Source of the DNA: Pseudolabrys sp.
Lineage (GTDB): Bacteria > Pseudomonadota > Alphaproteobacteria > Rhizobiales > Xanthobacteraceae
NCBI GenBank assembly: GCA_026125895.1
Contig: JAHCKG010000002.1
Location: 124,001 to 188,000, forward strand
Length of the DNA stretch: 64,000 bases
Direction: 5' to 3'
Each line of letters starts with the position of its first letter. Position 1 is the stretch's first letter. This document shows, one piece after another, positions 1 through 64,000 of the stretch. The translations under genes and the position numbers were made by a program. Below the pieces are notes generated by a model. That model saw only the letters and a list, made by a program, of their open reading frames with translations, had not been told where the DNA came from and ran no database searches.

Positions 1-453
1 GAACGCATCGCCCAGCACGCGCAGACTGTCCGCCTCGGCCGCCGGCTGCGTGGCGCGCGTATAGGCGGCATAGGCCGCCGTCGTCGCGCGCTCGAGCAAG
101 GTCGCCTGCTCGCGCTGGTCGCGCCCCTTGATCTGGAGGACGGCGCGCGAAAGGCGCAGCCAGTTGTCGCCATCGTCCGGCGCCACGGCGACGAGCTGGC
201 CGAGCAACAGCATGGCGGCGCGCACGTCCTTCTTCTGGAAGGCGGCATCAGCCTCGCGCTTGAGGACCTGCGGCGTCTTGGTGACGGTGCCGGCGTCGGT
301 CTTGATCTGCGCCTCGAGCGTGATCGCGGCCTGATCGAGATCGGGGTTCTGGTAGGCCTTGTCGGCGGCCTCCGCAGCGAAGGTCAGCAGCCCTAATGAC
401 AGGACCGCGACAGCCGTGACGCCGGCAAAAGCAGCGCGCATCAACCGTGACAT
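1..453 (-). CDS. alpha-2-macroglobulin family protein, N-terminal part (cut by window edge)
   Basis: The open frame runs from an ATG at 453 off the left edge of the window without a stop (151 codons visible). The first 30 residues form a signal peptide (hydrophobic stretch ending in ...LTFAAEAA). The visible mature part is helical and tetratricopeptide-like: a block around KREADAAFQKKDVRAAM, then a WLRLSRAVLQIK helix and an AAYAAYTRAT helix. This is the usual N terminus of the large periplasmic alpha-2-macroglobulin-like (YfhM-type) proteins of Bradyrhizobium relatives, which are thought to trap proteases. The thioester region lies outside the window, so the assignment rests on the N-terminal block alone. 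Confidence 0.7.
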   Translation of the reverse strand, partial: MSRLMRAAFAGVTAVAVLSLGLLTFAAEAADKAYQNPDLDQAAITLEAQIKTDAGTVTKTPQVLKREADAAFQKKDVRAAMLLLGQLVAVAPDDGDNWLRLSRAVLQIKGRDQREQATLLERATTAAYAAYTRATQPAAEADSLRVLGDAF

Positions 454-670
454 GACGGAAACCTCCCGGGATTCGGCGAACCACTTTTATCCTATTATTC
501 CGCCTCCGGATGGTGTCGATGACATGGCGCAAATTCCGCCGGCGCAAGCGGCACCCGTGGGCCATCGCCGGTTGGACCGTCAAGGACGCGCGCAAACCGC
601 TGCCGGCGCCCGACTCTCATGCAATGGATTACGTGAGGTCGCGGAGCTAAGCATCTGATTTTATTGGGTG

Positions 671-1990
671 CTATCTGAGAAATTCCGGCGAGATCAGGGA
701 GGGCAGCAGCAGCGATACCTGCGGCCAGACGATGACCAGGGCGAGGACCGCCAGCATCGGCAGCAGCATGATGGCCGTGTCCTTGATGGCGTCGCGGATG
801 CGGATACCGGCAATCGAGCACGCGATCATCAGGCACAGCCCATAAGGCGGCGTCACCAGCCCGAAGGCCAGCGACACGATGCCGATCATGGCGAAGTGCA
901 CCGGGTCCATGTGCACCGCCTTGGCCAGCGGCTCCAGGATCGGCGCACAGATGATGATCGCCGGGATCGCGTCGAGGAAGCAGCCGACGGCGAGGAACAC
1001 CAGCGAGATGAAGAAGCCGGTAGCGGCAAAGCCCATGCCCCATGCGCTGACATTGGCGAGGATCGCCTCCGGGATCTTGTAGTAGGCGAGCAGCCAGCCG
1101 AACATGCTGGCGGTGCCGACGCAGAACAACGCAATGCCGGCCAGCTTGCCAGTGTCGAGCAGCGCGCCGTAGAGGCCCTTCATGTCCATCTCGCGGTAGA
1201 CGAGCAGCGACAACACCGCGGCATAGAGAACGGCGATGCAGGCGGATTCGGTCGCCGTGAACCAGCCGAAGATTTTTCCGCCGATGATGATGCCCGGCGT
1301 CATCAGGGCGGGAATCGCGATCCAGGTCGCGCACAGGAGTTGCCGCCAGGTCTCGCGCGGGTAAGTCGGATAGCCCCGCGACTTGGCGTAGGCATGCACT
1401 GTCGCCATCTGCGCCAACCCGATCAGCAGCCCCGGCAACAACCCGGCCAGGAACAACGCGCCGATCGACACGGTGAGAATGCCGCCCCAGACGATCATCA
1501 GGATCGACGGCGGGATGATCACCGCCAGCACTGCCGACACAGCGGTGATCGCCACCGAGAAGGACAGGTCGTACCCCTCCTTCGTCTGCGCATCGATGAA
1601 GATCTTCGACTGGCTCGCGGCATCGGCGGTGGACGAACCGGAGATGCCGGCAAAGAACATCGACAGCACGACATTGATCTGTGCCAGCCCGCCCGGGAAA
1701 TGCCCGACCATGGAGCGCGACAGCTTGAGCAGCCGGTCGGTCGTGCCGCCGACATTCATCAGGTTGGCGGTCAGCAGGAAGAACGGCACCGCCAGCAGAA
1801 TAAAGGAATTGTAGGCGTTGAACGTCTCCTGCATCAGATTCATGGTATCGAGCCGCGGCTCGATGGCCAGAATCGGCAGGCACGCCAGCGCCAGCGCGAA
1901 GGCGACCGGCACCCGCATGAACATGAACAGGAAGAAGCAGCCGAACAGGATCAGCGCCGCCGTTCCCGGCGACAGGACGGAACCGGTCAC
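671..1990 (-). CDS. dctM: TRAP transporter large permease, DctM family
   Basis: A 439-residue integral membrane protein with about twelve hydrophobic segments, matching the usual length of DctM/SiaM large permeases (about 425-440). It forms the ion-coupled transport channel of a tripartite ATP-independent periplasmic transporter in the inner membrane. Recognisable blocks are FMFMRVPVAFALALACLPIL near the start, the GISGSSTADAASQSKI segment and IPPSILMIVWGG. I chose the GTG at 1990 because it overlaps the TGA of the small permease gene by four bases (GTGA), the usual translational coupling of TRAP operons. An upstream in-frame ATG at 2053 would run 67 bases into the neighbour. The substrate cannot be read from this protein. 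Confidence 0.93.
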   Translation of the reverse strand: MTGSVLSPGTAALILFGCFFLFMFMRVPVAFALALACLPILAIEPRLDTMNLMQETFNAYNSFILLAVPFFLLTANLMNVGGTTDRLLKLSRSMVGHFPGGLAQINVVLSMFFAGISGSSTADAASQSKIFIDAQTKEGYDLSFSVAITAVSAVLAVIIPPSILMIVWGGILTVSIGALFLAGLLPGLLIGLAQMATVHAYAKSRGYPTYPRETWRQLLCATWIAIPALMTPGIIIGGKIFGWFTATESACIAVLYAAVLSLLVYREMDMKGLYGALLDTGKLAGIALFCVGTASMFGWLLAYYKIPEAILANVSAWGMGFAATGFFISLVFLAVGCFLDAIPAIIICAPILEPLAKAVHMDPVHFAMIGIVSLAFGLVTPPYGLCLMIACSIAGIRIRDAIKDTAIMLLPMLAVLALVIVWPQVSLLLPSLISPEFLR

Positions 1991-2505
1991 TCGCTTCCCC
2001 CGAATACTGTCTTGAGATCGTCGAGCATCGCCTCGCCGAGAAACACGATCCACGTCACGCCCGTCACCGGCCAGGCCACGTGGATGTACCAGAGCGGCAG
2101 GTCGGCCAGTTCCGAGGTGCGACGCCAGGCAAACCGCGTGAACTCGATCCCCGCATAAACAAAGACGAAGGCGATGACGAGAACGCCGAACCGGCCCATC
2201 AGCCGCGCGAAAGCTTCGCCGCGCGGCCGCAGCTGCGGCAAAAGATCGACCTCGAAATGCGTCGATTCACGCACGCCGATCATGGCGCCGATCATGATGG
2301 TCCAGATGAACATGAACCGCGCCATTTCCTCGGTCCAGATGTAGGACGGGATCAGCTCGGTGTAGCGCGAGAAAATCTGCAGGCTGACAGGGATGATGAG
2401 CAGCGCCACGGTGGCCGCGAGCAAGCCGGAAAGGCCCGCGGCGTACCAGCGCGTGAACTTCCGCCACGGCCCCGCCGGCTCGGCGGACTGTTCGAGTTGG
2501 GTCAT
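1987..2505 (-). CDS. dctQ: TRAP transporter small permease, DctQ family
   Basis: A 172-residue membrane protein with four hydrophobic helices, as in DctQ proteins. Family features are the WTEEMARFMFIWTIMIGA segment and the HFEVDLLP turn. It is the small membrane subunit that partners DctM in a TRAP transporter. It overlaps dctM by four bases and lies 70 bases after dctP, with a strong hairpin in that gap. The gene order P-Q-M is the standard one. Confidence 0.93.
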   Translation of the reverse strand: MTQLEQSAEPAGPWRKFTRWYAAGLSGLLAATVALLIIPVSLQIFSRYTELIPSYIWTEEMARFMFIWTIMIGAMIGVRESTHFEVDLLPQLRPRGEAFARLMGRFGVLVIAFVFVYAGIEFTRFAWRRTSELADLPLWYIHVAWPVTGVTWIVFLGEAMLDDLKTVFGGSE

Positions 2506-2527
2506 GCTGCGCTCTGCGGGAAGGAAA

Positions 2528-2553
2528 AGCGGCCGGGACGGCTCCCGGCCGCT
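2528..2553 (-). terminator. perfect hairpin with T-rich tail between dctP and dctQ
   Basis: An 11-bp perfect inverted repeat (AGCGGCCGGGA / TCCCGGCCGCT) with a 4-base loop. Read on the minus strand it is followed by TTTTCCTT, so it resembles an intrinsic terminator placed just after dctP. In TRAP operons such hairpins can lower expression of the two permeases relative to the abundant binding protein, or protect the dctP message end. That role is inference here. Confidence 0.6.
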
Positions 2554-2575
2554 GTCGAGTGCGGAAGTCGCCGCG

Positions 2576-3568
2576 CTACTTCATGGCGACGATGTCGGCG
2601 TAGATCTTGTCGGCGCCGATTTCCTTGGCGTAGGCCGCCATCACCGGATCGACCATCTTCTTCATGGCGTCGCGGTCGGCGAACGGCACGCGCTTGAGCT
2701 TGCCGGCCTTCTCCAGGGCTTCGATCTTGGCGCCATCTTCAGAGGACTCCACCTCGCGGCCATAGGCGCCAGCTTCCTTGCCGGCCTTGATGATGGCGTC
2801 CTGTAACTCCTTGGGCAGCGAGTTGAAAGTTTTGGTCGAGAAGCAGATCGGCCGGATGGTGATAGCGTGCTGGGTCATCGCCAGATGCGGCGCCACCTCG
2901 TAGAATTTCATCGCCTCGACGCCGGCCGCCTCGTTCTCGCCGGCCGCGATCACGTTATTCTGGATCGCATTGTAGACTTCGTTGTAGGCGATCACCGTCG
3001 GCGCCATGCCCGCCGCCTGGAAGGTCTTGCTCCAGATCGGCGCCCCCTGCACGCGCACCTTGAGGCCCTTGATCTCGGCGAGGTTCGCTACCGGCTTGTT
3101 CACGAAAATGTTGCGCACGCCGCCGCCGGCATAGCCGATCAACATCACTTCGGCCTTCTGGTTGATTTCATCGGCCACCGGCTTGAGCAGATCGGCGTCC
3201 AGCACCTTGTTCCAGTGCGCGAGGTCACGGAACAGGAACGGCGCATCGATGAAGGGCGCGGCTTTGGAGAAGGTCGACATGTGCGCCGGCGACACGATGG
3301 CGTAGTCGACCGCCTTGCCCTGCGCCATATACTCGAAATACTGCTTCTCGAGGCCGAGCGCCGAGTTCTTGTGCAGCACGAAGTTGACCGGCTTGCCGTA
3401 GTACTTCTTCACCAGCTCCTCGAACTTGACCAGCGCCTTGGTGAAAGCGTGGTCGTCGTTGAACTGGACGGCGCCGTTGAGTGTAATGACTTGCTGGGCC
3501 TGGACGGGCTGCGTGGAAGCGAGGGCAGCCGAAACGCATAGCGCGGCAATGCCTGCGACGAGTCGCAT
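2576..3568 (-). CDS. dctP: TRAP transporter substrate-binding protein, DctP family
   Basis: A 330-residue periplasmic binding protein with a Sec signal peptide of about 24 residues (ending PVQAQ). Family signatures are LGLEKQYFEYMAQGKAVDYA in the first lobe and the block KGLKVRVQGAPIWSKTFQAAG. The latter contains the conserved arginine (KVRVQ) that in characterised DctP proteins binds a substrate carboxylate. An organic acid substrate is therefore plausible, but it is not identified. It is the first gene of the dctPQM operon. The ATG at 3568 is preceded by GGGAGGAAGACC, a good ribosome binding site. Confidence 0.92.
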   Translation of the reverse strand: MRLVAGIAALCVSAALASTQPVQAQQVITLNGAVQFNDDHAFTKALVKFEELVKKYYGKPVNFVLHKNSALGLEKQYFEYMAQGKAVDYAIVSPAHMSTFSKAAPFIDAPFLFRDLAHWNKVLDADLLKPVADEINQKAEVMLIGYAGGGVRNIFVNKPVANLAEIKGLKVRVQGAPIWSKTFQAAGMAPTVIAYNEVYNAIQNNVIAAGENEAAGVEAMKFYEVAPHLAMTQHAITIRPICFSTKTFNSLPKELQDAIIKAGKEAGAYGREVESSEDGAKIEALEKAGKLKRVPFADRDAMKKMVDPVMAAYAKEIGADKIYADIVAMK

Positions 3569-3812
3569 GGTCTTCCTCCCTGATGTGACGGTCAGTTGTG
3601 CCTGCCGTCGTTATTTTGGACGGTTATGGTACCGCAATTTGCCGATGTGACAACTATGGTCGTGCCGCGCCCTGTTCGCGCGCCTAAGTGGTTGATTCGG
3701 AATGCGCCCGGATCGAACGGCCGAACGGCAGCCGCGAATACGGGAGGCCAGGCCCATCGGGCACAGCGCCGGCTTCCAAAACCGGGCGTGGGACGGTACA
3801 CGTCTGGCACAC

Positions 3813-3889
<77 letters not shown>

Positions 3890-3984
3890 ACTGCTCGGGC
3901 CGCAATTCAATGGCGGCCGCGTTGGCGCAACGATGGCTAACGGCCGGCTATAACAAACGGCCTACCGGCCCTGCCCGACGCCGA

Positions 3985-4290
3985 TCAGTGCGTCCAGGCG
4001 TCGCGGCGCTTGAAGGCGAAATTATCGGAATAGGAAATAACGCGTCGCGGCGAGCTCTTGGCTTCAAAGACCTGGTAGGCAATGCCGTTGCGCTCGCAAT
4101 AGCCGATGGCCTCGGCTTCCGTGTCGAAGCGCAGCTTGACCTGCTGGCGTGTGTCACCGGACGAGGTCCAACCCATCAGGGGCTCGACTGTGCGCGGCTC
4201 GTCAAGGTCGTGTTCGACGACCCATTTCCGGGTATTCGCGACACCCGACTGCATGGCGGTTTTCGACGGGCGATAGATGCGAGCGGTCAT
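3985..4290 (-). CDS. NADH dehydrogenase accessory subunit, NDUFS4-like (ETC complex I subunit)
   Basis: A 101-residue protein of the ETC complex I subunit family (bacterial NDUFS4, 18-kDa subunit). Diagnostic pieces are the MTARIYRPSKTAMQSG start, the KWVVEHD strand, LMGWTSSGDTRQQVKLRFDT and the C-terminal YSDNFAFKRRDAWTH. In alphaproteobacteria and mitochondria it binds the peripheral arm of complex I and stabilises the N module. It is encoded away from the nuo operon, here next to tRNA-Arg, which is usual for this accessory subunit. Confidence 0.92.
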   Translation of the reverse strand: MTARIYRPSKTAMQSGVANTRKWVVEHDLDEPRTVEPLMGWTSSGDTRQQVKLRFDTEAEAIGYCERNGIAYQVFEAKSSPRRVISYSDNFAFKRRDAWTH

Positions 4291-4454
4291 GGGATGCGTC
4301 CGGTCAGCCTCAAAGCGCGCGAGGCCGATTCACGCCGGCCCCGGCACAATCGACCGTATAATCGGTCGGTCCCCCCATGGCAACGCGCCAGCTCGCATCC
4401 GCAACCCGGTTTGCCCCGAAATGATGTGAAGGTTTGAAAGCAGCGCCTGGGCGC

Positions 4455-4844
4455 TCAGGACCGGAACCTGGAAGACTGAGCTTGAGGCCGCCGGCCCGCC
4501 GGACGGCCTGGCCGTCCCCGCCGCGATGTCGGCGGTACGGGGCGGACGAGTGCCGGCGCGCGCACCAGGGCGCGGAAACCGCCATCGCCGAGATCCTCGA
4601 ATTCGATACCGTAGTCGCGCCACAGCATCTCGATGGCGGCCACGGTTGAGCGCCGAGGCTCGGTGCCGCCCTGCTCGAGCTTGTGAATGGATCGCTGGGT
4701 CATGCCGACGCGCGCCGCAAGGTCGCTTTGGCTCAGGCCCGCCACCGCGCGGGCCAAACGCACCTTCGCCGCAAAGGCCAGACGCTCCATCCGCATCAGA
4801 TGAGCGAGGTCGTGTTGACCAGCGGTCGTGTTCTCAACCGGCAT
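4455..4844 (-). CDS. XRE-family helix-turn-helix transcriptional regulator
   Basis: A 129-residue protein. Residues about 25-80 form a Cro/CI-type helix-turn-helix: VRLARAVAGLSQSDLAARVG, then TQRSIHKLEQGGTEPRRST. The short segment WRDYGIEFEDLGDGGFRAL follows, as in many small alphaproteobacterial XRE regulators. The last 30 residues are Arg/Pro-rich and probably disordered. It lies alone, upstream of the porin terminator and on the same strand. No target can be assigned from the sequence. Confidence 0.85.
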   Translation of the reverse strand: MPVENTTAGQHDLAHLMRMERLAFAAKVRLARAVAGLSQSDLAARVGMTQRSIHKLEQGGTEPRRSTVAAIEMLWRDYGIEFEDLGDGGFRALVRAPALVRPVPPTSRRGRPGRPAGRRPQAQSSRFRS

Positions 4845-4902
4845 GACGCACTCGCAAACGCACGAAACTTAGATACGCGAGCGGCGGACGGGTCCGCCTT
4901 GC

Positions 4903-4932
4903 AAAAAACCCCCGGCGATCGCTCGCCGGGGG
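4903..4932 (-). terminator. intrinsic terminator after the porin gene
   Basis: A 9-bp stem CCCCCGGCG (4909-4917) / CGCCGGGGG (4924-4932) with loop ATCGCT. On the minus strand it is followed by six T residues. It lies just downstream of the porin stop codon at 4954. Confidence 0.85.
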
Positions 4933-4953
4933 CTCTTCATTCAGACTATCCGA

Positions 4954-6255
4954 TCAGGGATAGAAGTTGCGCTGGGCGCGGAACATGCCCGACCACCAGC
5001 TGTTGTCGCCGATCGTCGGACCGGTGAACGCAGTCTGCTGGGAGTTGTACATGACCTCGACGCTCAGATCGAGGTTGGTGACCGGCGTCCAGACGGTGCG
5101 CGAGCCGATCTGCCAGAACGACCAGTTGGCCGACGAACCGGCGACGGTGCCGGCAGCAGCGAGCTGCAGCGCGGCGCTGGCGGCAGCCGAGTACTCAAGC
5201 TTGCCGTACGAACCGTACAGCGAGGTCTTGAGGTTCGGCACCCAGAAGTGCTCGAGACCGCCGGTGATCGACCAGCCTTCGGTCAGATCGGCGGTGCCCG
5301 CGCCGGTGACAACCGAGTCCCACGCCGGGCCGTACGAGACGGTGCCGCCCTGGGTGGTGGTCTGCGCCTGGCCGAGACCCGAACCGACATAGTCGATCGC
5401 GCCCTTGCCGTAGGTGAACTGGGTGATGAAGTAGTCCTTCGCACCCAGCATCGGCAGGTTGATCTTCACGCCGGCGCCGAGAGCCCAGCCGGTCTTGTCC
5501 GACGGGTCGGCGACGACGCCGTAGTTGACCTGGTGAGCAGCGGCCATGATCTGGGCCGAACCCCAGGCCTGGTCGATGCGCAGGTTGCCGACGATGTCGG
5601 GCATCGTCTGACCGCCGCCCAAGGCTTCCGCCACGCCAGCGGCAGTGGCGATACCGAGACGGTGACCGTTGTTGTTTTCCGCCGCGATCGACGCCGACAG
5701 ACCGTTGCCGAGCTGCGCGGTGTAGGCCCACAGATCGACGCCGTTGCCGCCGTTGTTCGACGACCAGACGTTCGACTGGTTCGAGTAGGGCTGACCGTCG
5801 AAGTCGAAGAACGAACCGGTCTTACCAGCGGTGAAGCCGGCCCACTGGATGAAGCCAGCCGGAGCGTACAGACGGGTGTAAGCGTCAGCACCCGTGCCGT
5901 TCGACGGGTTGCCGGACGCCGGAGCGGCGTAGCCACCACCGCGGCTGTTGTCCGAGGTCGCCGACAGATAGACGTAGGCGCGCAGGGTGCCGTAGGCGGT
6001 CTGCGAGCGAGCGTCGGCGGTGATGCCGGCGCGCGAGCGCCAGTTGTTGTTGTTGTAGGTGCGCAGGTCGCGGTTGGCGAACGACGGAGCGAACGAGCCG
6101 CCCGCGTTGAAGTTCACCTCGGCGCGCACGAAGCCGCCGATCTTGATGCAGGTATCCGTGCCCGGCATGTAGTAGAAGCCAGCTCCGTAGAGCGAGCAAA
6201 TCTTCACGTACTGGACCGGTTTGCCGATCGCCGCGGAAAAAACCCGAGGAGTCAC
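4954..6255 (-). CDS. outer-membrane porin of the Bradyrhizobium/Rhodopseudomonas type, 5'-truncated
   Basis: The frame encodes 433 residues matching alphaproteobacterial porins. It has the N-terminal block KPVQYVKICSLYGAGFYYMP, then CIKIGGFVRAEVNF, a series of beta-strand repeats, and the C-terminal ending SGMFRAQRNFYP with aromatic residues. Family members start with a signal peptide (...AQAADLPVKAKPVQYVK). Here the sequence before GKPVQYVK is replaced by MTPRVFSAAI from a GTG at 6255, with no hydrophobic signal in this frame or either other frame upstream. The gene is complete at the 3' end and has its own terminator. It is probably a 5'-deleted, non-exported remnant, although the body of the frame is still open. 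A recombinase gene lies 310 bases upstream. Confidence 0.8.
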   Translation of the reverse strand: MTPRVFSAAIGKPVQYVKICSLYGAGFYYMPGTDTCIKIGGFVRAEVNFNAGGSFAPSFANRDLRTYNNNNWRSRAGITADARSQTAYGTLRAYVYLSATSDNSRGGGYAAPASGNPSNGTGADAYTRLYAPAGFIQWAGFTAGKTGSFFDFDGQPYSNQSNVWSSNNGGNGVDLWAYTAQLGNGLSASIAAENNNGHRLGIATAAGVAEALGGGQTMPDIVGNLRIDQAWGSAQIMAAAHQVNYGVVADPSDKTGWALGAGVKINLPMLGAKDYFITQFTYGKGAIDYVGSGLGQAQTTTQGGTVSYGPAWDSVVTGAGTADLTEGWSITGGLEHFWVPNLKTSLYGSYGKLEYSAAASAALQLAAAGTVAGSSANWSFWQIGSRTVWTPVTNLDLSVEVMYNSQQTAFTGPTIGDNSWWSGMFRAQRNFYP

Positions 6256-6564
6256 AATCGCCCGCGATCCGGCTCGCCATCGCGTTCCGCATTCGTCTCA
6301 CGAGCGCCAACTCGGCCCCGTCTGGGTCGGCCGAACAATCAACTGTCTGAAACGAATTCCTGAATCGCCGCTCGTTCCGCGCCATCCGCAGTTCGCCTGA
6401 TAGGTATGGTCTGGGGCGCGCGCGAAAACGGCAATGATCGACGCAAAAAACCGTGCGCCATCGTGGCGCACGGTTCGTTAGCGACAGGTAAATGGGACGA
6501 TCGGAATGGATCGCACATGACCGCCCGCGCGTGAACGCGGGTCAGTCGCGCGACGGTCTCTTAG
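6256..6564. other. intergenic stretch between porin remnant and integrase
   Basis: About 300 bases with no convincing gene. It holds the integrase terminator at 6445-6473 and a GGTAAATGG copy at 6487-6495, which is also found at the 3' end of tRNA-Pro (8167-8175). The small open frames here lack coding features. Confidence 0.5.
6445..6473 (-). terminator. intrinsic terminator downstream of the integrase gene
   Basis: A perfect 10-bp stem CCGTGCGCCA (6451-6460) / TGGCGCACGG (6464-6473) with a 3-base loop. On the minus strand it is followed by TTTTTT (6450-6445). It lies 90 bases after the integrase stop codon. Confidence 0.85.
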
Positions 6565-7737
6565 CTACTGTGACTGCGCTTGCGCGGGGAAATTGACGAC
6601 CTGCTGGATGAGATCCGCGGCGTCACTCAGTGTTTCTTGCGAAAGATGCGCATACCTTTGCGTGGTTCGAGCATGCAAATGCCCGAGCAGGCCTTGCACG
6701 ACGTAGAGCGAGACGCCGCGGTTGACCAGGAAACTCGCAAAGGAATGACGCAGATCGTGCAGTCGCACATCCGCGAGACCGGCACGTTTCCTGATGCGAT
6801 CCCAAGGAAAGAACAGTGACGCCGAAGGCCGCCCTGTGACTTCAGACGGGAAAATGTACGGATTGCCGTCGAGACGCGGCGTCGCCATCAGCAACGTGAT
6901 CGCCGACTGGTTGAGAGCGATGACCCGCGCCCTGCCCGACTTCGACTTCGGCACCAGCAGCGTCTTGTTCTTCCAGTCGATATAGTCCCACTTGGCGAAT
7001 GTGATCTCGTTGCGGCGCGCCCCGGTCAGCAACAGAAGAAGAATTGAACGCGCCGCGGTACGGTTCTCGTCGGCGTGAATGGCGCGTACCAGGTTCTCCG
7101 CTTCCCATTCATTCAGGAAACGATTGCGCTGGACGTCGGGGCCGGCGCTCAGCCCGGCCGCCGGATTGTCCTCGCCGCCGGGCGTCTTCCACTTGCGGGC
7201 GAGGTTGTACATGTATCGCAGAATGACGATGACACGGTTCATCGTTCCGGGCGCGTAACCGTCCGCGCGCATGGCGTTGACCAGATCCGAGATCGCGTTG
7301 GTCTTGATTTCATCGAGCGCGAGATGGCCGAGGCGCGGCAGGACGTGGACCCGCAACACGGTTTCGTCCGTCTGCCAGCTGCTCTTGTAGGTCTGGATGT
7401 ACGGAAGATAGCTCTCGGCGATAAAGTCACGCAGCAGCGGAATGGCACGCATCTCGCGGCGCTTCTGCTGCGGGTCGGCGCCGAGTAGCGCCTCGGCCAC
7501 GACCTGCTTGGCCTTGCGACGCGCCTGATCGAGCGTCACCACGTCCGCCGGGCCGATCTTGTATTGCCGCTCGCGGCCGCGCTCATCGGTGTAACGCTGA
7601 TAGAAGGTCTTTCCGCCCGACAGCCGCACCTCGAGCATGAATCCACGCTGACCGACATCGAAATAGTCGGTCTTCTTGCGGTCAGGCGCGCACCGCGCCT
7701 GCCGCACAAAACTCGCGGACAACGCTACCGTAGGCAT
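6565..7737 (-). CDS. tyrosine-type site-specific recombinase (phage-like integrase)
   Basis: A 390-residue integrase. The N-terminal arm-binding type domain begins around residue 20 (KKTDYFDVGQRGFMLEVRLS). A SAM-like core-binding domain spans about 100-190, and the catalytic domain about 205-375. The catalytic residues are present: Arg241 in LTGARRNEI, His327 and Arg330 in LHDLRHSFAS, His353 in LLGHLHART and the nucleophile Tyr362 in TTQRYAHLS. On the minus strand it lies 435 bases after the 3' end of tRNA-Pro, the usual place for an island integrase. No other mobility or cargo genes flank it, so it looks like the remnant of a tRNA-linked element. Confidence 0.92.
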   Translation of the reverse strand: MPTVALSASFVRQARCAPDRKKTDYFDVGQRGFMLEVRLSGGKTFYQRYTDERGRERQYKIGPADVVTLDQARRKAKQVVAEALLGADPQQKRREMRAIPLLRDFIAESYLPYIQTYKSSWQTDETVLRVHVLPRLGHLALDEIKTNAISDLVNAMRADGYAPGTMNRVIVILRYMYNLARKWKTPGGEDNPAAGLSAGPDVQRNRFLNEWEAENLVRAIHADENRTAARSILLLLLTGARRNEITFAKWDYIDWKNKTLLVPKSKSGRARVIALNQSAITLLMATPRLDGNPYIFPSEVTGRPSASLFFPWDRIRKRAGLADVRLHDLRHSFASFLVNRGVSLYVVQGLLGHLHARTTQRYAHLSQETLSDAADLIQQVVNFPAQAQSQ

Positions 7738-8172
7738 ACTCGTCGGACTGTTTGACGCCCCTATTTCGGGGCTTTTTACGGATGAGACTCTGGCGCAGTT
7801 CCTTAAGCTGCGGAGTAATTTTCAAAGATACACGCATAAATTTAGTGTTAATTTTCGTGTAATACCCGGCTGATAGCAAGGTAAAATTATAAATTATGAT
7901 GTTCTATACTTTGAAAATCATGTTCCGCCGATTTCAATAGATTCCTCAGTGCGGTAGGCGAACCGGAACTGTGGATGAGCCGGCGGATCCGGACAGTCGA
8001 ATACGTCCGGCCCACCGACATCAGGAAATCCCTCGGCACGACGCAGCCAGCAACGCGTCATGGCGAGGATGGAGGAACCTCGACAAGCGGGCAGGAAATA
8101 CTTGGGACAGGAGCACAATGTCACCTGCGCGACTTACGGCAAAGGGCCGCGACCTGGCCGAATACTGGTAAA
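7738..8172. other. AT-rich stretch between integrase and tRNA-Pro
   Basis: The 435 bases include a markedly AT-rich segment (about 7780-7925), unlike the surrounding high-GC DNA and consistent with acquired DNA. A 5-bp GC hairpin followed by five T residues (GCCCC at 7757-7761, GGGGC at 7768-7772) reads as a weak plus-strand terminator. A 65-codon minus-strand frame at 7682-7879 overlaps the integrase start but has no recognisable family. The end of the plus-strand frame here (QDLNLRPSGPKPDALP) is the tRNA read in reverse and is not a protein. Confidence 0.5.
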
Positions 8173-8249
<77 letters not shown>

Positions 8250-8353
8250 AACATGACCTTCGGTCATGAACCCGGCCGCGCGATCGCGCCGTCACCGGAT
8301 GCCGGCTAGGTACACGCTTCGCCCGGCACCGGCAAGGCGACGCCGCCCGCCCC

Positions 8354-8806
8354 TCAGCGGCCGGTGAAGATCGGATGCGCGACCTTGTCGCCCGGCGCGA
8401 TGCCGAGCTTCTTCACCGTCCCGGCGATCACCTCGAGCACGCCACGCACCGGCGCGCCCGAGGGAATGTTGCGCGTCGACAGCGGCGTCGTGTTCTGCTC
8501 GATGCGCGCGATGGTGCCGTCGCCGCGGATGAAGATCATGTCGAGCGGGATGTAGGTGTTCTCCATCCAGAAGGCGACCTCCTGGTCCTTCTTGAAGTCG
8601 AACAGCATGCCCTGCCCCTCCGGCAGCTCCTTGCGATACATCAGCCCCTTGGCGCGCTCCGCCTCGGTCTGCGCCAGCTCGACGGTGAAGGCGTGCACGC
8701 CGTTCTTGCTGGCGATCTCGAGCGTACTCGTCTCGAGCGCGCGCGCCGGCAGCGCGATAACCCACAATCCCAGGAGGATGGCGGCGATCAGACGAAAGCA
8801 ATGCAT
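8354..8806 (-). CDS. DUF192 family secreted protein
   Basis: A 150-residue protein from the ATG at 8806, with a signal peptide (MHCFRLIAAILLGLWVIALP, cleaved near PARA). The DUF192 domain follows, with the motifs TEAERAKGLMYRKELPEGQG, FWMENTYIPLDMIFI and VLEVIAGTVKKLGI. Family members are small periplasmic beta-barrel proteins of unknown biochemical role. A longer frame starting at 8863 would add an Arg-rich segment before the signal peptide, so the internal ATG is preferred. Confidence 0.9.
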   Translation of the reverse strand: MHCFRLIAAILLGLWVIALPARALETSTLEIASKNGVHAFTVELAQTEAERAKGLMYRKELPEGQGMLFDFKKDQEVAFWMENTYIPLDMIFIRGDGTIARIEQNTTPLSTRNIPSGAPVRGVLEVIAGTVKKLGIAPGDKVAHPIFTGR

Positions 8807-8957
8807 GGAAGGACAACCTCGGGAGGCGGCCGGCAATCGCCGGCACGGCCTCCACCATCGCAAGCAAAAAGGGCCGCGGCAAGACGAAGGAAGACGACCG
8901 AGAGACGACCGGAAGAAGCAGCGAGATTGACGCGAGCACCGGCGTCGCCAAACGGAA

Positions 8958-8981
8958 ACGCCCCGGGCGAACCCAGGGCGT
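8958..8981 (-). terminator. possible weak terminator after the cold-shock gene
   Basis: ACGCCC (8958-8963) and GGGCGT (8976-8981) form a 6-bp stem with a GC-rich loop. On the minus strand it is followed by only TTT. It lies 28 bases after the stop codon of the double cold-shock gene. The pairing is clear, but the T tract is poor. Confidence 0.4.
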
Positions 8982-9008
8982 CTCAGATCGGTTTCGCTCG
9001 CCGGCCGG

Positions 9009-9581
9009 TCAGTGCGAGGCCAGGCCGAGCGGCCCGCCGTCCGGACGAACCTCCGCCGCCATCAGGCCCTTCGGCCCGGGCCCGAAGCGGACCAGCACCG
9101 TCTGGCCCGGCCGCAGCTCGGCGAAACCGAAGCGGCGCAGGGTTTCCATGTGCACGAAGATGTCCGGCGTGCCCTCGCCGCGCGTCAAAAAGCCGAAGCC
9201 GCGCAAGCGGTTGAACCACTTGACCTGGGCCCGCTCGAGGCCGCTGGTCGGGGTGACCGACACATGGGTGCGCGGCGCGATCTGCGCCGGGTGGACCGCG
9301 GTTGTTTCGTCCATCGAGACGACGCGGAAGGCCTGAAGACCCTTCGGCCGGGGCTGCACCTCGACCACGATCCGGGCGCCTTCGTAAGCCGTCTGAAAGC
9401 CATCGCGGCGTAGACAGGTCACGTGCAGGAGAATGTCCGGCATGCCGTTGTCGGGAACGATGAAGCCGAAGCCTTTAGAAACATCGAACCACTTGATGAC
9501 GCCGGCGAGTTCGATGAGATCGGTTGCTACCTCGTCGCCAAGGTCTCGGACCATGCCGGGTCGGAGATTTGTATCGGGCAT
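9009..9581 (-). CDS. protein with two cold-shock domains
   Basis: A 190-residue protein from the ATG at 9581 (MPDTNLRPG). It contains two cold-shock (OB-fold) domains. The first has GVIKWFDVSKGFGFI with DILLHVT; the second has AQVKWFNRLRGFGFL with DIFVHM. These are the RNP-1 and RNP-2 RNA-binding motifs. Such double-CSD proteins are common in Rhizobiales and probably act as RNA chaperones. The frame stays open to 9776, but the upstream part is a repeat-rich leader (NRQQLNRQQ) rather than a domain. The leader carries three near-identical 15-base repeats. Confidence 0.92.
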   Translation of the reverse strand: MPDTNLRPGMVRDLGDEVATDLIELAGVIKWFDVSKGFGFIVPDNGMPDILLHVTCLRRDGFQTAYEGARIVVEVQPRPKGLQAFRVVSMDETTAVHPAQIAPRTHVSVTPTSGLERAQVKWFNRLRGFGFLTRGEGTPDIFVHMETLRRFGFAELRPGQTVLVRFGPGPKGLMAAEVRPDGGPLGLASH

Positions 9582-9606
9582 TTTCGGTTCAATCCCGTTC
9601 GACGAT

Positions 9607-9652
9607 TGTTGCCGGTTCAACTGCTGCCGGTTCAAAGTGTTGCCGGTTCGAC
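9607..9652. repeat. three imperfect 15-base direct repeats in the cold-shock gene leader
   Basis: The units are TGTTGCCGGTTCAAC (9607-9621), TGCTGCCGGTTCAAA (9622-9636) and TGTTGCCGGTTCGAC (9638-9652). All share the core TGCCGGTTC. They start 25 bases upstream of the proposed start codon of the double cold-shock gene, so they would lie in its promoter or 5' untranslated RNA. Confidence 0.8.
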
Positions 9653-9809
9653 TAATAGTCCCTCGCCGTTCCCGACCGGCCGATAGCGCGGCGCTTGTTT
9701 GGAATCGACTAAGGCGAATCTGTGTTTTGAAGATAACACCCGCCCGAATCCGGCAAAGAGCAAAATGTGCTTGCACACAAGTTCTCTGGTGCCGGAATCG
9801 CTTGGCGAA

Positions 9810-10571
9810 TCAGTGTCGGATGAAGGGTCCGAGCGCGTCGCCGATGTCGTTACGCACGACCAGATCGGCGAACTCGTCGAATTCGGTCGGCTCGCGATTG
9901 ATGATCACGAGTTTGGCGCCGCTGCGTTTGGCGACCAGAGGAAACCCTGCCGCCGGCCATACCACCAGTGACGATCCGACCGCGAGGAAGAGATCGCAAT
10001 CGGTAGCCAACTGCTGTGCGCGGCGCATGGCGTCTTCCGGCATGGCCTGACCGAAGGAAATCGTCGCCGTCTTGACGATGCCGCCGCAATCGCAATCCGG
10101 GAGTTCTTCGCCGTTGCCTTCGAACCTCGCCCGGATCGGGCCGAGCTCGTGGCGCTCGCCGCAGTCGAGGCATGTGGCGTAGGTGGTGTTGCCGTGCAGT
10201 TCGACGACATCCTGCGGCGCGACGCCGGAGGCCTGGTGCAGGTTGTCGATGTTCTGGGTGATGAGCCCGGGAACCTTGCCGCCGCGGTACAGGCTCGCCA
10301 GCGCCAGATGCCCTCGCCCCGGTTTCGCCTTCGCGAACGTCGCCTCGATGTTGAAGCGCCGCCGCCAGGCTTCGCGCCGCGCCTCGGGATCGGCCATGTA
10401 TTCGTCGAAGGGGATCGGCCGGTTGTTCGACCACAGCCCGCCCGGCGAGCGGAAATCCGGGATGCCGCTCTCGGTCGAGATGCCGGCGCCGGTGAACGGC
10501 ACGATGCGCTGCGCCGCGCCGATCAGGTCGCGCAGGCCGGCAATGGCAGTCTCAAGGTCGGAGGCAATCAT
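9810..10571 (-). CDS. Sir2-family NAD-dependent protein deacylase (sirtuin)
   Basis: A 253-residue sirtuin. Motifs in order are the NAD-binding PFTGAGISTESGIPDFRS near residue 25, TQNIDNLHQASG, the catalytic histidine in VELHGNT, a zinc-binding set (CLDCG, then CDCGG), and the Rossmann block AVGSSLVVWPAAGFP. It removes acyl groups from protein lysines using NAD+. The second pair is CxC rather than CxxC (DCDCGG), which still supplies four cysteines for zinc. The gene is divergent from the glyoxalase gene. Confidence 0.94.
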   Translation of the reverse strand: MIASDLETAIAGLRDLIGAAQRIVPFTGAGISTESGIPDFRSPGGLWSNNRPIPFDEYMADPEARREAWRRRFNIEATFAKAKPGRGHLALASLYRGGKVPGLITQNIDNLHQASGVAPQDVVELHGNTTYATCLDCGERHELGPIRARFEGNGEELPDCDCGGIVKTATISFGQAMPEDAMRRAQQLATDCDLFLAVGSSLVVWPAAGFPLVAKRSGAKLVIINREPTEFDEFADLVVRNDIGDALGPFIRH

Positions 10572-10637
10572 TGCGCGAGCGCCGTCCAGGCTCTATTTCC
10601 GATGAGGCTTCAACGCGGCCCCGAGAGGTTTTGTCCC

Positions 10638-11093
10638 ATGCGATTTCTGCACACCATGCTGCGCGTCCGCAATCTCGACGATGCGCTCGATTTTTACGTC
10701 AACAAGCTCGGCCTCAAGGAGACCCGGCGGCGGGTCGACGAAAAGAACCGCTATACGCTGGTGTTCCTGGCCGGCCCGCAGGACCAGGATGCGCTCGACG
10801 TCGCCAAAAAGAAGGGCCGCCCCGGCCCCGAGGTGGAACTGACCTTTAACTGGGACACCGAGGACTACGGCGAGGCCCGCTATTTCGGCCACCTCGCCTA
10901 TGAGGTCGATAATATCTACGAGACCTGCGAGCGGCTGATGAAGGCCGGCGTCACGATCAACCGCCCGCCGCGCGACGGCAACATGGCGTTCGTGCGCTCC
11001 CCCGACAAGCACTCGATCGAGATCCTGCAGAAGGGCGATCCGCTGCCGCCGCAGGAGCCGTGGGCGTCGATGAAGAACACCGGCCACTGGTAA
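10638..11093 (+). CDS. gloA: lactoylglutathione lyase (glyoxalase I)
   Basis: A 151-residue glyoxalase I of the VOC superfamily, starting at the ATG at 10638 (MRFLHTMLRVRNLDDALDFY). Family motifs include GLKETRR, the VELTFNWDTEDY segment, the metal-binding GHLAYEVDNIYETC region and FVRSPDKHSIEILQ. The metal ligands are the usual His/Glu set (His in RFLHTM, Glu in VELTFN, His in FGHLAYEV, Glu in SIEILQ). It converts the methylglyoxal-glutathione adduct to lactoylglutathione in the cytoplasm. Confidence 0.94.
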   Translation: MRFLHTMLRVRNLDDALDFYVNKLGLKETRRRVDEKNRYTLVFLAGPQDQDALDVAKKKGRPGPEVELTFNWDTEDYGEARYFGHLAYEVDNIYETCERLMKAGVTINRPPRDGNMAFVRSPDKHSIEILQKGDPLPPQEPWASMKNTGHW

Positions 11094-11306
11094 AGCCGCC
11101 GATCGTCCCGATATGGGGGACGAGGCAACCGAGGCTGTCGGACCGGGCCGATTCCGGTCCATCCGACGGCCGAGCCGCCTCCTTCCGCCGCCTGCCCGAC
11201 CGGGATTCCACAGATATGACGGCGACTTGAGCAAGAACTGCCCAAGGCTTGCCGCAGGCGGCGAAGCCCTTTATAGGTCCGCCTCTCGATGCCTTCCGGC
11301 ATCCCC

Positions 11307-11382
11307 GCGCCCTTCGTCTAGAGGCCTAGGACACCGCCCTTTCACGGCGGTAACAGGGGTTCGAATCCCCTAGGGCGCGCCA
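11307..11382 (+). tRNA. tRNA-Glu (anticodon UUC)
   Basis: A complete 76-base cloverleaf. The acceptor GCGCCCT pairs with AGGGCGC, with discriminator G and encoded CCA at 11380-11382. The anticodon stem CCGCC/GGCGG holds loop CTTTCAC (anticodon UUC). The T arm is AGGGG TTCGAAT CCCCT. Confidence 0.97.
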
Positions 11383-11412
11383 TTGCTGGCGCAATGGCTT
11401 CCCTAGCCTTTT

Positions 11413-11445
11413 CAGGGTTCGAACTTCGTTCGATTGGGCGCACCA
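11413..11445 (+). repeat. degenerate copy of the tRNA-Glu 3' end
   Basis: CAGGGTTCGAA (11413-11423) followed by TGGGCGCACCA (11435-11445) mirrors the tRNA-Glu T arm and acceptor end (CAGGGGTTCGAA ... AGGGCGCGCCA), with a 10-base difference in between. A further, more diverged copy follows at about 11449-11507 (GCGCAACGGCC ... CCGAACGTCGCTCGATCGGTC). Duplicated tRNA 3' ends are typical scars of site-specific integration, but no integrase remains here. Confidence 0.5.
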
Positions 11446-11579
11446 AAGCCGGCGCAACGGCCTACCAGGTGCCGAACGTCGCTCGATCGGTCACGCCGAT
11501 TGCGGCGCGGCGGCTTCCGCGGTGCCTTGTCTACAACTGAGGCCTGCCAGCAGAGCACAGGCGCACGCTTTCAGGCTGG

Positions 11580-11984
11580 CTAGGCCGGGTCAGCAAAAGG
11601 CTCATCGGGCTCGCAGACATAGAACAGCGCCATCCGCGCCGGCACATGGCCCTTGTTGCGGCCCGTCATCTTGACGTCCGACGGCTCGACAAAGACTTGG
11701 CCCGCTTCGATATCGACCGGCTTGCGATCGTCCAATTCAAGCGTGAACGTGCCCTCCAGCATGTAAACCGTCACGGGATGGCGGTGTGAATGGTAGGGGG
11801 TAACGTCGCCAGGCGAGAGCGTCGCAAAAAGCACCCTGATCTCCTGGTTCTGGACTGTCGGCATGCCCTGCATCACCTCGCGATGAAGCGGCATGAGCTT
11901 CGCCATGCCGCTGTCCTGCGCGCTTCGCGCGACGCCGACCGTCAGTGCAGCGGTCATGGTCGCGACGTCTGACTTCTCGTGCAT
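11580..11984 (-). CDS. cupin-domain protein
   Basis: A 134-residue cupin protein from the ATG at 11984, which is preceded by GGAGGAAGCC. The cupin motifs are GDVTPYHSHRHPVTVYMLEG (motif 1, with His residues and the Glu of LEG) and EAGQVFVEPSDVKMTGRNKG (motif 2). A short N-terminal hydrophobic stretch (MTAALTVGVARSAQ) may be a weak signal peptide. It is divergent from the LysR gene with about 100 bases between them, so LysR control is likely. The reaction is unknown. Confidence 0.85.
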   Translation of the reverse strand: MHEKSDVATMTAALTVGVARSAQDSGMAKLMPLHREVMQGMPTVQNQEIRVLFATLSPGDVTPYHSHRHPVTVYMLEGTFTLELDDRKPVDIEAGQVFVEPSDVKMTGRNKGHVPARMALFYVCEPDEPFADPA

Positions 11985-12086
11985 GGCTTCCTCCGTGGGT
12001 TTCTTGATAAAGCGTACCGCTTCCAACGGACTGTCCGGCAGCAGCGATTCTGCCAAAGCGGCGCGCAAAAGTGCATAATGGCGGCC

Positions 12087-12980
12087 ATGTTCGACTGGAA
12101 CGATTTGCGGCACCTCATAGCGGTGTCGCGGCATGGCAGCACGCTTGCCGCGGCGAAGGCGCTTGGCGTCAATCAATCCACGGTCCATCGCCGGCTGCTC
12201 GAGCTTGAACGTCGGCTCGGCCTGACGCTCGTCAAACGAGAGCCGGCGGGATACCGCTTGTCCGAACTGGGCGAAGCGCTGATCGACGACGTTATCGCCG
12301 TCGAGACCTCCATCGAAACTCTCGAGCGTAAGATTGGCGCGCTGAAGCTCGACCTGAAAGGCATCTTCCGCCTGACCTGCCCCGAGCCGACGGTCGCGCG
12401 CATTGCGGCATCGGGTCTGCTTGATCGTTTCCATGGCCTCTATCCCGGCCTCACGGTCGAATTCGTCACCAGCGATCGCTATCTGGACCTGACCAAAGGA
12501 GAGGCCGATGTCGCCTTCCGCTCCGGCGAGCCGACGGACGATCGTCTCATCGGACGCAAGATCTGCGATTCAATCTGGGCCATCTACGCCAGCAAGAGCT
12601 ATGTCCAACGGCACGGCCGGCCTGACAGCGTGGCGGATCTTTCTACGCATGCGCTGATAGGCTTCGACGGCATCATGCGAAATCACCGCGTCGCCCAATG
12701 GCTGCCGGCCGTCGTTACCAATCCGCAGATCGTCAGCCGCAGTTCCAGCATGCTGGGGGTGGTGTCCACGGTGAAGGCAGGCGTCGGCATCGCGCCTTTG
12801 CCCACGACGCTCGGCGATGCCGAGGACAATCTGGTTCAGGTGCTGCCGCCGGTCCCGGAACTGACGCGCGCCTGGTATCTGTTGACTACGCCGGATTTGC
12901 GCAGGACTCCCCGAATAGCCGCCTTTGTCGATTGCGTGCTCGACGATGTTCCTGCCCTGCGCGCGGCCCTCGTCGGATGA
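12087..12980 (+). CDS. LysR-family transcriptional regulator
   Basis: A 297-residue LysR protein. The helix-turn-helix spans residues about 5-60 (DWNDLRHLIAVSRHGSTLAA, then QSTVHRRLLELERRLG). The substrate-binding domain follows (YPGLTVEFVTSDRYLDLTKG, DVAFRSGEPTDD, AGVGIAPLP). I favour the start at 12087 (MFDWND, the usual beginning). An ATG nine bases upstream (12078) is possible. It is divergent from the cupin gene and probably controls it and itself. The effector is not known. Confidence 0.9.
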   Translation: MFDWNDLRHLIAVSRHGSTLAAAKALGVNQSTVHRRLLELERRLGLTLVKREPAGYRLSELGEALIDDVIAVETSIETLERKIGALKLDLKGIFRLTCPEPTVARIAASGLLDRFHGLYPGLTVEFVTSDRYLDLTKGEADVAFRSGEPTDDRLIGRKICDSIWAIYASKSYVQRHGRPDSVADLSTHALIGFDGIMRNHRVAQWLPAVVTNPQIVSRSSSMLGVVSTVKAGVGIAPLPTTLGDAEDNLVQVLPPVPELTRAWYLLTTPDLRRTPRIAAFVDCVLDDVPALRAALVG

Positions 12981-13209
12981 CGCCGTAACGCGGTCTGCTC
13001 CGCCACTCGCCGACATCCGGCTTCGTCCCAGCGCCGCGACGTCTGACGGCACTTTCAAGTTTTTAAAAATGTCTTTTGACATGTCGCGTCATGTCGGCGG
13101 GATTTGACGATGGCGCTCGTCAGCGCGATGCCTGCGATTGTGCCGCACGAATGCCGAGGAACCAATGCCGTTGGCACCGGTTGGCCTTCCATCAGGAATG
13201 GAGGCCAAT

Positions 13210-13560
13210 ATGGCTGAGAACAGAGAAACCGGTACGTTGATCGGAAGCGACAAGGTCGAAGGCACCGCCGTCTACGGCGCCGACCGGGAAAAGATCGGTT
13301 CGATCGAGCGCGTGATGATCGACAAGATGAGCGGCAAGGTGTCGTACGCCGTGCTGAGCTTCGGCGGCTTCCTCGGGATAGGCGATGATCATTATCCCCT
13401 GCCGTGGAATTCGCTTAAATACGACACGAACCTCGGCGGCTACGTCACCGGCATCACCGAAGCCCAGCTCAAGGGCGCGCCGAAATATGCCAATGACGAT
13501 GCCTGGAACTGGAGCGATGGTGCACGATCGCGAGCCATCGACGACTACTACGCCGCGTGA
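13210..13560 (+). CDS. PRC-barrel domain protein
   Basis: A 116-residue protein starting at the ATG at 13210, six bases after a GGAGG. The PRC-barrel fold spans residues about 10-85 (TLIGSDKVEGTAVYGADREK, VMIDKMSGKVSYAVLSFGGF, YPLPWNSLKYD). PRC-barrel proteins of this kind are common in Rhizobiales and often stress-associated. The specific role is unknown. The gene stands alone and ends in a strong terminator. Confidence 0.9.
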   Translation: MAENRETGTLIGSDKVEGTAVYGADREKIGSIERVMIDKMSGKVSYAVLSFGGFLGIGDDHYPLPWNSLKYDTNLGGYVTGITEAQLKGAPKYANDDAWNWSDGARSRAIDDYYAA

Positions 13561-13565
13561 CGACG

Positions 13566-13593
13566 AAAAGCCCCTTCGGGGGCTTTTCTTTTT
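13566..13593 (+). terminator. intrinsic terminator after the PRC-barrel gene
   Basis: The stem AAAAGCCCC / GGGGGCTTTT with loop TTC is followed by CTTTTT. It starts seven bases after the stop codon at 13560. The A-rich foot could also serve the convergent EamA gene on the minus strand. Confidence 0.9.
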
Positions 13594-13631
13594 GAGGCCG
13601 CCGGAGCGAAGGCCCGCTGGATCTCACCGGT

Positions 13632-14528
13632 CTATGCCGGCCTCTTCCTCAGCGCCGTGACGACCCCCGTGCCGACAAAGATGCCCGTCAGCACCAGTGC
13701 CAATCCCAGCACCAATTCCGGCTTGAGCGGCTCGCCGAGAATGAGCGTGCCCAGCGCCATCGCCGCGATCGGGTTGAGCGTGAGGTACAGCACCGTCGTC
13801 GTCGGCGGCAGCCAGCGCAGCGCCCACATGAACAGCGAGAACTGCACCGTGCCGGCGATGCTGCCGAGAAAGATGACGGCGATCCAGCCTTTGCTGCTGA
13901 AGGCGGGCAGCGAGAACGCGCCCTGCACGGCCATCACCGGCGCGAGCGCGATCACGGCGAAGATCATCGCCAGAGCCGTAACGAAGATCGGCCCGTGCCG
14001 CATCAGCGTGGCGCGGCTGAACACCGAATAGACCGCCGCGCACAGGACGCCGAGCAGCATCAGCCCGTCGCCGGCGATGCTGGCGGCCTCCTGCCCGAAA
14101 GCCGCGGCGCCGAAGGCGACGACGATGCCGCAGAACGCCAGCAGTACGCCGCTCACGCGCGTGGGCGTCAGCTGTTCGCGGCCGAAGGCGAACGCCACCA
14201 GCATGGTCTGGATCGGAATGGTGGCGAGACCCACGGCGCCGCGCGCCGCCGGGATCAGTTGCAGCGACGCATTGAAGGCCCAGGGAAACAGCACGAAGAA
14301 GAGAATGCCGAAGCCGGCGATGCGGACGTATTCGGGCCACTCGATGCGATGCCGCGGCCACAACAGCGGCAGTGCCGGCGCAAAGCACAGCACCGAAATG
14401 ACGTAGCGATAAAACACCAGCGCCAGAGGGTCGGCTTCGCCGATGACGAAGCGCGTGGCGACGACGGCGGTCCCCGCGCTCAACGCCGAAATCAGAGCCG
14501 CCAGATGCGCGAGCACAATCCTGTTCAT
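13632..14528 (-). CDS. EamA/DMT-family transporter
   Basis: A 298-residue inner-membrane protein with ten hydrophobic helices arranged as two EamA repeats. The first is MNRIVLAHLAALISALSAGT onward, with FYRYVISVLCFAPALPLLWP. The second begins near GLMLLGVLCAAVYSVFSRAT and ends with TTTVLYLTLNPIAAMALGTL. DMT transporters of this class export metabolites or drugs. The gene is divergent from an HxlR regulator, and the spacer carries paired dyads, so substrate-responsive control is likely. The substrate is unknown. Confidence 0.9.
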   Translation of the reverse strand: MNRIVLAHLAALISALSAGTAVVATRFVIGEADPLALVFYRYVISVLCFAPALPLLWPRHRIEWPEYVRIAGFGILFFVLFPWAFNASLQLIPAARGAVGLATIPIQTMLVAFAFGREQLTPTRVSGVLLAFCGIVVAFGAAAFGQEAASIAGDGLMLLGVLCAAVYSVFSRATLMRHGPIFVTALAMIFAVIALAPVMAVQGAFSLPAFSSKGWIAVIFLGSIAGTVQFSLFMWALRWLPPTTTVLYLTLNPIAAMALGTLILGEPLKPELVLGLALVLTGIFVGTGVVTALRKRPA

Positions 14529-14579
14529 GATCTTGTTTCTTCCGCGCCGGCGAAAATCCGGCGGGCTCCGCCGGCGGTA

Positions 14580-14628
14580 ACTTTCAATTTGAAAGTGACG
14601 CTAGCCGAGAGGCTTTTAATTTGCAAGT
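14580..14628. promoter_or_regulatory. paired operator-like dyads between the EamA and HxlR genes
   Basis: The first site, ACTTTCAATTTGAAAGT (14580-14596), is a perfect palindrome around one central base. The second, GCTTTTAATTTGCAAGT (14612-14628), matches it at 14 of 17 positions. Their centres are 32 bases apart (three helical turns), and both are followed by GAC. HxlR-family dimers bind such dyads, so this is the likely binding region for the adjacent regulator. Confidence 0.65.
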
Positions 14629-14654
14629 GACCTTGCTAAATATCCCCTGCGCCC

Positions 14655-15059
14655 ATGAACCGCCGCCGCCGCCCGGGAAAGCCAGCGATGACTCACGACT
14701 TCAGATCGGATTGCTCGATTGCACGCACGCTCGAACTGGCCGGCGACAAATGGACCCTGCTCATCGTTCGAGACCTCCTGTGGCACGGCAAGCAGACATT
14801 CCAGGCGCTGCAGGACAGCGCCGAGCACATTCCGTCCAACATTCTGGCCGAACGGCTGAAGCGGCTCACCGACTGGGGACTGGTGCAGCGCGCCGCCTAT
14901 CAGCAGAAGCCGCCGCGCTATGCCTATTCCCTCACCGACAAGGGCAAGTCGCTCGAGCCGGTGCTGCTCTCGATCATGGCCTGGGGCCATCAACACCTCG
15001 GCGGCGGCCGTTACGATCCGGCCTCGCGCAAGAGCTGGAAGGCGACGACGCGGCGGTGA
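14655..15059 (+). CDS. HxlR-family transcriptional regulator
   Basis: A 134-residue winged-helix protein of the HxlR family. Signature segments are CSIARTLELAGDKWTLLIVR near residues 20-40, then HIPSNILAERLKRLTDWGLV and PPRYAYSLTDKGKSLEPVL. The HxlR cysteine is at about position 20 (RSDCSI) and is often redox- or electrophile-sensing in the family. A second possible start is the ATG at 14688 (MTHDFRSD). It probably represses the divergent EamA transporter gene and itself through the paired dyads in the spacer. Confidence 0.92.
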   Translation: MNRRRRPGKPAMTHDFRSDCSIARTLELAGDKWTLLIVRDLLWHGKQTFQALQDSAEHIPSNILAERLKRLTDWGLVQRAAYQQKPPRYAYSLTDKGKSLEPVLLSIMAWGHQHLGGGRYDPASRKSWKATTRR

Positions 15060-15221
15060 ACGGACCGCAAGGCCGCAGCGACAATCATCCTTCGGTATGA
15101 CGGCGCCAAGCCTGGGTATGATTCCGCTTCGGTGCGGAATCCGGAACAGTGGGCTCGGGGCGGCACGGCGGCATAGTGAGGCGTAACTCGCCAGTGTCGC
15201 CCCTTCTCGAGTGAAGCCGGC

Positions 15222-16337
15222 ATGCCCGAGCACGACCATCCGCCATCGCGCTATCGTCTCTGGCCGCCGCCGCGCGGCGCCGTCATGGGCCTCGCCGTGA
15301 CCGGTCTTGCGACAGCCTGCATCGCTGCCGGCTTTGCCTATGTCGGCGGCTTCCTGTCGCCGCAGCGCCTGACCCAGGCGCGCATCATCGACCGCTTCGA
15401 ACAATTCAACGGCATCCACCCCGGCTTTCGCCGCAACCACGCCAAGGGCGTCTGCATCGCCGGCAGCTTCGACAGCAACGGCAATGGCGCCGTGCTGTCG
15501 AAAGCCGCGGTTTTCGAACGCGGCATCACGCCGGTCACCGGGCGGTTCGCCGTCGCCGTCGGCAAGCCCTTCGTCCCCGACAACGAGACCGAGGTGCGCA
15601 GCATGGCGCTGAGCTTCAGGCTCCGCGACGGCGAGGAGTGGCGCACCGGCATGAACGACATCCCGGTGTTTCCGGTTCGCGACGCGAAAGGTTTCTATCA
15701 GCAGATGCTCGCCACGCGGCCCGATCCGGCGACCGGCAAGCCCGACCCCGCTCGAATGCAGGCCTTCCTCGCCGCGCATCCGGAAACGGCGAAGGCGCTG
15801 CAAACGATCAAGGCGCGCCCCTTCTCCACCGGCTTTGCCAATGCCAGCTACAACAGTCTCGACGCCTTCCGCTTCGTCAACGCCGCCGGCGTATCGACGC
15901 CGGTGCGCTGGAGCATGGAAGCGGTCGATCCGTTTGTCGCCGAGACGACGACGACCGGCAGCCCGAAGGACGTCAATTATCTGTTCGACGATTTGATCGC
16001 GCGGCTCGGCAAAGGCCCCGTGCAATGGCGCCTCGTCGCCACGATCGGCACCGCGGACGACGCGACCGCCGATGCCACCGTGGCCTGGCCGGACACGCGG
16101 CAACGTGTGACGCTCGGCACGCTCACCATCGATCGCATCGCGACCGAAGCGCCGGGCAATTGCAGCGATGTCAATTTCGATCCGCTGGTGCTGCCGGCGG
16201 GCATCGCGCCGTCGGACGATCCGCTGCTCAGCGCCCGGTCCGCCACCTACTCGAACTCGTACCGGCGCCGCGCGGCCGAAGCCAAGACGCCGAGCGAGGT
16301 GCAGGTTCCATCCGCCCCGAAAGGCGCCACGCCATGA
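15222..16337 (+). CDS. membrane-anchored catalase-related peroxidase (SrpA-like)
   Basis: A 371-residue protein. A hydrophobic segment at about residues 20-43 anchors it to the membrane or acts as an uncleaved signal. The rest is a catalase-fold haem domain of the small catalase-related type. The distal His73 lies in FRRNHAKGVC, Asn in GMNDIPVFPVRD, and the proximal haem ligand Tyr343 with Arg339 in SARSATYSNSY. It is much shorter than true catalases (about 480), so organic or low-level peroxide reduction is more likely than dismutation. Its TGA overlaps the start of a cytochrome b561 gene by four bases, which suggests that the cytochrome supplies its electrons. Confidence 0.9.
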   Translation: MPEHDHPPSRYRLWPPPRGAVMGLAVTGLATACIAAGFAYVGGFLSPQRLTQARIIDRFEQFNGIHPGFRRNHAKGVCIAGSFDSNGNGAVLSKAAVFERGITPVTGRFAVAVGKPFVPDNETEVRSMALSFRLRDGEEWRTGMNDIPVFPVRDAKGFYQQMLATRPDPATGKPDPARMQAFLAAHPETAKALQTIKARPFSTGFANASYNSLDAFRFVNAAGVSTPVRWSMEAVDPFVAETTTTGSPKDVNYLFDDLIARLGKGPVQWRLVATIGTADDATADATVAWPDTRQRVTLGTLTIDRIATEAPGNCSDVNFDPLVLPAGIAPSDDPLLSARSATYSNSYRRRAAEAKTPSEVQVPSAPKGATP

Positions 16338-16879
16338 CGCATGACCGCTTTCCGGCCTTCTCCCGCATCCTGCACTGGCTGATGGCGGCGATGATCCTGA
16401 CAATGCTGTTCATCGGCATCGGCATGGTGGCATCGCTGACGGAGTATCACTGGCTGCTGTCTATCCACCGGCCGCTCGGCATCGCCATCCTGGTGTTGGC
16501 CGCCATCCGGCTGGTCAACCGGCTCGTTGGCCGGGTGCCGCCCTTGCCCGATGACATGCCGCGGGCGGTGCGGTTTGCCGCCCACGGCTCGCATATCGTC
16601 CTGTATGTGCTGATGATCGCGGTGCCACTCGTCGGCTGGGCCATGCTGTCGGCCGCGCGCTACCCGGTAGTGCTATATGGCGCTTTCGATCTGCCGCCGA
16701 TCCTGCCGCAGAACGACATGCTCTACACCATCCTGCGCGACGCCCATACGGTGCTGGCGGTGACGTTGTTCATGGTGTTCCTCGCCCATTTCGCCGCGGC
16801 GCTGATGCACCGGCTGGTGTTCCGCGACGGCGTGTTCGAGAGCATGGCATCGCTGCGGGCCCGCGGACGCAACCGTTAA
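16334..16879 (+). CDS. cytochrome b561 family protein
   Basis: A 181-residue inner-membrane protein with four transmembrane helices and the haem-binding histidines typical of the YodB/b561 family: FSRILHWLMAAM, WLLSIHRPLGIAIL, HGSHIVLYVLM and RDAHTVLAVTLFMVFLAHFA. The ATG at 16334 overlaps the peroxidase stop codon (ATGA). It is probably a quinol-oxidising haem b protein that feeds electrons to the periplasmic catalase-related peroxidase encoded just before it. Confidence 0.92.
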   Translation: MTHDRFPAFSRILHWLMAAMILTMLFIGIGMVASLTEYHWLLSIHRPLGIAILVLAAIRLVNRLVGRVPPLPDDMPRAVRFAAHGSHIVLYVLMIAVPLVGWAMLSAARYPVVLYGAFDLPPILPQNDMLYTILRDAHTVLAVTLFMVFLAHFAAALMHRLVFRDGVFESMASLRARGRNR

Positions 16880-17027
16880 AGACTGCGGCAAATTGCGCCG
16901 GCCGGCGTCTTCATGTCAGCCATGCGCCGAAGAGACGCATTTCTTCCGCAATTTAATGGGGAAAATATGCGCTACGGACAGCCGGGCCATTAAACTGAAC
17001 GAGTTCGGCTCGTATGGGAGCTGCGTC

Positions 17028-17204
17028 ATGATCAACAGCAGCAGCATTGACGGCAAGAGCGAAGCCTCCGGCAGGAACGTCGTGCGCGCCTTGCGGCGCG
17101 ACGCGGCCTTTATCTGGAATGCCGTGATCGTCGTCGTCTTCGTCGGCTTCGCCGGGCTGGCGGTCGCCTCCGCCCTGCTCGACCTGATCTCGATCCGCCA
17201 CTGA
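17028..17204 (+). CDS. small single-pass membrane protein, unknown
   Basis: A 58-residue protein from the ATG at 17028, preceded by GGGAG. A polar N-terminal half (INSSSIDGKSEASGRNVV) is followed by a basic patch (RALRRDAAF) and one transmembrane helix (NAVIVVVFVGFAGLAVASAL). No family is recognised. It converges on epmB with nine bases between the stop codons. Confidence 0.6.
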   Translation: MINSSSIDGKSEASGRNVVRALRRDAAFIWNAVIVVVFVGFAGLAVASALLDLISIRH

Positions 17205-17213
17205 CGGGCGCGC

Positions 17214-18257
17214 CTACTTATAGGCGTGCCGTTTGCCGGTGAAGTCCTCGATCTCGTAACCGTCTTCGCTGCGCTCGACGTAAGTCGGCCCGAGCGGCGA
17301 TTTGCCGTGGCCGCCGGGGATGTCGAGCACGTAAGACGGCTGGCACAGCCCCGACACGCGGCCGCGCAGGTCGCGCATCAGCCCCTGCCCGGTGGCGATG
17401 TCGGTGCGCAAATGCGACGTACCGGGCGCCAGATCGCCATGGTGCAGGTAATAGGGCTTGATGCGGTTCTCGACGCAGGCGCGCATCAGGTCGCGCATGG
17501 CATCGGGCGTGTCGTTGACGCCCTTGAGCAGCACCGACTGGCCGAGCAGCGGAATGCCGGCATCGGCCAGGCGCGCGCAGGCCTCGCGCGCCTCGCCGCC
17601 GAGCTCGCGGGCGTGGTTGACGTGAACGGCGACATAGACCGCCCTCTTTGACGCCTTCAACGCGCGGATGAGATCGGGCGTGATGCGCGACGGCTCGGCG
17701 ACCGGCATGCGCGTGTGGAGGCGCACCACCTTGACGTGGTCGATGGCGGAGATTTCCTGCATCACCGCGCGCAGGCGGCGCGGCGACAGGATGAGCGGAT
17801 CGCCGCCGGTGAGGATGACCTCCCAGATGCCGCTGTTGTCGCGGATGTAATCGAGCGCCGTCTTGAGCGCCTGCGGCGACAGCGCGTTCGGCTTGTCCGG
17901 GCCGACCATTTCGCGGCGGAAGCAGAAACGACAATAGACCGCGCAGACATGGGTCAGCTTGAGCAGCACGCGGTCGGGATACCGGTGCACGATGCCCTCG
18001 CGAGGCGAATGCTCGTCGTCGCCGATCGGATCGGCGAGCTCGTCAGGCCTCGTTTCGAGTTCGGCGGCGTCCGGCACGAACTGCCGCGCGATCGGATCGC
18101 TCGCGTCGTCGCGGTCGATCAGCGCGGCCAGCGCCGGCGGCAGCGCCACGGCATAACGCGCCGCGACCTTCTCCAGCGCGGCGCGCTCTTCCGGCGTGAC
18201 GAGACCGCTCTCGGCCAATTGCGTGATGCTTCGGAGTGTCTGAATTCGTGCATCCAT
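17214..18257 (-). CDS. epmB: EF-P beta-lysylation protein EpmB (lysine 2,3-aminomutase-like radical SAM)
   Basis: A 347-residue radical-SAM enzyme of the KamA/EpmB family. The iron-sulfur motif is Cys105-Cys109-Cys112 in CAVYCRFCFRR, followed by LTGGDPLILSPRRL (SAM-binding GGD) and the C-terminal SYVLDIPGGHGKSPLGP, which contributes to PLP/substrate binding. EpmB converts alpha-lysine to (R)-beta-lysine, which EpmA attaches to elongation factor P. It starts six bases after the epmA stop and lies beside efp, which favours EpmB over a catabolic aminomutase. Confidence 0.92.
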   Translation of the reverse strand: MDARIQTLRSITQLAESGLVTPEERAALEKVAARYAVALPPALAALIDRDDASDPIARQFVPDAAELETRPDELADPIGDDEHSPREGIVHRYPDRVLLKLTHVCAVYCRFCFRREMVGPDKPNALSPQALKTALDYIRDNSGIWEVILTGGDPLILSPRRLRAVMQEISAIDHVKVVRLHTRMPVAEPSRITPDLIRALKASKRAVYVAVHVNHARELGGEAREACARLADAGIPLLGQSVLLKGVNDTPDAMRDLMRACVENRIKPYYLHHGDLAPGTSHLRTDIATGQGLMRDLRGRVSGLCQPSYVLDIPGGHGKSPLGPTYVERSEDGYEIEDFTGKRHAYK

Positions 18258-18263
18258 GACTGT

Positions 18264-19307
18264 CTAATCCTGAACCGGCGTCCAGATCACCTGCTCGATA
18301 TGGTCGGCGCCGGAGGCCAGCATCGCCAGCCGTTCGAAGCCGAGCGCGATGCCGGAGGCCGGCGGCATTTGCGAAAGCGCTGCGAGGAAATCCTCGTCGA
18401 TCGGATAGCGTTCGCCGTGAATACGCTGCTTCTCGTCCATCGCCGCAATGAAGCGACGGCGCTGCTCGGCGGCATCCGTCAGTTCGGCGAAGGCATTACC
18501 GAGTTCGATGCCGCAGGCATAGATCTCGAAGCGCTCCGCGACTTTATCGCTGCCGGGCTTCGCCCGCGCCAGCGCCGCCTGCGGCAGTGGATATTCGTAA
18601 AGAATGGTGGCGGTTTCGTTGCCGAGATGCGGCTCGATCTTCTCGACCAGGATGCGGCTGAAGATGTCGCCCCAGTCGTCGTCGGAGCCGTAGGCAATGC
18701 CCTCCTGCGCCGCGGCCCGCGCCAGGCGCTCGCGGTCGCCCTCGCCGCCGCTGACGGTGTGCAGCAGATCGATGCCGGCATAGCGGGCGAAGGCTTCCGC
18801 CACGGTGAGCCGGTGCGGCGGCGCGAACGGGTCGATGGCGCGGCCGCGCCAGGAAAAGCGCGTCGCGCCGGTCGCGCGCGCGGCCTCGGCCAATAGGGCG
18901 GCGCAGTCGTCCATCAGCGCCTCGTAGGGCTCGCCCGCCCGGTACCACTCGATCATCGTGAATTCGGGGTGATGCAGCGGCCCGCGCTCACGGTTGCGGA
19001 ACACGCGGGCGAAATCGACGATCCGGGTCTCGCCGGCCGCCAGCAGCTTTTTGCAGGCGAATTCCGGCGAGGTGCGCAAATAGCGCGGTCGGCGGACCGT
19101 GTCGGGCCCGATCAGGTCGGTGGCGAAGGCATGCAGATGGGTCTCGTTGCCGGGCGAGACCTGGAGCGCCGCCGTTTCGACCTCGATGAAGCCCGCCTTG
19201 GCGAACCAGGCGCGCAAGGCGGCCATCACCCGGCCCCGGTTCAGAAGGTGGGGCCGGCGGGCAGCATGACGCCCTGGCAGCCAGAAAGTCGTTGTTTTTT
19301 CTACCAT
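18264..19307 (-). CDS. epmA: elongation factor P--(R)-beta-lysine ligase EpmA (GenX/PoxA)
   Basis: A 347-residue paralogue of the class II lysyl-tRNA synthetase catalytic domain without the anticodon-binding domain. Class II motifs are [20 protein letters not shown] (motif 2 region) and [12 protein letters not shown] (motif 3). The start region [20 protein letters not shown] is motif 1-like. It activates beta-lysine and ligates it to the conserved lysine of EF-P. It forms an operon with epmB and is divergent from efp, with 115 bases between the start codons. Confidence 0.94.
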
Positions 19308-19422
19308 TTACCGCTTCCGGGAATTCAGCCGGAAGGGCTGGCAATGCCCCAGAAGATCGCTATGGTGCGCCCCGAATCCGGCCCCGCATGCCGGGACCGC
19401 TCTATTTTCAAGGATCGCTACC

Positions 19423-19989
19423 GTGAAGGTCATCGCCAGCCAAGTTCGTAAGGGCAACATCCTGGATCTCGACGGCAAGCTCTACGTCGTCCTGAACGCC
19501 GAGAGCTTCCACCCCGGCAAGGGCACGCCCACCACCCAGATCGATATGCGCCGGATTTCGGACGGCGTGAAGACCCAGCAGCGCTACAAGACGACCGACC
19601 AGGTCGAGCGCGCCCACGTCGAAGAGGTCGAATATTCCTATCTCTACAACGACGCCGAAGGCTTCCACTTCATGAACGACGAGACCTACGATCAGGTCCA
19701 GGTGCAGGCCGACGTCATCGGCGATGCCGCGGCCTATTTGCAGGAAGGCATGAAGGTGAACCTGTCGATGCACGAAGGCATCGCCATCTCGATCGAGATC
19801 CCGCAAAAGGTCACGCTCGAAATCACCGAGACCGAGCCGGTCGTCAAGGGCCAGACGGCCTCGGGTTCGTTCAAGCCGGCGATCCTGTCGAACGGCGTGC
19901 GCACCATGGTGCCGACCCATATCGTCGCCGGCACCCGCGTCGTGGTGATGACCGCCGACGGCGCTTACGTCGAGCGCGCCAAAGACTGA
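19423..19989 (+). CDS. efp: translation elongation factor P
   Basis: A 188-residue EF-P, the usual length, with three beta-barrel domains. The modification loop is [13 protein letters not shown], with Lys33 at the position of E. coli Lys34. A lysine there agrees with the neighbouring EpmA/EpmB pathway rather than arginine rhamnosylation. Other motifs are [19 protein letters not shown] and the C-terminal [21 protein letters not shown] relieves ribosome stalling at polyproline stretches. Confidence 0.97.
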
Positions 19990-20155
19990 CGCACCTGGAC
20001 TGCCGAAGCCGCCGCTTCGCCCCCTGTCCCGGAACGGTACCCTCGCGCTGCCATAGGCCGCACAGCGCCTGCCCTTGAAGACGGCGCCATGGAACCGCTA
20101 GTCTCGCCTTCGTTCGGAAGGCGACGCCGCGGGGGCGCGCAGCAAGGGGCGTGAG

Positions 20156-21862
20156 TTGAGACGACGGGTTCTTGTCGGCGCGGCGCTGCTGGCCGCGCTT
20201 GGTGCCTTCTCTGCCGCGACCGCCGCCGAGATCGAACCGCCGAAGGTAACGATCAGTCCGGTCGACTGGACTGCCGCTGCCGCAGTGCTCAAGGACGCCG
20301 GCGACGGCGGCGCCGCCGAGCAGTTCGGCCGGCTCAACGCCATCACGGCCAAGCGCTTCCCCGGCATCGAGACGAGCAGCGTGCCGGTACTGGCGCCTTT
20401 CGATCTCGACGCCTTCAAGGCCGACAACGCAGACGCCGCGCCCGACAAATACTTCGGACCGTTCCACCCGACCAAGTATTTCCTGCCCGGCCCCGCCGGC
20501 TTCACCGGCACTTACGCGCTCGACATCGGCGGCGGCCCGTTCAAGGTCAGCTACAAGAAAAAGCCGATCGAGATCGAACTCACCGGCGCCGCCTTCACCT
20601 ATGACCTCGACCCGCCGGACTTCCAGGAAGTCTTCCCGCCGAAGGACAAGTCGCTTTCGACGCTTTACCCCGGCATCCGGCGCATCCTGCGCGAAGCCCA
20701 TGTGCGTTACGCCTTCGAGCGTTTCGGCGTGCCCTACATCGTCTCGATCCAGTGCTACGACACGCGCGTGTCGTCAAAGTACCTGTCCTGCCGCGAAGCC
20801 GATCCGATCGCCGAAGCCTTCCTCAAGAAACTCGCCGTGGTCGGCGGCGCGCCGCAGAAGATCGCCGAGCCGAATCTCGATCTGACCCGGCCGACCGCGC
20901 CTACGGACTTCACTTATTACGCGCCGGGCGATCTCATCCCGAACAGCGGCTACAAGAAATTGCCGGGCCGCGCCGACTATCACGTCTACGCCCTGATGCG
21001 CTTCCCGATCGCCGAGGCACCGGCCTATGTGAAGTCGCAGAGCTTCATGCCTTGGGGCGACTGCTACCGGAGCGGTCATACCGGCCGGCTCGGCAAGAAG
21101 GACGCGCCCTATACCTGCAAGGTCAACGGCCTGCCGCTGACCTTCAATGAAGCGGCGGCGGTGAATTTCAATTATCCGTGGCGTGACAATTTCTGCGAAT
21201 TGCGCGACTTCCTCGTCGGCCAATGCGCCGGCGGCCACGGCCACCAGGGCCAGGACATCAGGCCGGCGAATTGTTTCATCGAGAACACGGGTGCCGACCG
21301 CTGCGAGCCCTATCACCACACCATTGCCGCGGTGCGCGATGGCCTGATCTGGCGCCTGCCCGGCAATCTCGCCGCCTATCTGATCTTGAACAATGCCAAC
21401 GAATTCGTGCGCTTCCGCTACCTGCACATGAACCCGAAGTTCATGGACGCCGACGGACTCGTCACTGGCCGTGAGGTCAAGGAAGGCGAGATCATCGGCA
21501 AGGTCGCGACCTGGGGCGATTACGAGAGCGGTACGTCCTATCACCTGCACTTCAACATCCAGGTGGTGACCAAGTCCGGCTGGGTCTGGGTCAATCCCTA
21601 CATGTCGCTGGTGCTGGCTTACGAAAAACTGATCGGCGGCCGCGGCAAGGAACTCCACGAAGGCGACCCCGTGCCGCCGGTACCGGATAAACCGCCGGTG
21701 ATCCTCAACCCGCCCGTCACCGCCGCCACGCCGGGAGCCGCCGAAGCGAAGACCGAGACCGCCGCGCCACAGAAGCCGGAGGCCAAGACCGAGCGCAAGA
21801 AGACGCGCAAGAAACATCGCCGGCATCGCCGCCGCGGGCCGCGCACCGAAACCGACGAATAG
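20156..21862 (+). CDS. M23-family (LytM-like) peptidase, exported
   Basis: A 568-residue protein starting from a TTG at 20156. No upstream ATG is in frame, and the TTG gives a clean signal peptide (MRRRVLVGAALLAALGAFSA, cleaved near ATAAE). The long N-terminal part has no clear family. The M23 domain lies at about residues 355-490, with zinc ligands in GHGHQGQD and YHLHFNIQ. The C terminus is a Pro/Ala linker and a very basic tail (KTERKKTRKKHRRHRRRG). It probably cleaves peptidoglycan cross-bridges or activates an amidase; the tail could bind anionic cell-wall polymers or lipopolysaccharide. It is followed by a lytic transglycosylase gene on the same strand. Confidence 0.88.
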   Translation: MRRRVLVGAALLAALGAFSAATAAEIEPPKVTISPVDWTAAAAVLKDAGDGGAAEQFGRLNAITAKRFPGIETSSVPVLAPFDLDAFKADNADAAPDKYFGPFHPTKYFLPGPAGFTGTYALDIGGGPFKVSYKKKPIEIELTGAAFTYDLDPPDFQEVFPPKDKSLSTLYPGIRRILREAHVRYAFERFGVPYIVSIQCYDTRVSSKYLSCREADPIAEAFLKKLAVVGGAPQKIAEPNLDLTRPTAPTDFTYYAPGDLIPNSGYKKLPGRADYHVYALMRFPIAEAPAYVKSQSFMPWGDCYRSGHTGRLGKKDAPYTCKVNGLPLTFNEAAAVNFNYPWRDNFCELRDFLVGQCAGGHGHQGQDIRPANCFIENTGADRCEPYHHTIAAVRDGLIWRLPGNLAAYLILNNANEFVRFRYLHMNPKFMDADGLVTGREVKEGEIIGKVATWGDYESGTSYHLHFNIQVVTKSGWVWVNPYMSLVLAYEKLIGGRGKELHEGDPVPPVPDKPPVILNPPVTAATPGAAEAKTETAAPQKPEAKTERKKTRKKHRRHRRRGPRTETDE

Positions 21863-21937
21863 TTCCACCCGCACCGGTTGCGGCTGCGGCATATCCGCGC
21901 CGATTGTGCGTAATGAAGCCGCCGCTAGACTGCGGCC

Positions 21938-23179
21938 ATGGCTCGATTCGATACCCCGCTCCTGTTCGATCGCCGCACGTTATTGAGCGGCGCGCTCACG
22001 CTCGCGGGCAGCCTCATAACCGCCAACCCCGCTTTCGCGCAGTCGGCCGCGTTCCAGCGCTGGGTCGAGCGCTTCCGCGCCGAAGCCGTGCGCCGCGGCG
22101 TGTCGGAAGCGACCTATGACCGCGTCATGGGCCGCGTCAAACCCGACACCGAAGTGTACGCCTTGCAGCGGCGGCAGCCCGAGTTCACCGAGGAGATGTG
22201 GCAATACATCAACCGGCGCTGCTCGGACTGGCGCGTCACCACGGGCAAGGAGCGCGCCAAGGAATATGCCGGCGTGCTGGCGCGGGTCGAGCGCGAATAC
22301 GGCGTCGACCGTTACGTCCTGCTCGGCCTATGGGGCATGGAGTCGTCCTACGGCGACGTCATCGACAATCCGAAATACATGCGGCCGATCATTCCGGCGC
22401 TGGCCGCGCTCGCCTTCGGCGAGCCGCGCCGCCGCCGCTATTGGGAAGCCGAGCTGATCAACGCCCTGAAGATCATCGATCGCGGCTGGGCCAACCCTTC
22501 GGAGATGATCGGCTCCTGGGCCGGCGCCATGGGCCACACGCAATGGATGCCCGAGGTGTGGCTACATATCGGCGTCGATTTCGACCGCGACGGCCGCATC
22601 AATCCGTTCGGCAAGCCGGACGACGCGCTGGCCGGCACCGCGCGTTATCTGGTCGAGCGCGGCAAATGGCGGCGCGGCGAAATCTGGGGCTGTGAGGTGA
22701 CGGTGCCGGACGGCGGCGAACGCTATGCCGACAACCGCACCATGCGCTCCTATGCCACCTGGCACGGCCACGGCTTCCGCCGCGCCGATGGCCAGGCATT
22801 TCAACGGCCCAACGACCACGTGAAGCTGTGGATCCCGGTACGCGGCGGCCCGGCCTTCCTCGTCGGCCAGAACTTCCGCGCGGTCTATTCCTACAATCCG
22901 TCGGCGAGCTATTCGTTGGCGCTGGTGCATCTCGGCGATCTCATCCGCGGCGACGGCGACTTCCGCCACCATTTCCCCGGCGGCGAGCGCATCCCGACGA
23001 TCGACGAGGTCAAGGAGATCCAGCGCCGCCTCAACGAGCGCGGCTTCAAGACCGATGGCGTCGACGGCCGCACCGGCTCGGACACCGTGCGCGCCATCGG
23101 CGCCTTCCAGAAGAGCGTCGGCATGAAGCCAGACGGCTATGCGGGGCTGAAGCTGCTGGAGCGGCTGCGGGCGCCTTAG
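21938..23179 (+). CDS. lytic murein transglycosylase (MltB-like) with peptidoglycan-binding domain
   Basis: A 413-residue exported enzyme. The signal peptide has a twin-arginine-like start (DRRTLLSGALTLAGSLITAN) and ends near AFAQ. The SLT_2/MltB catalytic domain covers about residues 35-320, with the catalytic Glu in LLGLWGMESSYGD and the motif GSWAGAMGHTQWMPEVW. A C-terminal PG_binding_1 domain covers about residues 350-410 (EVKEIQRRLNERGFKTDGVD). It cleaves glycan strands to 1,6-anhydromuropeptides in the periplasm. Confidence 0.94.
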   Translation: MARFDTPLLFDRRTLLSGALTLAGSLITANPAFAQSAAFQRWVERFRAEAVRRGVSEATYDRVMGRVKPDTEVYALQRRQPEFTEEMWQYINRRCSDWRVTTGKERAKEYAGVLARVEREYGVDRYVLLGLWGMESSYGDVIDNPKYMRPIIPALAALAFGEPRRRRYWEAELINALKIIDRGWANPSEMIGSWAGAMGHTQWMPEVWLHIGVDFDRDGRINPFGKPDDALAGTARYLVERGKWRRGEIWGCEVTVPDGGERYADNRTMRSYATWHGHGFRRADGQAFQRPNDHVKLWIPVRGGPAFLVGQNFRAVYSYNPSASYSLALVHLGDLIRGDGDFRHHFPGGERIPTIDEVKEIQRRLNERGFKTDGVDGRTGSDTVRAIGAFQKSVGMKPDGYAGLKLLERLRAP

Positions 23180-23190
23180 CCCCGAATGTC

Positions 23191-23226
23191 ATACCGGATG
23201 CGCGCCTTTCGGCGCGCCCCGGATGG
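23191..23226. repeat. short GC-rich palindrome between convergent genes
   Basis: GCGCGCC / GGCGCGC with loop TTTC, within a larger imperfect dyad (ACCGGAT ... CCCCGGAT). It lies between the transglycosylase stop and the soxF stop, so it could act as a transcript end for either strand. There is no T tract. Confidence 0.5.
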
Positions 23227-23246
23227 AGCTGCCGGATCCTGTCGGA

Positions 23247-24524
23247 TCAGCCAAAAACATCCGCGGTGATGCCGGCGTACCAGTCGACCGACTCCTTGTA
23301 GTTCTGCCTGCGCAGCTCGGCCGCCTCGCCTTTCTGGCTGACGAAACTGTTGCTGGCCTTGATGACGCCGTCCTTGGCTTCGTAGCTGGCGCCGACCTTG
23401 ATGTTGTCGTCGGGCGCGATCAGGCTCCAGCAGGTGTTCGAATAACGCGCGGGGAAAGCGCGCGACTGCGTCAGCTCGGCGCGGATGTTCATCGCCGCGA
23501 CCTTGGCCTGGCTGTTGGCGGCAAAGGCCGACTTCGGCATCTCGCCGGCGATCGAGGCATCGCCGACGACGTAGATATTCGGATCGACGGTCGACTTCAT
23601 CGAGCCGGCGTCGATCGGGCAGTAGCCGGTGTTGTTCACCAGCGCCGCGTCGCGCGCGATCTTGCCGGCCATCTGCGCCGGAATGACGTTCACCAGCGCC
23701 GCCTTGTAGTCGGCAAGGTCGGTCTTGACCTCGCCCGTCTTGGCATCGACGCCCTTGATGCCGCCGTGCATCTTCGGGTCCTGCCACTCGATCATCCCGG
23801 GATAATGCGTTTCCCAGCCCTCGGCGAACACCCCCTGCTTGGAGAAAGTCGGCTTCGGATCGAGGATGACGATGCGCGACTTGGTGTGGCCCTTCGACTT
23901 GAGCACATGCGCGAACATCGAGGCGCGCTCGTAAGGCCCCGGCGGACAGCGATAGGGATTCGGCGGCGCGATCATGACGATCTGGTCGCCGTCCTGGAGC
24001 GCATTGAGCTTGCTGACAAGAAGCTGGGTCTGCGGCCCGGGCTTCCAGGCGTGCGGCATGATCTCGGCCGCCTCTTCCGAATAACCCGGCACGGAATCGA
24101 ACTTGATGTCGATGCCCGGCGCGACCAGTAGCCGGTCATAACCGATGCGGTTGCCGCCTTCGATCGTGACCTCCTTCTTGTCGCGATCGATCGCCGACGC
24201 CATGGCGTGAACGACGGTGACGCCGGACTGGCGCACCTTGTCGTAATTATGCGTCAACGAATTGTAGTCGCGGAAGCCGCCGACATAGAGATTGGAGAAG
24301 AAGCAGGTGGTGAAGGTCTTCGACGGCTCGATCAGCGTCACGTCGATGGCGCCGTTCGACTCTTTGGCGATATAGCGCGCGGCGGTGGCGCCGCCCGGGC
24401 CGCCGCCGATCACCACCACGCGCGGCTTGCCTTGCGCGAAAGCGGGCGCCGCCAGCGGCAGCGCCATGGCGGCCACCGATGCCCCGGCAAACAGGCCGAA
24501 CTTGCGACGTGTCAGGTCAGTCAT
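23247..24524 (-). CDS. soxF: SoxF, sulfide dehydrogenase flavoprotein (flavocytochrome c, FCSD)
   Basis: A 425-residue FAD protein from the ATG at 24524 (SD GAGGGGG). It has a twin-arginine signal (TRRKFGLFAGASVAAMALPL). The FAD-binding GGGPGGATAARY follows. Cys74 in FTTCFFSNLY matches the cysteine that binds FAD covalently in FCSD. Cys193 (YRCPPGPYERA) and Cys365 (SNTCWSLIAP) match the redox-active disulfide pair. It oxidises sulfide in the periplasm and passes electrons to the SoxE cytochrome encoded 14 bases upstream. It is the last gene of the soxCDEF group. Confidence 0.94.
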   Translation of the reverse strand: MTDLTRRKFGLFAGASVAAMALPLAAPAFAQGKPRVVVIGGGPGGATAARYIAKESNGAIDVTLIEPSKTFTTCFFSNLYVGGFRDYNSLTHNYDKVRQSGVTVVHAMASAIDRDKKEVTIEGGNRIGYDRLLVAPGIDIKFDSVPGYSEEAAEIMPHAWKPGPQTQLLVSKLNALQDGDQIVMIAPPNPYRCPPGPYERASMFAHVLKSKGHTKSRIVILDPKPTFSKQGVFAEGWETHYPGMIEWQDPKMHGGIKGVDAKTGEVKTDLADYKAALVNVIPAQMAGKIARDAALVNNTGYCPIDAGSMKSTVDPNIYVVGDASIAGEMPKSAFAANSQAKVAAMNIRAELTQSRAFPARYSNTCWSLIAPDDNIKVGASYEAKDGVIKASNSFVSQKGEAAELRRQNYKESVDWYAGITADVFG

Positions 24525-24538
24525 AGTCCACCCCCTCG

Positions 24539-24871
24539 TTATTGCGGCCTGGCGGCCGCGAAATAGGCAGCGAGCGCTGCGATGTCGTCGTCGTGCAGCC
24601 GGCCGGCGATGTTCTGCATGACCGGGTTGGGCAGCGATCCCGAGCGATACGCCTTGAGCACTTCGATGAAATGCGCTTGGTCGAGACCGTGAATAACGGG
24701 AATAGCGCTGTCCGCCTTGGCGGCGCCATGGCAGGTCGTGCATTCAGACGACAGATAACGGCCGAGTTCGACGTCACCGGCCCACGCGGCGCTCATCAGA
24801 ACGATGCCGATTGCGCCGCCCGACGCTCCTGTCACGATCGCGCGATAATGCTCATGCGCGGCACGACGCAT
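24539..24871 (-). CDS. soxE: SoxE, monohaem cytochrome c subunit of flavocytochrome c
   Basis: A 110-residue protein from the ATG at 24871 (SD GGGAGGCGAGGCG), with a signal peptide cut near AWAG. One haem site is present, CTTCH (Cys44, Cys47, His48). The C-terminal part (SLPNPVMQNIAGRLHDDDIA) supplies the Met ligand, as in the first domain of FccA. Some SoxE/FccA proteins carry two haems; this one has only one. It should accept electrons from SoxF. A longer frame beginning at 25075 has no coding features ahead of the signal peptide. Confidence 0.9.
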   Translation of the reverse strand: MRRAAHEHYRAIVTGASGGAIGIVLMSAAWAGDVELGRYLSSECTTCHGAAKADSAIPVIHGLDQAHFIEVLKAYRSGSLPNPVMQNIAGRLHDDDIAALAAYFAAARPQ

Positions 24872-24972
24872 CGCCTCGCCTCCCGGTCGCGTCGAGCTTG
24901 GCATGGCGCGCCATGCTGCCCTATTTCTTCTTGCTTGCAGCGCCCCGACAAAACGTCGCAGCGAATGGTATT

Positions 24973-25770
24973 CTATTCGACGCCGCTTTTGCGCGCAGTT
25001 GCGTCGTCCGGCGTGACGTCGATGACAGAAGCATGCCCCGTGATCTTCACCGGCGGCCGGCATTCCTTCATGCACGGGTTCTTGTTCCAGAACGCCTTCT
25101 CGGTGGTGTCGCGATCGTCTTCGTAGAAGCCGCCGGCGTTCGGCATCTTCACCTGGCTCCAGGTCTCCTTCGACAGCACGAACTTGTCGTCGACGATGTC
25201 GTTGAGGTTCAGCACGAAGGCGACGATGGCGTACAGCTCGTCATTGGTCAGCGACTGCGCGTCGCCGAACGGCATGGCACGGCGCACGTAATCGAACACG
25301 CTCGAGACGTAGGGGAAATAGGACCCCACGGTCTTGACCGGATCGTGCGTCGCCAGCGTGCCCTTGCCCTGCGCGAGCTGCGGCCAGCGCCCGGCGCTCT
25401 CGCCAAATTCGCCGTGGCAGGCGGCGCAGCGTTCCAGATACAGCGTCTCGCCGTCCTTCACCGAGCCTTTGCCCGGCGGCAGTCCCTGCCCGTCCGGCCG
25501 TACATCGATGTCCCAGCCGGCGATCTGCGCCGCCGTCGCCGGCGTGCCGATGCCGTAGTTCTGCGGCTTGGCGGTTTGGGCGAAGGCGGGTGCCGACAAC
25601 GTGAGCAGAACAACGATCGCAAGCAGCCTTACTCTCCGCTCGTCCCCGCGAAAGCGGGGACCCAGGAGCCATTTGCAATGCGCTTGAGTGTTCACCTCTG
25701 GATCCCCGCTTTCGCGGGGACGAGCGGAGTGCGGTGCGGCGCCACGGATTGCATCAACCCACCTCGACAT
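24973..25770 (-). CDS. soxD: SoxD, cytochrome c subunit of sulfane dehydrogenase SoxCD
   Basis: The haem domain has CAACH (Cys115, Cys118, His119), and the C-terminal part ends NPCMKECRPPVKITGHASVI, typical of alphaproteobacterial SoxD. It takes the electrons that SoxC removes from carrier-bound sulfur. The start is unusual. No ATG, GTG or TTG directly precedes the hydrophobic signal (RVRLLAIVVLLTLSAPAFAQ). The only well-placed start is the ATG at 25770, six bases after GGGGAGG and inside the end of soxC (17-base overlap). Translation then passes through a 94-base palindromic repeat before reaching the signal peptide, giving a 265-residue precursor with about 45 extra residues. Confidence 0.88.
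   Translation of the reverse strand: MSRWVDAIRGAAPHSARPRESGDPEVNTQAHCKWLLGPRFRGDERRVRLLAIVVLLTLSAPAFAQTAKPQNYGIGTPATAAQIAGWDIDVRPDGQGLPPGKGSVKDGETLYLERCAACHGEFGESAGRWPQLAQGKGTLATHDPVKTVGSYFPYVSSVFDYVRRAMPFGDAQSLTNDELYAIVAFVLNLNDIVDDKFVLSKETWSQVKMPNAGGFYEDDRDTTEKAFWNKNPCMKECRPPVKITGHASVIDVTPDDATARKSGVE
25635..25728. repeat. palindromic repetitive element inside the 5' end of soxD
   Basis: The left arm TCCGCTCGTCCCCGCGAAAG (continuing to 25664) and right arm (25698-25728) are near-perfect inverted copies of about 30 bases around a 32-base loop. Its translation in the soxD frame contains PRESGDPE and LGPRFRGDER, which are the typical translation products of a dispersed palindromic element of Rhizobiales. 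The reading frame of soxD is preserved. Confidence 0.85.
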
Positions 25771-27022
25771 TTTCGACCTCCCCGCTCGCTTTGACCGACC
25801 AGGTCTGAATGCCGTTGTTGTGATAGATCGAGTTGACGCCGCGAATGGCGCGCAGCTCGTCCTTGGTCGGCTGCACGTAGCCCGTCTCGTCCATCGCGCG
25901 CGATTGCAGGAGCAGCGGCTCGCCGTTCCATTCCGTCTCGACGTAAAAACGCACCAGCGACTTGTCGAGTACCGGGCCGTCGATCTTCGCGGTCTGCCAG
26001 TTGCGGCCGCCGTCGATCGAGACATCGACGCGCGAAACCTTGCCGCGGCCGGACCAAGCGAGCCCCGAGATCACGAGGAAGCCCTTGTTCTTGATCGGCG
26101 CCTGCGGCGACGGCGAGGTGATCACCGACTTGGCATCCATCACGAAGGTAAACTTGCGCGCTTTGCCGCTCGGCATCAGGTCGGTGTATTTCGACGTCTC
26201 TTCGCGCGTGTACCAGGGCTGATCGCCGACTTCGATACGGCGCAGCCACTTGATCCAGATGTTGCCCTGCCAGCCGGGCACGACGAGGCGCACCGGATAG
26301 CCCTGCTCGGGCCGCAGCATCTCGCCGTTCATGCGATAGGCGACGAGGCAATCGTCGAGCGCCTTTTCCAGCGGCAGCGAGCGGTCGAGGCCGGAGGAGT
26401 CGCCGCCCTCGACCAGCAGCCACTTGCCGTTCGGTTTGACGCCGGCTTGTTCGAGCAACAGCTTCAGCGGCACGCCGGTGTACATGACGCTGTGGATCAT
26501 GCCGTGGGTGTACTGGCAGCCGTTGAGTTGCGCGCCGCGCCACTCCATGCCGGAATTGGCGGCGCATTCGAGAAAGTAGATTCGGTTGACGCGCGGCAGC
26601 CGCTTGAGATCCTCAAGCGTGAAGATCAGCGGCTTGTCCACCAGGCCATGGATCATCAGGCGATAATCGTGCGGATCGACTTCGGCGATGCCGCCGTGAT
26701 GACGCTCGAAGCACAGGCCGTTCGGCGTGATGATGCCGTCGAGTTCGTGCAACGGCGTGAAGCTGACGGAGGATTCGCGGCTCGCGGTCAGCCATTGCAC
26801 GTCGCGGCGGATGACGTCTTTTTCGAATTTCGAGGGATGGCCGTAAGGCCGCACCGCGACGCCGTCGCCGAGCGATTTGGTCCACGGCGCGACATTGGGC
26901 GGCAGGTTTTTATCGTCGGCCCGGGCGGCACCCGCGGCACCCGCCGCGACAAGGCCGGCGGCTCCGGTCAGGAAACGACGCCGCGATGGACGCGGCGCGT
27001 CGGTTTTGTGGGTCATCGCCAT
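25754..27022 (-). CDS. soxC: SoxC, molybdenum subunit of sulfane dehydrogenase SoxCD
   Basis: A 422-residue protein of the sulfite oxidase family with a twin-arginine signal (PSRRRFLTGAAGLVAAGAAG). The molybdopterin domain has the Mo-binding cysteine in IYFLECAANSGMEW. The dimerisation domain is C-terminal (FTFVMDAKSVITSP onward, GLAWSGRGKVSRVDVSIDGG). With SoxD it oxidises the sulfane sulfur on SoxY, giving full oxidation of thiosulfate to sulfate without sulfur globules. The start is at 27022 or 27016. A candidate SoxR operator lies at 27079-27100. Confidence 0.95.
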   Translation of the reverse strand: MAMTHKTDAPRPSRRRFLTGAAGLVAAGAAGAARADDKNLPPNVAPWTKSLGDGVAVRPYGHPSKFEKDVIRRDVQWLTASRESSVSFTPLHELDGIITPNGLCFERHHGGIAEVDPHDYRLMIHGLVDKPLIFTLEDLKRLPRVNRIYFLECAANSGMEWRGAQLNGCQYTHGMIHSVMYTGVPLKLLLEQAGVKPNGKWLLVEGGDSSGLDRSLPLEKALDDCLVAYRMNGEMLRPEQGYPVRLVVPGWQGNIWIKWLRRIEVGDQPWYTREETSKYTDLMPSGKARKFTFVMDAKSVITSPSPQAPIKNKGFLVISGLAWSGRGKVSRVDVSIDGGRNWQTAKIDGPVLDKSLVRFYVETEWNGEPLLLQSRAMDETGYVQPTKDELRAIRGVNSIYHNNGIQTWSVKASGEVENVEVG

Positions 27023-27078
27023 CCTCCCGCAGGGCGGCCATTGAGCGCGGCCGTGCCCGGTTATGCTGGCCTTCTTAT

Positions 27079-27100
27079 CATATTCCTTTTGATGAATGTA
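27079..27100. promoter_or_regulatory. candidate SoxR operator upstream of soxC
   Basis: CATATTC (27079-27085), eight bases, then GAATGTA (27094-27100). Both half-sites and the spacing are identical to the site upstream of soxY at 31495-31516. It lies about 57 bases ahead of the soxC start codon, in the AT-rich soxB-soxC gap. Confidence 0.65.
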
Positions 27101-27174
27101 AAGAAATCTTCTCGTTTCCCCGACCTGTGGGGAACCATTCTATCGCCAAAGCGAGAAAAACGAGGACAAGCGTT

Positions 27175-28875
27175 TCAAACGCCGGAGATTTTCACACTGG
27201 TGTTCGGCGTGACACGGACGATCTTTTCCGCCGCGACATAACGCTCCACCAGGTCCCAGACCGGCGGGCCTTGCGTGCCTTCGTTGACGCTGGCCCAACC
27301 CGCTACCGTGTATTCCCGCGCCGGATCGATCGCCTGCCCGGACTTGAGCAGCGTCATGCCGGAGATGCGGCTGCCGATCGGTTTCGACACGTCGATCGTG
27401 TAGCCGAGCCCGCCGCAGCGCACCATGTCGCCGCCCTGCTGATAATACGGATCCGGATTGAACAGATTGTCGGCGACGTCCTCGAGCACGTCCTTGAGCC
27501 GCTGCCCCGTCATCGGCAGGCGATAGACCTGCGGATAGGTGATGGCGGTGGCGTTGTGGATGTCTTCGACAGTGATCGGCTGGCCCGGCAGCACGCTGGT
27601 GCCCCAGCGGAAGCCCGGCGACAGCGCGATCTCGGCGTCGCGCTCCTTCAAGAGCGCCGCGCAGATCAGGTCGTCGAAGGTGCCGTTGAAGTTGCCGCGC
27701 CGGTACAGGAGCGAATCCGCCTGGCCGACAACGCGCGACAGATCCTTGGCGTAGGGCGCCCGCGCCTTCTCGATTGCCGCGGTCATCGCCGCGTCCGGCT
27801 TGATGACGTCGGCAAACAGCGGGATGAGCTTGTAGCGGAAGCCCTTGACCGCCCCGCCAGTCCCGTTCTTTTGCACGTCGAGATCGAGCCGCGACAGGAA
27901 CTTGCCGTGGCTGCCCGAGGCGATCAGCAGCGTGTTGCCGACCTTGATCGCCTCCGGCAGCGCATCATGCGTATGGCCGGTGAGGATGACGTCGATGCCC
28001 TCGACGCGGGCCGCGAGCTTGCGATCGACGTCGAAGCCGTTGTGCGACAGCAGCACAACGAGTTGGGCGCCGGCCTTGCGCGCCTTCTCGACCTGGGCGC
28101 GGACGTCCTCCTCGCGGATGCCGAACGACCATTTCGGGATCATCCAGCGCGGATTGGCGACCGGCGTATAAGGAAACGCCTGGCCGAGCACGGCGATCTT
28201 GACGCCGCCGCGCTCGAACATCTTGAAGGCGTCGAACACCGGCTCGTTCCATTCGGTGTCACGGACGTTCAATGCGAGGAAGGCGAAGCCGAGTTTGTCG
28301 ACCAGTTCCTTCACCCGGTCTTCGCCATAGGTGAATTCCCAGTGGCCGGTCATGGCATCGGGTTTGAGGAGCGCCATGCAGTCGGCCATATCCTGGCCCT
28401 TCGACGCATTGGCGCCGAGCGAGCCCTGCCAGGTGTCGCCGCCGTCGAGCAGCAGCACCTTGTCGCCGCGCTCGGCACGGACATGGGCAACCGCCGTCGC
28501 GAGACGGTCGAGACCGCCGATCTTGCCGTAGCTCTTTGCCAGCGCCGTGAAATCCTGATCGGTGAGCGCGTAGGCGTCGGCCGTGCCCGGCGCGATGCCG
28601 AAGCGCTTGAGGAAATCCGCGCCGGTGACATGCGGCGGCTGGCCCTTGGCGTCGCCGACGCCGAGATTGACCGTCGGCTCGCGGAAGAACACCGGCATCA
28701 ACTGGCCGTGAATATCGGTGACGTGCAGCAGCGTGACGTTGCCGAGGGTCTCGAACTTGAGGAGTTCCTCCTGGGTCAGCTTCTGCTGGGCGAAGGCGCG
28801 GGTCAGCGAGCCGCCACCGGCCATCAGCGCGGCGGTCGCGGCGCTGACCTGGAGCATTTCACGGCGGGTGATCAT
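27175..28875 (-). CDS. soxB: SoxB, S-sulfosulfanyl-L-cysteine sulfohydrolase (thiosulfohydrolase)
   Basis: A 566-residue periplasmic enzyme with a twin-arginine-type signal (MITRREMLQVSAATAALMAG, cleaved near AFAQ). The metallophosphatase-like domain carries the di-manganese motifs LLHVTDIHGQL, LDGGDTWQGS, LLSHNGFDVD and TGHTHDA. The 5'-nucleotidase C-terminal domain follows. It hydrolyses the terminal sulfonate from SoxY-bound thiosulfate, releasing sulfate. It is transcribed toward soxC and divergent from a small secreted-protein gene at 29000. Confidence 0.96.
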   Translation of the reverse strand: MITRREMLQVSAATAALMAGGGSLTRAFAQQKLTQEELLKFETLGNVTLLHVTDIHGQLMPVFFREPTVNLGVGDAKGQPPHVTGADFLKRFGIAPGTADAYALTDQDFTALAKSYGKIGGLDRLATAVAHVRAERGDKVLLLDGGDTWQGSLGANASKGQDMADCMALLKPDAMTGHWEFTYGEDRVKELVDKLGFAFLALNVRDTEWNEPVFDAFKMFERGGVKIAVLGQAFPYTPVANPRWMIPKWSFGIREEDVRAQVEKARKAGAQLVVLLSHNGFDVDRKLAARVEGIDVILTGHTHDALPEAIKVGNTLLIASGSHGKFLSRLDLDVQKNGTGGAVKGFRYKLIPLFADVIKPDAAMTAAIEKARAPYAKDLSRVVGQADSLLYRRGNFNGTFDDLICAALLKERDAEIALSPGFRWGTSVLPGQPITVEDIHNATAITYPQVYRLPMTGQRLKDVLEDVADNLFNPDPYYQQGGDMVRCGGLGYTIDVSKPIGSRISGMTLLKSGQAIDPAREYTVAGWASVNEGTQGPPVWDLVERYVAAEKIVRVTPNTSVKISGV

Positions 28876-28999
28876 GACGCAGCTTGCTCCTGTGGTTTCG
28901 ATTCGCCGATTTCCGCCCGATCATCACGTTGTGAACGGGGAGAACCGGGAACGGGCGCCCTCATCATGGGTTAATGTCGCGAACCCAGTGGAGGTGACC

Positions 29000-29218
29000 A
29001 TGAAGAAACTGATCGTTGCCGCCGTGACCACGGCGCTGATCGCCAGCATCGCGCCGGCGATGGCGGCCGGGAAGAAACATCACGGCAAGCGCACCCATCA
29101 CTACGTGACGCGCGACGGCTATTACAAACCCGGTATCCCGAAGCATGATCCGGGCCGCTACAGCAACCTGCCCGGCAAGGACGCCCAGTATTCGAAGGCC
29201 TACATCCGGGATCACTAA
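29000..29218 (+). CDS. small secreted basic protein inside the sox locus, unknown
   Basis: A 72-residue protein from the ATG at 29000, with a strong SD (GGAGGTGACC). The signal peptide is MKKLIVAAVTTALIASIAPA, cleaved near MAA. The mature part of about 49 residues is rich in His, Lys and Tyr (GKKHHGKRTHHYVTRDGYYK, GRYSNLPGKDAQYSKAY). No family is recognised. It lies on the opposite strand between soxB and soxXA and has its own strong terminator. The HH and HHY clusters might bind metal or haem, but that is a guess. Confidence 0.75.
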   Translation: MKKLIVAAVTTALIASIAPAMAAGKKHHGKRTHHYVTRDGYYKPGIPKHDPGRYSNLPGKDAQYSKAYIRDH

Positions 29219-29234
29219 ACCGACCATCGACTTT

Positions 29235-29266
29235 GAGGCCGCCGCTTCCCGGCGGCCTCCTTTTTT
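29235..29266 (+). terminator. strong intrinsic terminator after the small secreted gene
   Basis: A 9-bp stem GAGGCCGCC (29235-29243) / GGCGGCCTC (29251-29259) followed by CTTTTTT. It lies 16 bases after the stop codon and seven bases before the end of the convergent soxXA gene. Confidence 0.92.
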
Positions 29267-29273
29267 GCGGATG

Positions 29274-30542
29274 CTAGTGCCGGATACCCGGCACGCTCAG
29301 CTTCAAGCCTTCGTTCTGCGCGGCGAGATACAGTTCGAGATCGCCGTATTCCTTGGCATCCGGCGGCAGTTCGTCACCACGGATATTGACCGAGCACCAC
29401 TGGAAGCGCTGGCGGATGTCCCAGACCGTCTGCAGCGACGTGCGCCAGGTGGGGAAGTGGTCATACTGCCCCTTCGGCTCGCCCAGCCATTGCCCACGGA
29501 TCCAGTGGTTCGCCACCTTGTCGTGGCAATCCGTGCAAGCCATGTTGAGCTGACCGATCTTGCGCTTGGCAAGTTCGGCGCCGCGCTCGATCGCCGCCTT
29601 GGAGGCGGCGCTGGTGGTGTCGACGTTGATCGCCGCACCGTTCGCCAGATTGTGCAGATAGACCGACATCGCCCGGTTGGCGTCGGTTTCCATCAGCAGG
29701 TCAGCGCCGGTCGTGGCCTTGGCGTGACGAGTGATGAACTCCTCGACGCCGAGCACTTTGTCGAGGCGCGGCTCCCACTTCGGCATGGACGCGGCCCAGG
29801 TCTTGAACTCGGTCGCGGCGTTGGCGTGGCAGCTCTGGCACGACTTGCCGGTCGCGCCTTCCTTCTTCCAGAGCTCCTGCGCCGTGTCGATCGTCCACAT
29901 CGCCGGGTTCTCGATCGAATCAAGGTTGTCGCGCTTCTCGACCGGCGCGGGACGCTTCTCCGGATTGTCGACCTCGACCTTGAACACGGCCGGCTTCTTC
30001 AGCGTCTTGAGGAAGGCGACGATGTCCATGATCTCCGCGTCGGTGAACAGCTCATGGCTGCCCCACGGCGGCATCACCGTTTCCGGGTTATAGACGCGCG
30101 CGTCGTAGACGTAATTGAACAGCCACTCATCCTCGCGTCCGGCATTGCCGATCTCGGAGAGGTCGGGCGCGACGTTGCCCGGCTGGTCGGCATTGCCGGC
30201 CTGCCCCATCACGTGGCAGGCGAGGCAGGAGCCGCCGCGCGTGCGGTCGGCGACGAGCTTGGCGCCCTTGGCGGCGTCGCCCTCGGGCAGGCCCGCTATC
30301 TTGCGCGCCTCTTTCGGCGCCGGCGCCGTCGCCAGATGGCCAAGCGTGTTGTATTTCGAATAATCGCGGCTTGGCCATCCGGAATAGCGTTTCCACGGCC
30401 GCGCCGAGGCGTCGCCCTTCAATTCGAGCGGCGCCTCTTTCTTGGCCTGCGCGACGGCGGCGTCCGGCGCCAGCATCACGATGCCTGCCGCCATGGCCAC
30501 CACCGCGGCCGTACCGGCCGCCATCAACCCTGCCCGCTTCAT
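29274..30542 (-). CDS. soxXA: fused SoxX-SoxA cytochrome c (L-cysteine S-thiosulfotransferase)
   Basis: A 422-residue triple-haem protein from the ATG at 30542 (SD GGGAGGACAACAG), with an N-terminal signal or anchor (to about residue 32). Residues about 85-185 are a SoxX domain: haem site CLACH (Cys106, Cys109, His110), then NPETVMPPWG with the Met157 ligand and MDIVAFLKTLKKP. Residues about 205-422 are a dihaem SoxA: CQSCH (Cys235-His239), CTDCH (Cys336-His340), and the catalytic-type Cys383 in RFQWCSVNIRGDELP. SoxX and SoxA are normally separate chains; here one frame covers both with a short charged linker (NPEKRPAPVEKRDN). It joins thiosulfate to the SoxY cysteine. Confidence 0.94.
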   Translation of the reverse strand: MKRAGLMAAGTAAVVAMAAGIVMLAPDAAVAQAKKEAPLELKGDASARPWKRYSGWPSRDYSKYNTLGHLATAPAPKEARKIAGLPEGDAAKGAKLVADRTRGGSCLACHVMGQAGNADQPGNVAPDLSEIGNAGREDEWLFNYVYDARVYNPETVMPPWGSHELFTDAEIMDIVAFLKTLKKPAVFKVEVDNPEKRPAPVEKRDNLDSIENPAMWTIDTAQELWKKEGATGKSCQSCHANAATEFKTWAASMPKWEPRLDKVLGVEEFITRHAKATTGADLLMETDANRAMSVYLHNLANGAAINVDTTSAASKAAIERGAELAKRKIGQLNMACTDCHDKVANHWIRGQWLGEPKGQYDHFPTWRTSLQTVWDIRQRFQWCSVNIRGDELPPDAKEYGDLELYLAAQNEGLKLSVPGIRH

Positions 30543-30603
30543 CTGTTGTCCTCCCAACCCGTCTTTTATCGTCCGCTGCACTTCGTGCGTTTGGCAGCGG
30601 TTG

Positions 30604-30927
30604 TCAGGCTACTTCGATTTTCGATTCGGCTGTGGTCACGGTGCCGTCGTCGTCGGTCCACGAGAACTTGAACGTGCCGCTGGCCTCGACCTTGGCGTAG
30701 AATTGCAAATACGGATTGGCGGCGATCGCCGGCTCGAGCGTCGTCGAGAACACAGGCTTGCCGTCGAATTCGGCCACGAACTTGTTGATGATCTTGCGCG
30801 GGATGGTCTTGCCATCCTTATCCTTGCGCTGACCGGATTCCATGATGTGCGGCATCAGGGTCTTGATCTCGATGATCTCGCCCTTCTTGGCCGTCTTCGG
30901 CACTCGGATCTTCGGCGTGTCCGCCAT
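30604..30927 (-). CDS. soxZ: SoxZ, sulfur-carrier complex subunit
   Basis: A 107-residue immunoglobulin-like beta protein: MADTPKIRVPKTAKKGEIIE, TLMPHIMESGQRKD, then the FSWTDDDGTVTTAESKIEV end. All are typical of SoxZ. It forms the SoxYZ heterodimer in the periplasm and has no signal of its own, being co-exported with SoxY. It lies 27 bases after soxY. Confidence 0.95.
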   Translation of the reverse strand: MADTPKIRVPKTAKKGEIIEIKTLMPHIMESGQRKDKDGKTIPRKIINKFVAEFDGKPVFSTTLEPAIAANPYLQFYAKVEASGTFKFSWTDDDGTVTTAESKIEVA

Positions 30928-30954
30928 GATAGCCTCCTGAAATTCGTTTTGGGC

Positions 30955-31410
30955 TCAGCCGCCGCAGCCGCCGATGGTGACCTTGACCAGCTTCGAGGCG
31001 GTATAGAACGCGCCCTTGGAGGTCTTGGCGGTCACCACAATGTTCTGCGTGGTGGCGAGACGGATACGGGTGGAGGCATCGGCCTTGCCCGACAGCGGCG
31101 TGAAATGGAACGTGGCGACGCCGGGGTTCGGGTTGCCCTCGGCAACGACCAGAACGTCGGTGACGTGATCGTCGGCGGTCATCGGCGAGTCGACCGAAAT
31201 CGACAGCGGCACGGTGTTGCCGTTTTCGGCGATTTCCGGCAGCTCGATGGAAATCTTGCCGTCGGTCGCGGCCTTGCCGCCCGTGAATTTGGCGATGTCG
31301 GCCTTGGCCGCCTCGGGCGTCGCCGACGCATCCCTGCCCCAGCCGATCACGGAAAGAGTCGCGCCGGCGGCGCCCAGCGCCAAAGCCGCACGACGAGAGA
31401 TTTGCTGCAT
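30955..31410 (-). CDS. soxY: SoxY, thiol sulfur-carrier protein
   Basis: A 151-residue protein with a twin-arginine-type signal (QISRRAALALGAAGATLSVI). It ends in the swinging-arm motif VTIGGCGG. The C-terminal Cys149 carries the sulfur intermediates of the Sox cycle. It is the first gene of the soxYZ-XA group, with a candidate SoxR operator 85 bases ahead of the start. Confidence 0.96.
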   Translation of the reverse strand: MQQISRRAALALGAAGATLSVIGWGRDASATPEAAKADIAKFTGGKAATDGKISIELPEIAENGNTVPLSISVDSPMTADDHVTDVLVVAEGNPNPGVATFHFTPLSGKADASTRIRLATTQNIVVTAKTSKGAFYTASKLVKVTIGGCGG

Positions 31411-31494
31411 CGATATTCCTCCCGGAAATTTCGTGCGAAGCGGCCGCCCGCCCCGCGTTAAGGGACCATAACTGCGGTTGTGGGAAGGTCAATT

Positions 31495-31516
31495 CATATT
31501 CACAGCAAAGAATGTA
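31495..31516. promoter_or_regulatory. candidate SoxR operator upstream of soxY
   Basis: CATATTC (31495-31501), eight bases, then GAATGTA (31510-31516). It is identical in both half-sites and spacing to the site ahead of soxC. The surrounding 60 bases are AT-rich, as expected for a promoter. Confidence 0.65.
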
Positions 31517-31604
31517 ATTTTGCAGCGCAACATACGGTAAAACAAAATCGTTGTGCGACCGAGACCGCGTGGCATGAAATTTTCACAGCCGTGCGACCGA
31601 GCCG

Positions 31605-32177
31605 TCAGCTCGGCTGCGATTTCAGAAAGTCGCGGAAGCTCTTGGTCTGATAGGCCTTGTCGCGCACAAACCGAAACATCGCGAGGAAATCGTCAGGCCG
31701 CAGATAGCCCGGAGCGCGCGCGACTTCCCGTTTCTGCGGTTCGCGCGCCTTCATCGCCCCGGTATCCTCATCGAAAAACTGGAAGGTCGGCGTGAAACGG
31801 ACGCCGTACTTCGCGGCCAACTCCTTTTCTGCCAATTCTTGACCGTCGAAATCCTTCACCTTGCGCGAGCCGATGATGTTGAGCTGCAGCACAACGAAAT
31901 TGGCTTTGATGTAGTCGGTAATGTCGCTGCGCGCGAAATTGACGAAATGCGTTTCCTTGCAATAGGGGCACCCCTTGAGCTCCCACATCACAACGAAGCG
32001 CTTGCCGGCCTTTCGGGCATCCTCGAGATCGTCCGGCAGCTCGAGGAAGCTTTCGAGAAACCACGGCTCCTTGTAGAGCCCGTCATCGGTCAGGATCGGC
32101 TCGGCGCCCGCGGGGCCGATGGCCAAGGCGGAGGCCGCCGCTGCGCCGAGCATCAAATGCCGCCGGGATATTGTCAT
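31605..32177 (-). CDS. soxW: SoxW, periplasmic thioredoxin of the sox cluster
   Basis: A 190-residue thioredoxin-fold protein from the ATG at 32177 (AAGG eight bases upstream). It has a twin-arginine-like signal (ISRRHLMLGAAAASALAIGP). The active site Cys70-Pro-Tyr-Cys73 lies in WELKGCPYCKETHFVNF, and the cis-Pro region is VRFTPTFQFFDE. SoxW is thought to keep the SoxY cysteine reduced, with electrons delivered across the membrane by SoxV (CcdA). It heads the soxW-YZ-XA strand and is divergent from an unknown exported protein. Confidence 0.9.
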   Translation of the reverse strand: MTISRRHLMLGAAAASALAIGPAGAEPILTDDGLYKEPWFLESFLELPDDLEDARKAGKRFVVMWELKGCPYCKETHFVNFARSDITDYIKANFVVLQLNIIGSRKVKDFDGQELAEKELAAKYGVRFTPTFQFFDEDTGAMKAREPQKREVARAPGYLRPDDFLAMFRFVRDKAYQTKSFRDFLKSQPS

Positions 32178-32211
32178 CGATTTCACCTTGTGCGCGGATT
32201 CCCCGCGCCTT

Positions 32212-32233
32212 GATATTCATCTTAGCATATATC
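32212..32233. promoter_or_regulatory. candidate SoxR-type dyad in the soxW divergent spacer
   Basis: GATATTC (32212-32218), eight bases, then ATATATC (32227-32233). The left half matches CATATTC at six of seven positions and the spacing is the same as in the soxY and soxC sites. The right half is a looser match. It sits in the 82-base gap between soxW and the secreted protein gene at 32260, so it could control both. Confidence 0.45.
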
Positions 32234-32259
32234 TACGGCGCACAGCCGGGTGAACAGAC

Positions 32260-33000
32260 ATGCTGATCAACTTTGCGCGCGTCGCGCTCCTCGTTCTCAC
32301 TTTGAGCCTGACGGCGTTCGCCGCATCCGCCGACGACTCGACCGGAGACTTGGCCGACTTCAATGCCGCGGTCGAGCGCGCCGCCTCGCACAACCGGGTC
32401 GCCGACGGCTACCTGCGCACCGGCAACACCGACCTCGCCTCGCTTGAGATCGACCGGCTTCGCGAGGCCTGGGCGGCGTTGACCGAACGCTTCGGCGGCA
32501 AGCGGCCGTCGGCGTTCAAGGACAGCCAGCTTTACACCACCACTTTGCTCAAGATCAGCACCAGCCTGGTCGCCGCCGACATGATGCTGCAAACCGGGCG
32601 CCTCGAGGCGGCGCGCGCCTCGCTAGAGGGCATCCGCACCGATCTCTACAAACTGCGCCAGTCCGCCGGCATCGTCGTGCTGGCCGACTGCGTGCGCGAC
32701 GCCAACGCCATCGCCGACAAGCTGATGGTCTACTACCGCGCGATCGACTGGGATAATGCGGGGCAACGTCAGGCGCTCGCCGATGGCGCCGCCGCCTACG
32801 TCAAGACCATGGACCGCTGCGACGGCATTGCCAGTCCAGCGATCCGCGACAATCCTGAATTCCGCCGGCTGGTCGATGGCGCGCGCGCCGGCATGGCCTT
32901 CATCCCCAAGGCCATCGAAACGCGCGACACCAACCTCCTACAGCGCGTGCTCAGCGAACTGCGCTCGTTCGACAATCTCTTGGCTTTCCGTTTCGGCTAA
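32260..33000 (+). CDS. uncharacterised exported helical protein next to soxW
   Basis: A 246-residue protein with a signal peptide (MLINFARVALLVLTLSLTAF, cleaved near ASADD). The mature part is almost entirely alpha-helical, for example NRVADGYLRTGNTDLASLEI, then KISTSLVAADMMLQTGRLEA and the C-terminal LLQRVLSELRSFDNLLAF. Two cysteines (LADCVRD and MDRCDG) could form a disulfide. There is no haem motif and no recognised family. It is divergent from soxW with a shared SoxR-like dyad. It converges on potI, the two stop codons overlapping in CTAA. Confidence 0.82.
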   Translation: MLINFARVALLVLTLSLTAFAASADDSTGDLADFNAAVERAASHNRVADGYLRTGNTDLASLEIDRLREAWAALTERFGGKRPSAFKDSQLYTTTLLKISTSLVAADMMLQTGRLEAARASLEGIRTDLYKLRQSAGIVVLADCVRDANAIADKLMVYYRAIDWDNAGQRQALADGAAAYVKTMDRCDGIASPAIRDNPEFRRLVDGARAGMAFIPKAIETRDTNLLQRVLSELRSFDNLLAFRFG

Positions 33001-33800
33001 ACGCGGTCGCGACGGCGCGTCATCAGGGTCGCTGCCAGAATCAGGCACGACACGAACACCACGATCAGGGCCGCCAGCGCATTGATCTGCGGCGATACGC
33101 CAAGCCGGACGCTGGAGAATACCACGATCGGCAGCGTCGAGGCGCCGGGCCCGGTGACGAAGCTCGCGACGACAACATCGTCGAGCGACAGCGTGAAGGC
33201 CAGCAGCCAGCCCGCGGCGATCGCCGGCATCAGCAACGGCAAGGTGACGCGGCGGAAGGTCCGCCACGGCGTCGCGCCGAGGATGGCGGCGGCCTCGTCG
33301 AGCGACGGATCGAGCTGCGACAGCCGCGCCCGGATGACGACCGTGGCATAGGCCGTGCCGAACGAGGCATGCGCCAGCGTGATCGTCAGCGCGCCGCGCT
33401 CGGCCGGCCAGCCGACCGCGTTTCCCAATACAACGAACAGCAGCAGCAGCGACAGGCCAATCAGCACCTCCGGCACGATCAGCGGCAGCATCACCAGCGC
33501 CTCGTAGCCGCGCTCGGCGAAGAACGGCTTGAGCCGTTGCAGGGCAAACGCCGCAGCCGTGCCGAGCAACACCGACAAGGTGGCGCTTACCGCGGCGACA
33601 CGGAACGACAGCCAGGCGGCGTCGAGCAGTTGCTCGTTCTCCAGGAGCGCGCCGTACCAGCGCAGCGAGGCATGGCTCCATACCGTGACCAAGCGGCTGT
33701 CGTTGAACGAATAGACGATCAGGATCGCAATCGGCACATAGAGGAAGGCGTAGCCGAAGCCGAGGACGCTGAAGAGCGCGATGGAGCGGCGGCCGGTCAC
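32997..33800 (-). CDS. potI: putrescine ABC transporter permease PotI
   Basis: A 267-residue permease with six transmembrane helices (SIALFSVLGFGYAFLYVPIA; LSVLLGTAAAFALQRL; VMLPLIVPEVLIGLSLLLLF). The EAA loop is DEAAAILGATPWRTFRRVTL. The GTG at 33800 overlaps the potH stop (GTGA). With PotH it forms the membrane channel. The longer frame reaching 34637 is potH read in the wrong frame. Confidence 0.92.
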   Translation of the reverse strand: MTGRRSIALFSVLGFGYAFLYVPIAILIVYSFNDSRLVTVWSHASLRWYGALLENEQLLDAAWLSFRVAAVSATLSVLLGTAAAFALQRLKPFFAERGYEALVMLPLIVPEVLIGLSLLLLFVVLGNAVGWPAERGALTITLAHASFGTAYATVVIRARLSQLDPSLDEAAAILGATPWRTFRRVTLPLLMPAIAAGWLLAFTLSLDDVVVASFVTGPGASTLPIVVFSSVRLGVSPQINALAALIVVFVSCLILAATLMTRRRDRV

Positions 33801-34699
33801 GACGTCACCTCGGCGCGGCGCAACAGGCGTTGCAGGAAGGCGGCCGGCGTCAACACCATGACCAGCAGGCTCACCGCGAGCGCGGAAGCCAGCGGCCAGT
33901 CGTGATTGTTGAAGAACTCGGTCCACAGCACATGGCCGAGCATCAAAGTGCCCGGGCCGCCGAGCAGATCCGGAATGATGAATTCGCCGAGCGCCGGGAT
34001 GAACACCAGCAGCCACCCCGCGACGATGCCGGGCAGCGATAGCGGCAGCGTCACCCGGACGAAGGCGCGCCACGGCCGCGCGCCGAGATCCTCCGCCGCT
34101 TCGAGCAAGGTCCAGTCCATGCGCTCGAGCACGGCATAGATCGGCAGCACCATGAACGGCAGATAGGAATAGACGATGCCGAGATGCACCGCGAACTCGG
34201 TGTTGAGCAGCGTCAACGGCTGCGTGACAAGGCCGAGCTTGATGAGCAGCGCGTTGATCAGGCCGTTGGCATTGAGCAGCCCCATCCAGGCATAGACGCG
34301 GATCAGGAACGACGTCCAGAACGGCAGGATGATCAGCATCAAGAGTCCGGCGCGCCATTCGCGCCGCGCCCGGGCGATGGCATAGGCCATCGGATAGGCG
34401 ACGATCAGCGTGATCAGCGCCGAGGTCGCGGCAATGCGCAGCGATGTAACGAAGGTCTCGATGTAAAGCGGATCGGAAGCGAGCGTCAGGTAATTGGCGA
34501 TGCTGCCGTTGAACGTCGGCCAAAAGCCGCCGGTCCATTCGAACAGCGGCGCATAAGGCGGAACGCCGAAGCGCGCCTCGACCAGGCTGATCGCCAGCAC
34601 GATCAGGAACGGCGCCAGCGTGAATAGAACGAGCCACGCCGTCGTCGTGCCGAGCACGATGCGCCGCAGCCCGCGCCCCTCACCCGCCGCCATGGTCAT
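33797..34699 (-). CDS. potH: putrescine ABC transporter permease PotH
   Basis: A 300-residue permease from the ATG at 34699, which overlaps the potG stop (ATGA). It has six helices, with the EAA loop EAAEDLGARPWRAFVRVTLP and the family segment GEFIIPDLLGGPGTLMLGHV. It forms the heterodimeric channel with PotI. Confidence 0.93.
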   Translation of the reverse strand: MTMAAGEGRGLRRIVLGTTTAWLVLFTLAPFLIVLAISLVEARFGVPPYAPLFEWTGGFWPTFNGSIANYLTLASDPLYIETFVTSLRIAATSALITLIVAYPMAYAIARARREWRAGLLMLIILPFWTSFLIRVYAWMGLLNANGLINALLIKLGLVTQPLTLLNTEFAVHLGIVYSYLPFMVLPIYAVLERMDWTLLEAAEDLGARPWRAFVRVTLPLSLPGIVAGWLLVFIPALGEFIIPDLLGGPGTLMLGHVLWTEFFNNHDWPLASALAVSLLVMVLTPAAFLQRLLRRAEVTS

Positions 34700-35712
34700 G
34701 ACGTCAGCACTCGCGCCGCCGCCGGATCCCACGACAAATAGACCCGGTCGCCCGCGTTCAAGGCGCCGAGCGCCGCCATGTCAGCGGGCGACAGACGTGC
34801 CTGCACCGCCTGGCCGCTATCGAGCGCGAAGTGGCAGACATAGGCATTGCCGAGGAAGACGATGTTGGTCAGCGCCGCGGGCAGCACATTGTCGCGGGCC
34901 GGCCGCTCGCGGCTCACCGACAACTGCTCCGGCCGTACCATGACGGTCCGCCCTTCTGCTTCGTCGAAGAGATTGGCCGTGCCGAAGAAGTCGGCGGCGA
35001 AGCGGGATTGCGGCGCATCGTAGAGCTGGCGCGGCGTGCCGACCTGGCATAGTGCGCCGTTGCGCATCAGCGCGATGTGCGTCGCCATGCTCATCGCCTC
35101 CTCCTGATCGTGCGTGACCATGACGAAGGTGATGCCGACGCGCTCGCGCAGCGCGACGAGTTCGAGCTGCGCCTTCTCGCGCAGCTTCTTGTCCAGTGCA
35201 GCCAGCGGCTCGTCCAGCAGCAGGATCTTCGGGTTCTTCACCAGCGCGCGGGCGAGCGCGACGCGCTGGCGCTGGCCGCCCGACAATTGATGCGGCTTGC
35301 GCGCGGCAAAGCCGCCCATGTCGAACAGGTCGAGCGCGGCGGCGACGCGGTCGCGAATTTCGCCGCGCGGCCGGCGCTCCTCGCGCAGGCCGAAGCCGAC
35401 ATTGTCGGCGACGGAAAGATGCGGAAACAGCGCGTAGGACTGGAACATCATGTTGACCGGCCGGCCGTAAGGCGGCCGCCCGGTCATGTCCTCGCCGTCG
35501 ATCAGGATGCGGCCCGTGTCCGGCGTCTCGAAACCGGCGATCAGGCGCAGCAGCGTCGTCTTGCCCGAGCCGGAAGCGCCGACCAGGCAGAAGAAGTCGC
35601 CGCGCGCGATGTCGAGCGACACGCCCGCCACCGCCGGCACCGATCCGAAACTCTTGGTGACGCCCTCGATCCTGATGGCAGGCGGCGCGCTCGCGGACGG
35701 CCGGTCCATCAT
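34696..35712 (-). CDS. potG: putrescine ABC transporter ATP-binding protein PotG
   Basis: A 338-residue ATPase. Walker A is GASGSGKTTLLR, the Q loop lies near MMFQSYALFP, the signature is LSGGQRQRVALAR, Walker B is ILLLDEPLAALD, and the H loop follows in FVMVTHDQEEA. A C-terminal TOBE domain begins about residue 240 (EGRTVMVRPEQLSVS). The start ATG at 35712 overlaps the potF stop codon; the next codon is also ATG. It drives putrescine uptake at the cytoplasmic face. Confidence 0.94.
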   Translation of the reverse strand: MMDRPSASAPPAIRIEGVTKSFGSVPAVAGVSLDIARGDFFCLVGASGSGKTTLLRLIAGFETPDTGRILIDGEDMTGRPPYGRPVNMMFQSYALFPHLSVADNVGFGLREERRPRGEIRDRVAAALDLFDMGGFAARKPHQLSGGQRQRVALARALVKNPKILLLDEPLAALDKKLREKAQLELVALRERVGITFVMVTHDQEEAMSMATHIALMRNGALCQVGTPRQLYDAPQSRFAADFFGTANLFDEAEGRTVMVRPEQLSVSRERPARDNVLPAALTNIVFLGNAYVCHFALDSGQAVQARLSPADMAALGALNAGDRVYLSWDPAAARVLTS

Positions 35713-36827
35713 TTCCCGGCTTTGATGCTGGTCCACAGCCGGTTGCGCGCCTTTTCATAGGCGGGCGTCACCAGCGCCGGCGTGTAGAGCTTCGCGCCCT
35801 CCGGCGGAAACACCACGGGGTCGTTCTTGATGTCGGGCGGCACGAATTCGAGCGAAGCCGGCACCGCGTTGGCGTAGCCGACCGCCGCAGTGATGTCGGC
35901 GACGACCTTGGGCGTCAGCAGGTAATTGATGAACTTGTGCGCGTTGTCGGGATGCGGCGCGTCCTTCGGGATCGCCATGACGTCGATGTTGAAGGCGGCG
36001 CCTTCTTTCGGGAGGAAGATGCCGATATCGACGCCGTTCTTGGCTTCCTGCGCGCGCTTGCGCGCCTGGAAAAGGTCGCCGGCATAGCCCTGCGCCACAC
36101 AGATGTCGCCACCGGCGAGGTCGTTGATGTATTTCGACGAGTGGATGTAGCGATAGGCCGGCCGCGCCGCCTTCACGGTCTTTCCGGCGCTATCCAGATC
36201 ATCCGTCGTGACGCTCAGCGGATTCTTGCCGCTATAGGACAACGCCGCCGGCAGCACCTCTTCCGGCGCGTCGAGCACGGTGACGCCGCAGGACTTGAGC
36301 GCGTTGACGACTTTCGGATCGAACAGCATGGCGAGGCTGCCGATCGGCGCGTCCGGCAACAGCTTGTCGATCTTGCTCTTGATGTAGCCGACACCGGTGC
36401 CGGCCATCATGTAGGGCAAGCCGTGGGCGTTGCCAGGATCGACCGTGGCCAGGCGCTCCAGCACCTTGCCATCGACACCCTTCGCGTTGGGAATCTTCGA
36501 CAGATCCAGCTTCCGGTACAGCCCGCCCTTCACCTGGCGCGCGAAGAACGGCGACGCTGACGGAAACACGACGTCATAGCCCGAGCGGCCGACGGTCAGC
36601 TTGGTCTCGAGGATGTCGTTGGAATCGTAGACGTCGTAATTGACCTTGATGCCGGTTTCCTTGGTGAAGTTTTCAATCGTGTCGGCGGCGACATAGTCGC
36701 TCCAGTTGAACACGTTGAGAACCTTCTCCTCCTCCGCCACCGCGGGCTCGAACGCAGCGGCCATCGTCGTCAAGGCGGCCATCAGAAGAGCCGGCGCGAA
36801 ACGGCGCCGCAGCAGATTCGTCAGCAT
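35709..36827 (-). CDS. potF: putrescine-binding periplasmic protein PotF
   Basis: A 372-residue binding protein from the ATG at 36827, with a signal peptide ending near AVAEE. It is closely similar in order and motif to E. coli PotF: NVFNWSDYVAADTIENFTKE, YDVYDSNDILETKL, LDAPEEV, YINDLAGGDICVAQGYAGD and YANAV. The binding Glu (DAPEEV), Asp (GYAGD) and Asp (FNIDVMAIP) positions of PotF are kept, while its Trp in GWAGD is Tyr here. It heads potFGHI, in which every junction is a four-base overlap. The operon sits between the sox structural genes and soxVSR. Confidence 0.92.
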   Translation of the reverse strand: MLTNLLRRRFAPALLMAALTTMAAAFEPAVAEEEKVLNVFNWSDYVAADTIENFTKETGIKVNYDVYDSNDILETKLTVGRSGYDVVFPSASPFFARQVKGGLYRKLDLSKIPNAKGVDGKVLERLATVDPGNAHGLPYMMAGTGVGYIKSKIDKLLPDAPIGSLAMLFDPKVVNALKSCGVTVLDAPEEVLPAALSYSGKNPLSVTTDDLDSAGKTVKAARPAYRYIHSSKYINDLAGGDICVAQGYAGDLFQARKRAQEAKNGVDIGIFLPKEGAAFNIDVMAIPKDAPHPDNAHKFINYLLTPKVVADITAAVGYANAVPASLEFVPPDIKNDPVVFPPEGAKLYTPALVTPAYEKARNRLWTSIKAGK

Positions 36828-36903
36828 CGATCGAAACCCCTCGCCTTTCATCCTGCGCGGATGTTAGCGGAGGCTGCCCGGGCACGCCAGAATTCGCGAG
36901 CTT

Positions 36904-37638
36904 TCAGCCGATTTTCCCCAAGCCCGGGAACGTCTCGATCAGCCAATTCGCGATGGTGGGCATCTGGCCGGTGAAAATGAGAACGCCGGCGAGCACCAGG
37001 AAAGCACCCATCGCCTTTTCGATCAGCGCCAACCGCGCGCGGAACCGCGCGCTCCAACGCATGAAGGCGCCGGCGAAACCCGCAGCGACGAGAAACGGCA
37101 CGCCGATGCCCAGCGAATACACCAGCAGCAGCCGCGCGCCTTCGCCGGCGCTCTCGGACGCGCCCGCGATCAGAAGAATCGCCGCCAGCACCGGGCCGAC
37201 GCAGGGACTCCAGCCAAAACCGAAAGCGAGCCCGATAAGAAACGCGCCGGCGAGGCCCGCCGGCTTCTGCGACACTCCGACGCGCGCGGTGCGGTCGAGC
37301 AGCGCGATGCGGAAGACGCCGAGGAAGTGCAGGCCCATGACAACGATCAAGCTGCCGGCGATGTAGCTGAGCACGCCGAGCCAGGCGCTGACCGCCTTGC
37401 CGATAATGGACGCCGTGGCGCCGAGCGCCACGAACACCGCAGAGAACCCCGCCACGAACGCCAGCGCCGTCAGAAGCACATGCCAGCGCCGGCTCCCGCT
37501 TTCACTTTCGCGCAACTCGGTCACCGACACGCCGCCCATATAGGCCAGATAAGGCGGCACCAGTGGCAGGACGCAGGGCGAGAAGAACGACAGCAGCCCG
37601 GCGACGAAAGCGCCTCCGATCGACACGTCCAGGCTCAT
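36904..37638 (-). CDS. soxV: CcdA-type thiol-disulfide transporter, probable SoxV
   Basis: A 244-residue membrane protein with six transmembrane helices and the two conserved redox cysteines, Cys22 in FFSPCVLPLVPPYLAY and Cys146 in GWSPCVGPVLAA. CcdA proteins carry reducing electrons from cytoplasmic thioredoxin to periplasmic thioredoxins. Because it is divergent from soxS-soxR, it is most likely SoxV, which reduces SoxW. A role in cytochrome c maturation is the alternative. Confidence 0.88.
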   Translation of the reverse strand: MSLDVSIGGAFVAGLLSFFSPCVLPLVPPYLAYMGGVSVTELRESESGSRRWHVLLTALAFVAGFSAVFVALGATASIIGKAVSAWLGVLSYIAGSLIVVMGLHFLGVFRIALLDRTARVGVSQKPAGLAGAFLIGLAFGFGWSPCVGPVLAAILLIAGASESAGEGARLLLVYSLGIGVPFLVAAGFAGAFMRWSARFRARLALIEKAMGAFLVLAGVLIFTGQMPTIANWLIETFPGLGKIG

Positions 37639-37656
37639 GGCAGCTCGCTCGTTCCA

Positions 37657-37680
37657 AACATTCGACTTTGATGATATATC
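37657..37680. promoter_or_regulatory. AT-rich dyad in the soxV-soxS divergent spacer
   Basis: ACATTC (37658-37663) and GATATATC (37673-37680) are separated by about nine bases. They resemble the GAATGT and GATATTC halves seen at the other sox sites. The match is loose, with spacing of eight or nine depending on the alignment, so this is the weakest of the four candidate SoxR sites. Confidence 0.35.
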
Positions 37681-37746
37681 GTTTGCCGGAGGGCCTGCCC
37701 AGGCCTGTCCTTTGCCTATCTACCGCTTCACCACCGATTGGCGATC

Positions 37747-38181
37747 ATGCCTCTGACCCGCTTGTCCCGAACGATCCGTTTCTCGCTTTGCGCCGCCACG
37801 CTGGCGCTCGCGGCTGCCTTGCCCACCCGCGCCGCCGAGCTCGTGATGTTCGAGGATGCGGGTTGTGTGTGGTGTGCGCGCTTCAATGCGGAGATAGGCC
37901 CGATCTACCAGAAGACCGACGAGGGCAAGCGGGCGCCGCTGCGCCGGGTGGACAGCGGTAGTGCCCTGCCCTCCGACATTGACTTCATCAAGCCTGAGCG
38001 GCTCACGCCACTTTTCGTACTGGTCGATGGCGGGCGCGAAATCGGCCGGATTCGCGGCTATCCCGGGGAAGACTACTTCTGGGGCCTGCTCGACGCCCTG
38101 ATCAGGAAACTCGACGAGGGTCCCAAGGCAAGTGGTGAGCCGATACCTTTGAGCGAAAATTCAGCGGGCAATAGCAGATAA
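37747..38181 (+). CDS. soxS: SoxS, periplasmic thioredoxin-like protein
   Basis: A 144-residue protein from the ATG at 37747, with a signal peptide cut near TRAAE. The thioredoxin-fold motif is MFEDAGCVWCARFNAEIGPI (Cys40-Val-Trp-Cys43), with cis-Pro in RLTPLFVLVDGG and the GRIRGYPGEDYFWGLL end, matching SoxS. SoxS is involved in reactivating the SoxYZ carrier. A TTG nine bases upstream is a possible alternative start. It is co-oriented with soxR. Confidence 0.9.
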   Translation: MPLTRLSRTIRFSLCAATLALAAALPTRAAELVMFEDAGCVWCARFNAEIGPIYQKTDEGKRAPLRRVDSGSALPSDIDFIKPERLTPLFVLVDGGREIGRIRGYPGEDYFWGLLDALIRKLDEGPKASGEPIPLSENSAGNSR

Positions 38182-38254
38182 ATCTCACTATTCTCCGCCA
38201 GGTATGCGGAGCGCACCGTGACAAGGAGCCCGGCATCGTCTCGGGACGAGTTCG

Positions 38255-38599
38255 ATGGAATTACAGCAACTGGATAAGACCGAGCGAACCAACGAGCTGG
38301 ACCGCATGGCGGCGAATGCCAAACGTGCCAGCGAATTCCTCAAGGCACTGGCTCACGAGAGCCGGCTGATGATCCTGTGCATTCTCGCCGAGGGCGAGAA
38401 GTCGGTCAGCGAACTGGAAGAGATCCTGTCGCTGCGGCAGCCGACGGTCTCGCAGCAGTTGGCGCGGTTGCGCGGCGACGGCCTGGTCTCGACGCGGCGC
38501 GACGGCAAGACGATCTATTACAGCCTCGCCAGCGAGGAAGCGCGCGTCGTCATCGGCGCCGTGTACGACGTTTTCTGCCGTCGGCAACGCAAGCGCTGA
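38255..38599 (+). CDS. soxR: SoxR, ArsR-family repressor of sox genes
   Basis: A 114-residue winged-helix ArsR protein: [20 protein letters not shown], then [20 protein letters not shown] and [13 protein letters not shown]. Two cysteines, Cys42 (LMILCIL) and Cys108 (YDVFCRRQ), sit at the positions used by the BigR/SqrR persulfide sensors. It lies beside soxS and soxV, which supports SoxR identity. It probably represses sox genes through the CATATTC-N8-GAATGTA dyads and is released by oxidised sulfur species. Confidence 0.88.
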
Positions 38600-38678
38600 C
38601 TCACTCCCCCGGTTTGCGGCACCCGCCCGGATCGGGCATGTTGGCCGCGGCAATTGGAATCGTGCGGAGCGCGAAGCG

Positions 38679-40271
38679 ATGGCGGGGATCGACCCGGAAG
38701 GCCAGATTTTCGTCGGTAAGGGCGAAAAGGCTGAATACCTCACCCTGAAATTGGCGAACCGTCATGGGCTCGTCACCGGCGCCACCGGCACCGGCAAGAC
38801 GGTGACGCTGCAGGTTCTGGCGGAAGGCTTTTCAAACGCCGGCGTGCCCGTCTTTGCCGCCGACATCAAGGGCGACCTGTCCGGCATCGCCGAGGCCGGT
38901 GAAGCCAAGGATGCTTTCGTCAGCCGCGCCAAGAACATGGGCTTCGATTACCAGACCGACCGCTTTCCTGTGGTGTTCTGGGACTTGTTCGGCGAACAGG
39001 GGCATCCGGTCCGCGCGACCATTTCCGAAATGGGCCCGCTGCTGCTCGCGCGCCTGCTCGACCTCAACGACGTGCAGGAAGGCGTTCTCAACATCGCCTT
39101 CCGCATCGCCGACGAACAGGGCCTGCTGCTGCTCGATCTCAAGGATCTGCGCGCCGTGCTGTCGCTGGTGGCCGACAACGCGGCCGAGCTGACGACGCAA
39201 TACGGCAACGTCTCGAAGGCCACCGTCGGCACCATCCAGCGTCAGCTTCTGGTTCTCGAGAACCAAGGCGGCACCAAGTTCTTCAGCGAGCCGGCGCTGC
39301 AGCTCTCCGATTTCATGAAGTCCGATCGCGACGGCCGCGGCATCGTCAACATCCTTGCCGCCGACAAACTTATGGAGAGCCCCCGGCTCTACGCCACCTT
39401 TCTGCTGTGGCTGCTGTCGGAGTTGTTCGAGCAATTGCCCGAAGTCGGCGACCCGGAGAAGCCGAAGCTGGTGTTTTTCTTTGACGAAGCCCATCTGTTG
39501 TTCACGGACGCGCCGAAGGCGCTGCTCGACAAGATCGAACAGGTCGTGCGTCTGATCCGCTCCAAGGGCGTCGGCGTCTATTTCGTCACGCAGAACCCGC
39601 TGGACGTGCCGGACAAGGTGCTGGCGCAGATGGGCAACCGCGTGCAGCACGCACTGCGCGCCTTCACGCCGCGCGACCAGAAAGCGGTGAAGGCGGCGGC
39701 CGAAACCTTCCGCGCCAACCGGAAGCTCGATACCGCCAAGGTGATCATGGAGCTCGGCAAGGGCGAGGCGCTGGTGTCGTTCCTCGAAGGCAACGGCGTG
39801 CCGTCGCTGGTCGAGCGCGCCATGATCCGTCCGCCCTCGGCGCGGCTCGGCGTGATCACGCCGGACGAACGCAAGACCGTGATGCAAGCGAGCCCGATCA
39901 GAGGCAAATACGACAACGCCGTCGATTCAGAATCCGCCTACGAAATGCTGCAGGCGCGCGCCAAGGGACAGGCGGCGCCTGCGCCGAACGGCCAAGGGCC
40001 GGTCCCCGGGCAGCCCCAGCAGGCGCCGGAGGGCGGCGGTTGGCTTGGCGGGCTCGGCGGCTTGTTCGGCGGCATTTTCGGAACCAACCGGCCGCGGGGT
40101 CAGAAGCTGTCGACCACGCAATATGTGGCGCGCGAGGTAACGCGATCGATCACCAACCGCGTTGCCGGCCAGATCGCCGCCGATCTTGGCAAGTCGATCG
40201 GCGGGCGTACCGGCTCGACCATCGGCCGCGCCATCGTGCGCGGCACGTTGGGCGGGATGCTGCGAAGGTAG
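38679..40271 (+). CDS. DUF853 / HerA-like ATPase (YjgR family)
   Basis: A 530-residue P-loop ATPase. Walker A GATGTGKT is at residues 34-41, and Walker B lies in [14 protein letters not shown], near residue 270. Sensor-like [20 protein letters not shown] follows. A Gly/Pro-rich linker (about residues 430-470) leads to a basic C-terminal helix region ([19 protein letters not shown]). Family members resemble HerA/FtsK DNA translocases, but their function is not established. It follows soxR by 79 bases on the same strand; a functional link is not evident. Confidence 0.9.
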
Positions 40272-40278
40272 GTCGCTC

Positions 40279-40348
40279 GTAGGGCGGGATAGCCGTCAGG
40301 CGTAACCCGCCGTCCAACGGCGGATTACGCTACGCTAATCCGCCCTAC
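40279..40348. repeat. imperfect palindromic repeat
   Basis: The left arm GTAGGGCGGGATAGCCGTCA and the right arm ending TAATCCGCCCTAC are inverted, diverged copies around ACGGCGG/CCGCCGT. They fill the gap between two convergent genes. This is a common intergenic palindrome type in Rhizobiales and may end both transcripts. Confidence 0.75.
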
Positions 40349-40356
40349 CCGGAGGC

Positions 40357-40599
40357 TTACGACTCCGCCTCGCACTTCTTCATGAAGGACGCCTTGGCGG
40401 CGCCGGTGAGCGGCTTGCCGTCCTTGCTCACGGCTTTCGGCGTGCAGACGTCTTCCTTGCATTTCTTGACGAAGCTCGTCTTGGCGGCGCCGGCCAGCGG
40501 CTTGCCGTCCTTGCTAACAGCCTTGGTCTCGCAGCTCTGCGCCATCGCGCTGCCCGCGGCGAAAGCGGTGATCAGCGCAGCCAACATCAGACGCTTCAT
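40357..40599 (-). CDS. PsiF-repeat protein
   Basis: An 80-residue secreted protein with signal peptide MKRLMLAALITAFAAGSAMA. It is followed by two near-identical units (KAVSKDGKPLAGAAKTSFVK and KAVSKDGKPLTGAAKASFMK), each flanked by cysteines (SCETKAV...KKC; VCTPKAV...KKC). This matches the PsiF repeat family, whose function is unknown; E. coli psiF is induced by phosphate starvation. Confidence 0.88.
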   Translation of the reverse strand: MKRLMLAALITAFAAGSAMAQSCETKAVSKDGKPLAGAAKTSFVKKCKEDVCTPKAVSKDGKPLTGAAKASFMKKCEAES

Positions 40600-40725
40600 G
40601 GTCTTCTCCCTTTGTCCGGCACATCCGGATGACGTTCAGCCTGGCTCGATGAACATGAACAGGCTGTGAATTGATCCAGGACTCTATCGTTCACTTGATG
40701 ATCGCTTGATGACTTACTTGATGAC

Positions 40726-41139
40726 TTACTTGGCTTTGATGGCGTCGCGGATTTCGGCGAGCAGTTTGACCTCTTCGGACGGCGCCGCCGGCGGCGGCGG
40801 CGGTTCCTTGGTCTTGAGCCGGTTGATGCCGCGGATGGCGATGAACAGCACCCAGGCGACGATGAGGAAGTTGATGCTGACCGTCAGGAACTGGCCCCAG
40901 CCCAGCACCGCGCCCTGCTTCTTGGCGTCGGCATAAGCCAGGCCCGCCTGCACCTTCGCTGACAGCGGCGTGTAGTAATTGGAGAAGTCCAGCCCGCCGG
41001 TAATCGCGCCGATGACCGGATTGATGATGTCGGCCACCAGTGACGACACGATCGAGCCAAAGGCAGCGCCGATGATGACGCCGACGGCGAGATCGACGAC
41101 GTTGCCGCGCAAGGCGAACTTTTTGAATTCCTCGAACAT
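40726..41139 (-). CDS. mscL: large-conductance mechanosensitive channel MscL
   Basis: A 137-residue channel protein from the ATG at 41139. [20 protein letters not shown] is the N-terminal helix and start of TM1. [20 protein letters not shown] continues TM1, and [20 protein letters not shown] is TM2. A Pro-rich linker ([10 protein letters not shown]) leads to the C-terminal helix. It opens as a pentamer to release solutes on osmotic downshift. A TAA is followed 12 bases later by a second in-frame TAA, within a 12-base tandem duplication. Confidence 0.95.
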
Positions 41140-41426
41140 GGCCTGCATTCCTTTGACGATGACACGTGGCGTCTGTGCGCGACGATGTTCGGAGGCTTTG
41201 CGCACAGTGACAACGTGATTCGCCGCCTTCTACCGGGGGATCGGTAATTAGGCACCTCGACTGTTGAAAACTGTTGCGAAAAGTTTGCTGACATCGCGCC
41301 CGTCCCGATGCGCGTCGCTCAAAGACCACCTATCTACCGCTCCGAATGCAAGGCAGCCCTGATTTGCTGCATTGCACAAATTGGGACATAGTGCGCGTCG
41401 ATTCACGGGCCTCCTGGGGCGGATTC

Positions 41427-41756
41427 ATGAGCAAGAACAGCAACGAAACCTGGAACACCAAGTACGGCAAGCGTCGCGTCCGCGACGAAAAGCCGACCTT
41501 GGCCGAGGCCATCGAGGCCGCGCGCGGCTTCATCGACGATCTCGACCAGCAGGCTGAATTCGCCGCTGCACTGATGGGGCTGCCGATCGATAAGGTGCGC
41601 GCCGAGATTCTGAAAATGGCGCCGCCGCGCAAGGAGCCGCAGAAGTCCGTGGTCTTCACCGGCTCGTCCACCGCGCCCCGAACTATCGTGGTCGAGCGCA
41701 AACCCGCCCGCCGCGTCATTCCGGCTGGCGCGCGCGCCGCCCTGCTCAATCACTGA
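41427..41756 (+). CDS. conserved hypothetical protein
   Basis: A 109-residue protein from the ATG at 41427. An acidic/helical half (KPTLAEAIEAARGFIDDLDQ, QAEFAAALMGLPIDKVRAEI) is followed by a basic Pro-rich tail (RKEPQKSVVF ... ERKPARRVIPAGAR). There is no signal peptide or membrane segment. It resembles small unannotated proteins of Rhizobiales by composition, but I do not recognise a family. Confidence 0.7.
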   Translation: MSKNSNETWNTKYGKRRVRDEKPTLAEAIEAARGFIDDLDQQAEFAAALMGLPIDKVRAEILKMAPPRKEPQKSVVFTGSSTAPRTIVVERKPARRVIPAGARAALLNH

Positions 41757-41806
41757 CCAGCTTTGCCGATTGATCCGGATGCGCCGCGCTATCGTATAAG
41801 CTGCGG

Positions 41807-43219
41807 ATGACGACGCTTGTCTGGTTTCGCCAGGATTTGCGGCTTCGCGACAACCCCGCCCTCGCCGCGGCGGCTTCGCGCGGCCGCGTCGTACCCATCT
41901 TCATCCTCGATGACACACATACCGGCTGGGAGCCGGGAGCGGCCAGCCTCTGGTGGCTGCATCACAGCCTAACGGCGCTGCGCCAGGACCTCGGCGCGCT
42001 GTCGGTCTACCGCGGCGATCCGCAGAAACTCATCCCCCGGTTCGTCAAGGATGCCAAAGCGTCCGCTGTGTTCTGGAACCGTTGCTACGACGGCCGCGCC
42101 GTCAAACGTGACACCGCATTAAAGGAAGCGCTGAAGCACGACGGTGTCGAGGTGCAGAGCTTCAATGGCGCCCTGCTCAACGAGCCTTGGGATATCAAGA
42201 CCGGCACCGGCGGAAACTACAAGGTGTTCACCCCCTACTGGCGCGCGGCGCAGGCGCGCGAGTTTGCAGCGCCGGTGGTGAAGCCGAAGACGATCGACGC
42301 GCACCGGCTCGCATCGGGCGAAGCGCTCGACGACTGGCACTTGCTGCCAAAAAAGCCAAACTGGGCGAAGGGTTTCACCGATTACTGGACGCCTGGCGAG
42401 CAAGGCGCACTCGACCGTTTCGACGATTTCCTGCGTGAAGATCTCGCCACCTATAGCGAGATGCGCGACCGGCCCGACCGTCCGGCGACGTCGCGGTTGT
42501 CGCCGCATCTGCATTTCGGCGAAATCTCGCCGCGGCAGATTTATGCGCGCCTGCGCCATGAAATCGACAGCAAGACGACGCGGTCCGGCGCCGCCAAGTT
42601 TCTCAGCGAAGTGGGCTGGCGCGAGTTCGCCCATCACGTGCTCTATTATTTTCCGCGGCTGCCGGACGACAATTGGCGCGAGCGTTTCGACGCCTATCCG
42701 TGGCGCAACAGCAAGAGCGACCTGAAGGCCTGGCAGCGCGGCAAGACCGGCTATCCGCTGGTCGATGCCGGCATGCGCGAACTGTGGGCGACCGGCTTCA
42801 TGCACAACCGGGTGCGCATGATCGCGGCCAGCTTTCTCATCAAACATCTGCGGCTCGACTGGCGGCTCGGCGAAGCCTGGTTCTGGGACACGCTCGTCGA
42901 TGCCGATCTCGCCAACAACGCTTTCGGCTGGCAATGGGTTGCCGGCTCCGGCGCCGATGCCTCACCCTATTTCCGCATCTTCAATCCGGTTGCGCAGGGC
43001 GAGAAGTTCGATCCGAACGGCGATTATGTGCGGCGCTGGTGCCCGGAGCTGTCGAAGCTGCCGGACAAGCTTATCCATTCGCCGTGGAAGGCCGATGCGG
43101 AGACGCTGAAGGAAGCCGGCATCGTGCTCGGCGAGGATTATCCCAGGCCGCTCGTCGATCACGACGACGCGCGCAAGGCGGCGCTGGACGGCTACAAGAA
43201 AGTCCGTAACTCAGGCTAA
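41807..43219 (+). CDS. phr: deoxyribodipyrimidine photolyase (class I CPD photolyase/cryptochrome family)
   Basis: A 470-residue photolyase. The N-terminal antenna domain begins TTLVWFRQDLRLRDNPALAA. The C-terminal FAD domain has SEVGWREFAHHVLYYFP, TGYPLVDAGMRELWATGFMH, NRVRMIAASFLIKHL and the LANNAFGWQWVAGSGADASP block. It repairs cyclobutane pyrimidine dimers using light. Its stop overlaps the end of recJ on the other strand by nine bases. Confidence 0.94.
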   Translation: MTTLVWFRQDLRLRDNPALAAAASRGRVVPIFILDDTHTGWEPGAASLWWLHHSLTALRQDLGALSVYRGDPQKLIPRFVKDAKASAVFWNRCYDGRAVKRDTALKEALKHDGVEVQSFNGALLNEPWDIKTGTGGNYKVFTPYWRAAQAREFAAPVVKPKTIDAHRLASGEALDDWHLLPKKPNWAKGFTDYWTPGEQGALDRFDDFLREDLATYSEMRDRPDRPATSRLSPHLHFGEISPRQIYARLRHEIDSKTTRSGAAKFLSEVGWREFAHHVLYYFPRLPDDNWRERFDAYPWRNSKSDLKAWQRGKTGYPLVDAGMRELWATGFMHNRVRMIAASFLIKHLRLDWRLGEAWFWDTLVDADLANNAFGWQWVAGSGADASPYFRIFNPVAQGEKFDPNGDYVRRWCPELSKLPDKLIHSPWKADAETLKEAGIVLGEDYPRPLVDHDDARKAALDGYKKVRNSG

Positions 43220-45022
43220 CGCCACGTCCACGATCCGCATCTGCACGCGCTCGGCGCCCTGCCAGCGATCGACCGTCAGATAGCCTGCGACGTGCATCGC
43301 ACGGCCGCGGTTGTCGAGCAAAGCCTTACCGAGCGGTGTGCCGACGCAGCGAAAGCAGATGGCGTTGACGAACTGGCCGTCGCCGGACTTGAGCCGCGCG
43401 CGGATATGGTTCTCGCCGACCGGATCGACATAAGCCAAAGTATGCGACGGCAGCACCAGCACCGGCTCGGGATTGCCGGCGCCGTAGGGTCCGGCCTTGG
43501 CCAGCATGGTGACGAGATCGGGCGTCACCGCGCCCGCGCTGACGGCGCCGTCGATCTTGAGCGCCGTCTCGCGCCGCGCCGTCTCGACCGCCGCCGACAA
43601 CGTCTCTTCCATGAAGGCGCGAAATGGCCCAAGCCCATCCTTGCGCACGGTGATGCCCGCCGCCATGGCGTGGCCGCCGCCCTTCACCAGCAGGCCCTGA
43701 TGCACGGCCTCGCGCACGGCGCGGCCGAGATCGACGCCGGGGATCGAGCGGCCCGATCCGGTGCCGGTGCCGCCGGGCTCCAGCGAAATCGCGAAGGACG
43801 GCCGGCCAAAGCGCTCCTTCAGCCGCGCGGCGACGAGGCCGACGACGCCGGGATGCCAGCCGGCCTGCGCCGTGACGACCACCGCACCCTTTTCTTCCAG
43901 ACCCAACGCGGCCAGCGCTTCCGCCTCGGCCTGCTCGACGGCGGCAACCTCGATGGCGCGGCGCTCGTGGTTGAGACGGTCGAGCTCGACGGCGATGCGC
44001 GCGGCTTCGGTCGAGTCGTCTTCCAGCATCAGCCGGGCGCCGAGGTCGGCACGGCCGATGCGGCCGCCGGCATTGATGCGCGGCCCGAGCATGAAGCCGA
44101 GATGAAACGCTTCGGGCGGACCGCTCAAGCGTGACGCGTCCATCAACGCGGTAAGGCCGATCTGCTCGCGCCGGCGCAGCGCAATCAGGCCCTTAGCGAC
44201 GAAGGCCCGGTTGAGCCCCTTGAGCGGCACGACGTCGGCCACGGTGCCGAGCGCAACGAGATCAAGCATGGACAGCAGGTCGGGCGCCTTGCGGCCGTCG
44301 AAATAGCCGCGCCTGCGAAGCTCGCGCGTCAGCGCTACCAAGGTCATGAACACGATGCCGCAGGCGGCGAGATAACCGAGACCGGACAGATCGTCGGCGC
44401 GGTTGGCGTTCACCACCGCGACCGCCGGCGGCAGCACCTCGTCGGCAAGATGATGATCGAGCACGATGGCCTGAAGGCCGAGCGTTGCGGCCTCCGCCAG
44501 CACGACATGGCTGGTGGTGCCGCAATCGACCGTGACAAGCAGCGTCGCGCCGCGCTCGGCGAAGGAGCGGATGGCGTCGGCGTTCGGGCCGTAGCCCTCG
44601 AAGATGCGGTCGGGAATGTGAACGATCGGGTCGAGGCCGCAACTGCGCAGGAAGCGCGCGAGGAGCGCCGACGAAGTCGCACCATCGACATCGTAATCAC
44701 CGAAGATCGCCACCTTCTCATTGCGCTGGATGGCGTCGGCGAGCCGCGCCGCCGCCGCGTCCATGCCGGTCAGTACCGACGGATCGGGCATCAGGTTCTT
44801 GACGGTCGGATCGAGGTAGGCCTCAACCTCACCCACCTCGACGCCGCGGCCGGCGAGCACGCGGGCGAGCAGCTCCGGCGTGCCGAGCCGCTGCGTGATG
44901 GTGGTGGCGCGCGCCAACCCGCGATCGTCGAGCCGGTCACGCCAGGCTCTCCCGGTCGCGGATTTCTCCACGCCGAGGAAATAGCGCTCGCGATCGTCGA
45001 AGCTGGCGGCAGGCAGGGCCAT
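43211..45022 (-). CDS. recJ: single-stranded-DNA-specific exonuclease RecJ
   Basis: A 603-residue DHH-family 5'-3' exonuclease. The core motifs are KVAIFGDYDVDGATSSALL, LLVTVDCGTTSHVVL, AIVLDHHLADEVLPP and, in DHHA1, VKGGGHAMAAGITV. The OB-fold end includes NHIRARLKSGDGQFVNAICF. It acts in recombination and mismatch repair on single-stranded DNA. It lies downstream of glpX, separated by a long palindromic repeat. Confidence 0.95.
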   Translation of the reverse strand: MALPAASFDDRERYFLGVEKSATGRAWRDRLDDRGLARATTITQRLGTPELLARVLAGRGVEVGEVEAYLDPTVKNLMPDPSVLTGMDAAAARLADAIQRNEKVAIFGDYDVDGATSSALLARFLRSCGLDPIVHIPDRIFEGYGPNADAIRSFAERGATLLVTVDCGTTSHVVLAEAATLGLQAIVLDHHLADEVLPPAVAVVNANRADDLSGLGYLAACGIVFMTLVALTRELRRRGYFDGRKAPDLLSMLDLVALGTVADVVPLKGLNRAFVAKGLIALRRREQIGLTALMDASRLSGPPEAFHLGFMLGPRINAGGRIGRADLGARLMLEDDSTEAARIAVELDRLNHERRAIEVAAVEQAEAEALAALGLEEKGAVVVTAQAGWHPGVVGLVAARLKERFGRPSFAISLEPGGTGTGSGRSIPGVDLGRAVREAVHQGLLVKGGGHAMAAGITVRKDGLGPFRAFMEETLSAAVETARRETALKIDGAVSAGAVTPDLVTMLAKAGPYGAGNPEPVLVLPSHTLAYVDPVGENHIRARLKSGDGQFVNAICFRCVGTPLGKALLDNRGRAMHVAGYLTVDRWQGAERVQMRIVDVALA

Positions 45023-45075
45023 GCCTGGAATATAGGGGTTCAGCCACTAGGCTGCACGCAGCCCACGAGCCTATC

Positions 45076-45195
45076 CCCGTCATCCTGAGGTGCCCGCCGA
45101 AGGCGGGCCTCGAAGGATGGACGGCCGGCGAGCCTCGGGCCGTCGTCCTTCGAGGCTCGCTTCGCTTCGCGAAGCTCGCACCTCAGGATGACGGG
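45076..45195. repeat. 120-base inverted repeat between glpX and recJ
   Basis: CCCGTCATCCTGAGGTGC at the left end and GCACCTCAGGATGACGGG at the right end are exact inverted copies. Inner arms GGCCTCGAAGGATG / CGTCCTTCGAGGCTC continue the dyad, and the right arm holds an extra small hairpin (GCTCGCTTCGCTTCGCGAAGC). This CTTCGAGG-type element is dispersed in many Bradyrhizobium-like genomes. Confidence 0.85.
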
Positions 45196-45218
45196 TTGAA
45201 GCCCGAGTTCGGTCCCGC

Positions 45219-46211
45219 TCAGTCCAGATGAAACTTCTCGAGTTGGCGGTGCTCACCGATGACGCGGCGAACCGTGCCGGTGGTCGAGCGCATGACCACC
45301 GTCTCGGTCTCGATGACTTCCTTGCCGAAGGTCACGCCCTTGAGCATGGCGCCGGTGGTGACGCCGGTAGCGGCGAACAGGCAGTCGCCCTTCACCATGT
45401 CCTCGATCTCGTACTTCTTCTTGGCATCCTTGATGCCCATCTTGAGGATGCGCTCCTGCAACGCCTCGGTGTCGATGACGAGGCGCGTCTGCATCTGGCC
45501 GCCGATGCAGCGCAAGGCCGCCGCCGACAGCACGCCTTCCGGCGCGCCACCCGAACCGAGATAGATGTCGATGCCGGTCTTGGCCTCGGCGCAGTGAATG
45601 ACGCCGGCGACGTCACCGTCCGAGATCAGCGACACCGCGGCGCCCAATTTCCGGATCGCGGCAATCTTGTCGGCGTGGCGCGGCCGGTCGAGCAGAATAG
45701 CGGTGATCTCGGTGGGCTTCACGCCCTTGGCCTTGGCAAGATTGATGATGTTCTCTTCAACCGGCGCATCGAGATCGACCGTGCCCTTCGGATAGCCAGG
45801 GCCGATGGCGATCTTGTCCATGTAGCAGTCCGGCGCGTGCAGCAGCGTGCCGCCGTCGGCCATGGCGATGGTGGCGATCGACCCCGGCATGTTCTTGGCG
45901 CACAGCACGGTGCCCTCGAGCGGGTCGACGGCGATGTCCACCTTGGGGCCGTTCTTGTTGCCGACCTTCTCGCCGATGAACAGCATCGGCGCCTCGTCGA
46001 TCTCGCCCTCGCCGATCACCACCGTGCCGTCGATCGGCAGTTTGTTGAGCTCGCGGCGCATGGCATCGACCGCGGCCTGATCGGAGGCCTTGTCAAGCCC
46101 GCGGCCGCGCAGCCGCGCAGCGGACACCGCCGCGCGCTCGGTGACGCGGACGATCTCCAGCGTCAGGATGCGCTCCAGCAGCAGTTCGGGCTGAATGGTA
46201 ATCGAAGCCAT
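45219..46211 (-). CDS. glpX: class II fructose-1,6-bisphosphatase GlpX
   Basis: A 330-residue GlpX enzyme. Motifs are VVIGEGEIDEAPMLFIGE, DIAVDPLEGTVLCAKNMPGS (metal- and substrate-binding), LDRPRHADKIAAIRKLGA and DIYLGSGGAPEGVLSAAALR. It dephosphorylates fructose-1,6-bisphosphate in gluconeogenesis or the Calvin cycle. It starts 23 bases after hom. Confidence 0.95.
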   Translation of the reverse strand: MASITIQPELLLERILTLEIVRVTERAAVSAARLRGRGLDKASDQAAVDAMRRELNKLPIDGTVVIGEGEIDEAPMLFIGEKVGNKNGPKVDIAVDPLEGTVLCAKNMPGSIATIAMADGGTLLHAPDCYMDKIAIGPGYPKGTVDLDAPVEENIINLAKAKGVKPTEITAILLDRPRHADKIAAIRKLGAAVSLISDGDVAGVIHCAEAKTGIDIYLGSGGAPEGVLSAAALRCIGGQMQTRLVIDTEALQERILKMGIKDAKKKYEIEDMVKGDCLFAATGVTTGAMLKGVTFGKEVIETETVVMRSTTGTVRRVIGEHRQLEKFHLD

Positions 46212-46234
46212 AGGATAATCCCCTCGTAACTGAA

Positions 46235-47548
46235 CTAATTCTTCTCGATGCGGATGACTTGCGGTCGTCCGGAAATCACCCGGTCGCTTCCCACCGCAGC
46301 CAGCGCTTTGCGCACAGCGTCCTCGCTGGTCGCGTAGGTGATCAGGATAACCGGCACGGAGCCGCTTTTCGACTTCGGCGCCACCTCGCCTTTGGGATGA
46401 CGCTGCACGATCGATTCCAGCGAAATGTCCTGCTGCGCCAGCCTTTTGGCGATAGTCGCGGCGGTGCCGGGCTTGTCGCGCGCCTCGAGGCGTATGTAGT
46501 AACCGCCTTCGTGGCGCTGCATCGGCGCCTTCTTCACCACGGTGAGCTTGCCTGCCGGCCGGCCAAACGGCGCTGTCCGGGCGCCGCGCGCGATGTCGGC
46601 GATATCGGACAGCACGGCTGACGCAGTCGCCGCCCCGCCGGCGCCGGGACCGACCAGGGTGATCGGGTTGATGCCTTCGGCGTCGATGGTGACGGCGTTG
46701 GTGACGCCCATCACCTGCGCGATCGAGGAGTCCTTGCGCACCATGGTCGGATGCACGCGCTGCTCGATGCCCTTTGGCGTGCGCACCGCGACGCCGAGCA
46801 GCTTAATGCGGTAGCCGAGCTCGTCGGCGGCGGCGAGATCGGCCGGCGCGATCGAGGAAATGCCTTCGACATAGATCGCGCCCTCGTCGACCTTCGTGCC
46901 AAAGGCGAGACTGGCGAGCAGCGCCAGCTTCTGCGCCGTGTCATGGCCTTCGACGTCGAAGGTCGGATCGGCTTCGGCATAACCGAGACGCTGCGCGTCG
47001 GCCAAGCAGTCGGCATAAGACAAGCCTTCCTGCTCCATCCGCGTCAGGATGTAATTGCAGGTGCCGTTGAGGATGCCGTAGATGCGGTTGATGGCATTGC
47101 CGGCAAGGCCCTCTCTTAAGGTCTTGACGACTGGAATGGCGGCAGCGACCGCGGCCTCGTAATTGAGCGAGACATCGGCCTTCTCTGCAAGCTGCGCCAG
47201 CTTGAAGCCGTGCTTGGCGAGCAGTGCCTTGTTAGCCGTCACAACCGACTTTCCGGAAGCGAGCGCGTATTCGACAGCGCTCTTGGCCGGATCGCCCGAA
47301 CCGCCCATCAGCTCGACGAACACGTCGATGCCTTCGAAACCGGCAAGTTCGACCGGATCGGAGAACCACTTCATCTTCTTCAGGTCGATGCCGCGGTTCT
47401 TGTTGCGCGATCGCGCCGAGACGGCGACGACTTCGATGGCGCGGCCGCAGCGCGCGGCAAGCGCGCCGCGCTGCTCGGCGATCTGGGCGATCAGGGCGGC
47501 GCCCACCGTGCCGAGGCCGGCGACACCTACTCTCAATGGTTCTGTCAT
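46235..47548 (-). CDS. hom: homoserine dehydrogenase
   Basis: A 437-residue enzyme from the ATG at 47548 (MTEPLRVGVAGLGTVGAALI, the NAD(P)-binding domain). Motifs are GKSVVTANKALLAKHG, YGILNGTCNYILTRMEQEG and GYAEADPTFDVEGHDTAQKL. A C-terminal ACT domain (HEGGYYIRLEARDKPGTAAT) suggests feedback control by threonine. It reduces aspartate semialdehyde to homoserine. It starts four bases after the alaC stop. Confidence 0.96.
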   Translation of the reverse strand: MTEPLRVGVAGLGTVGAALIAQIAEQRGALAARCGRAIEVVAVSARSRNKNRGIDLKKMKWFSDPVELAGFEGIDVFVELMGGSGDPAKSAVEYALASGKSVVTANKALLAKHGFKLAQLAEKADVSLNYEAAVAAAIPVVKTLREGLAGNAINRIYGILNGTCNYILTRMEQEGLSYADCLADAQRLGYAEADPTFDVEGHDTAQKLALLASLAFGTKVDEGAIYVEGISSIAPADLAAADELGYRIKLLGVAVRTPKGIEQRVHPTMVRKDSSIAQVMGVTNAVTIDAEGINPITLVGPGAGGAATASAVLSDIADIARGARTAPFGRPAGKLTVVKKAPMQRHEGGYYIRLEARDKPGTAATIAKRLAQQDISLESIVQRHPKGEVAPKSKSGSVPVILITYATSEDAVRKALAAVGSDRVISGRPQVIRIEKN

Positions 47549-47552
47549 CTGC

Positions 47553-48770
47553 TTAGCGCCGGTTCGCCAGCGGGACGACGTTGTGAAGCTGGGCCGGCGC
47601 CGTCTCAAGGAAGCGCTTGATGTTGCGCGCGGCCTGACGGATGCGCTGCTCATTTTCGACGAGCGCGATGCGCACGTAGCCCTCGCCACGCTCGCCGAAG
47701 CCCGTGCCGGGCGACACCGCGACCTCGGCCTTCTCGACGAGGAGCTTGGAGAACTCGACTGAGCCCATCTCGCGGAACGGCTCCGGGATCGGCGACCAGG
47801 CGAACATCGACGCGCTGGGCGCCGGCACATTCCAGCCAGCGCGCGAAAAGCTGTCGATCATGACGTCCCGGCGCTTGGTGTAGATGTCGCGCATTTCACG
47901 CACGCAGTCGTCCGGGCCGTTGAGCGCCGCGGTCGCGGCCACCTGCACCGGCGTGAAAGCGCCGTAGTCGAGATAGGATTTGACGCGGCCGAGCGCGGCG
48001 ATCAGCCGGTCATTACCGACGGCAAAGCCCATGCGCCAGCCGGCCATCGAGAAGGTCTTCGACATCGAGGTGAACTCGACGGTGACGTCGATCGCGCCCG
48101 GCACCTGCAGCACCGAAGGCGGCGGATCGTTGTCGAAATAGACCTCGGCGTAAGCCAGATCCGACAGGATGAAGATCTCGTGCTTCTTCGCGAAAGCGAC
48201 GAGGTCCTTGTAGAAATCGAGGCTGGCGACGAAGGCGGTCGGGTTCGACGGATAGCAGACGACGATGGCGATCGGCTTCGGGATCGAATGACGGATGGCG
48301 CGCTCGACTTGAGCGAAGAAGTCCGGCGTCGGGTCCGACGAGACCGAGCGGATGACGCCGCCGGCCATCAGGAAGCCGAAGGCGTGGATCGGGTAGCTCG
48401 GGTCGGGGACGATGATGACGTCGCCCGGCGCCGTGATCGCCTGCGCCATGTTGGCGAAGCCTTCCTTCGATCCCAAGGTGGCGACCACCTGGGTATCGGG
48501 GTTTAGCTTCACGCCGAAGCGGCGCCCGTAATAGGCGGCCTGGGCGCGGCGCAGACCCGGGATACCGCGCGACGCCGAGTAACGGTCGGTGCGCGGCTTG
48601 CCGAGCGTTTCCTTCAGCTTGTCGATGACGTGCTGAGGCGCCGGCAGGTCCGGGTTGCCCATGCCGAGGTCGATGATGTCCGCACCGGCGTTCCTCGCCT
48701 TGGCCTTGGCGCGGTTCACCTCTTCGAACACGTAGGGCGGCAGGCGGCGGATGCGGTAGAATTCTTCCAT
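47553..48770 (-). CDS. alaC: class I/II aminotransferase, AlaC-like
   Basis: A 405-residue PLP enzyme. The N-terminal RIRRLPPYVFEEVNRAKAKA and IIDLGMGNPDLPAPQHV are typical of AlaC/YfdZ. The PLP lysine lies in FTSMSKTFSMAGWRMGF. It probably interconverts glutamate + pyruvate and 2-oxoglutarate + alanine; related proteins are often labelled LL-diaminopimelate aminotransferase. The start ATG at 48770 (MEEFYRIRR) is favoured over 48821. It heads the alaC-hom-glpX operon. Confidence 0.9.
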   Translation of the reverse strand: MEEFYRIRRLPPYVFEEVNRAKAKARNAGADIIDLGMGNPDLPAPQHVIDKLKETLGKPRTDRYSASRGIPGLRRAQAAYYGRRFGVKLNPDTQVVATLGSKEGFANMAQAITAPGDVIIVPDPSYPIHAFGFLMAGGVIRSVSSDPTPDFFAQVERAIRHSIPKPIAIVVCYPSNPTAFVASLDFYKDLVAFAKKHEIFILSDLAYAEVYFDNDPPPSVLQVPGAIDVTVEFTSMSKTFSMAGWRMGFAVGNDRLIAALGRVKSYLDYGAFTPVQVAATAALNGPDDCVREMRDIYTKRRDVMIDSFSRAGWNVPAPSASMFAWSPIPEPFREMGSVEFSKLLVEKAEVAVSPGTGFGERGEGYVRIALVENEQRIRQAARNIKRFLETAPAQLHNVVPLANRR

Positions 48771-48839
48771 CGTTTCAGACCTTGGCTGGAGCCTCGGCCG
48801 CCCTCTCCGGCTGGCCTTCAAAACCCCGGCTGGCTTTTA

Positions 48840-49241
48840 TCATGGGTTCGTTTTTGCGCCAGTGGCCTGCCCGGTTTTCGGGGCGGCAGGCTTCTTTTTG
48901 GCTGGAGCCGCGGCCGGCGCCTGTGGCGGCGGCAATTCGGGATCGGCCGAAAGCTTGCCCTGTTGATCCCGGAGGTTTTGCAGGTCCTTCTGCAGGTCCA
49001 ACTGCCCTTGATCGTCGAGCGGCGCATTGGCCCGGGGCGTCGGCGTGTCGTAGACGTTGGGATACTTGTAGTCCTTGGCCGGCGGCTTGGGCGCCCCGTC
49101 GGGCAGGCCGCCGAGCGCGTGCGGCAGGGCGTCGCCCATGCCGCCCTGGGCGCAGCCGGACAGCGCCAGTTGTGCGGCGATCGGCACCACCGCCGTCAGA
49201 ACGACACATCTCATCCGCCGCCGTCTCAAGCCGTCCCTCAT
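48840..49241 (-). CDS. small lipoprotein, hypothetical
   Basis: A 133-residue protein with a lipoprotein signal: VVLTAVVPIAAQLALSGCAQ, the Cys of LSGC being the lipidation site. The body is short and Pro-rich (GGLPDGAPKPPAKDYKYPNV), with a charged helix (LDLQKDLQNLRDQQGKLSAD) and a Lys/Ala/Pro tail. No domain is recognised. The start could be 49241 or 49214 (MRCVVL). It lies between alaC and the divergent phaC. Confidence 0.75.
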   Translation of the reverse strand: MRDGLRRRRMRCVVLTAVVPIAAQLALSGCAQGGMGDALPHALGGLPDGAPKPPAKDYKYPNVYDTPTPRANAPLDDQGQLDLQKDLQNLRDQQGKLSADPELPPPQAPAAAPAKKKPAAPKTGQATGAKTNP

Positions 49242-49465
49242 CAACCTCGCCGCCCATCACTACCGGAATGCTCAGAGCCCCGGCCGTCCTCAAAAATTAG
49301 TGTAGACTCAATGAATTATAGCGTATTTGCGCTACCGGGCTAATATGGCGGCAGCAAGGTCTCCCCGGCGCTGGCGGTTCTGCGAACAATTGGCGCAGAA
49401 TTGCCGCAAAAGGCGCCTTGCGATGGCGATCACTCCGGGCCAAGTCTGACTCGGGGACACTAAAA

Positions 49466-51400
49466 ATGACGATGGAAACGTCCAAAGGCACGACGACTGG
49501 GGAAGCCAGGGGAACAGCCGCCCCGGGCGAGCTGAAGCTTGTCGCTTCCAATGAGCAGCTCAAGACCGCGTCCGGATCGGCCCGACGCGGAACCCCGCCG
49601 GCAGCCAGCGACGCGCCCCCGTTCGGCAGCGTCGATATCGAGGCTCTCTCCCGCAACCTGGCCCGCGTCATCGAGAATGGCGGCAAGGCCCTCGCCGCCT
49701 ACATGAAGCCGCGCGAAGAGGGCAAGGTCCGAGACGAGTTCAACGAGGACGTCGCCGACATCGTCCGCACCATCGCCAAGGTGCTGGAATTCTGGCTGTC
49801 CGACCCGCAGCGCACGCTGGAACTGCAGACCAGCGTCGGCCGCTCTTATCTCGATCTCTGGGGCACCGCGATGCGCCGGATGTCCGGTGAGGAATTCGCG
49901 CCGGTGATCGCCGCCGACCCGCGCGACAAGAGGTTCGCCGATCCGGAATGGTCACAGAACCAGTTCTACGACTTCCTCAAGCAGCTCTATTTGCTCACGG
50001 TGCAGTGGAGCGAAAAGCTGGTCCAGGGCGCCGAAGGCATCGACGATCACACCCGGCAGAAGGCCGAGTTCTACGTCAAGCAGTTCGCCAACGCGATCTC
50101 GCCGTCGAACTTCGTGCTCACCAATCCCGAACTGATGCGCGAGACGATGACGTCGAACGCCGAGAATCTGGCTCGCGGCATGGCGATGCTGGGCGAGGAT
50201 ATCGCGGCCGGCGAAGGCAATCTGCGCATCCGCCAGACCGACCCGGCCAACTTCGCCGTCGGCAAGAACCTGGCGCTGACGCCGGGCAAGGTCATCTACC
50301 AGAACGACCTGATGCAGCTCATCCAGTACGAGCCGGCGACCGAACAGGTCTTCAAGGTGCCGCTGCTGATCGTGCCGCCTTGGATCAACAAGTTCTACAT
50401 CCTCGACCTGACGCCGGAAAAATCCTTCATCAAGTGGTGCGTCGATCGCGGCTTCACCGTCTTCGTGATCTCGTGGGTCAACCCGGACGCGGCGTTGGCG
50501 AAGAAGAGCTTCGAAGAATACATGAAGGAAGGCCCGCTGACCGCGCTCGACATCGTCGAGCAGGTCACCGGCGAGAAGAAGGTCCACACCATCGGCTATT
50601 GCGTCGGCGGCACATTGCTCGCGGTGACGCTGGCTTACCTCGCCGCCAACAAGCGCGACGCCGTCGTGTCCGCAACCATGTTCGCGGCGCAGGTCGATTT
50701 CACCTATGCCGGCGACCTCAAGATTTTCGTCGACGAGGAGCGCGTCAAGCAGCTCGAGGCGCGCATGCAGGAGACGGGCTATCTCGAGGCCTCGCGCATG
50801 GCCAACACGTTCAACATGCTGCGCTCGAACGACCTGATCTGGCCCTATGTCGTCAACAACTACCTGAAGGGCAAGAAGCCCTACCCGTTCGACCTTTTGT
50901 ACTGGAATTCGGACGCCACGCGCATGCCGGCGGCCAACCATTCCTTTTACCTGCGCAACTGCTACCTCAATAACCGCCTGACCAAGGGCGAGATCGAGCT
51001 CGCCGGTGCCAAGCTGAAACTGAACAAGGTGAAGGTGCCGATCTACAATCTGGCCACGCGCGAGGATCACATCGCGCCGGCCAAATCGGTGCTGCACGGC
51101 TCGCAATTCTTCGGTGGACCGGTGCGCTATGTGCTGGCCGGTTCGGGACATATCGCCGGCGTCATCAATCCGCCGGGTCCGAAGATCAAGTATCAGTACT
51201 GGGTCGGTCATCCGCCGAGCGGCGACGACGTCGACAAATGGCTGGAGACGGCGACCGAGCACCCGGGTTCGTGGTGGCCGGACTGGCTCGACTGGATCAA
51301 GAGCCTGGACGAAGAGCGCGTGCCGGCGCGCACGATCGGCGGCGGCAAGCTGACGCCGATCGAGGACGCGCCCGGGTCTTACGTGAAAATGCGAAGCTGA
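49466..51400 (+). CDS. phaC: class I poly(3-hydroxyalkanoate) synthase PhaC
   Basis: A 644-residue class I PHA synthase. The lipase-like box is GYCVGG, with the nucleophile Cys379. The Asp lies in [14 protein letters not shown], and the His in [14 protein letters not shown]. The N-terminal domain has [20 protein letters not shown] and [20 protein letters not shown]. It polymerises hydroxyacyl-CoA at the granule surface. The N-terminal 50 residues are low-complexity. The start is 49466 or 49472. Confidence 0.96.
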
Positions 51401-51411
51401 AAAGACGCCTT

Positions 51412-52296
51412 TCAGGAGGCGAGCTTGATCGGCACTTTCAGGTAGTGCACGCCATCGACCTCGGCCGGCGGGAATTTGCCGGCACGGATGTTCACCTGAA
51501 TTGACGGCAGCAACAACAGCGGCGCGGCCAGCGTCGCATCGCGCGCTTCGCGCATCTTGACGAACGCATCCTCCGTCACCCCCTCGTGCACATGCACATT
51601 GCGGGCGCGCTCTTCAGCGACGGTGGTCTCCCAGGCATATTGATCGCGTCCCGGCGCCTTGTAGTCGTGGCACATGAACAGCCGGGTCTCGGGAGGCAGC
51701 GACAGCACGCGCTGGATCGAGCGATAGAGATCGCGGGCATTGCCGCCGGGGAAGTCGGCGCGCGCCGTGCCGTAATCCGGCATGAACATGGTATCGCCGA
51801 CGAATACGGCGTCGCCGATCCTGTAGGAGACACAGGCCGGCGTATGGCCTGGCGTATGCATCACTTCGGCGTCGACGGTGCCGATCTTGAAGCGCTCGCC
51901 ATCCTTGAACAGATGATCGAATTCCGAGCCGTCGCCGGAGACGTCGATGGCGTTGAACACCGGGCGGAAGATGCGCTGCACGTCGCGGATATGCTCGCCG
52001 ATCGCCACCTTGGCGCCGGTCTTGAGTTTGATGTAGGGCGCGCCGGACAGATGATCGGCATGGGCGTGGGTCTCGAGCACCTGCCCGATCCTGACGCCGA
52101 GTTCGTTCGCCCGTGCCACGATTCTGTCCGCGGAAGCGGTCGAACAGTTGCCGGTCCGGAAGTCGTAGTCCAGCACGGGGTCGATCACCGCGCCGTCCAT
52201 CGTGTCGCCGTCCCAGACCAGATAGCTGACCGTGTTGGTCGGCTCGTCGAAAAACGCCTCGATCTGCGGTTTCTTCGTCGCTATCGCGGCTGACAT
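51412..52296 (-). CDS. blh: persulfide dioxygenase / Blh-type metallo-beta-lactamase-fold protein
   Basis: A 294-residue protein from the ATG at 52296 (SD AAGGAG). The metal motif is LETHAHADHLSGAPY, followed by VMHTPGHTPACVSYRI and VFVGDTMFMPDYGTARADFP, as in ETHE1/PDO and the Blh protein of the bigR operon. It oxidises glutathione persulfide to sulfite. It is divergent from the BigR-like repressor with an operator-like dyad in the spacer. Confidence 0.9.
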   Translation of the reverse strand: MSAAIATKKPQIEAFFDEPTNTVSYLVWDGDTMDGAVIDPVLDYDFRTGNCSTASADRIVARANELGVRIGQVLETHAHADHLSGAPYIKLKTGAKVAIGEHIRDVQRIFRPVFNAIDVSGDGSEFDHLFKDGERFKIGTVDAEVMHTPGHTPACVSYRIGDAVFVGDTMFMPDYGTARADFPGGNARDLYRSIQRVLSLPPETRLFMCHDYKAPGRDQYAWETTVAEERARNVHVHEGVTEDAFVKMREARDATLAAPLLLLPSIQVNIRAGKFPPAEVDGVHYLKVPIKLAS

Positions 52297-52348
52297 CAGA
52301 CCGCTCCTTCCTGTTCGCACCCGGGTCGAGACCCTTCTTGACGGATAT

Positions 52349-52378
52349 ATTAGGCGTACCTAATTTAGCAATATCTAA
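52349..52378. promoter_or_regulatory. candidate BigR operator in the blh-bigR spacer
   Basis: ATTAGG-CGTA-CCTAAT (52349-52364) is a perfect 6-bp-arm dyad. It is followed by TTAG-N6-CTAA (52365-52378). The AT-rich region sits between the divergent start codons, matching the known autoregulated layout of bigR/blh loci. Confidence 0.65.
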
Positions 52379-52393
52379 TATTAAGGTTCCCCG

Positions 52394-52726
52394 ATGCGGT
52401 CATCTCTCGCCAAGGCCCTGCCCGCCGATAAAACCATGAGCCAGCTTGAACGCAAGGCCACGGAAGCGGCCGGGCTGTTGAAGCTCCTGGCCAACGAAAG
52501 CCGGTTGCTGATCCTGTGTCGTCTTGCCGCGTCCGGCGAAGCGTCGGTCGGCGCGCTCACGGCGGCCGCCGACCTAAGCCAGTCGGCGCTCTCGCAGCAT
52601 CTCGCCAGGATGCGTGAAGACGGCCTCGTCGCCACGCGGCGCGACGGCCAGACCGTCTATTACAGAATCGCCGATGACAACGCCGCGCGCCTGCTGACGC
52701 TGCTCAAGGACATCTATTGCCCCTGA
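52394..52726 (+). CDS. bigR: BigR/SqrR-type ArsR-family persulfide-responsive repressor
   Basis: A 110-residue winged-helix protein: LKLLANESRLLILCRLAASG, then QSALSQHLARMREDGLVATR and RRDGQTVYYRIADD. Cys42 (LILCRL) and Cys109 (DIYCP, the penultimate residue) match the cysteine pair that forms a disulfide or polysulfide bridge in BigR and SqrR, releasing DNA. It probably controls the divergent blh gene and its own operon with rhodanese and TauE. It is paralogous to SoxR at 38255. Confidence 0.92.
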   Translation: MRSSLAKALPADKTMSQLERKATEAAGLLKLLANESRLLILCRLAASGEASVGALTAAADLSQSALSQHLARMREDGLVATRRDGQTVYYRIADDNAARLLTLLKDIYCP

Positions 52727-52770
52727 GCGGACAACAGCCGGCCCCTCGCGTCATTTGAAGGATAGTAGGG

Positions 52771-53154
52771 ATGAAGACCATCACACCCGAGCGCGCCGCT
52801 GAACTCGTCAAGGCCGGCGCCACCCTGATCGACATTCGTGAAAACAACGAATACGCCCACGAGAATATCCCCGGCGCCCGCCACCACGCGCTGTCGCAGA
52901 TCGGTCCCACCTCCGTTCTTCGTGCCGGCGACACCGTGTTGATCTATCACTGCAAGTCAGGCGGCCGCACCACCATGAACGCCGGACGGCTCGCCGACGC
53001 GGCAGGCAACTGCGACGTCTATGTCATGGGCGGCGGCATCGAAGCGTGGAAATGCGCCGGCTTTGCCACCTCGGCGCGGCCGGCCCGCGAGTCCGGCGCC
53101 GACAACCGACAGAGCGGATTGCTGGAGCGGCTCACCTCCATCTTCCGCGGCTAA
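52771..53154 (+). CDS. rhodanese-like sulfurtransferase
   Basis: A 127-residue single-domain rhodanese. LIDIRENNEYAHENIPGARH leads to the active-site loop YHCKSGGRTTMNAGRLA (catalytic Cys), then VYVMGGGIEAWKCAGF. It transfers sulfane sulfur, here probably with persulfide dioxygenase in sulfide detoxification. It is the second gene of the bigR operon, 44 bases after bigR. Confidence 0.93.
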   Translation: MKTITPERAAELVKAGATLIDIRENNEYAHENIPGARHHALSQIGPTSVLRAGDTVLIYHCKSGGRTTMNAGRLADAAGNCDVYVMGGGIEAWKCAGFATSARPARESGADNRQSGLLERLTSIFRG

Positions 53155-53181
53155 GGAATTGACGCAAGAACCGGAGATGCA

Positions 53182-53961
53182 ATGCTGCATCATTTGCTGG
53201 CCATCGCCTCCGGCGGACTCGTCGGCTTCACGCTCGGCCTGATTGGCGGCGGCGGTTCCATTCTGGCCGTGCCGTTGCTGGTCTACGTTGTCGGCGTGCA
53301 CTCGCCGCATGTCGCCATCGGCACGAGCGCCATTGCCGTGGCGGCGAGCGCGGCGGCCAATCTCGCCAGCCACGCCCGAGCCCGCACGGTGAAATGGGGC
53401 TGCGCCCTTGTTTTCGCCGTCTCCGGCATGGCCGGCGCCGCGCTCGGCGCTCAGGTCGGCAAGATGATCGACGGCGGACGGCTGCTGGCGCTGTTCGGCG
53501 CGTTGATGGTCGTCATCGGTGTCCTGATGCTGAAACCGCGCCACGGCGGCAGCGACCCCGATGTCAGGCTCAACGCGGAGACAAGCGCGACGCTGCTGCC
53601 CTGGCTGATCGGCGGCGGTCTCGTCGTCGGTGCCCTGTCCGGTTTCTTCGGCATCGGCGGCGGCTTCGTCATCGTGCCGGGTTTGATCGCCGCCACCGCG
53701 ATGCCGCTGATCAACGCCATCGGTTCCTCTCTGGTCTCGGTGACGGCCTTCGGCGCCACCACCGCGGCGAGCTATGCCTGGTCCGGGCTGGTCGACTGGC
53801 CGCTGGCCTTTATGTTCATCGCCGGCGGGGCCGCAGGCGGCCTCATCGGCACGCGACTGGCCCGCCACCTCGCCGGCCACAAGCACGCGCTGACACGCAT
53901 CTTTTCAGGTATCGTCATCGTCGTCGGGGTCTATGTGATCGCCCGCTCGCTGCTCGGCTGA
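53182..53961 (+). CDS. TauE/SafE-family sulfite/organosulfonate exporter
   Basis: A 259-residue membrane protein with about eight helices. Two TauE repeats are visible: ASGGLVGFTLGLIGGGGSIL and GALSGFFGIGGGFVIVPGLI. ATG 53182 is preceded by GGAG. In bigR operons this protein exports the sulfite produced by the dioxygenase. It is the third gene after bigR and rhodanese. Confidence 0.92.
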   Translation: MLHHLLAIASGGLVGFTLGLIGGGGSILAVPLLVYVVGVHSPHVAIGTSAIAVAASAAANLASHARARTVKWGCALVFAVSGMAGAALGAQVGKMIDGGRLLALFGALMVVIGVLMLKPRHGGSDPDVRLNAETSATLLPWLIGGGLVVGALSGFFGIGGGFVIVPGLIAATAMPLINAIGSSLVSVTAFGATTAASYAWSGLVDWPLAFMFIAGGAAGGLIGTRLARHLAGHKHALTRIFSGIVIVVGVYVIARSLLG

Positions 53962-54056
53962 TTATCCACCGTCACGCAGCGTTGATGGCCGCCGCCCCGC
54001 CGATCGGCTAGGCTCCGCGCCGCCGGCTCAGGCCGGTCTGTGACACGGAGGCAAGG

Positions 54057-54455
54057 ATGTCGCGCGAACTGATGTGGCTCACCTTCACGGTCATCCTGAC
54101 CGGGTTGCTTTGGATTCCCTATGTCCTCGACCGCATCAAGGTGCGCGGCCTCTGGAGCACCCTTGCCAATCCCTCGCGCGACGACAAGCCGCAAAGCGCC
54201 TGGGCGCAGCGCCTGTATTTCGCCCACACCAACGCCGTCGACAATCTCGTTGTGTTCGCGCCGTTGGTGCTGATCCTCGATAATGTCGGCTACTCGTCGC
54301 GCGGCACGGTGATCGCCTGCGCCGTGTACTTCTGGGCGCGGCTGGCACATGCCATCGTCTACGCGCTTGGCGTTCCGGTGCTGCGCACGCTGACTTTCGC
54401 CGTCGGCTTCCTGGCGCAGGCGGCGCTGGTGCTGGCGATTTTCGGCAAGCTCTAA
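54057..54455 (+). CDS. MAPEG family membrane protein
   Basis: A 132-residue protein with four hydrophobic helices (MWLTFTVILTGLLWIPYVLD; NLVVFAPLVLILDNVGYSSR; VIACAVYFWARLAHAIVYAL; TLTFAVGFLAQAALVLAIFG). The motif AHTNAVDNLVVFAP and the RLAHAIVYALGVPVLRT region place it in MAPEG (glutathione S-transferase-like membrane proteins). The substrate is unknown. Its stop overlaps the stop of aidB on the other strand by three bases. Confidence 0.88.
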   Translation: MSRELMWLTFTVILTGLLWIPYVLDRIKVRGLWSTLANPSRDDKPQSAWAQRLYFAHTNAVDNLVVFAPLVLILDNVGYSSRGTVIACAVYFWARLAHAIVYALGVPVLRTLTFAVGFLAQAALVLAIFGKL

Positions 54456-56065
54456 TGTAACGGCGCCGCTCGCGCCGCGATGGCGCGTGCATCGGCACCG
54501 CGCGGCAGCGTGCCGAAGGCGCCGCCACCCTCGCTGCTCAGGCGTGACGCGCAGAAGGCGTCGGCCACGTAAGGCGGCGCGTGCTTGATCAGCAGCGCTG
54601 CCTGCAGCGCCAGGACGAGATCGCGCGTCAGCGCCCGCGCCTGCCCCTCGTCATTGCGCTCGGCGCCGAGCAATCGCTGTTCGAGCGCGCCGGCAAAGGC
54701 CTTCAGGCGCGGCTCGCCCGGCACACTCAGTTCGGCGTGAAGAATGTCCGCCGCGTTGGCGGTGCGGCCGAGCGCGCGCAGCACGTCGAGGCACATGACG
54801 TTGCCGGAGCCTTCCCAGATCGAATTGACCGGCGCCTCGCGGTACAGCCGAGGCATCACGCTTTCCTCGATGTAGCCGGAGCCGCCCAGCACCTCCATCG
54901 CCTCCAGCGTGACGAACGGCGTGCGCTTGCAGATCCAGAACTTCGCCGCCGGCGTGATGATACGGCGGACCACGGTGGCCACCTCGTCTTCCTCGTCATA
55001 GCCCCGCGCCAGGCGGAAGGTCAGCGTCGTCGCCGCCTCGCATTCGAGCGCCAGGTCGGCGAGCACGTTGGTCATCAGCGGCTGGTCGATCAGCTTCTTC
55101 TGGAACACGGTGCGATAGCGCGCATGGTGCACCGCCTGCGCCACCGCGGCGCGCATCAGCGACGACGAGCCGATGGCGCAATCGAGCCGGGTGTGGTTGC
55201 CCATCTCGATGATGGTCGGGATGCCGCGCCCCTCCTCGCCGATGAGATGCGCATAGGCGCCCTCGAACTCGACCTCGCTCGAGGCGTTCGAGCGGTTGCC
55301 GAGCTTGTCCTTGAGGCGGACGATGCGGATGGCGTTACGCTCGCCGTCCGGCGTGAACCGCGGCATGAGGAAACAGCTCAGGCCCTTTTCGGTCTGCGCC
55401 AGGATCAGGAAGGCGTCGCACATCGGCGCCGACATGAACCACTTGTGGCCGAACAGGCGGAACGAGCCGTCGCCGGCCGCTTCGGCGCGTGTCGTGTTGG
55501 TGCGCAGATCCGAGCCGCCCTGGTTCTCCGTCATGCCCATGCCGATGAGCGCGGCGGTCTTTTCCTTCACCGGAGCGAAGCGCTTGTCGTAGTCGCGACC
55601 ATAGATCTTCGGCAGCCAGTCGGCGGCGACATCGGGCGCATGCCGCAGGGTCGGCACCGAGCCGTAAGTCATGGCGACCGGGCAATAGACGCCGCTCTCG
55701 ATCTGGTTGAGCATGTAGGTGCCCGCCGCGCGAGCGACATGCGCGCCCGGCTGCGGATGCGCCCACGGGCTCGAATGCAGCCCAGCGCGCACCGCGATCG
55801 CCATCAGTTCGTGCCAGGCCGGGTGAAACTCGACCTCGTCGAGGCGGTGGCCGTAGCGGTCGAGCGTTTTGAGTTGCGGCGTGAACTTGTTGGCGTCGAA
55901 GCCGAGCTTCACGGTTTCCGGCTTGCCGAACGTGGCGCCGAGCGCGTTGAGGCCACCTTCGGCCCATGCGGCCTGTTCGCGCCGCACCGCCTCGCGCAGC
56001 ACGGCGTCGCTGGCGAAGAGGTTATACGGCTCCAGCGGCGGCGGCTGGTTTGCGACCTCGAACAT
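54452..56065 (-). CDS. aidB: AidB-like acyl-CoA dehydrogenase
   Basis: A 537-residue flavoprotein from the ATG at 56065 (SD GGGAGG). It matches AidB: N-terminal EVANQPPPLEPYNLFASDAV, ALIGMGMTENQGGSDLRTNT, FGHKWFMSAPMCDAFLILAQ and VLGGSGYIEESVMPRLYREA. AidB is induced in the adaptive response to alkylation, binds DNA and protects it. A general acyl-CoA dehydrogenase is less likely given the length and motifs. Confidence 0.92.
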   Translation of the reverse strand: MFEVANQPPPLEPYNLFASDAVLREAVRREQAAWAEGGLNALGATFGKPETVKLGFDANKFTPQLKTLDRYGHRLDEVEFHPAWHELMAIAVRAGLHSSPWAHPQPGAHVARAAGTYMLNQIESGVYCPVAMTYGSVPTLRHAPDVAADWLPKIYGRDYDKRFAPVKEKTAALIGMGMTENQGGSDLRTNTTRAEAAGDGSFRLFGHKWFMSAPMCDAFLILAQTEKGLSCFLMPRFTPDGERNAIRIVRLKDKLGNRSNASSEVEFEGAYAHLIGEEGRGIPTIIEMGNHTRLDCAIGSSSLMRAAVAQAVHHARYRTVFQKKLIDQPLMTNVLADLALECEAATTLTFRLARGYDEEDEVATVVRRIITPAAKFWICKRTPFVTLEAMEVLGGSGYIEESVMPRLYREAPVNSIWEGSGNVMCLDVLRALGRTANAADILHAELSVPGEPRLKAFAGALEQRLLGAERNDEGQARALTRDLVLALQAALLIKHAPPYVADAFCASRLSSEGGGAFGTLPRGADARAIAARAAPLH

Positions 56066-56113
56066 GGTCGGGCCTCCCGGCAAGGACGCCCGACCTTATT
56101 CGATGTGGCGTGT

Positions 56114-57172
56114 CTAAGGAAACAGCGCGACCTGATCGATGCCCATGGTCTCGGGATAGCCCATGATCAGGTTCATGTTCTGGATCGCCTGACCGGAAGC
56201 CCCCTTCACCAGATTGTCGAGCGCCGAGATGATGATCGCGCGGCCCTCGATGCGGTCGGCGGCGACTCCGATGAATGTCATGTTGGAGCCACGCACATGC
56301 CGCGTGTGCGGCGTTTCGCCAAACGGCAGAACGTGTACGAAGGGTTCCTTCGCGTAGAACTTCACCAGGATGTCGTGCAGATCCTGCGCCGTTCGTCCCC
56401 GTCGGCCACGTACATAGATCGTCGAGAGGATGCCGCGGTTCTGCGGCAGCAGATGCGGCGTGAACGTCACCGTCACCGGCCGTCCGGCGGCCAGCGAGAA
56501 TTCCTGATCGAGTTCGGCCATGTGCCGGTGTTTGCCGACACCATAGGCGTTGAAGCCCTCGGACACTTCCGAGAACAGCATCGCCTCCTTCGCCGAGCGG
56601 CCGGCGCCGGTCATGCCGGACTTGGCGTCGATGACGATCTCGTCGAGATCGATCGCCTTGGCCCTGATCAGCGGCGTCAGCGGCAGTTGCGCACCGGAGG
56701 TGTAGCAGCCCGGATTGGCGACCAGCCGCGCCTTCTTGATGTCGCGCCGATGAATTTCGACGAGGCCGTAGACGGCTTCCTTCTGGAGTTCCGGCGCATG
56801 ATGCTCGTGGCCATACCACTTGGCGTAAGCGGCCGTGTCCGCCAGCCGGAAGTCGGCCGACAGATCGACCACCTTGGTGTCGGGCGCCGCGGCGAGCAGA
56901 TCCTTGAGCACCTTCTGCGTCGTGGCATGCGGCAGCGCGCAGAACACGACGTCGAGCGCCAGCGCCTTCCAGTCGAGGCCTTCGATGGCGACCAAAGTCG
57001 GCAGCTCATAGGGCGAGAACTGCGGGAACACCTCTCGCATCGCCTTGCCGGCCGAACGCTCCGCCGTCAGCAGCACGATCTCCGCGCGCGGGTGACGCAG
57101 CAGCATCCGCACCAGTTCCGAACCGGTGTAGCCCGAGGCGCCGAGAACGCCGATCTTTGCCTTTGTCGCCAT
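56114..57172 (-). CDS. argC: N-acetyl-gamma-glutamyl-phosphate reductase
   Basis: A 352-residue enzyme. KIGVLGASGYTGSELVRMLL is the NADP-binding start, and the catalytic Cys lies in LVANPGCYTSGAQLPL. KSGMTGAGRSAKEAMLFSEV and PHTRHVRGSNMTFIG follow. It reduces N-acetylglutamyl phosphate to the semialdehyde in arginine biosynthesis. Confidence 0.96.
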   Translation of the reverse strand: MATKAKIGVLGASGYTGSELVRMLLRHPRAEIVLLTAERSAGKAMREVFPQFSPYELPTLVAIEGLDWKALALDVVFCALPHATTQKVLKDLLAAAPDTKVVDLSADFRLADTAAYAKWYGHEHHAPELQKEAVYGLVEIHRRDIKKARLVANPGCYTSGAQLPLTPLIRAKAIDLDEIVIDAKSGMTGAGRSAKEAMLFSEVSEGFNAYGVGKHRHMAELDQEFSLAAGRPVTVTFTPHLLPQNRGILSTIYVRGRRGRTAQDLHDILVKFYAKEPFVHVLPFGETPHTRHVRGSNMTFIGVAADRIEGRAIIISALDNLVKGASGQAIQNMNLIMGYPETMGIDQVALFP

Positions 57173-57456
57173 GATCTTATGCCTTTATCTTCATACCCTG
57201 CCTGAACGGCAGAGGACTACGGATGCTCCTGACAGGAAGCGGTTTTAAGGGGCGGAAGGCAAGCGGTCTGGGGAGACGGGGTGCCGCGGGCCAATCCGGC
57301 GGCACGGGAGCGATCTTACACGCCGAAGCGCGCCCGTGCCGTAGAGGTACGGCGGCGTCGGCGCGGTCCGAAGCTGGTGCAAATCGTCATCATGCGGCGC
57401 GATATAAGGCTACCGGGGGAACCGGTCAATCCCGGCCGAACGGAGCTGTCCAATGC
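57173..57456. other. argC upstream region
   Basis: About 280 bases of GC-rich DNA. The short open frames here have no recognisable protein features. I see no clear promoter elements, leader hairpin or RNA gene. Confidence 0.4.
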
Positions 57457-57483
57457 AAAAAGGCCGCCCCAAGGGCGGCCTTT
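57457..57483 (-). terminator. intrinsic terminator after the metallo-hydrolase gene
   Basis: The stem GGCCGCCC (57462-57469) / GGGCGGCC (57473-57480) has a 3-base loop and is followed on the minus strand by TTTTT. It lies 20 bases after the stop codon at 57503. The TTT on the plus side is too short to suggest strong termination there. Confidence 0.9.
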
Positions 57484-57502
57484 GCCGTCAAATGACGATG
57501 GA

Positions 57503-58480
57503 TCAGGTCAGCGCATGCACCTGGACCAGGCGATAGCCGTTGCCGTTCTTCTCGACATAGCCGGCCGACGGGAACGGGAAGTGATAGCCGACAACAGGTA
57601 GCTTATCGGCGGACGCCATGTCGAAGAACTTGCGGCGCGTCTGCTCGGCGAGAGCGCCATCATTGTCGAACACGGCATGCCAACCCGGGTTCGGCATGAA
57701 GACGCCGGGGTGGTTGGTGACGTCACCTTGCACCGCAAGGCTCTTGCCGCCCGAGGCGACGATGAACGAGGTGTGGCCCGGTGTATGGCCCGGCGTCGCC
57801 ATCGAGGTGATGCCGGGGGCCACTTCCTTGCCAGCCTCGAAGGGCGTCGGCTTCAGTCCATCGAACACCTTCTTGACGTTGGCAAAGTTGCCTTTGTTGG
57901 ACGCATTGGCCTTCGACGCATTGCTCTCGTCGGTCCAGAACGCCCACTCGGTCGCAGGAACCAGGATCTGTGCATTCGGATAGGCCGGCGTGCCGTCGGC
58001 ATTCTTCAGGCCGTTGATGTGATCGCCGTGGAAGTGCGAGATCAGAACGATATCGACCGCCTTGGGGTCGATGCTGGCCGCGGTCATGCTGTGCCGGGCA
58101 TTGCCGACCGCGCCCTTGGACGCGGCGTTGGCACCGAGGCCGTTGCCGGTGTCGATGGCGATGATCTTGCCAGCACTCTTGATCACCAGCGGGCTGAACG
58201 AAATGGTGAGCTGGCCCGGCGGCATGTGCAGCGCCTGATAGGCCTTGGCCGTCTCTTCCTTCGACGCGTTGACGACAAAGCCGTCCGGCATCGGGAAGGT
58301 GCGCGATCCGTCATAGACCTGGATCAGTTCGACATCGCCGAGCTTGTAGCTGTAGACGCCGGTCATCGGCGCCACCACGGCGCCCTGCGCGCGGCTGGCG
58401 CTGATCGTCGCCGGATTGACGGTGGCAACCGCCGCCGCGGCCGTGCCGGCAATCATGTTGCGGCGTGAAACTTCAACCAT
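57503..58480 (-). CDS. exported metallo-beta-lactamase-fold hydrolase
   Basis: A 325-residue protein with a twin-arginine signal (VSRRNMIAGTAAAAVATVNP). Metal motifs are LISHFHGDHINGL (HxHxDH), TPGHTPGHTSFIV and AVQGDVTNHPGVF. The fold is close to quorum-quenching lactonases and arylsulfatase-like periplasmic hydrolases, but the substrate cannot be assigned. It stands alone with its own terminator. Confidence 0.9.
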   Translation of the reverse strand: MVEVSRRNMIAGTAAAAVATVNPATISASRAQGAVVAPMTGVYSYKLGDVELIQVYDGSRTFPMPDGFVVNASKEETAKAYQALHMPPGQLTISFSPLVIKSAGKIIAIDTGNGLGANAASKGAVGNARHSMTAASIDPKAVDIVLISHFHGDHINGLKNADGTPAYPNAQILVPATEWAFWTDESNASKANASNKGNFANVKKVFDGLKPTPFEAGKEVAPGITSMATPGHTPGHTSFIVASGGKSLAVQGDVTNHPGVFMPNPGWHAVFDNDGALAEQTRRKFFDMASADKLPVVGYHFPFPSAGYVEKNGNGYRLVQVHALT

Positions 58481-58603
58481 CCTCGTCTCCCGTATGACAC
58501 TGCCCTGCCCGGCCCCGACATGAGGCCGGCGAAGGTCGTGAAGCTAACATCGGGATTTGGGACAAATTCCGGGACGGAAGGCCGCACCCCGGTCACGGCC
58601 GCG

Positions 58604-59134
58604 TTACCACGGCCAGGCGGCCAGCACCCGCGAGACGCCGTCGCCGAGCGTCAGCAACACCGCGGCCCAGACAAAGGCGGAGGCGAAGTTCGCCAATTGG
58701 AAAGACCAGAACGGCATCTCGAAGATGCCGGCGATCAGGGGAACCGAGGCGCGCAACGGCCCGAAGAAACGTCCGATGAAGATGCCGGCCACGCCCCACT
58801 TCTTCACGAAGGCCTCGCCGCGCGGGATGAGATCGGGATGCCGCGACAGCGGCCAGATGTGCTGCACGCCGTATTCGAGCTTGCGGCCAATCCAGTAGGA
58901 CAGCCAGTCGCCGAGCGCCGCGCCGATCGCCGCCGCCACCCAGATCGGCCAGAAGCTGATGCCGCTCGAGCCAACCAGCGCGCCGAGCGCGACCAGCGCG
59001 CCCCAGGCCGGCAACAGGAGCGAGATGAAGGCGAGCGATTCACCGAAAGCCAGCGCGAACATGATCGGCGGCGCCCAGGCGGCATTCTCCCGCGTGAAGG
59101 CGATGATCTGGTCGACGGTGCCTTGCATGTCCAT
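58604..59134 (-). CDS. DedA-family membrane protein
   Basis: A 176-residue protein with the DedA/VTT pattern: FGESLAFISLLLPAWGALVA, GDWLSYWIGRKLEYGV, FIGRFFGPLRASVPLIAGIF and several helices. DedA proteins are flippases for lipid carriers such as undecaprenyl phosphate or phosphatidylethanolamine. The exact substrate is unknown here. Confidence 0.9.
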   Translation of the reverse strand: MDMQGTVDQIIAFTRENAAWAPPIMFALAFGESLAFISLLLPAWGALVALGALVGSSGISFWPIWVAAAIGAALGDWLSYWIGRKLEYGVQHIWPLSRHPDLIPRGEAFVKKWGVAGIFIGRFFGPLRASVPLIAGIFEMPFWSFQLANFASAFVWAAVLLTLGDGVSRVLAAWPW

Positions 59135-59349
59135 TGGAAGGTCGATCTAGCCTGCCGCTCCGGAACCCGCCAGTGCGGCATGAGCGCCGATCTTGCGCCC
59201 GTCGCGGCCCGCCGGTAGCGGGTTGGGGCGGTCTCGGTTTCGGCCTGATCGTGGCATAGTCACTGGCAAACGATTCGTCCGCAGCTTACCTGTCGGTCGC
59301 AATCCTCCTCCATCATCGTCTGAAGTCCTGAAAAGAACCTCTTGTAACT

Positions 59350-61419
59350 ATGGCCAAATCCGCGACGACCAAGAAGACCGGCAAGCAGGATGACCTGTTC
59401 GCCGCCCCGGCCCGCCAGGCAGCGTCCCGCCCCGCGCCCAAGGAAGCGGCGCGCAAAGCGTCGAAGTCCGGCGGCGGCGACGGCGGCTACAGCGCCAAGC
59501 ACATCGAGGTTCTCGAGGGTCTGGAACCGGTGCGCCGCCGGCCCGGCATGTACATCGGCGGCACCGACGAAAAGGCGCTGCACCACCTGTTCGCCGAAGT
59601 CATCGACAACTCGATGGACGAGGCTTTGGCCGGCCACGCCGACTGGATCGAGGTCGAACTCGACGCCGACGGTTTCATCGCCATCACCGACAACGGCCGC
59701 GGCATGCCGGTCGATAACCACCCCAAGTTCAAGAACAAGTCGGCGCTGGAAGTGATCATGTGCACGCTCCACGCCGGCGGCAAGTTCGACTCCGAGGTCT
59801 ATGAGACCTCGGGCGGCCTGCATGGCGTCGGCGTCTCCGTCACCAATGCGCTGTCGGAACGGCTCGAAGTCGATGTCTGGCGCGAGCAGACGCAGTACCA
59901 CATGGCCTTCGAGCGCGGTAAGCCGAAAGGCAAGCTCGAGAAGGTCGGTCGCGCCCCGAACAAGCGCGGCACCCGCGTGCGCTTCAAGCCGGACCCGGAA
60001 ATCTTCGGCAAGAAGGCGGCGTTCGATCCGGCTCGCGTCTTCAAGATGGCGCGCTCCAAGGCCTATCTCTACGGCGGCGTCGAGATCCGCTGGTCCTGCG
60101 CGCCCGAACTGGTCGAAGGCACCGACATTCCTGACAAGGCCACGTTCCATTTCGCCAACGGCCTGTCCGACTATCTGCGCACCAATCTCGAAGGCGCGAC
60201 CTTCGTGCATCCGGACATCTTCTCCGGCTCGGCCGGCAAGAGCGGCAAGCATGGCGCCGTGGAATGGGCGGTGGCCTGGACGGCGGACGCCGACGGCTTC
60301 AGCAACTCCTACTGCAACACCATCCCGACGCCGGACGGCGGCACGCACGAGTCGGGGCTGCGCTCCGCCCTGCTCCGCGGCCTGAAAGATCACGCCGCGC
60401 GCATCGGCCAGGAAAAGCGCGTCGCCCCGGTGACCAGCGAAGACATCATGGTCGGCTCCGGCTCGATGCTGTCGGTCTATATCCGCGAGCCGGAATTCCA
60501 GGGCCAGACCAAGGACCGCCTCGCCACCGCCTCGGCGCAGAAGATCGTCGAAGGCGCGATCAAGGATCCGTTCGATCACTGGCTCTCGGGCAATCCGATC
60601 CAGGCCAACAAGCTGCTCGACTTCGTCATCGAGCGCGCCGAGGACCGCCTGCGCCGCCGCGCCGAGAAGGACGTCGCCCGCAAGACCGCGGTGCGCAAGC
60701 TTCGCCTGCCCGGCAAGCTCGCCGACTGTTCGAACTCGGCCGAACAAGGCTCCGAACTGTTCATCGTCGAAGGCGACTCGGCCGGCGGCTCGGCCAAGCA
60801 GGCGCGCGACCGCCGCACGCAGGCCGTTCTTCCCTTGCGCGGCAAGATCCTCAACGTCGCTTCCGCCGGCAAGGACAAGCTGGCGCAAAACCAGCAGCTC
60901 GCCGATTTGATCCAGGCGCTCGGCGCCGGCACCGGCTCGCATTTCCACGAGAAGGATCTGCGCTACGAGAAGATCATCATCATGACCGACGCCGACGTCG
61001 ACGGCGCCCACATCGCGTCATTGTTGATCACGTTCTTCTACCGGCAGATGCCGAAGCTGATCGATCTCGGCCGGCTCTATCTCGCGGTGCCGCCGCTGTA
61101 CCGGCTGCAGCACGGCGGCAAGATCGCCTACGCCCGCAACGACGCGCACAAAGATCACCTGCTCAAGACGCAGTTCAACGCCAACGCCAAGGTCGAAGTC
61201 TCGCGCTTCAAGGGCCTCGGCGAGATGATGGCGGCGCAGCTCAAGGAAACGACGATGGACCCGAACAAGCGCACCTTGCTCAAGGTGACGCTGGCGGAGG
61301 CCGACGAAAAGGCCGCGGCGAAATCCGTCGAGCGGCTGATGGGCAACAAGGCCGAAGCGCGCTTCGAGTTCATTCAGGAGAAAGCGGAGTTCGCGAGCGA
61401 GGAGTTGCTGGACGTTTGA
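59350..61419 (+). CDS. parE: DNA topoisomerase IV subunit B
   Basis: A 689-residue type IIA topoisomerase B subunit. The GHKL ATPase has EVIDNSMDEALAGHADWIEV, ITDNGRGMPVD and SGGLHGVGVSVTNALS. The transducer follows. The Toprim region has SELFIVEGDSAGGSAKQARD, KIIIMTDADVDGAHIASLLI and the C-terminal RFKGLGEMMAAQLKETTMDP. The N-terminal 40 residues are a Lys/Ala-rich tail with DDLFAAPAR, usual for alphaproteobacterial ParE rather than GyrB. It decatenates daughter chromosomes with ParC. Confidence 0.95.
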   Translation: MAKSATTKKTGKQDDLFAAPARQAASRPAPKEAARKASKSGGGDGGYSAKHIEVLEGLEPVRRRPGMYIGGTDEKALHHLFAEVIDNSMDEALAGHADWIEVELDADGFIAITDNGRGMPVDNHPKFKNKSALEVIMCTLHAGGKFDSEVYETSGGLHGVGVSVTNALSERLEVDVWREQTQYHMAFERGKPKGKLEKVGRAPNKRGTRVRFKPDPEIFGKKAAFDPARVFKMARSKAYLYGGVEIRWSCAPELVEGTDIPDKATFHFANGLSDYLRTNLEGATFVHPDIFSGSAGKSGKHGAVEWAVAWTADADGFSNSYCNTIPTPDGGTHESGLRSALLRGLKDHAARIGQEKRVAPVTSEDIMVGSGSMLSVYIREPEFQGQTKDRLATASAQKIVEGAIKDPFDHWLSGNPIQANKLLDFVIERAEDRLRRRAEKDVARKTAVRKLRLPGKLADCSNSAEQGSELFIVEGDSAGGSAKQARDRRTQAVLPLRGKILNVASAGKDKLAQNQQLADLIQALGAGTGSHFHEKDLRYEKIIIMTDADVDGAHIASLLITFFYRQMPKLIDLGRLYLAVPPLYRLQHGGKIAYARNDAHKDHLLKTQFNANAKVEVSRFKGLGEMMAAQLKETTMDPNKRTLLKVTLAEADEKAAAKSVERLMGNKAEARFEFIQEKAEFASEELLDV

Positions 61420-61436
61420 GGTTGCACGCCTCCTGA

Positions 61437-61514
61437 AGCCCGGGTGAAGCGAAGCGTAACCCGGGTTTAGCGCCGCCCCGGCTTGCGCTTCGCTTCAGCC
61501 GGGCTACGGGCTAC
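61437..61514. repeat. palindromic repeat reaching the next gene's stop codon
   Basis: AGCCCGGGTGAAGCGAAGCG at the left and CGCTTCGCTTCAGCCGGGCT at the right are inverted copies. The outer end (CTACGGGCTACG) covers the TAG of the minus-strand gene at 61511. It lies between parE and the secreted hypothetical protein, at the convergent junction. Confidence 0.8.
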
Positions 61515-62050
61515 GAACAACGTCGCAACACCGGCGTCTTCAATCCGCTGCCGAGCGCCACGCCGTTCTTCACGCGCACGCCATCGCTGCCGCGATTGTA
61601 GATCGTGCGCCGCGTGTCGGTGCCCTTGGCATCGCGCGCGATGCGCATCACCAGTGTCTGCGCCTCCTCGCCTTCGCCGCCCGGGCGGAACAGCGCCTGC
61701 GCTTCGACGCTGTCCTTGTCGAGCCGGCGCGCGGCGACGAAGTGATAGAGGTTGGCGGCGTATTCGGCGCCGACATCGTGCGTTTCGAACACGCGGCCGT
61801 CGCCCGGCGCGGTGGTGGCCACATGCGGGTTCCGCGGGCTCGCCGGCGCGCCGCAATCGAGCGCCCAGTTGCCGAGCAGGTTCAGGTCGCGGAACACCGG
61901 CTCGGCGGTGAAGGACGGCTGCGTCAGGTCCGCATTGTCGGGCCCGGGATCGGTGGCGGCGACAGCCGGCATGACGGACAAGGCGGCCAACAGCCCGCAT
62001 ACCGCGAAACGCTGCAACAACAAGCTTCTGCTCCCGATCCCACACCCCAC
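61511..62050 (-). CDS. secreted hypothetical protein
   Basis: A 179-residue protein with an N-terminal signal (SLLLQRFAVCGLLAALSVMP, cleaved near AVAATD). The mature part is beta-rich, with LNLLGNWALDCGAPASPRNP and the YHFVAARRLDKDSVEAQALF block, then RRTIYNRGSDGVRVKNGVAL. There are two cysteines in the mature region (Cys in ALDCGAP and near the end RRCS). I do not recognise a family. The pattern NWALDC...NPHV resembles unannotated periplasmic proteins of Rhizobiales. Confidence 0.8.
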   Translation of the reverse strand: MGCGIGSRSLLLQRFAVCGLLAALSVMPAVAATDPGPDNADLTQPSFTAEPVFRDLNLLGNWALDCGAPASPRNPHVATTAPGDGRVFETHDVGAEYAANLYHFVAARRLDKDSVEAQALFRPGGEGEEAQTLVMRIARDAKGTDTRRTIYNRGSDGVRVKNGVALGSGLKTPVLRRCS

Positions 62051-62121
62051 GCCACCATAGCAACGGGCACGGTCGCGACAATCTGCGATAGGTCAAAGTC
62101 GCAGGTTTTTTGTGCGGCGGC

Positions 62122-62640
62122 TCAGATCAGGCCGTAACGCGGCACGGTGCGCAGGTAACGCACATAGGGTTCGCCGAACTTCGCCGTGAGATAGCGCTCC
62201 TCGCGCTTGACCACGCCGAAGTGCAGGACGACGGCCGTGACGACGGTCATCACCACCATCCAGTCCGACGCCAGCAGGATGGCGAGGCCGAGCAAGGCGA
62301 CGATGCCGCCGACATACATCGGGTTGCGCATGTAGGCGAAGACGCCGGTGGTCACGACCGCGCTCGACGGCCGCCACGGCCGCACCTCGGTGCCGGCGCC
62401 GCGGAAGGCGCGTTCGGCGAAGCTCGCCAGCGCGACGCCGGCCACCATGAGCTCGACGCCGAGCAGAATCCGCGTGCCCCACGACAGCAGCACGCTGAGC
62501 ATGTAGGCCGGCAGCAGCCAGTCGAGCACGAGGCCGAGCAGCACGGCGATCAGCAGCAGCGCCGGCGGCGGCGCGATAACGCCGGCGACGTCGGCCGTCG
62601 CCGGATCGTCAGGCGCTGAGAAATTCAGCCATCGCGGCAT
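62122..62640 (-). CDS. isoprenylcysteine carboxylmethyltransferase-like membrane protein
   Basis: A 172-residue membrane protein from the ATG at 62640 (MPRWLNFSAPDD) with four or five helices. The family motif is TTGVFAYMRNPMYVGGIVAL, followed by KREERYLTAKFGEPYVRYLR, as in the bacterial ICMT/PEMT superfamily. The methyl acceptor is unknown. The start overlaps the alpha/beta hydrolase stop by 32 bases. Confidence 0.88.
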   Translation of the reverse strand: MPRWLNFSAPDDPATADVAGVIAPPPALLLIAVLLGLVLDWLLPAYMLSVLLSWGTRILLGVELMVAGVALASFAERAFRGAGTEVRPWRPSSAVVTTGVFAYMRNPMYVGGIVALLGLAILLASDWMVVMTVVTAVVLHFGVVKREERYLTAKFGEPYVRYLRTVPRYGLI

Positions 62641-63310
62641 TGACGGCCTCCGGCTTTTCGATGGTTGAGAGGTGCCCGCAGTCCGGCACGATCGTGAGCT
62701 TCGCATGCTGGATGCCGGCGGCGATTTCCCTCGCCAGATCCGGCGGCGTCAGTTCATCGCCGTCGCCGACGATCACCAGAGTCGGGCATTTGATGGCGCC
62801 GAGCAACGGCCGCGAATCCGGCCGTCCCATGATCGCCCGCTCCTGTTTGACGAAGGCCTCGGCCCCGGTCTCGCGCGCCATGGCGCGGACGATGCCCTTC
62901 AACCGCTCGTCGCCGCCGTGGTTCCGGTGCAGGAACTTGGGCGTGAGCGTCTCGACGATGTCCATCAGCTTGCCAGCCTCGGCCATGGCGATGAATTTCT
63001 CGCGGCCCGCGCTCTGCTCGGGCGTGTCCGGCCGCGCCGAGGTGTCGAGCAGCACCAGCTTTCCGATTCGCTCCGGCGCCAGGCGCAGCATGGCGAAGGC
63101 GATGTAGCCGCCCATCGACAGCCCGGCGAGCGCGAATTTGGGCGGCGCGTCGGCGAGGATACGGGCGGCGATCGAGCCGACGTCGGCGTCGCGGCGGTGG
63201 TCGGCGACCATCACCGGCCCGGCCGGCCACAGGGCCTCGACCTGCGGGGCGTAGAGCCTGGCGCTGCACAGCAGCCCCGGAACAAGGACCAATGGTAAGG
63301 ATGATGGCAT
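62609..63310 (-). CDS. alpha/beta hydrolase
   Basis: A 233-residue hydrolase. LVLVPGLLCSARLYAPQVEA is the first strand and oxyanion region. The nucleophile elbow is LAGLSMGGYIAFAM (Ser). The acid lies in IVGDGDELTPPDLA, and the His in PDCGHLSTIEKPEAV. The substrate is unknown. Confidence 0.92.
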   Translation of the reverse strand: MPSSLPLVLVPGLLCSARLYAPQVEALWPAGPVMVADHRRDADVGSIAARILADAPPKFALAGLSMGGYIAFAMLRLAPERIGKLVLLDTSARPDTPEQSAGREKFIAMAEAGKLMDIVETLTPKFLHRNHGGDERLKGIVRAMARETGAEAFVKQERAIMGRPDSRPLLGAIKCPTLVIVGDGDELTPPDLAREIAAGIQHAKLTIVPDCGHLSTIEKPEAVNAAMAEFLSA

Positions 63311-63535
63311 TTTCGACCTCCAGAACCTCGAAAAACGCAGAAAAATAAGCCTTAATGGGCACTATAGCGGCGCCGGAGCATTGACTTTGGCCCGTTCGCC
63401 CCTATGTTCCCGGCAACCGGTGCGAATGTACAAAGATTCGACCGCTCTCCGCGCAGAAGTAACCGGTTTCGGCACCTTGCCATCATGTCCCGCGCGGACC
63501 CTATCAGACGATAGACGGTCGCAGCTCGAGGATTC

Positions 63536-64000
63536 ATGAGCTTTTCCGAACTCGGTTTGTCCGACAAGGTCATCGGCGCGATTGACGCTGCCGGTTACAA
63601 GACCCCGACCCCCATCCAAGAACAAGCCATCCCGCACGTTCTCGCCCGCCGCGATGTCCTCGGCATCGCGCAGACGGGCACCGGCAAGACCGCCGCCTTC
63701 GTCCTGCCCATGCTGACCATGCTCGAGAAGGGCCGCGCGCGGGCCCGCATGCCGCGCACGCTGATCCTCGAGCCGACCCGCGAGCTTGCCGCCCAGGTGG
63801 CGGAAAGCTTCGAGAAATACGGCAAGAACCACAAACTCAACGTCGCCCTCATCATCGGCGGCGTGTCGTTCGGCGATCAGGATGCCAAACTGCTGCGCGG
63901 CGTCGACGTGCTGATCGCGACTCCGGGCCGCCTGCTCGATCACTCCGAGCGCGGACGCCTGCTGCTGTCGGGCTGCGAACTGCTGATCATCGACGAAGCC
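63536..64000 (+). CDS. DEAD-box RNA helicase, N-terminal part (cut by window edge)
   Basis: The frame opens at the ATG at 63536 and runs off the right edge (155 codons). Helicase motifs are FSELGLSDKVIGAIDAAGYK with the Q motif TPTPIQEQAIPHVL, motif I QTGTGKTAAF, motif Ia LEPTRELAAQV, motif Ib ATPGRLLDH, and the start of motif II LLIIDEA. It remodels RNA with ATP. The paralogue (RhlE or DeaD type) cannot be set without the C terminus. Confidence 0.95.
   Translation, partial: MSFSELGLSDKVIGAIDAAGYKTPTPIQEQAIPHVLARRDVLGIAQTGTGKTAAFVLPMLTMLEKGRARARMPRTLILEPTRELAAQVAESFEKYGKNHKLNVALIIGGVSFGDQDAKLLRGVDVLIATPGRLLDHSERGRLLLSGCELLIIDEA

Follow-up and report, generated by a model that had tools for sequence, protein, structure and literature searches.

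The window, by which we mean the whole 64,000-nucleotide stretch of Pseudolabrys sp. DNA analysed here, encodes a real fusion of SoxX and SoxA in one polypeptide. This soxXA is a confirmed, functional-looking gene, and the fresh point about it is a putative change of haem ligand: the fused family seems to hold haem 1 of SoxA by a histidine where most separate SoxA proteins have a cysteine. The fusion as such is already published, since fused SoxXA proteins are described in the available text of PMC8877833 and PMC11172852, and it cannot be counted as unheard-of.

A single frame for SoxX and SoxA

The first-pass annotation had read the region as one triple-haem chain with SoxX ahead of SoxA, a reading that is partly supported by our results. 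Its coordinates hold. The strand had been left unstated; the gene lies on the minus strand and runs from 30542 (ATG) to 29274 (stop), 422 codons without an internal stop. A frame is also open on the plus strand over the same interval, but no support was found for a gene there. In an NCBIfam search with the window protein, the SoxX model TIGR04485 matches residues 103-181 (77.3 bits, cut-off 61) and the SoxA model TIGR04484 residues 213-421 (160.7 bits, cut-off 110), which confirms a single chain with X before A. The motifs and residues CLACH, Met157, CQSCH, CTDCH and Cys383 were found in the translation exactly where they had been placed (Table 1). The window protein thus shows what we require of a fused SoxXA: SoxX followed by SoxA in an uninterrupted frame, with three CxxCH motifs. 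A phmmer search of solved structures pairs residues 206-421 with the SoxA chain 1h31_A and residues 79-166 with the SoxX chain 1h31_B, and each SoxA or SoxX entry matched covers only one half of the protein.

Met157 aligns with ETVMP of 1h31_B, and all 40 fused proteins that were aligned keep it. Both cysteines and the histidine of the haem-1 motif are present in all 56 fused proteins of the SoxA alignment, as is Arg379. The same three residues of the haem-2 motif, and a cysteine in the column of Cys383, are found in 56/56 fused proteins and 82/82 separate SoxA rows.

Table 1. Features of soxXA and of its surroundings in the window (residue numbers refer to the SoxXA protein).
Feature	Position	Strand	Basis or remark
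soxXA	29274..30542	-	fused SoxX-SoxA, 422 aa, three c-haem motifs
N-terminal export signal, residues 1-32, end ...AVAQA	30447..30542	-	by eye
SoxX haem motif CLACH	30213..30227	-	residues 106-110
Met157 (in ETVMPPWG), expected distal ligand of SoxX haem	30072..30074	-	alignment
Joiner between domains, residues 184-198, PAVFKVEVDNPEKRP	29949..29993	-	separate SoxX ends
SoxA haem 1 motif CQSCH	29826..29840	-	residues 235-239
His273, position of SoxA haem-1 distal Cys	29724..29726	-	alignment
SoxA catalytic haem 2 motif CTDCH	29523..29537	-	residues 336-340
Cys383 (in RFQWC), catalytic distal Cys of haem 2	29394..29396	-	alignment
Thioredoxin-like protein	31605..32186	-	PF13098
soxY, end GGCGG	30955..31410	-	TIGR04488 142 bits, cut-off 125
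soxZ	30604..30927	-	TIGR04490 109.2 bits, cut-off 76
soxB	27175..28875	-	TIGR04486 853.2 bits, cut-off 550
soxC	25754..27022	-	TIGR04555 656.4 bits, cut-off 420
SoxD-like cytochrome, start uncertain	24973..26025	-	PF00034
Small cytochrome c, FccA-like by position, start uncertain	24539..25075	-	PF13442 21.3 bits, below cut-off 27
Flavocytochrome c sulfide dehydrogenase flavoprotein chain, start uncertain	23247..24743	-	PF21706, PF09242

Where do the two halves meet? The junction had been put at about residues 185-205, and separate SoxX proteins indeed end at the equivalent of about 182-183; those compared stop 0-6 residues past the equivalent of window residues 178-185, often with ...AYLxTLK. 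In main-clade fused proteins a joiner of about 15 residues follows. It is conserved from Pseudolabrys to Parabeggiatoa, and its residues P194 and R197 reach at least 90% conservation across 40 fused proteins. The residues that come after the joiner line up with the N-terminal part of SoxA (VEKRDNLDSIENPAM in the window protein, ETRAMQDDEFANPGM in the independent fusion L107). The peak hydropathy over 11 residues is 2.7 at the N terminus of the window protein, as against -0.04 within residues 184-211. Locus L112 (genome G933) displays an arrangement from which a SoxXA fusion could arise: the stop of soxX is followed, a few codons on and in the same frame, by the start of a soxA with its own signal peptide, whose hydropathy by the same measure peaks at 2.19. 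Because L112 has both this stop and the second signal peptide, and the window protein has neither, a fusion needs the loss of both. From these comparisons we infer the order of the fusion events and the export of both halves by one signal peptide.

Could two neighbouring genes have been joined by an assembly or sequencing error? Completeness of the window genome is 82% and contamination 5%, and elsewhere soxX and soxA can share a frame with only a few codons between them, L112 being an example. However, 56 distinct fused frames occur across many assemblies, and an error at the stop alone would leave an inner second signal peptide like that of L112, which the window protein lacks. One genome_contigs scan for further fused proteins, the search that the first-pass annotation had proposed, yielded 27 distinct loci (30 relatives among 51 pattern matches). 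All but one are full-length fusions free of stops, the exception, L028, being cut by a contig end; none of the 27 has a stop inside the match, which, to the extent that assemblies can tell, leaves no room for an overlooked frameshift or stop. Since 26 of the 27 loci are full-length and stop-free, we treat an assembly error as ruled out, its remaining chance being minute. Coincidence is likewise excluded, because both the SoxX and the SoxA model match (E <= 0.001) in 39 of 39 fused proteins scanned. Most of the 27 loci come from metagenome assemblies; that of Pseudolabrys sp. Root1462 (L027) is not labelled as one, and a complete plasmid of Indioceanicola profundi encodes a fusion with 53% identity to the window protein. 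In their best segments the fused loci are 65-82% identical to the window, except the gammaproteobacterial L025 (Candidatus Parabeggiatoa, genome G884), at about 51-52%. The window genome, 82% complete as it is, has no SoxA match besides the fused gene, which is also its sole SoxX match over the cut-off. Two weaker matches to the SoxX model lie elsewhere in this genome (36.7 and 23.1 bits), and one of these two recurs as the second match in other searches (24.1 bits); sub-threshold matches to this model also occur in 5 of 14 control genomes.

We counted genomes with a full-span fused frame among the matches listed, in samples that overlap and of which those for the window's family, order, class and phylum contain the window genome. 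The fusion occurs in at least 8 of 149 genomes of the family (97 with any match), at least 2 of 249 of the order (115 with any match), 2 of 385 of the class among the matches listed (70 with any match) and at least 1 of 398 of the phylum, namely the window genome itself (74 with any match). For the class of L025 the count is at least 7 of 369 (171 with any match), and for its order 22 of 42 among the matches listed (26 with any match). By these counts the fusion is rare generally, yet the rule in the order of L025, and it is not confined to Gammaproteobacteria. Separate SoxA proteins also occur in G014, G004, G037 and G068, which are four of the family's 8 fusion genomes, and in G275. The last of these, an alphaproteobacterium (loci L033 and L094), thus combines a fused SoxXA and a separate SoxA with a partial match to a photosynthetic reaction centre.

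Might the single chain be cut in the periplasm to give the usual heterodimer after all? Separate SoxA and SoxX are the rule by the order, class and phylum counts just given, and the joiner is rich in proline and charged residues. But joiner residues are conserved across two classes, no signal-peptide-like stretch lies in the joiner, and the segment aligned with the conserved N-terminal segment of SoxA begins directly after it. We consider cleavage improbable, and prefer a SoxXA that stays in one piece.

Histidine in place of the haem-1 cysteine

The SoxA half is dihaem, as had been claimed, but it is not an ordinary one: the position of the haem-1 distal cysteine is occupied by His273, which had been overlooked. 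Our SoxA alignment comprises 56 distinct fused domains (63 before seven duplicate rows were dropped), three solved chains and 82 separate rows, which contain duplicates (L096 and L101 are one gene); L052 is apparently misaligned locally at haem 1. In the residue-273 column, 53 of the 56 fused proteins carry His, and L106, L107 and L108 carry Cys. The separate rows divide into 76 with Cys, three with Ser, two with Glu and one with His, and all three solved chains have Cys. Another fused protein, L151, reads RHARATTG where the window has RHAKATTG. We take the cysteine of this column to be the distal ligand of haem 1 in solved dihaem SoxA structures. Because His273 aligns with it, we infer that haem 1 of the window clade is ligated by His239 and His273, not by a His/Cys pair.

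Is the histidine simply a consequence of being fused? This is ruled out: three of 56 fused proteins keep the cysteine and one of 82 separate rows has the histidine, so the residue marks a clade. Six separate dihaem SoxA proteins lack Cys in this column (L039, L041 and L073 have Ser, L043 and L060 have Glu, L071 has His), and their haem 1 may likewise be without a thiolate ligand. A further 18 separate rows, scored as having no haem-1 CxxCH, still hold the cysteine of the residue-273 column together with the motif's second cysteine. In S. novella SoxA a disulfide presumably stands in place of haem 1, which would suit the cysteine pair of these rows. Position 362 is His in 53/56 fused proteins and in 15/18 SoxA without haem 1, and in 0/64 separate rows with haem 1.

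His-bearing fused SoxXA proteins occur in giant sulfur bacteria and in several alphaproteobacteria. A bis-His haem is expected at a higher potential than a thiolate-ligated one. We give an even chance to the proposal that these proteins are a structural type of their own, a type-II-like SoxX tethered to a SoxA with a bis-His haem 1, and that this haem lies at a higher potential than its thiolate-ligated equivalent and could join in electron transfer. The active-site His/Cys centres of SoxAX are placed at or below -400 mV in the available text of PMC6879331, which does not address haem 1. No earlier report of His as a haem-1 ligand was found in the open-licence literature, covered partly through the best 20 matches listed.

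Origins of the fusion

Did SoxX and SoxA fuse only once? The SoxA tree, built by a quick method with SH-aLRT support only, contains 78 rows (29 of the 56 fused, 46 of the 82 separate and three PDB rows), among which L105 and 3oa8A sit on long branches. All 26 fused rows with the histidine, Parabeggiatoa L025 included, are set apart from the rest by a single branch (SH-aLRT 99), and by this quick method the window protein shares a clade with the Beggiatoaceae-type fusions. L107 and L108 fall inside the group of separate dihaem SoxA. A single clade of all 29 fused rows, set against the 49 others and named after the tree had been seen, was rejected by the AU test (p 0.00633), which rules out a single origin of all fusions. 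This rejection and the separate placement of L107 and L108 argue for at least two independent fusions. When these two are set aside, the 27 remaining fused rows come together with a support of 22, at which L106 may share the main fusion event. L107 (genome G1007) and L108 (G1202) represent a separately arisen fusion in which the haem-1 cysteine was kept.

The SoxX tree (25 fused and 80 separate rows, 105 in all, over 114 columns) was built by the same quick method with SH-aLRT only; L064 was omitted for its lack of CxxCH, and the solved SoxX chains are absent from it. Here all 22 His-bearing fused SoxX domains and L106 lie on the same side as 15 SoxX whose SoxA partners have no haem 1 (SH-aLRT 98), and L107 and L108 lie on the opposite side. 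Within their side they do not group as a single His-bearing clade, the long-branched L105 standing beside L118. As judged from these alignments and trees, the window clade pairs an apparently type-II-like SoxX domain with a dihaem SoxA domain. As the clade occurs in two classes, it may have spread by horizontal transfer.

The sox cluster, the proposed chemistry and known systems

On the minus strand the gene order is thioredoxin-like gene, soxY, soxZ, soxXA, a small convergent gene, soxB, soxC, SoxD-like cytochrome, small cytochrome and flavocytochrome flavoprotein. We take the thioredoxin-like protein to be SoxW/SoxS-like and the cytochrome next to soxC to be SoxD-like, in both cases by position; no SoxD model match to this cytochrome was found. 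We compared 24 alphaproteobacterial fused loci (26 less L025 and L032). soxZ is directly upstream of soxXA in all 24, soxY is present in 23 (L019 is cut), soxB follows downstream in 22 (L002 and L022 are cut) and soxC is found in 18. Four others are without soxC because the locus ends, and L015 and L017 show no soxC in the roughly 5 kb that follow soxXA. The order is XA-Y-Z-B-C in Indioceanicola and XA-Y-B in Parabeggiatoa, with no SoxC in the 10 kb examined of the latter. We read the window cluster as most probably encoding a complete Sox pathway.

The convergent gene between soxXA and soxB (29000-29218, plus strand) encodes a His-rich, secreted-looking protein of 72 residues without a Pfam match, and L003 (67%) and L027 (89%) have a homologue in the equivalent position; a GC-rich inverted repeat and a T run follow it at about 29238-29265, by eye. 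Divergent from the thioredoxin-like gene, at 32260-33000 on the plus strand, lies a gene for a 246-residue protein with a signal-like start and no Pfam match. Farther away, genes at 17214-19989 resemble an EF-P modification cluster, which we assume to be the usual epmB, epmA and efp. Between the window and Root1462 (L027:5001-6263), SoxXA is 76% identical and SoxY, SoxZ, SoxB and SoxC are 94-96% identical, with fourfold-site identities of 61% for soxXA and 72-80% for the other four genes; the thioredoxin-like gene gives 91% for the protein and 62% at fourfold sites. The soxXA allele may have been replaced by recombination in one lineage or the other.

Functionally, the most plausible reading is the usual SoxXA chemistry, carried out by a single chain. 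Taken as a whole, we hold it highly probable that the gene encodes an exported one-chain SoxXA, with a SoxX haem ligated by His110 and Met157 and a dihaem SoxA with a predicted bis-His haem 1, that performs Sox thiosulfate chemistry. This role is supported by the sox cluster, by the intact Cys383, Arg379 and CTDCH, and by the absence of any other SoxA match from the 82%-complete genome. The chain would be exported by its single signal peptide and receive three haems. By homology, thiosulfate would then be bound oxidatively to Cys383, which is the distal haem-2 ligand, before its transfer to the SoxY cysteine of SoxYZ, in the GGCGG end, while two electrons would pass from haem 2 through the tethered SoxX haem to a periplasmic carrier. 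SoxB would free sulfate, and SoxC with its cytochrome would oxidise the remaining sulfane sulfur. According to the available text of PMC4423706, Cys-thiolate conjugation has been proposed for SoxAX and is backed by work on TsdA, and a rival copper-based proposal exists. The first-pass annotation had seen in the fusion a means of bringing the SoxX haem beside the catalytic cysteine; this adds little, as in the separate heterodimer of R. sulfidophilum the SoxX haem and the catalytic haem are already only 10.7 A from each other, edge to edge (PMC4423706, available text). Because both domains already pack in the heterodimer, the tether would mainly fix their ratio and spare an assembly step. SoxAX takes the first step of Sox thiosulfate oxidation and is described as "highly recalcitrant" to mechanistic analysis (PMC4423706, available text). 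A SoxXA whose halves are locked 1:1 in one chain lends itself well to structural and kinetic work, and the natural Cys-to-His difference at haem 1 offers a ready comparison on the role of this haem.

Could the protein have drifted to another job, such as that of a TsdA-like thiosulfate dehydrogenase or of an electron carrier? SoxA and TsdA share a fold, and the haem-1 ligand position is changed. Against this, the gene lies in a sox cluster with SoxYZ, SoxB and SoxC, the protein passes the TIGR04484 cut-off and keeps the Arg/Cys set of SoxA, and TsdA chains match it only weakly (E about 4e-4); such a drift is very unlikely, and we retain the SoxXA assignment. Like the window protein, TsdA carries a Cys-ligated catalytic c-haem and an electron-transfer haem on one chain, but it makes tetrathionate and does not load SoxYZ (PMC4423706, available text).

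That SoxX and SoxA are separate proteins in characterised systems, as had been stated, stands only in part, for fusions are published for Beggiatoaceae and Halorhodospira. In 'Ca. Parabeggiatoa' and 'Ca. Albibeggiatoa', as in other Beggiatoaceae, SoxX and SoxA form one chain like that of the window, and MAG B3_G6, listed in the same paper, is the isolate name of L025 (PMC11172852, available text). The Parabeggiatoa Sox system lacks SoxCD, whereas the window cluster has SoxC and a SoxD-like cytochrome; haem ligands of these SoxAX proteins are not mentioned in the part of PMC11172852 available. Halorhodospira SoxXA has SoxX fused to the N terminus of a dihaem SoxA, giving a single triheme protein (PMC8877833, available text), and by this description resembles the window chain. 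Among seven genomes tested, no photosynthetic reaction centre was found in that of the window or in five gammaproteobacterial fusion genomes, and a partial one was found in G275. Identification of the gammaproteobacterial L104-L108 as Halorhodospira found no support, their five genomes, of unstated completeness, giving no reaction-centre match. Nor did a suspected SoxXA fusion in Hyphomicrobium denitrificans: the available text on this organism makes no mention of one and lists soxA under a separate locus tag. For Pseudolabrys or other alphaproteobacteria, no report of a fused SoxXA was found in the open-licence literature, covered partly through the best 20 matches listed.

How does the window protein compare with the solved heterodimers, of which we take 1h31 (R. 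sulfidophilum) and 2c1d (Paracoccus) to be type I SoxAX and 3oa8 (S. novella) type II? Like type I, it has a dihaem SoxA with a catalytic cysteine and a SoxX partner. Unlike type I, whose two chains have Cys at the haem-1 distal position and, we assume, a His/Cys-ligated haem 1, it is a single chain with His273 in that column, and in the SoxX tree its SoxX is placed away from the SoxX partners of SoxA proteins that bear haem 1 (SH-aLRT 98, 114 columns). With type II it shares the grouping of its SoxX (SH-aLRT 98) and the histidine at position 362, but type II consists of separate chains without haem 1, whereas the window protein carries CQSCH at residues 235-239 and joins both halves in one chain.
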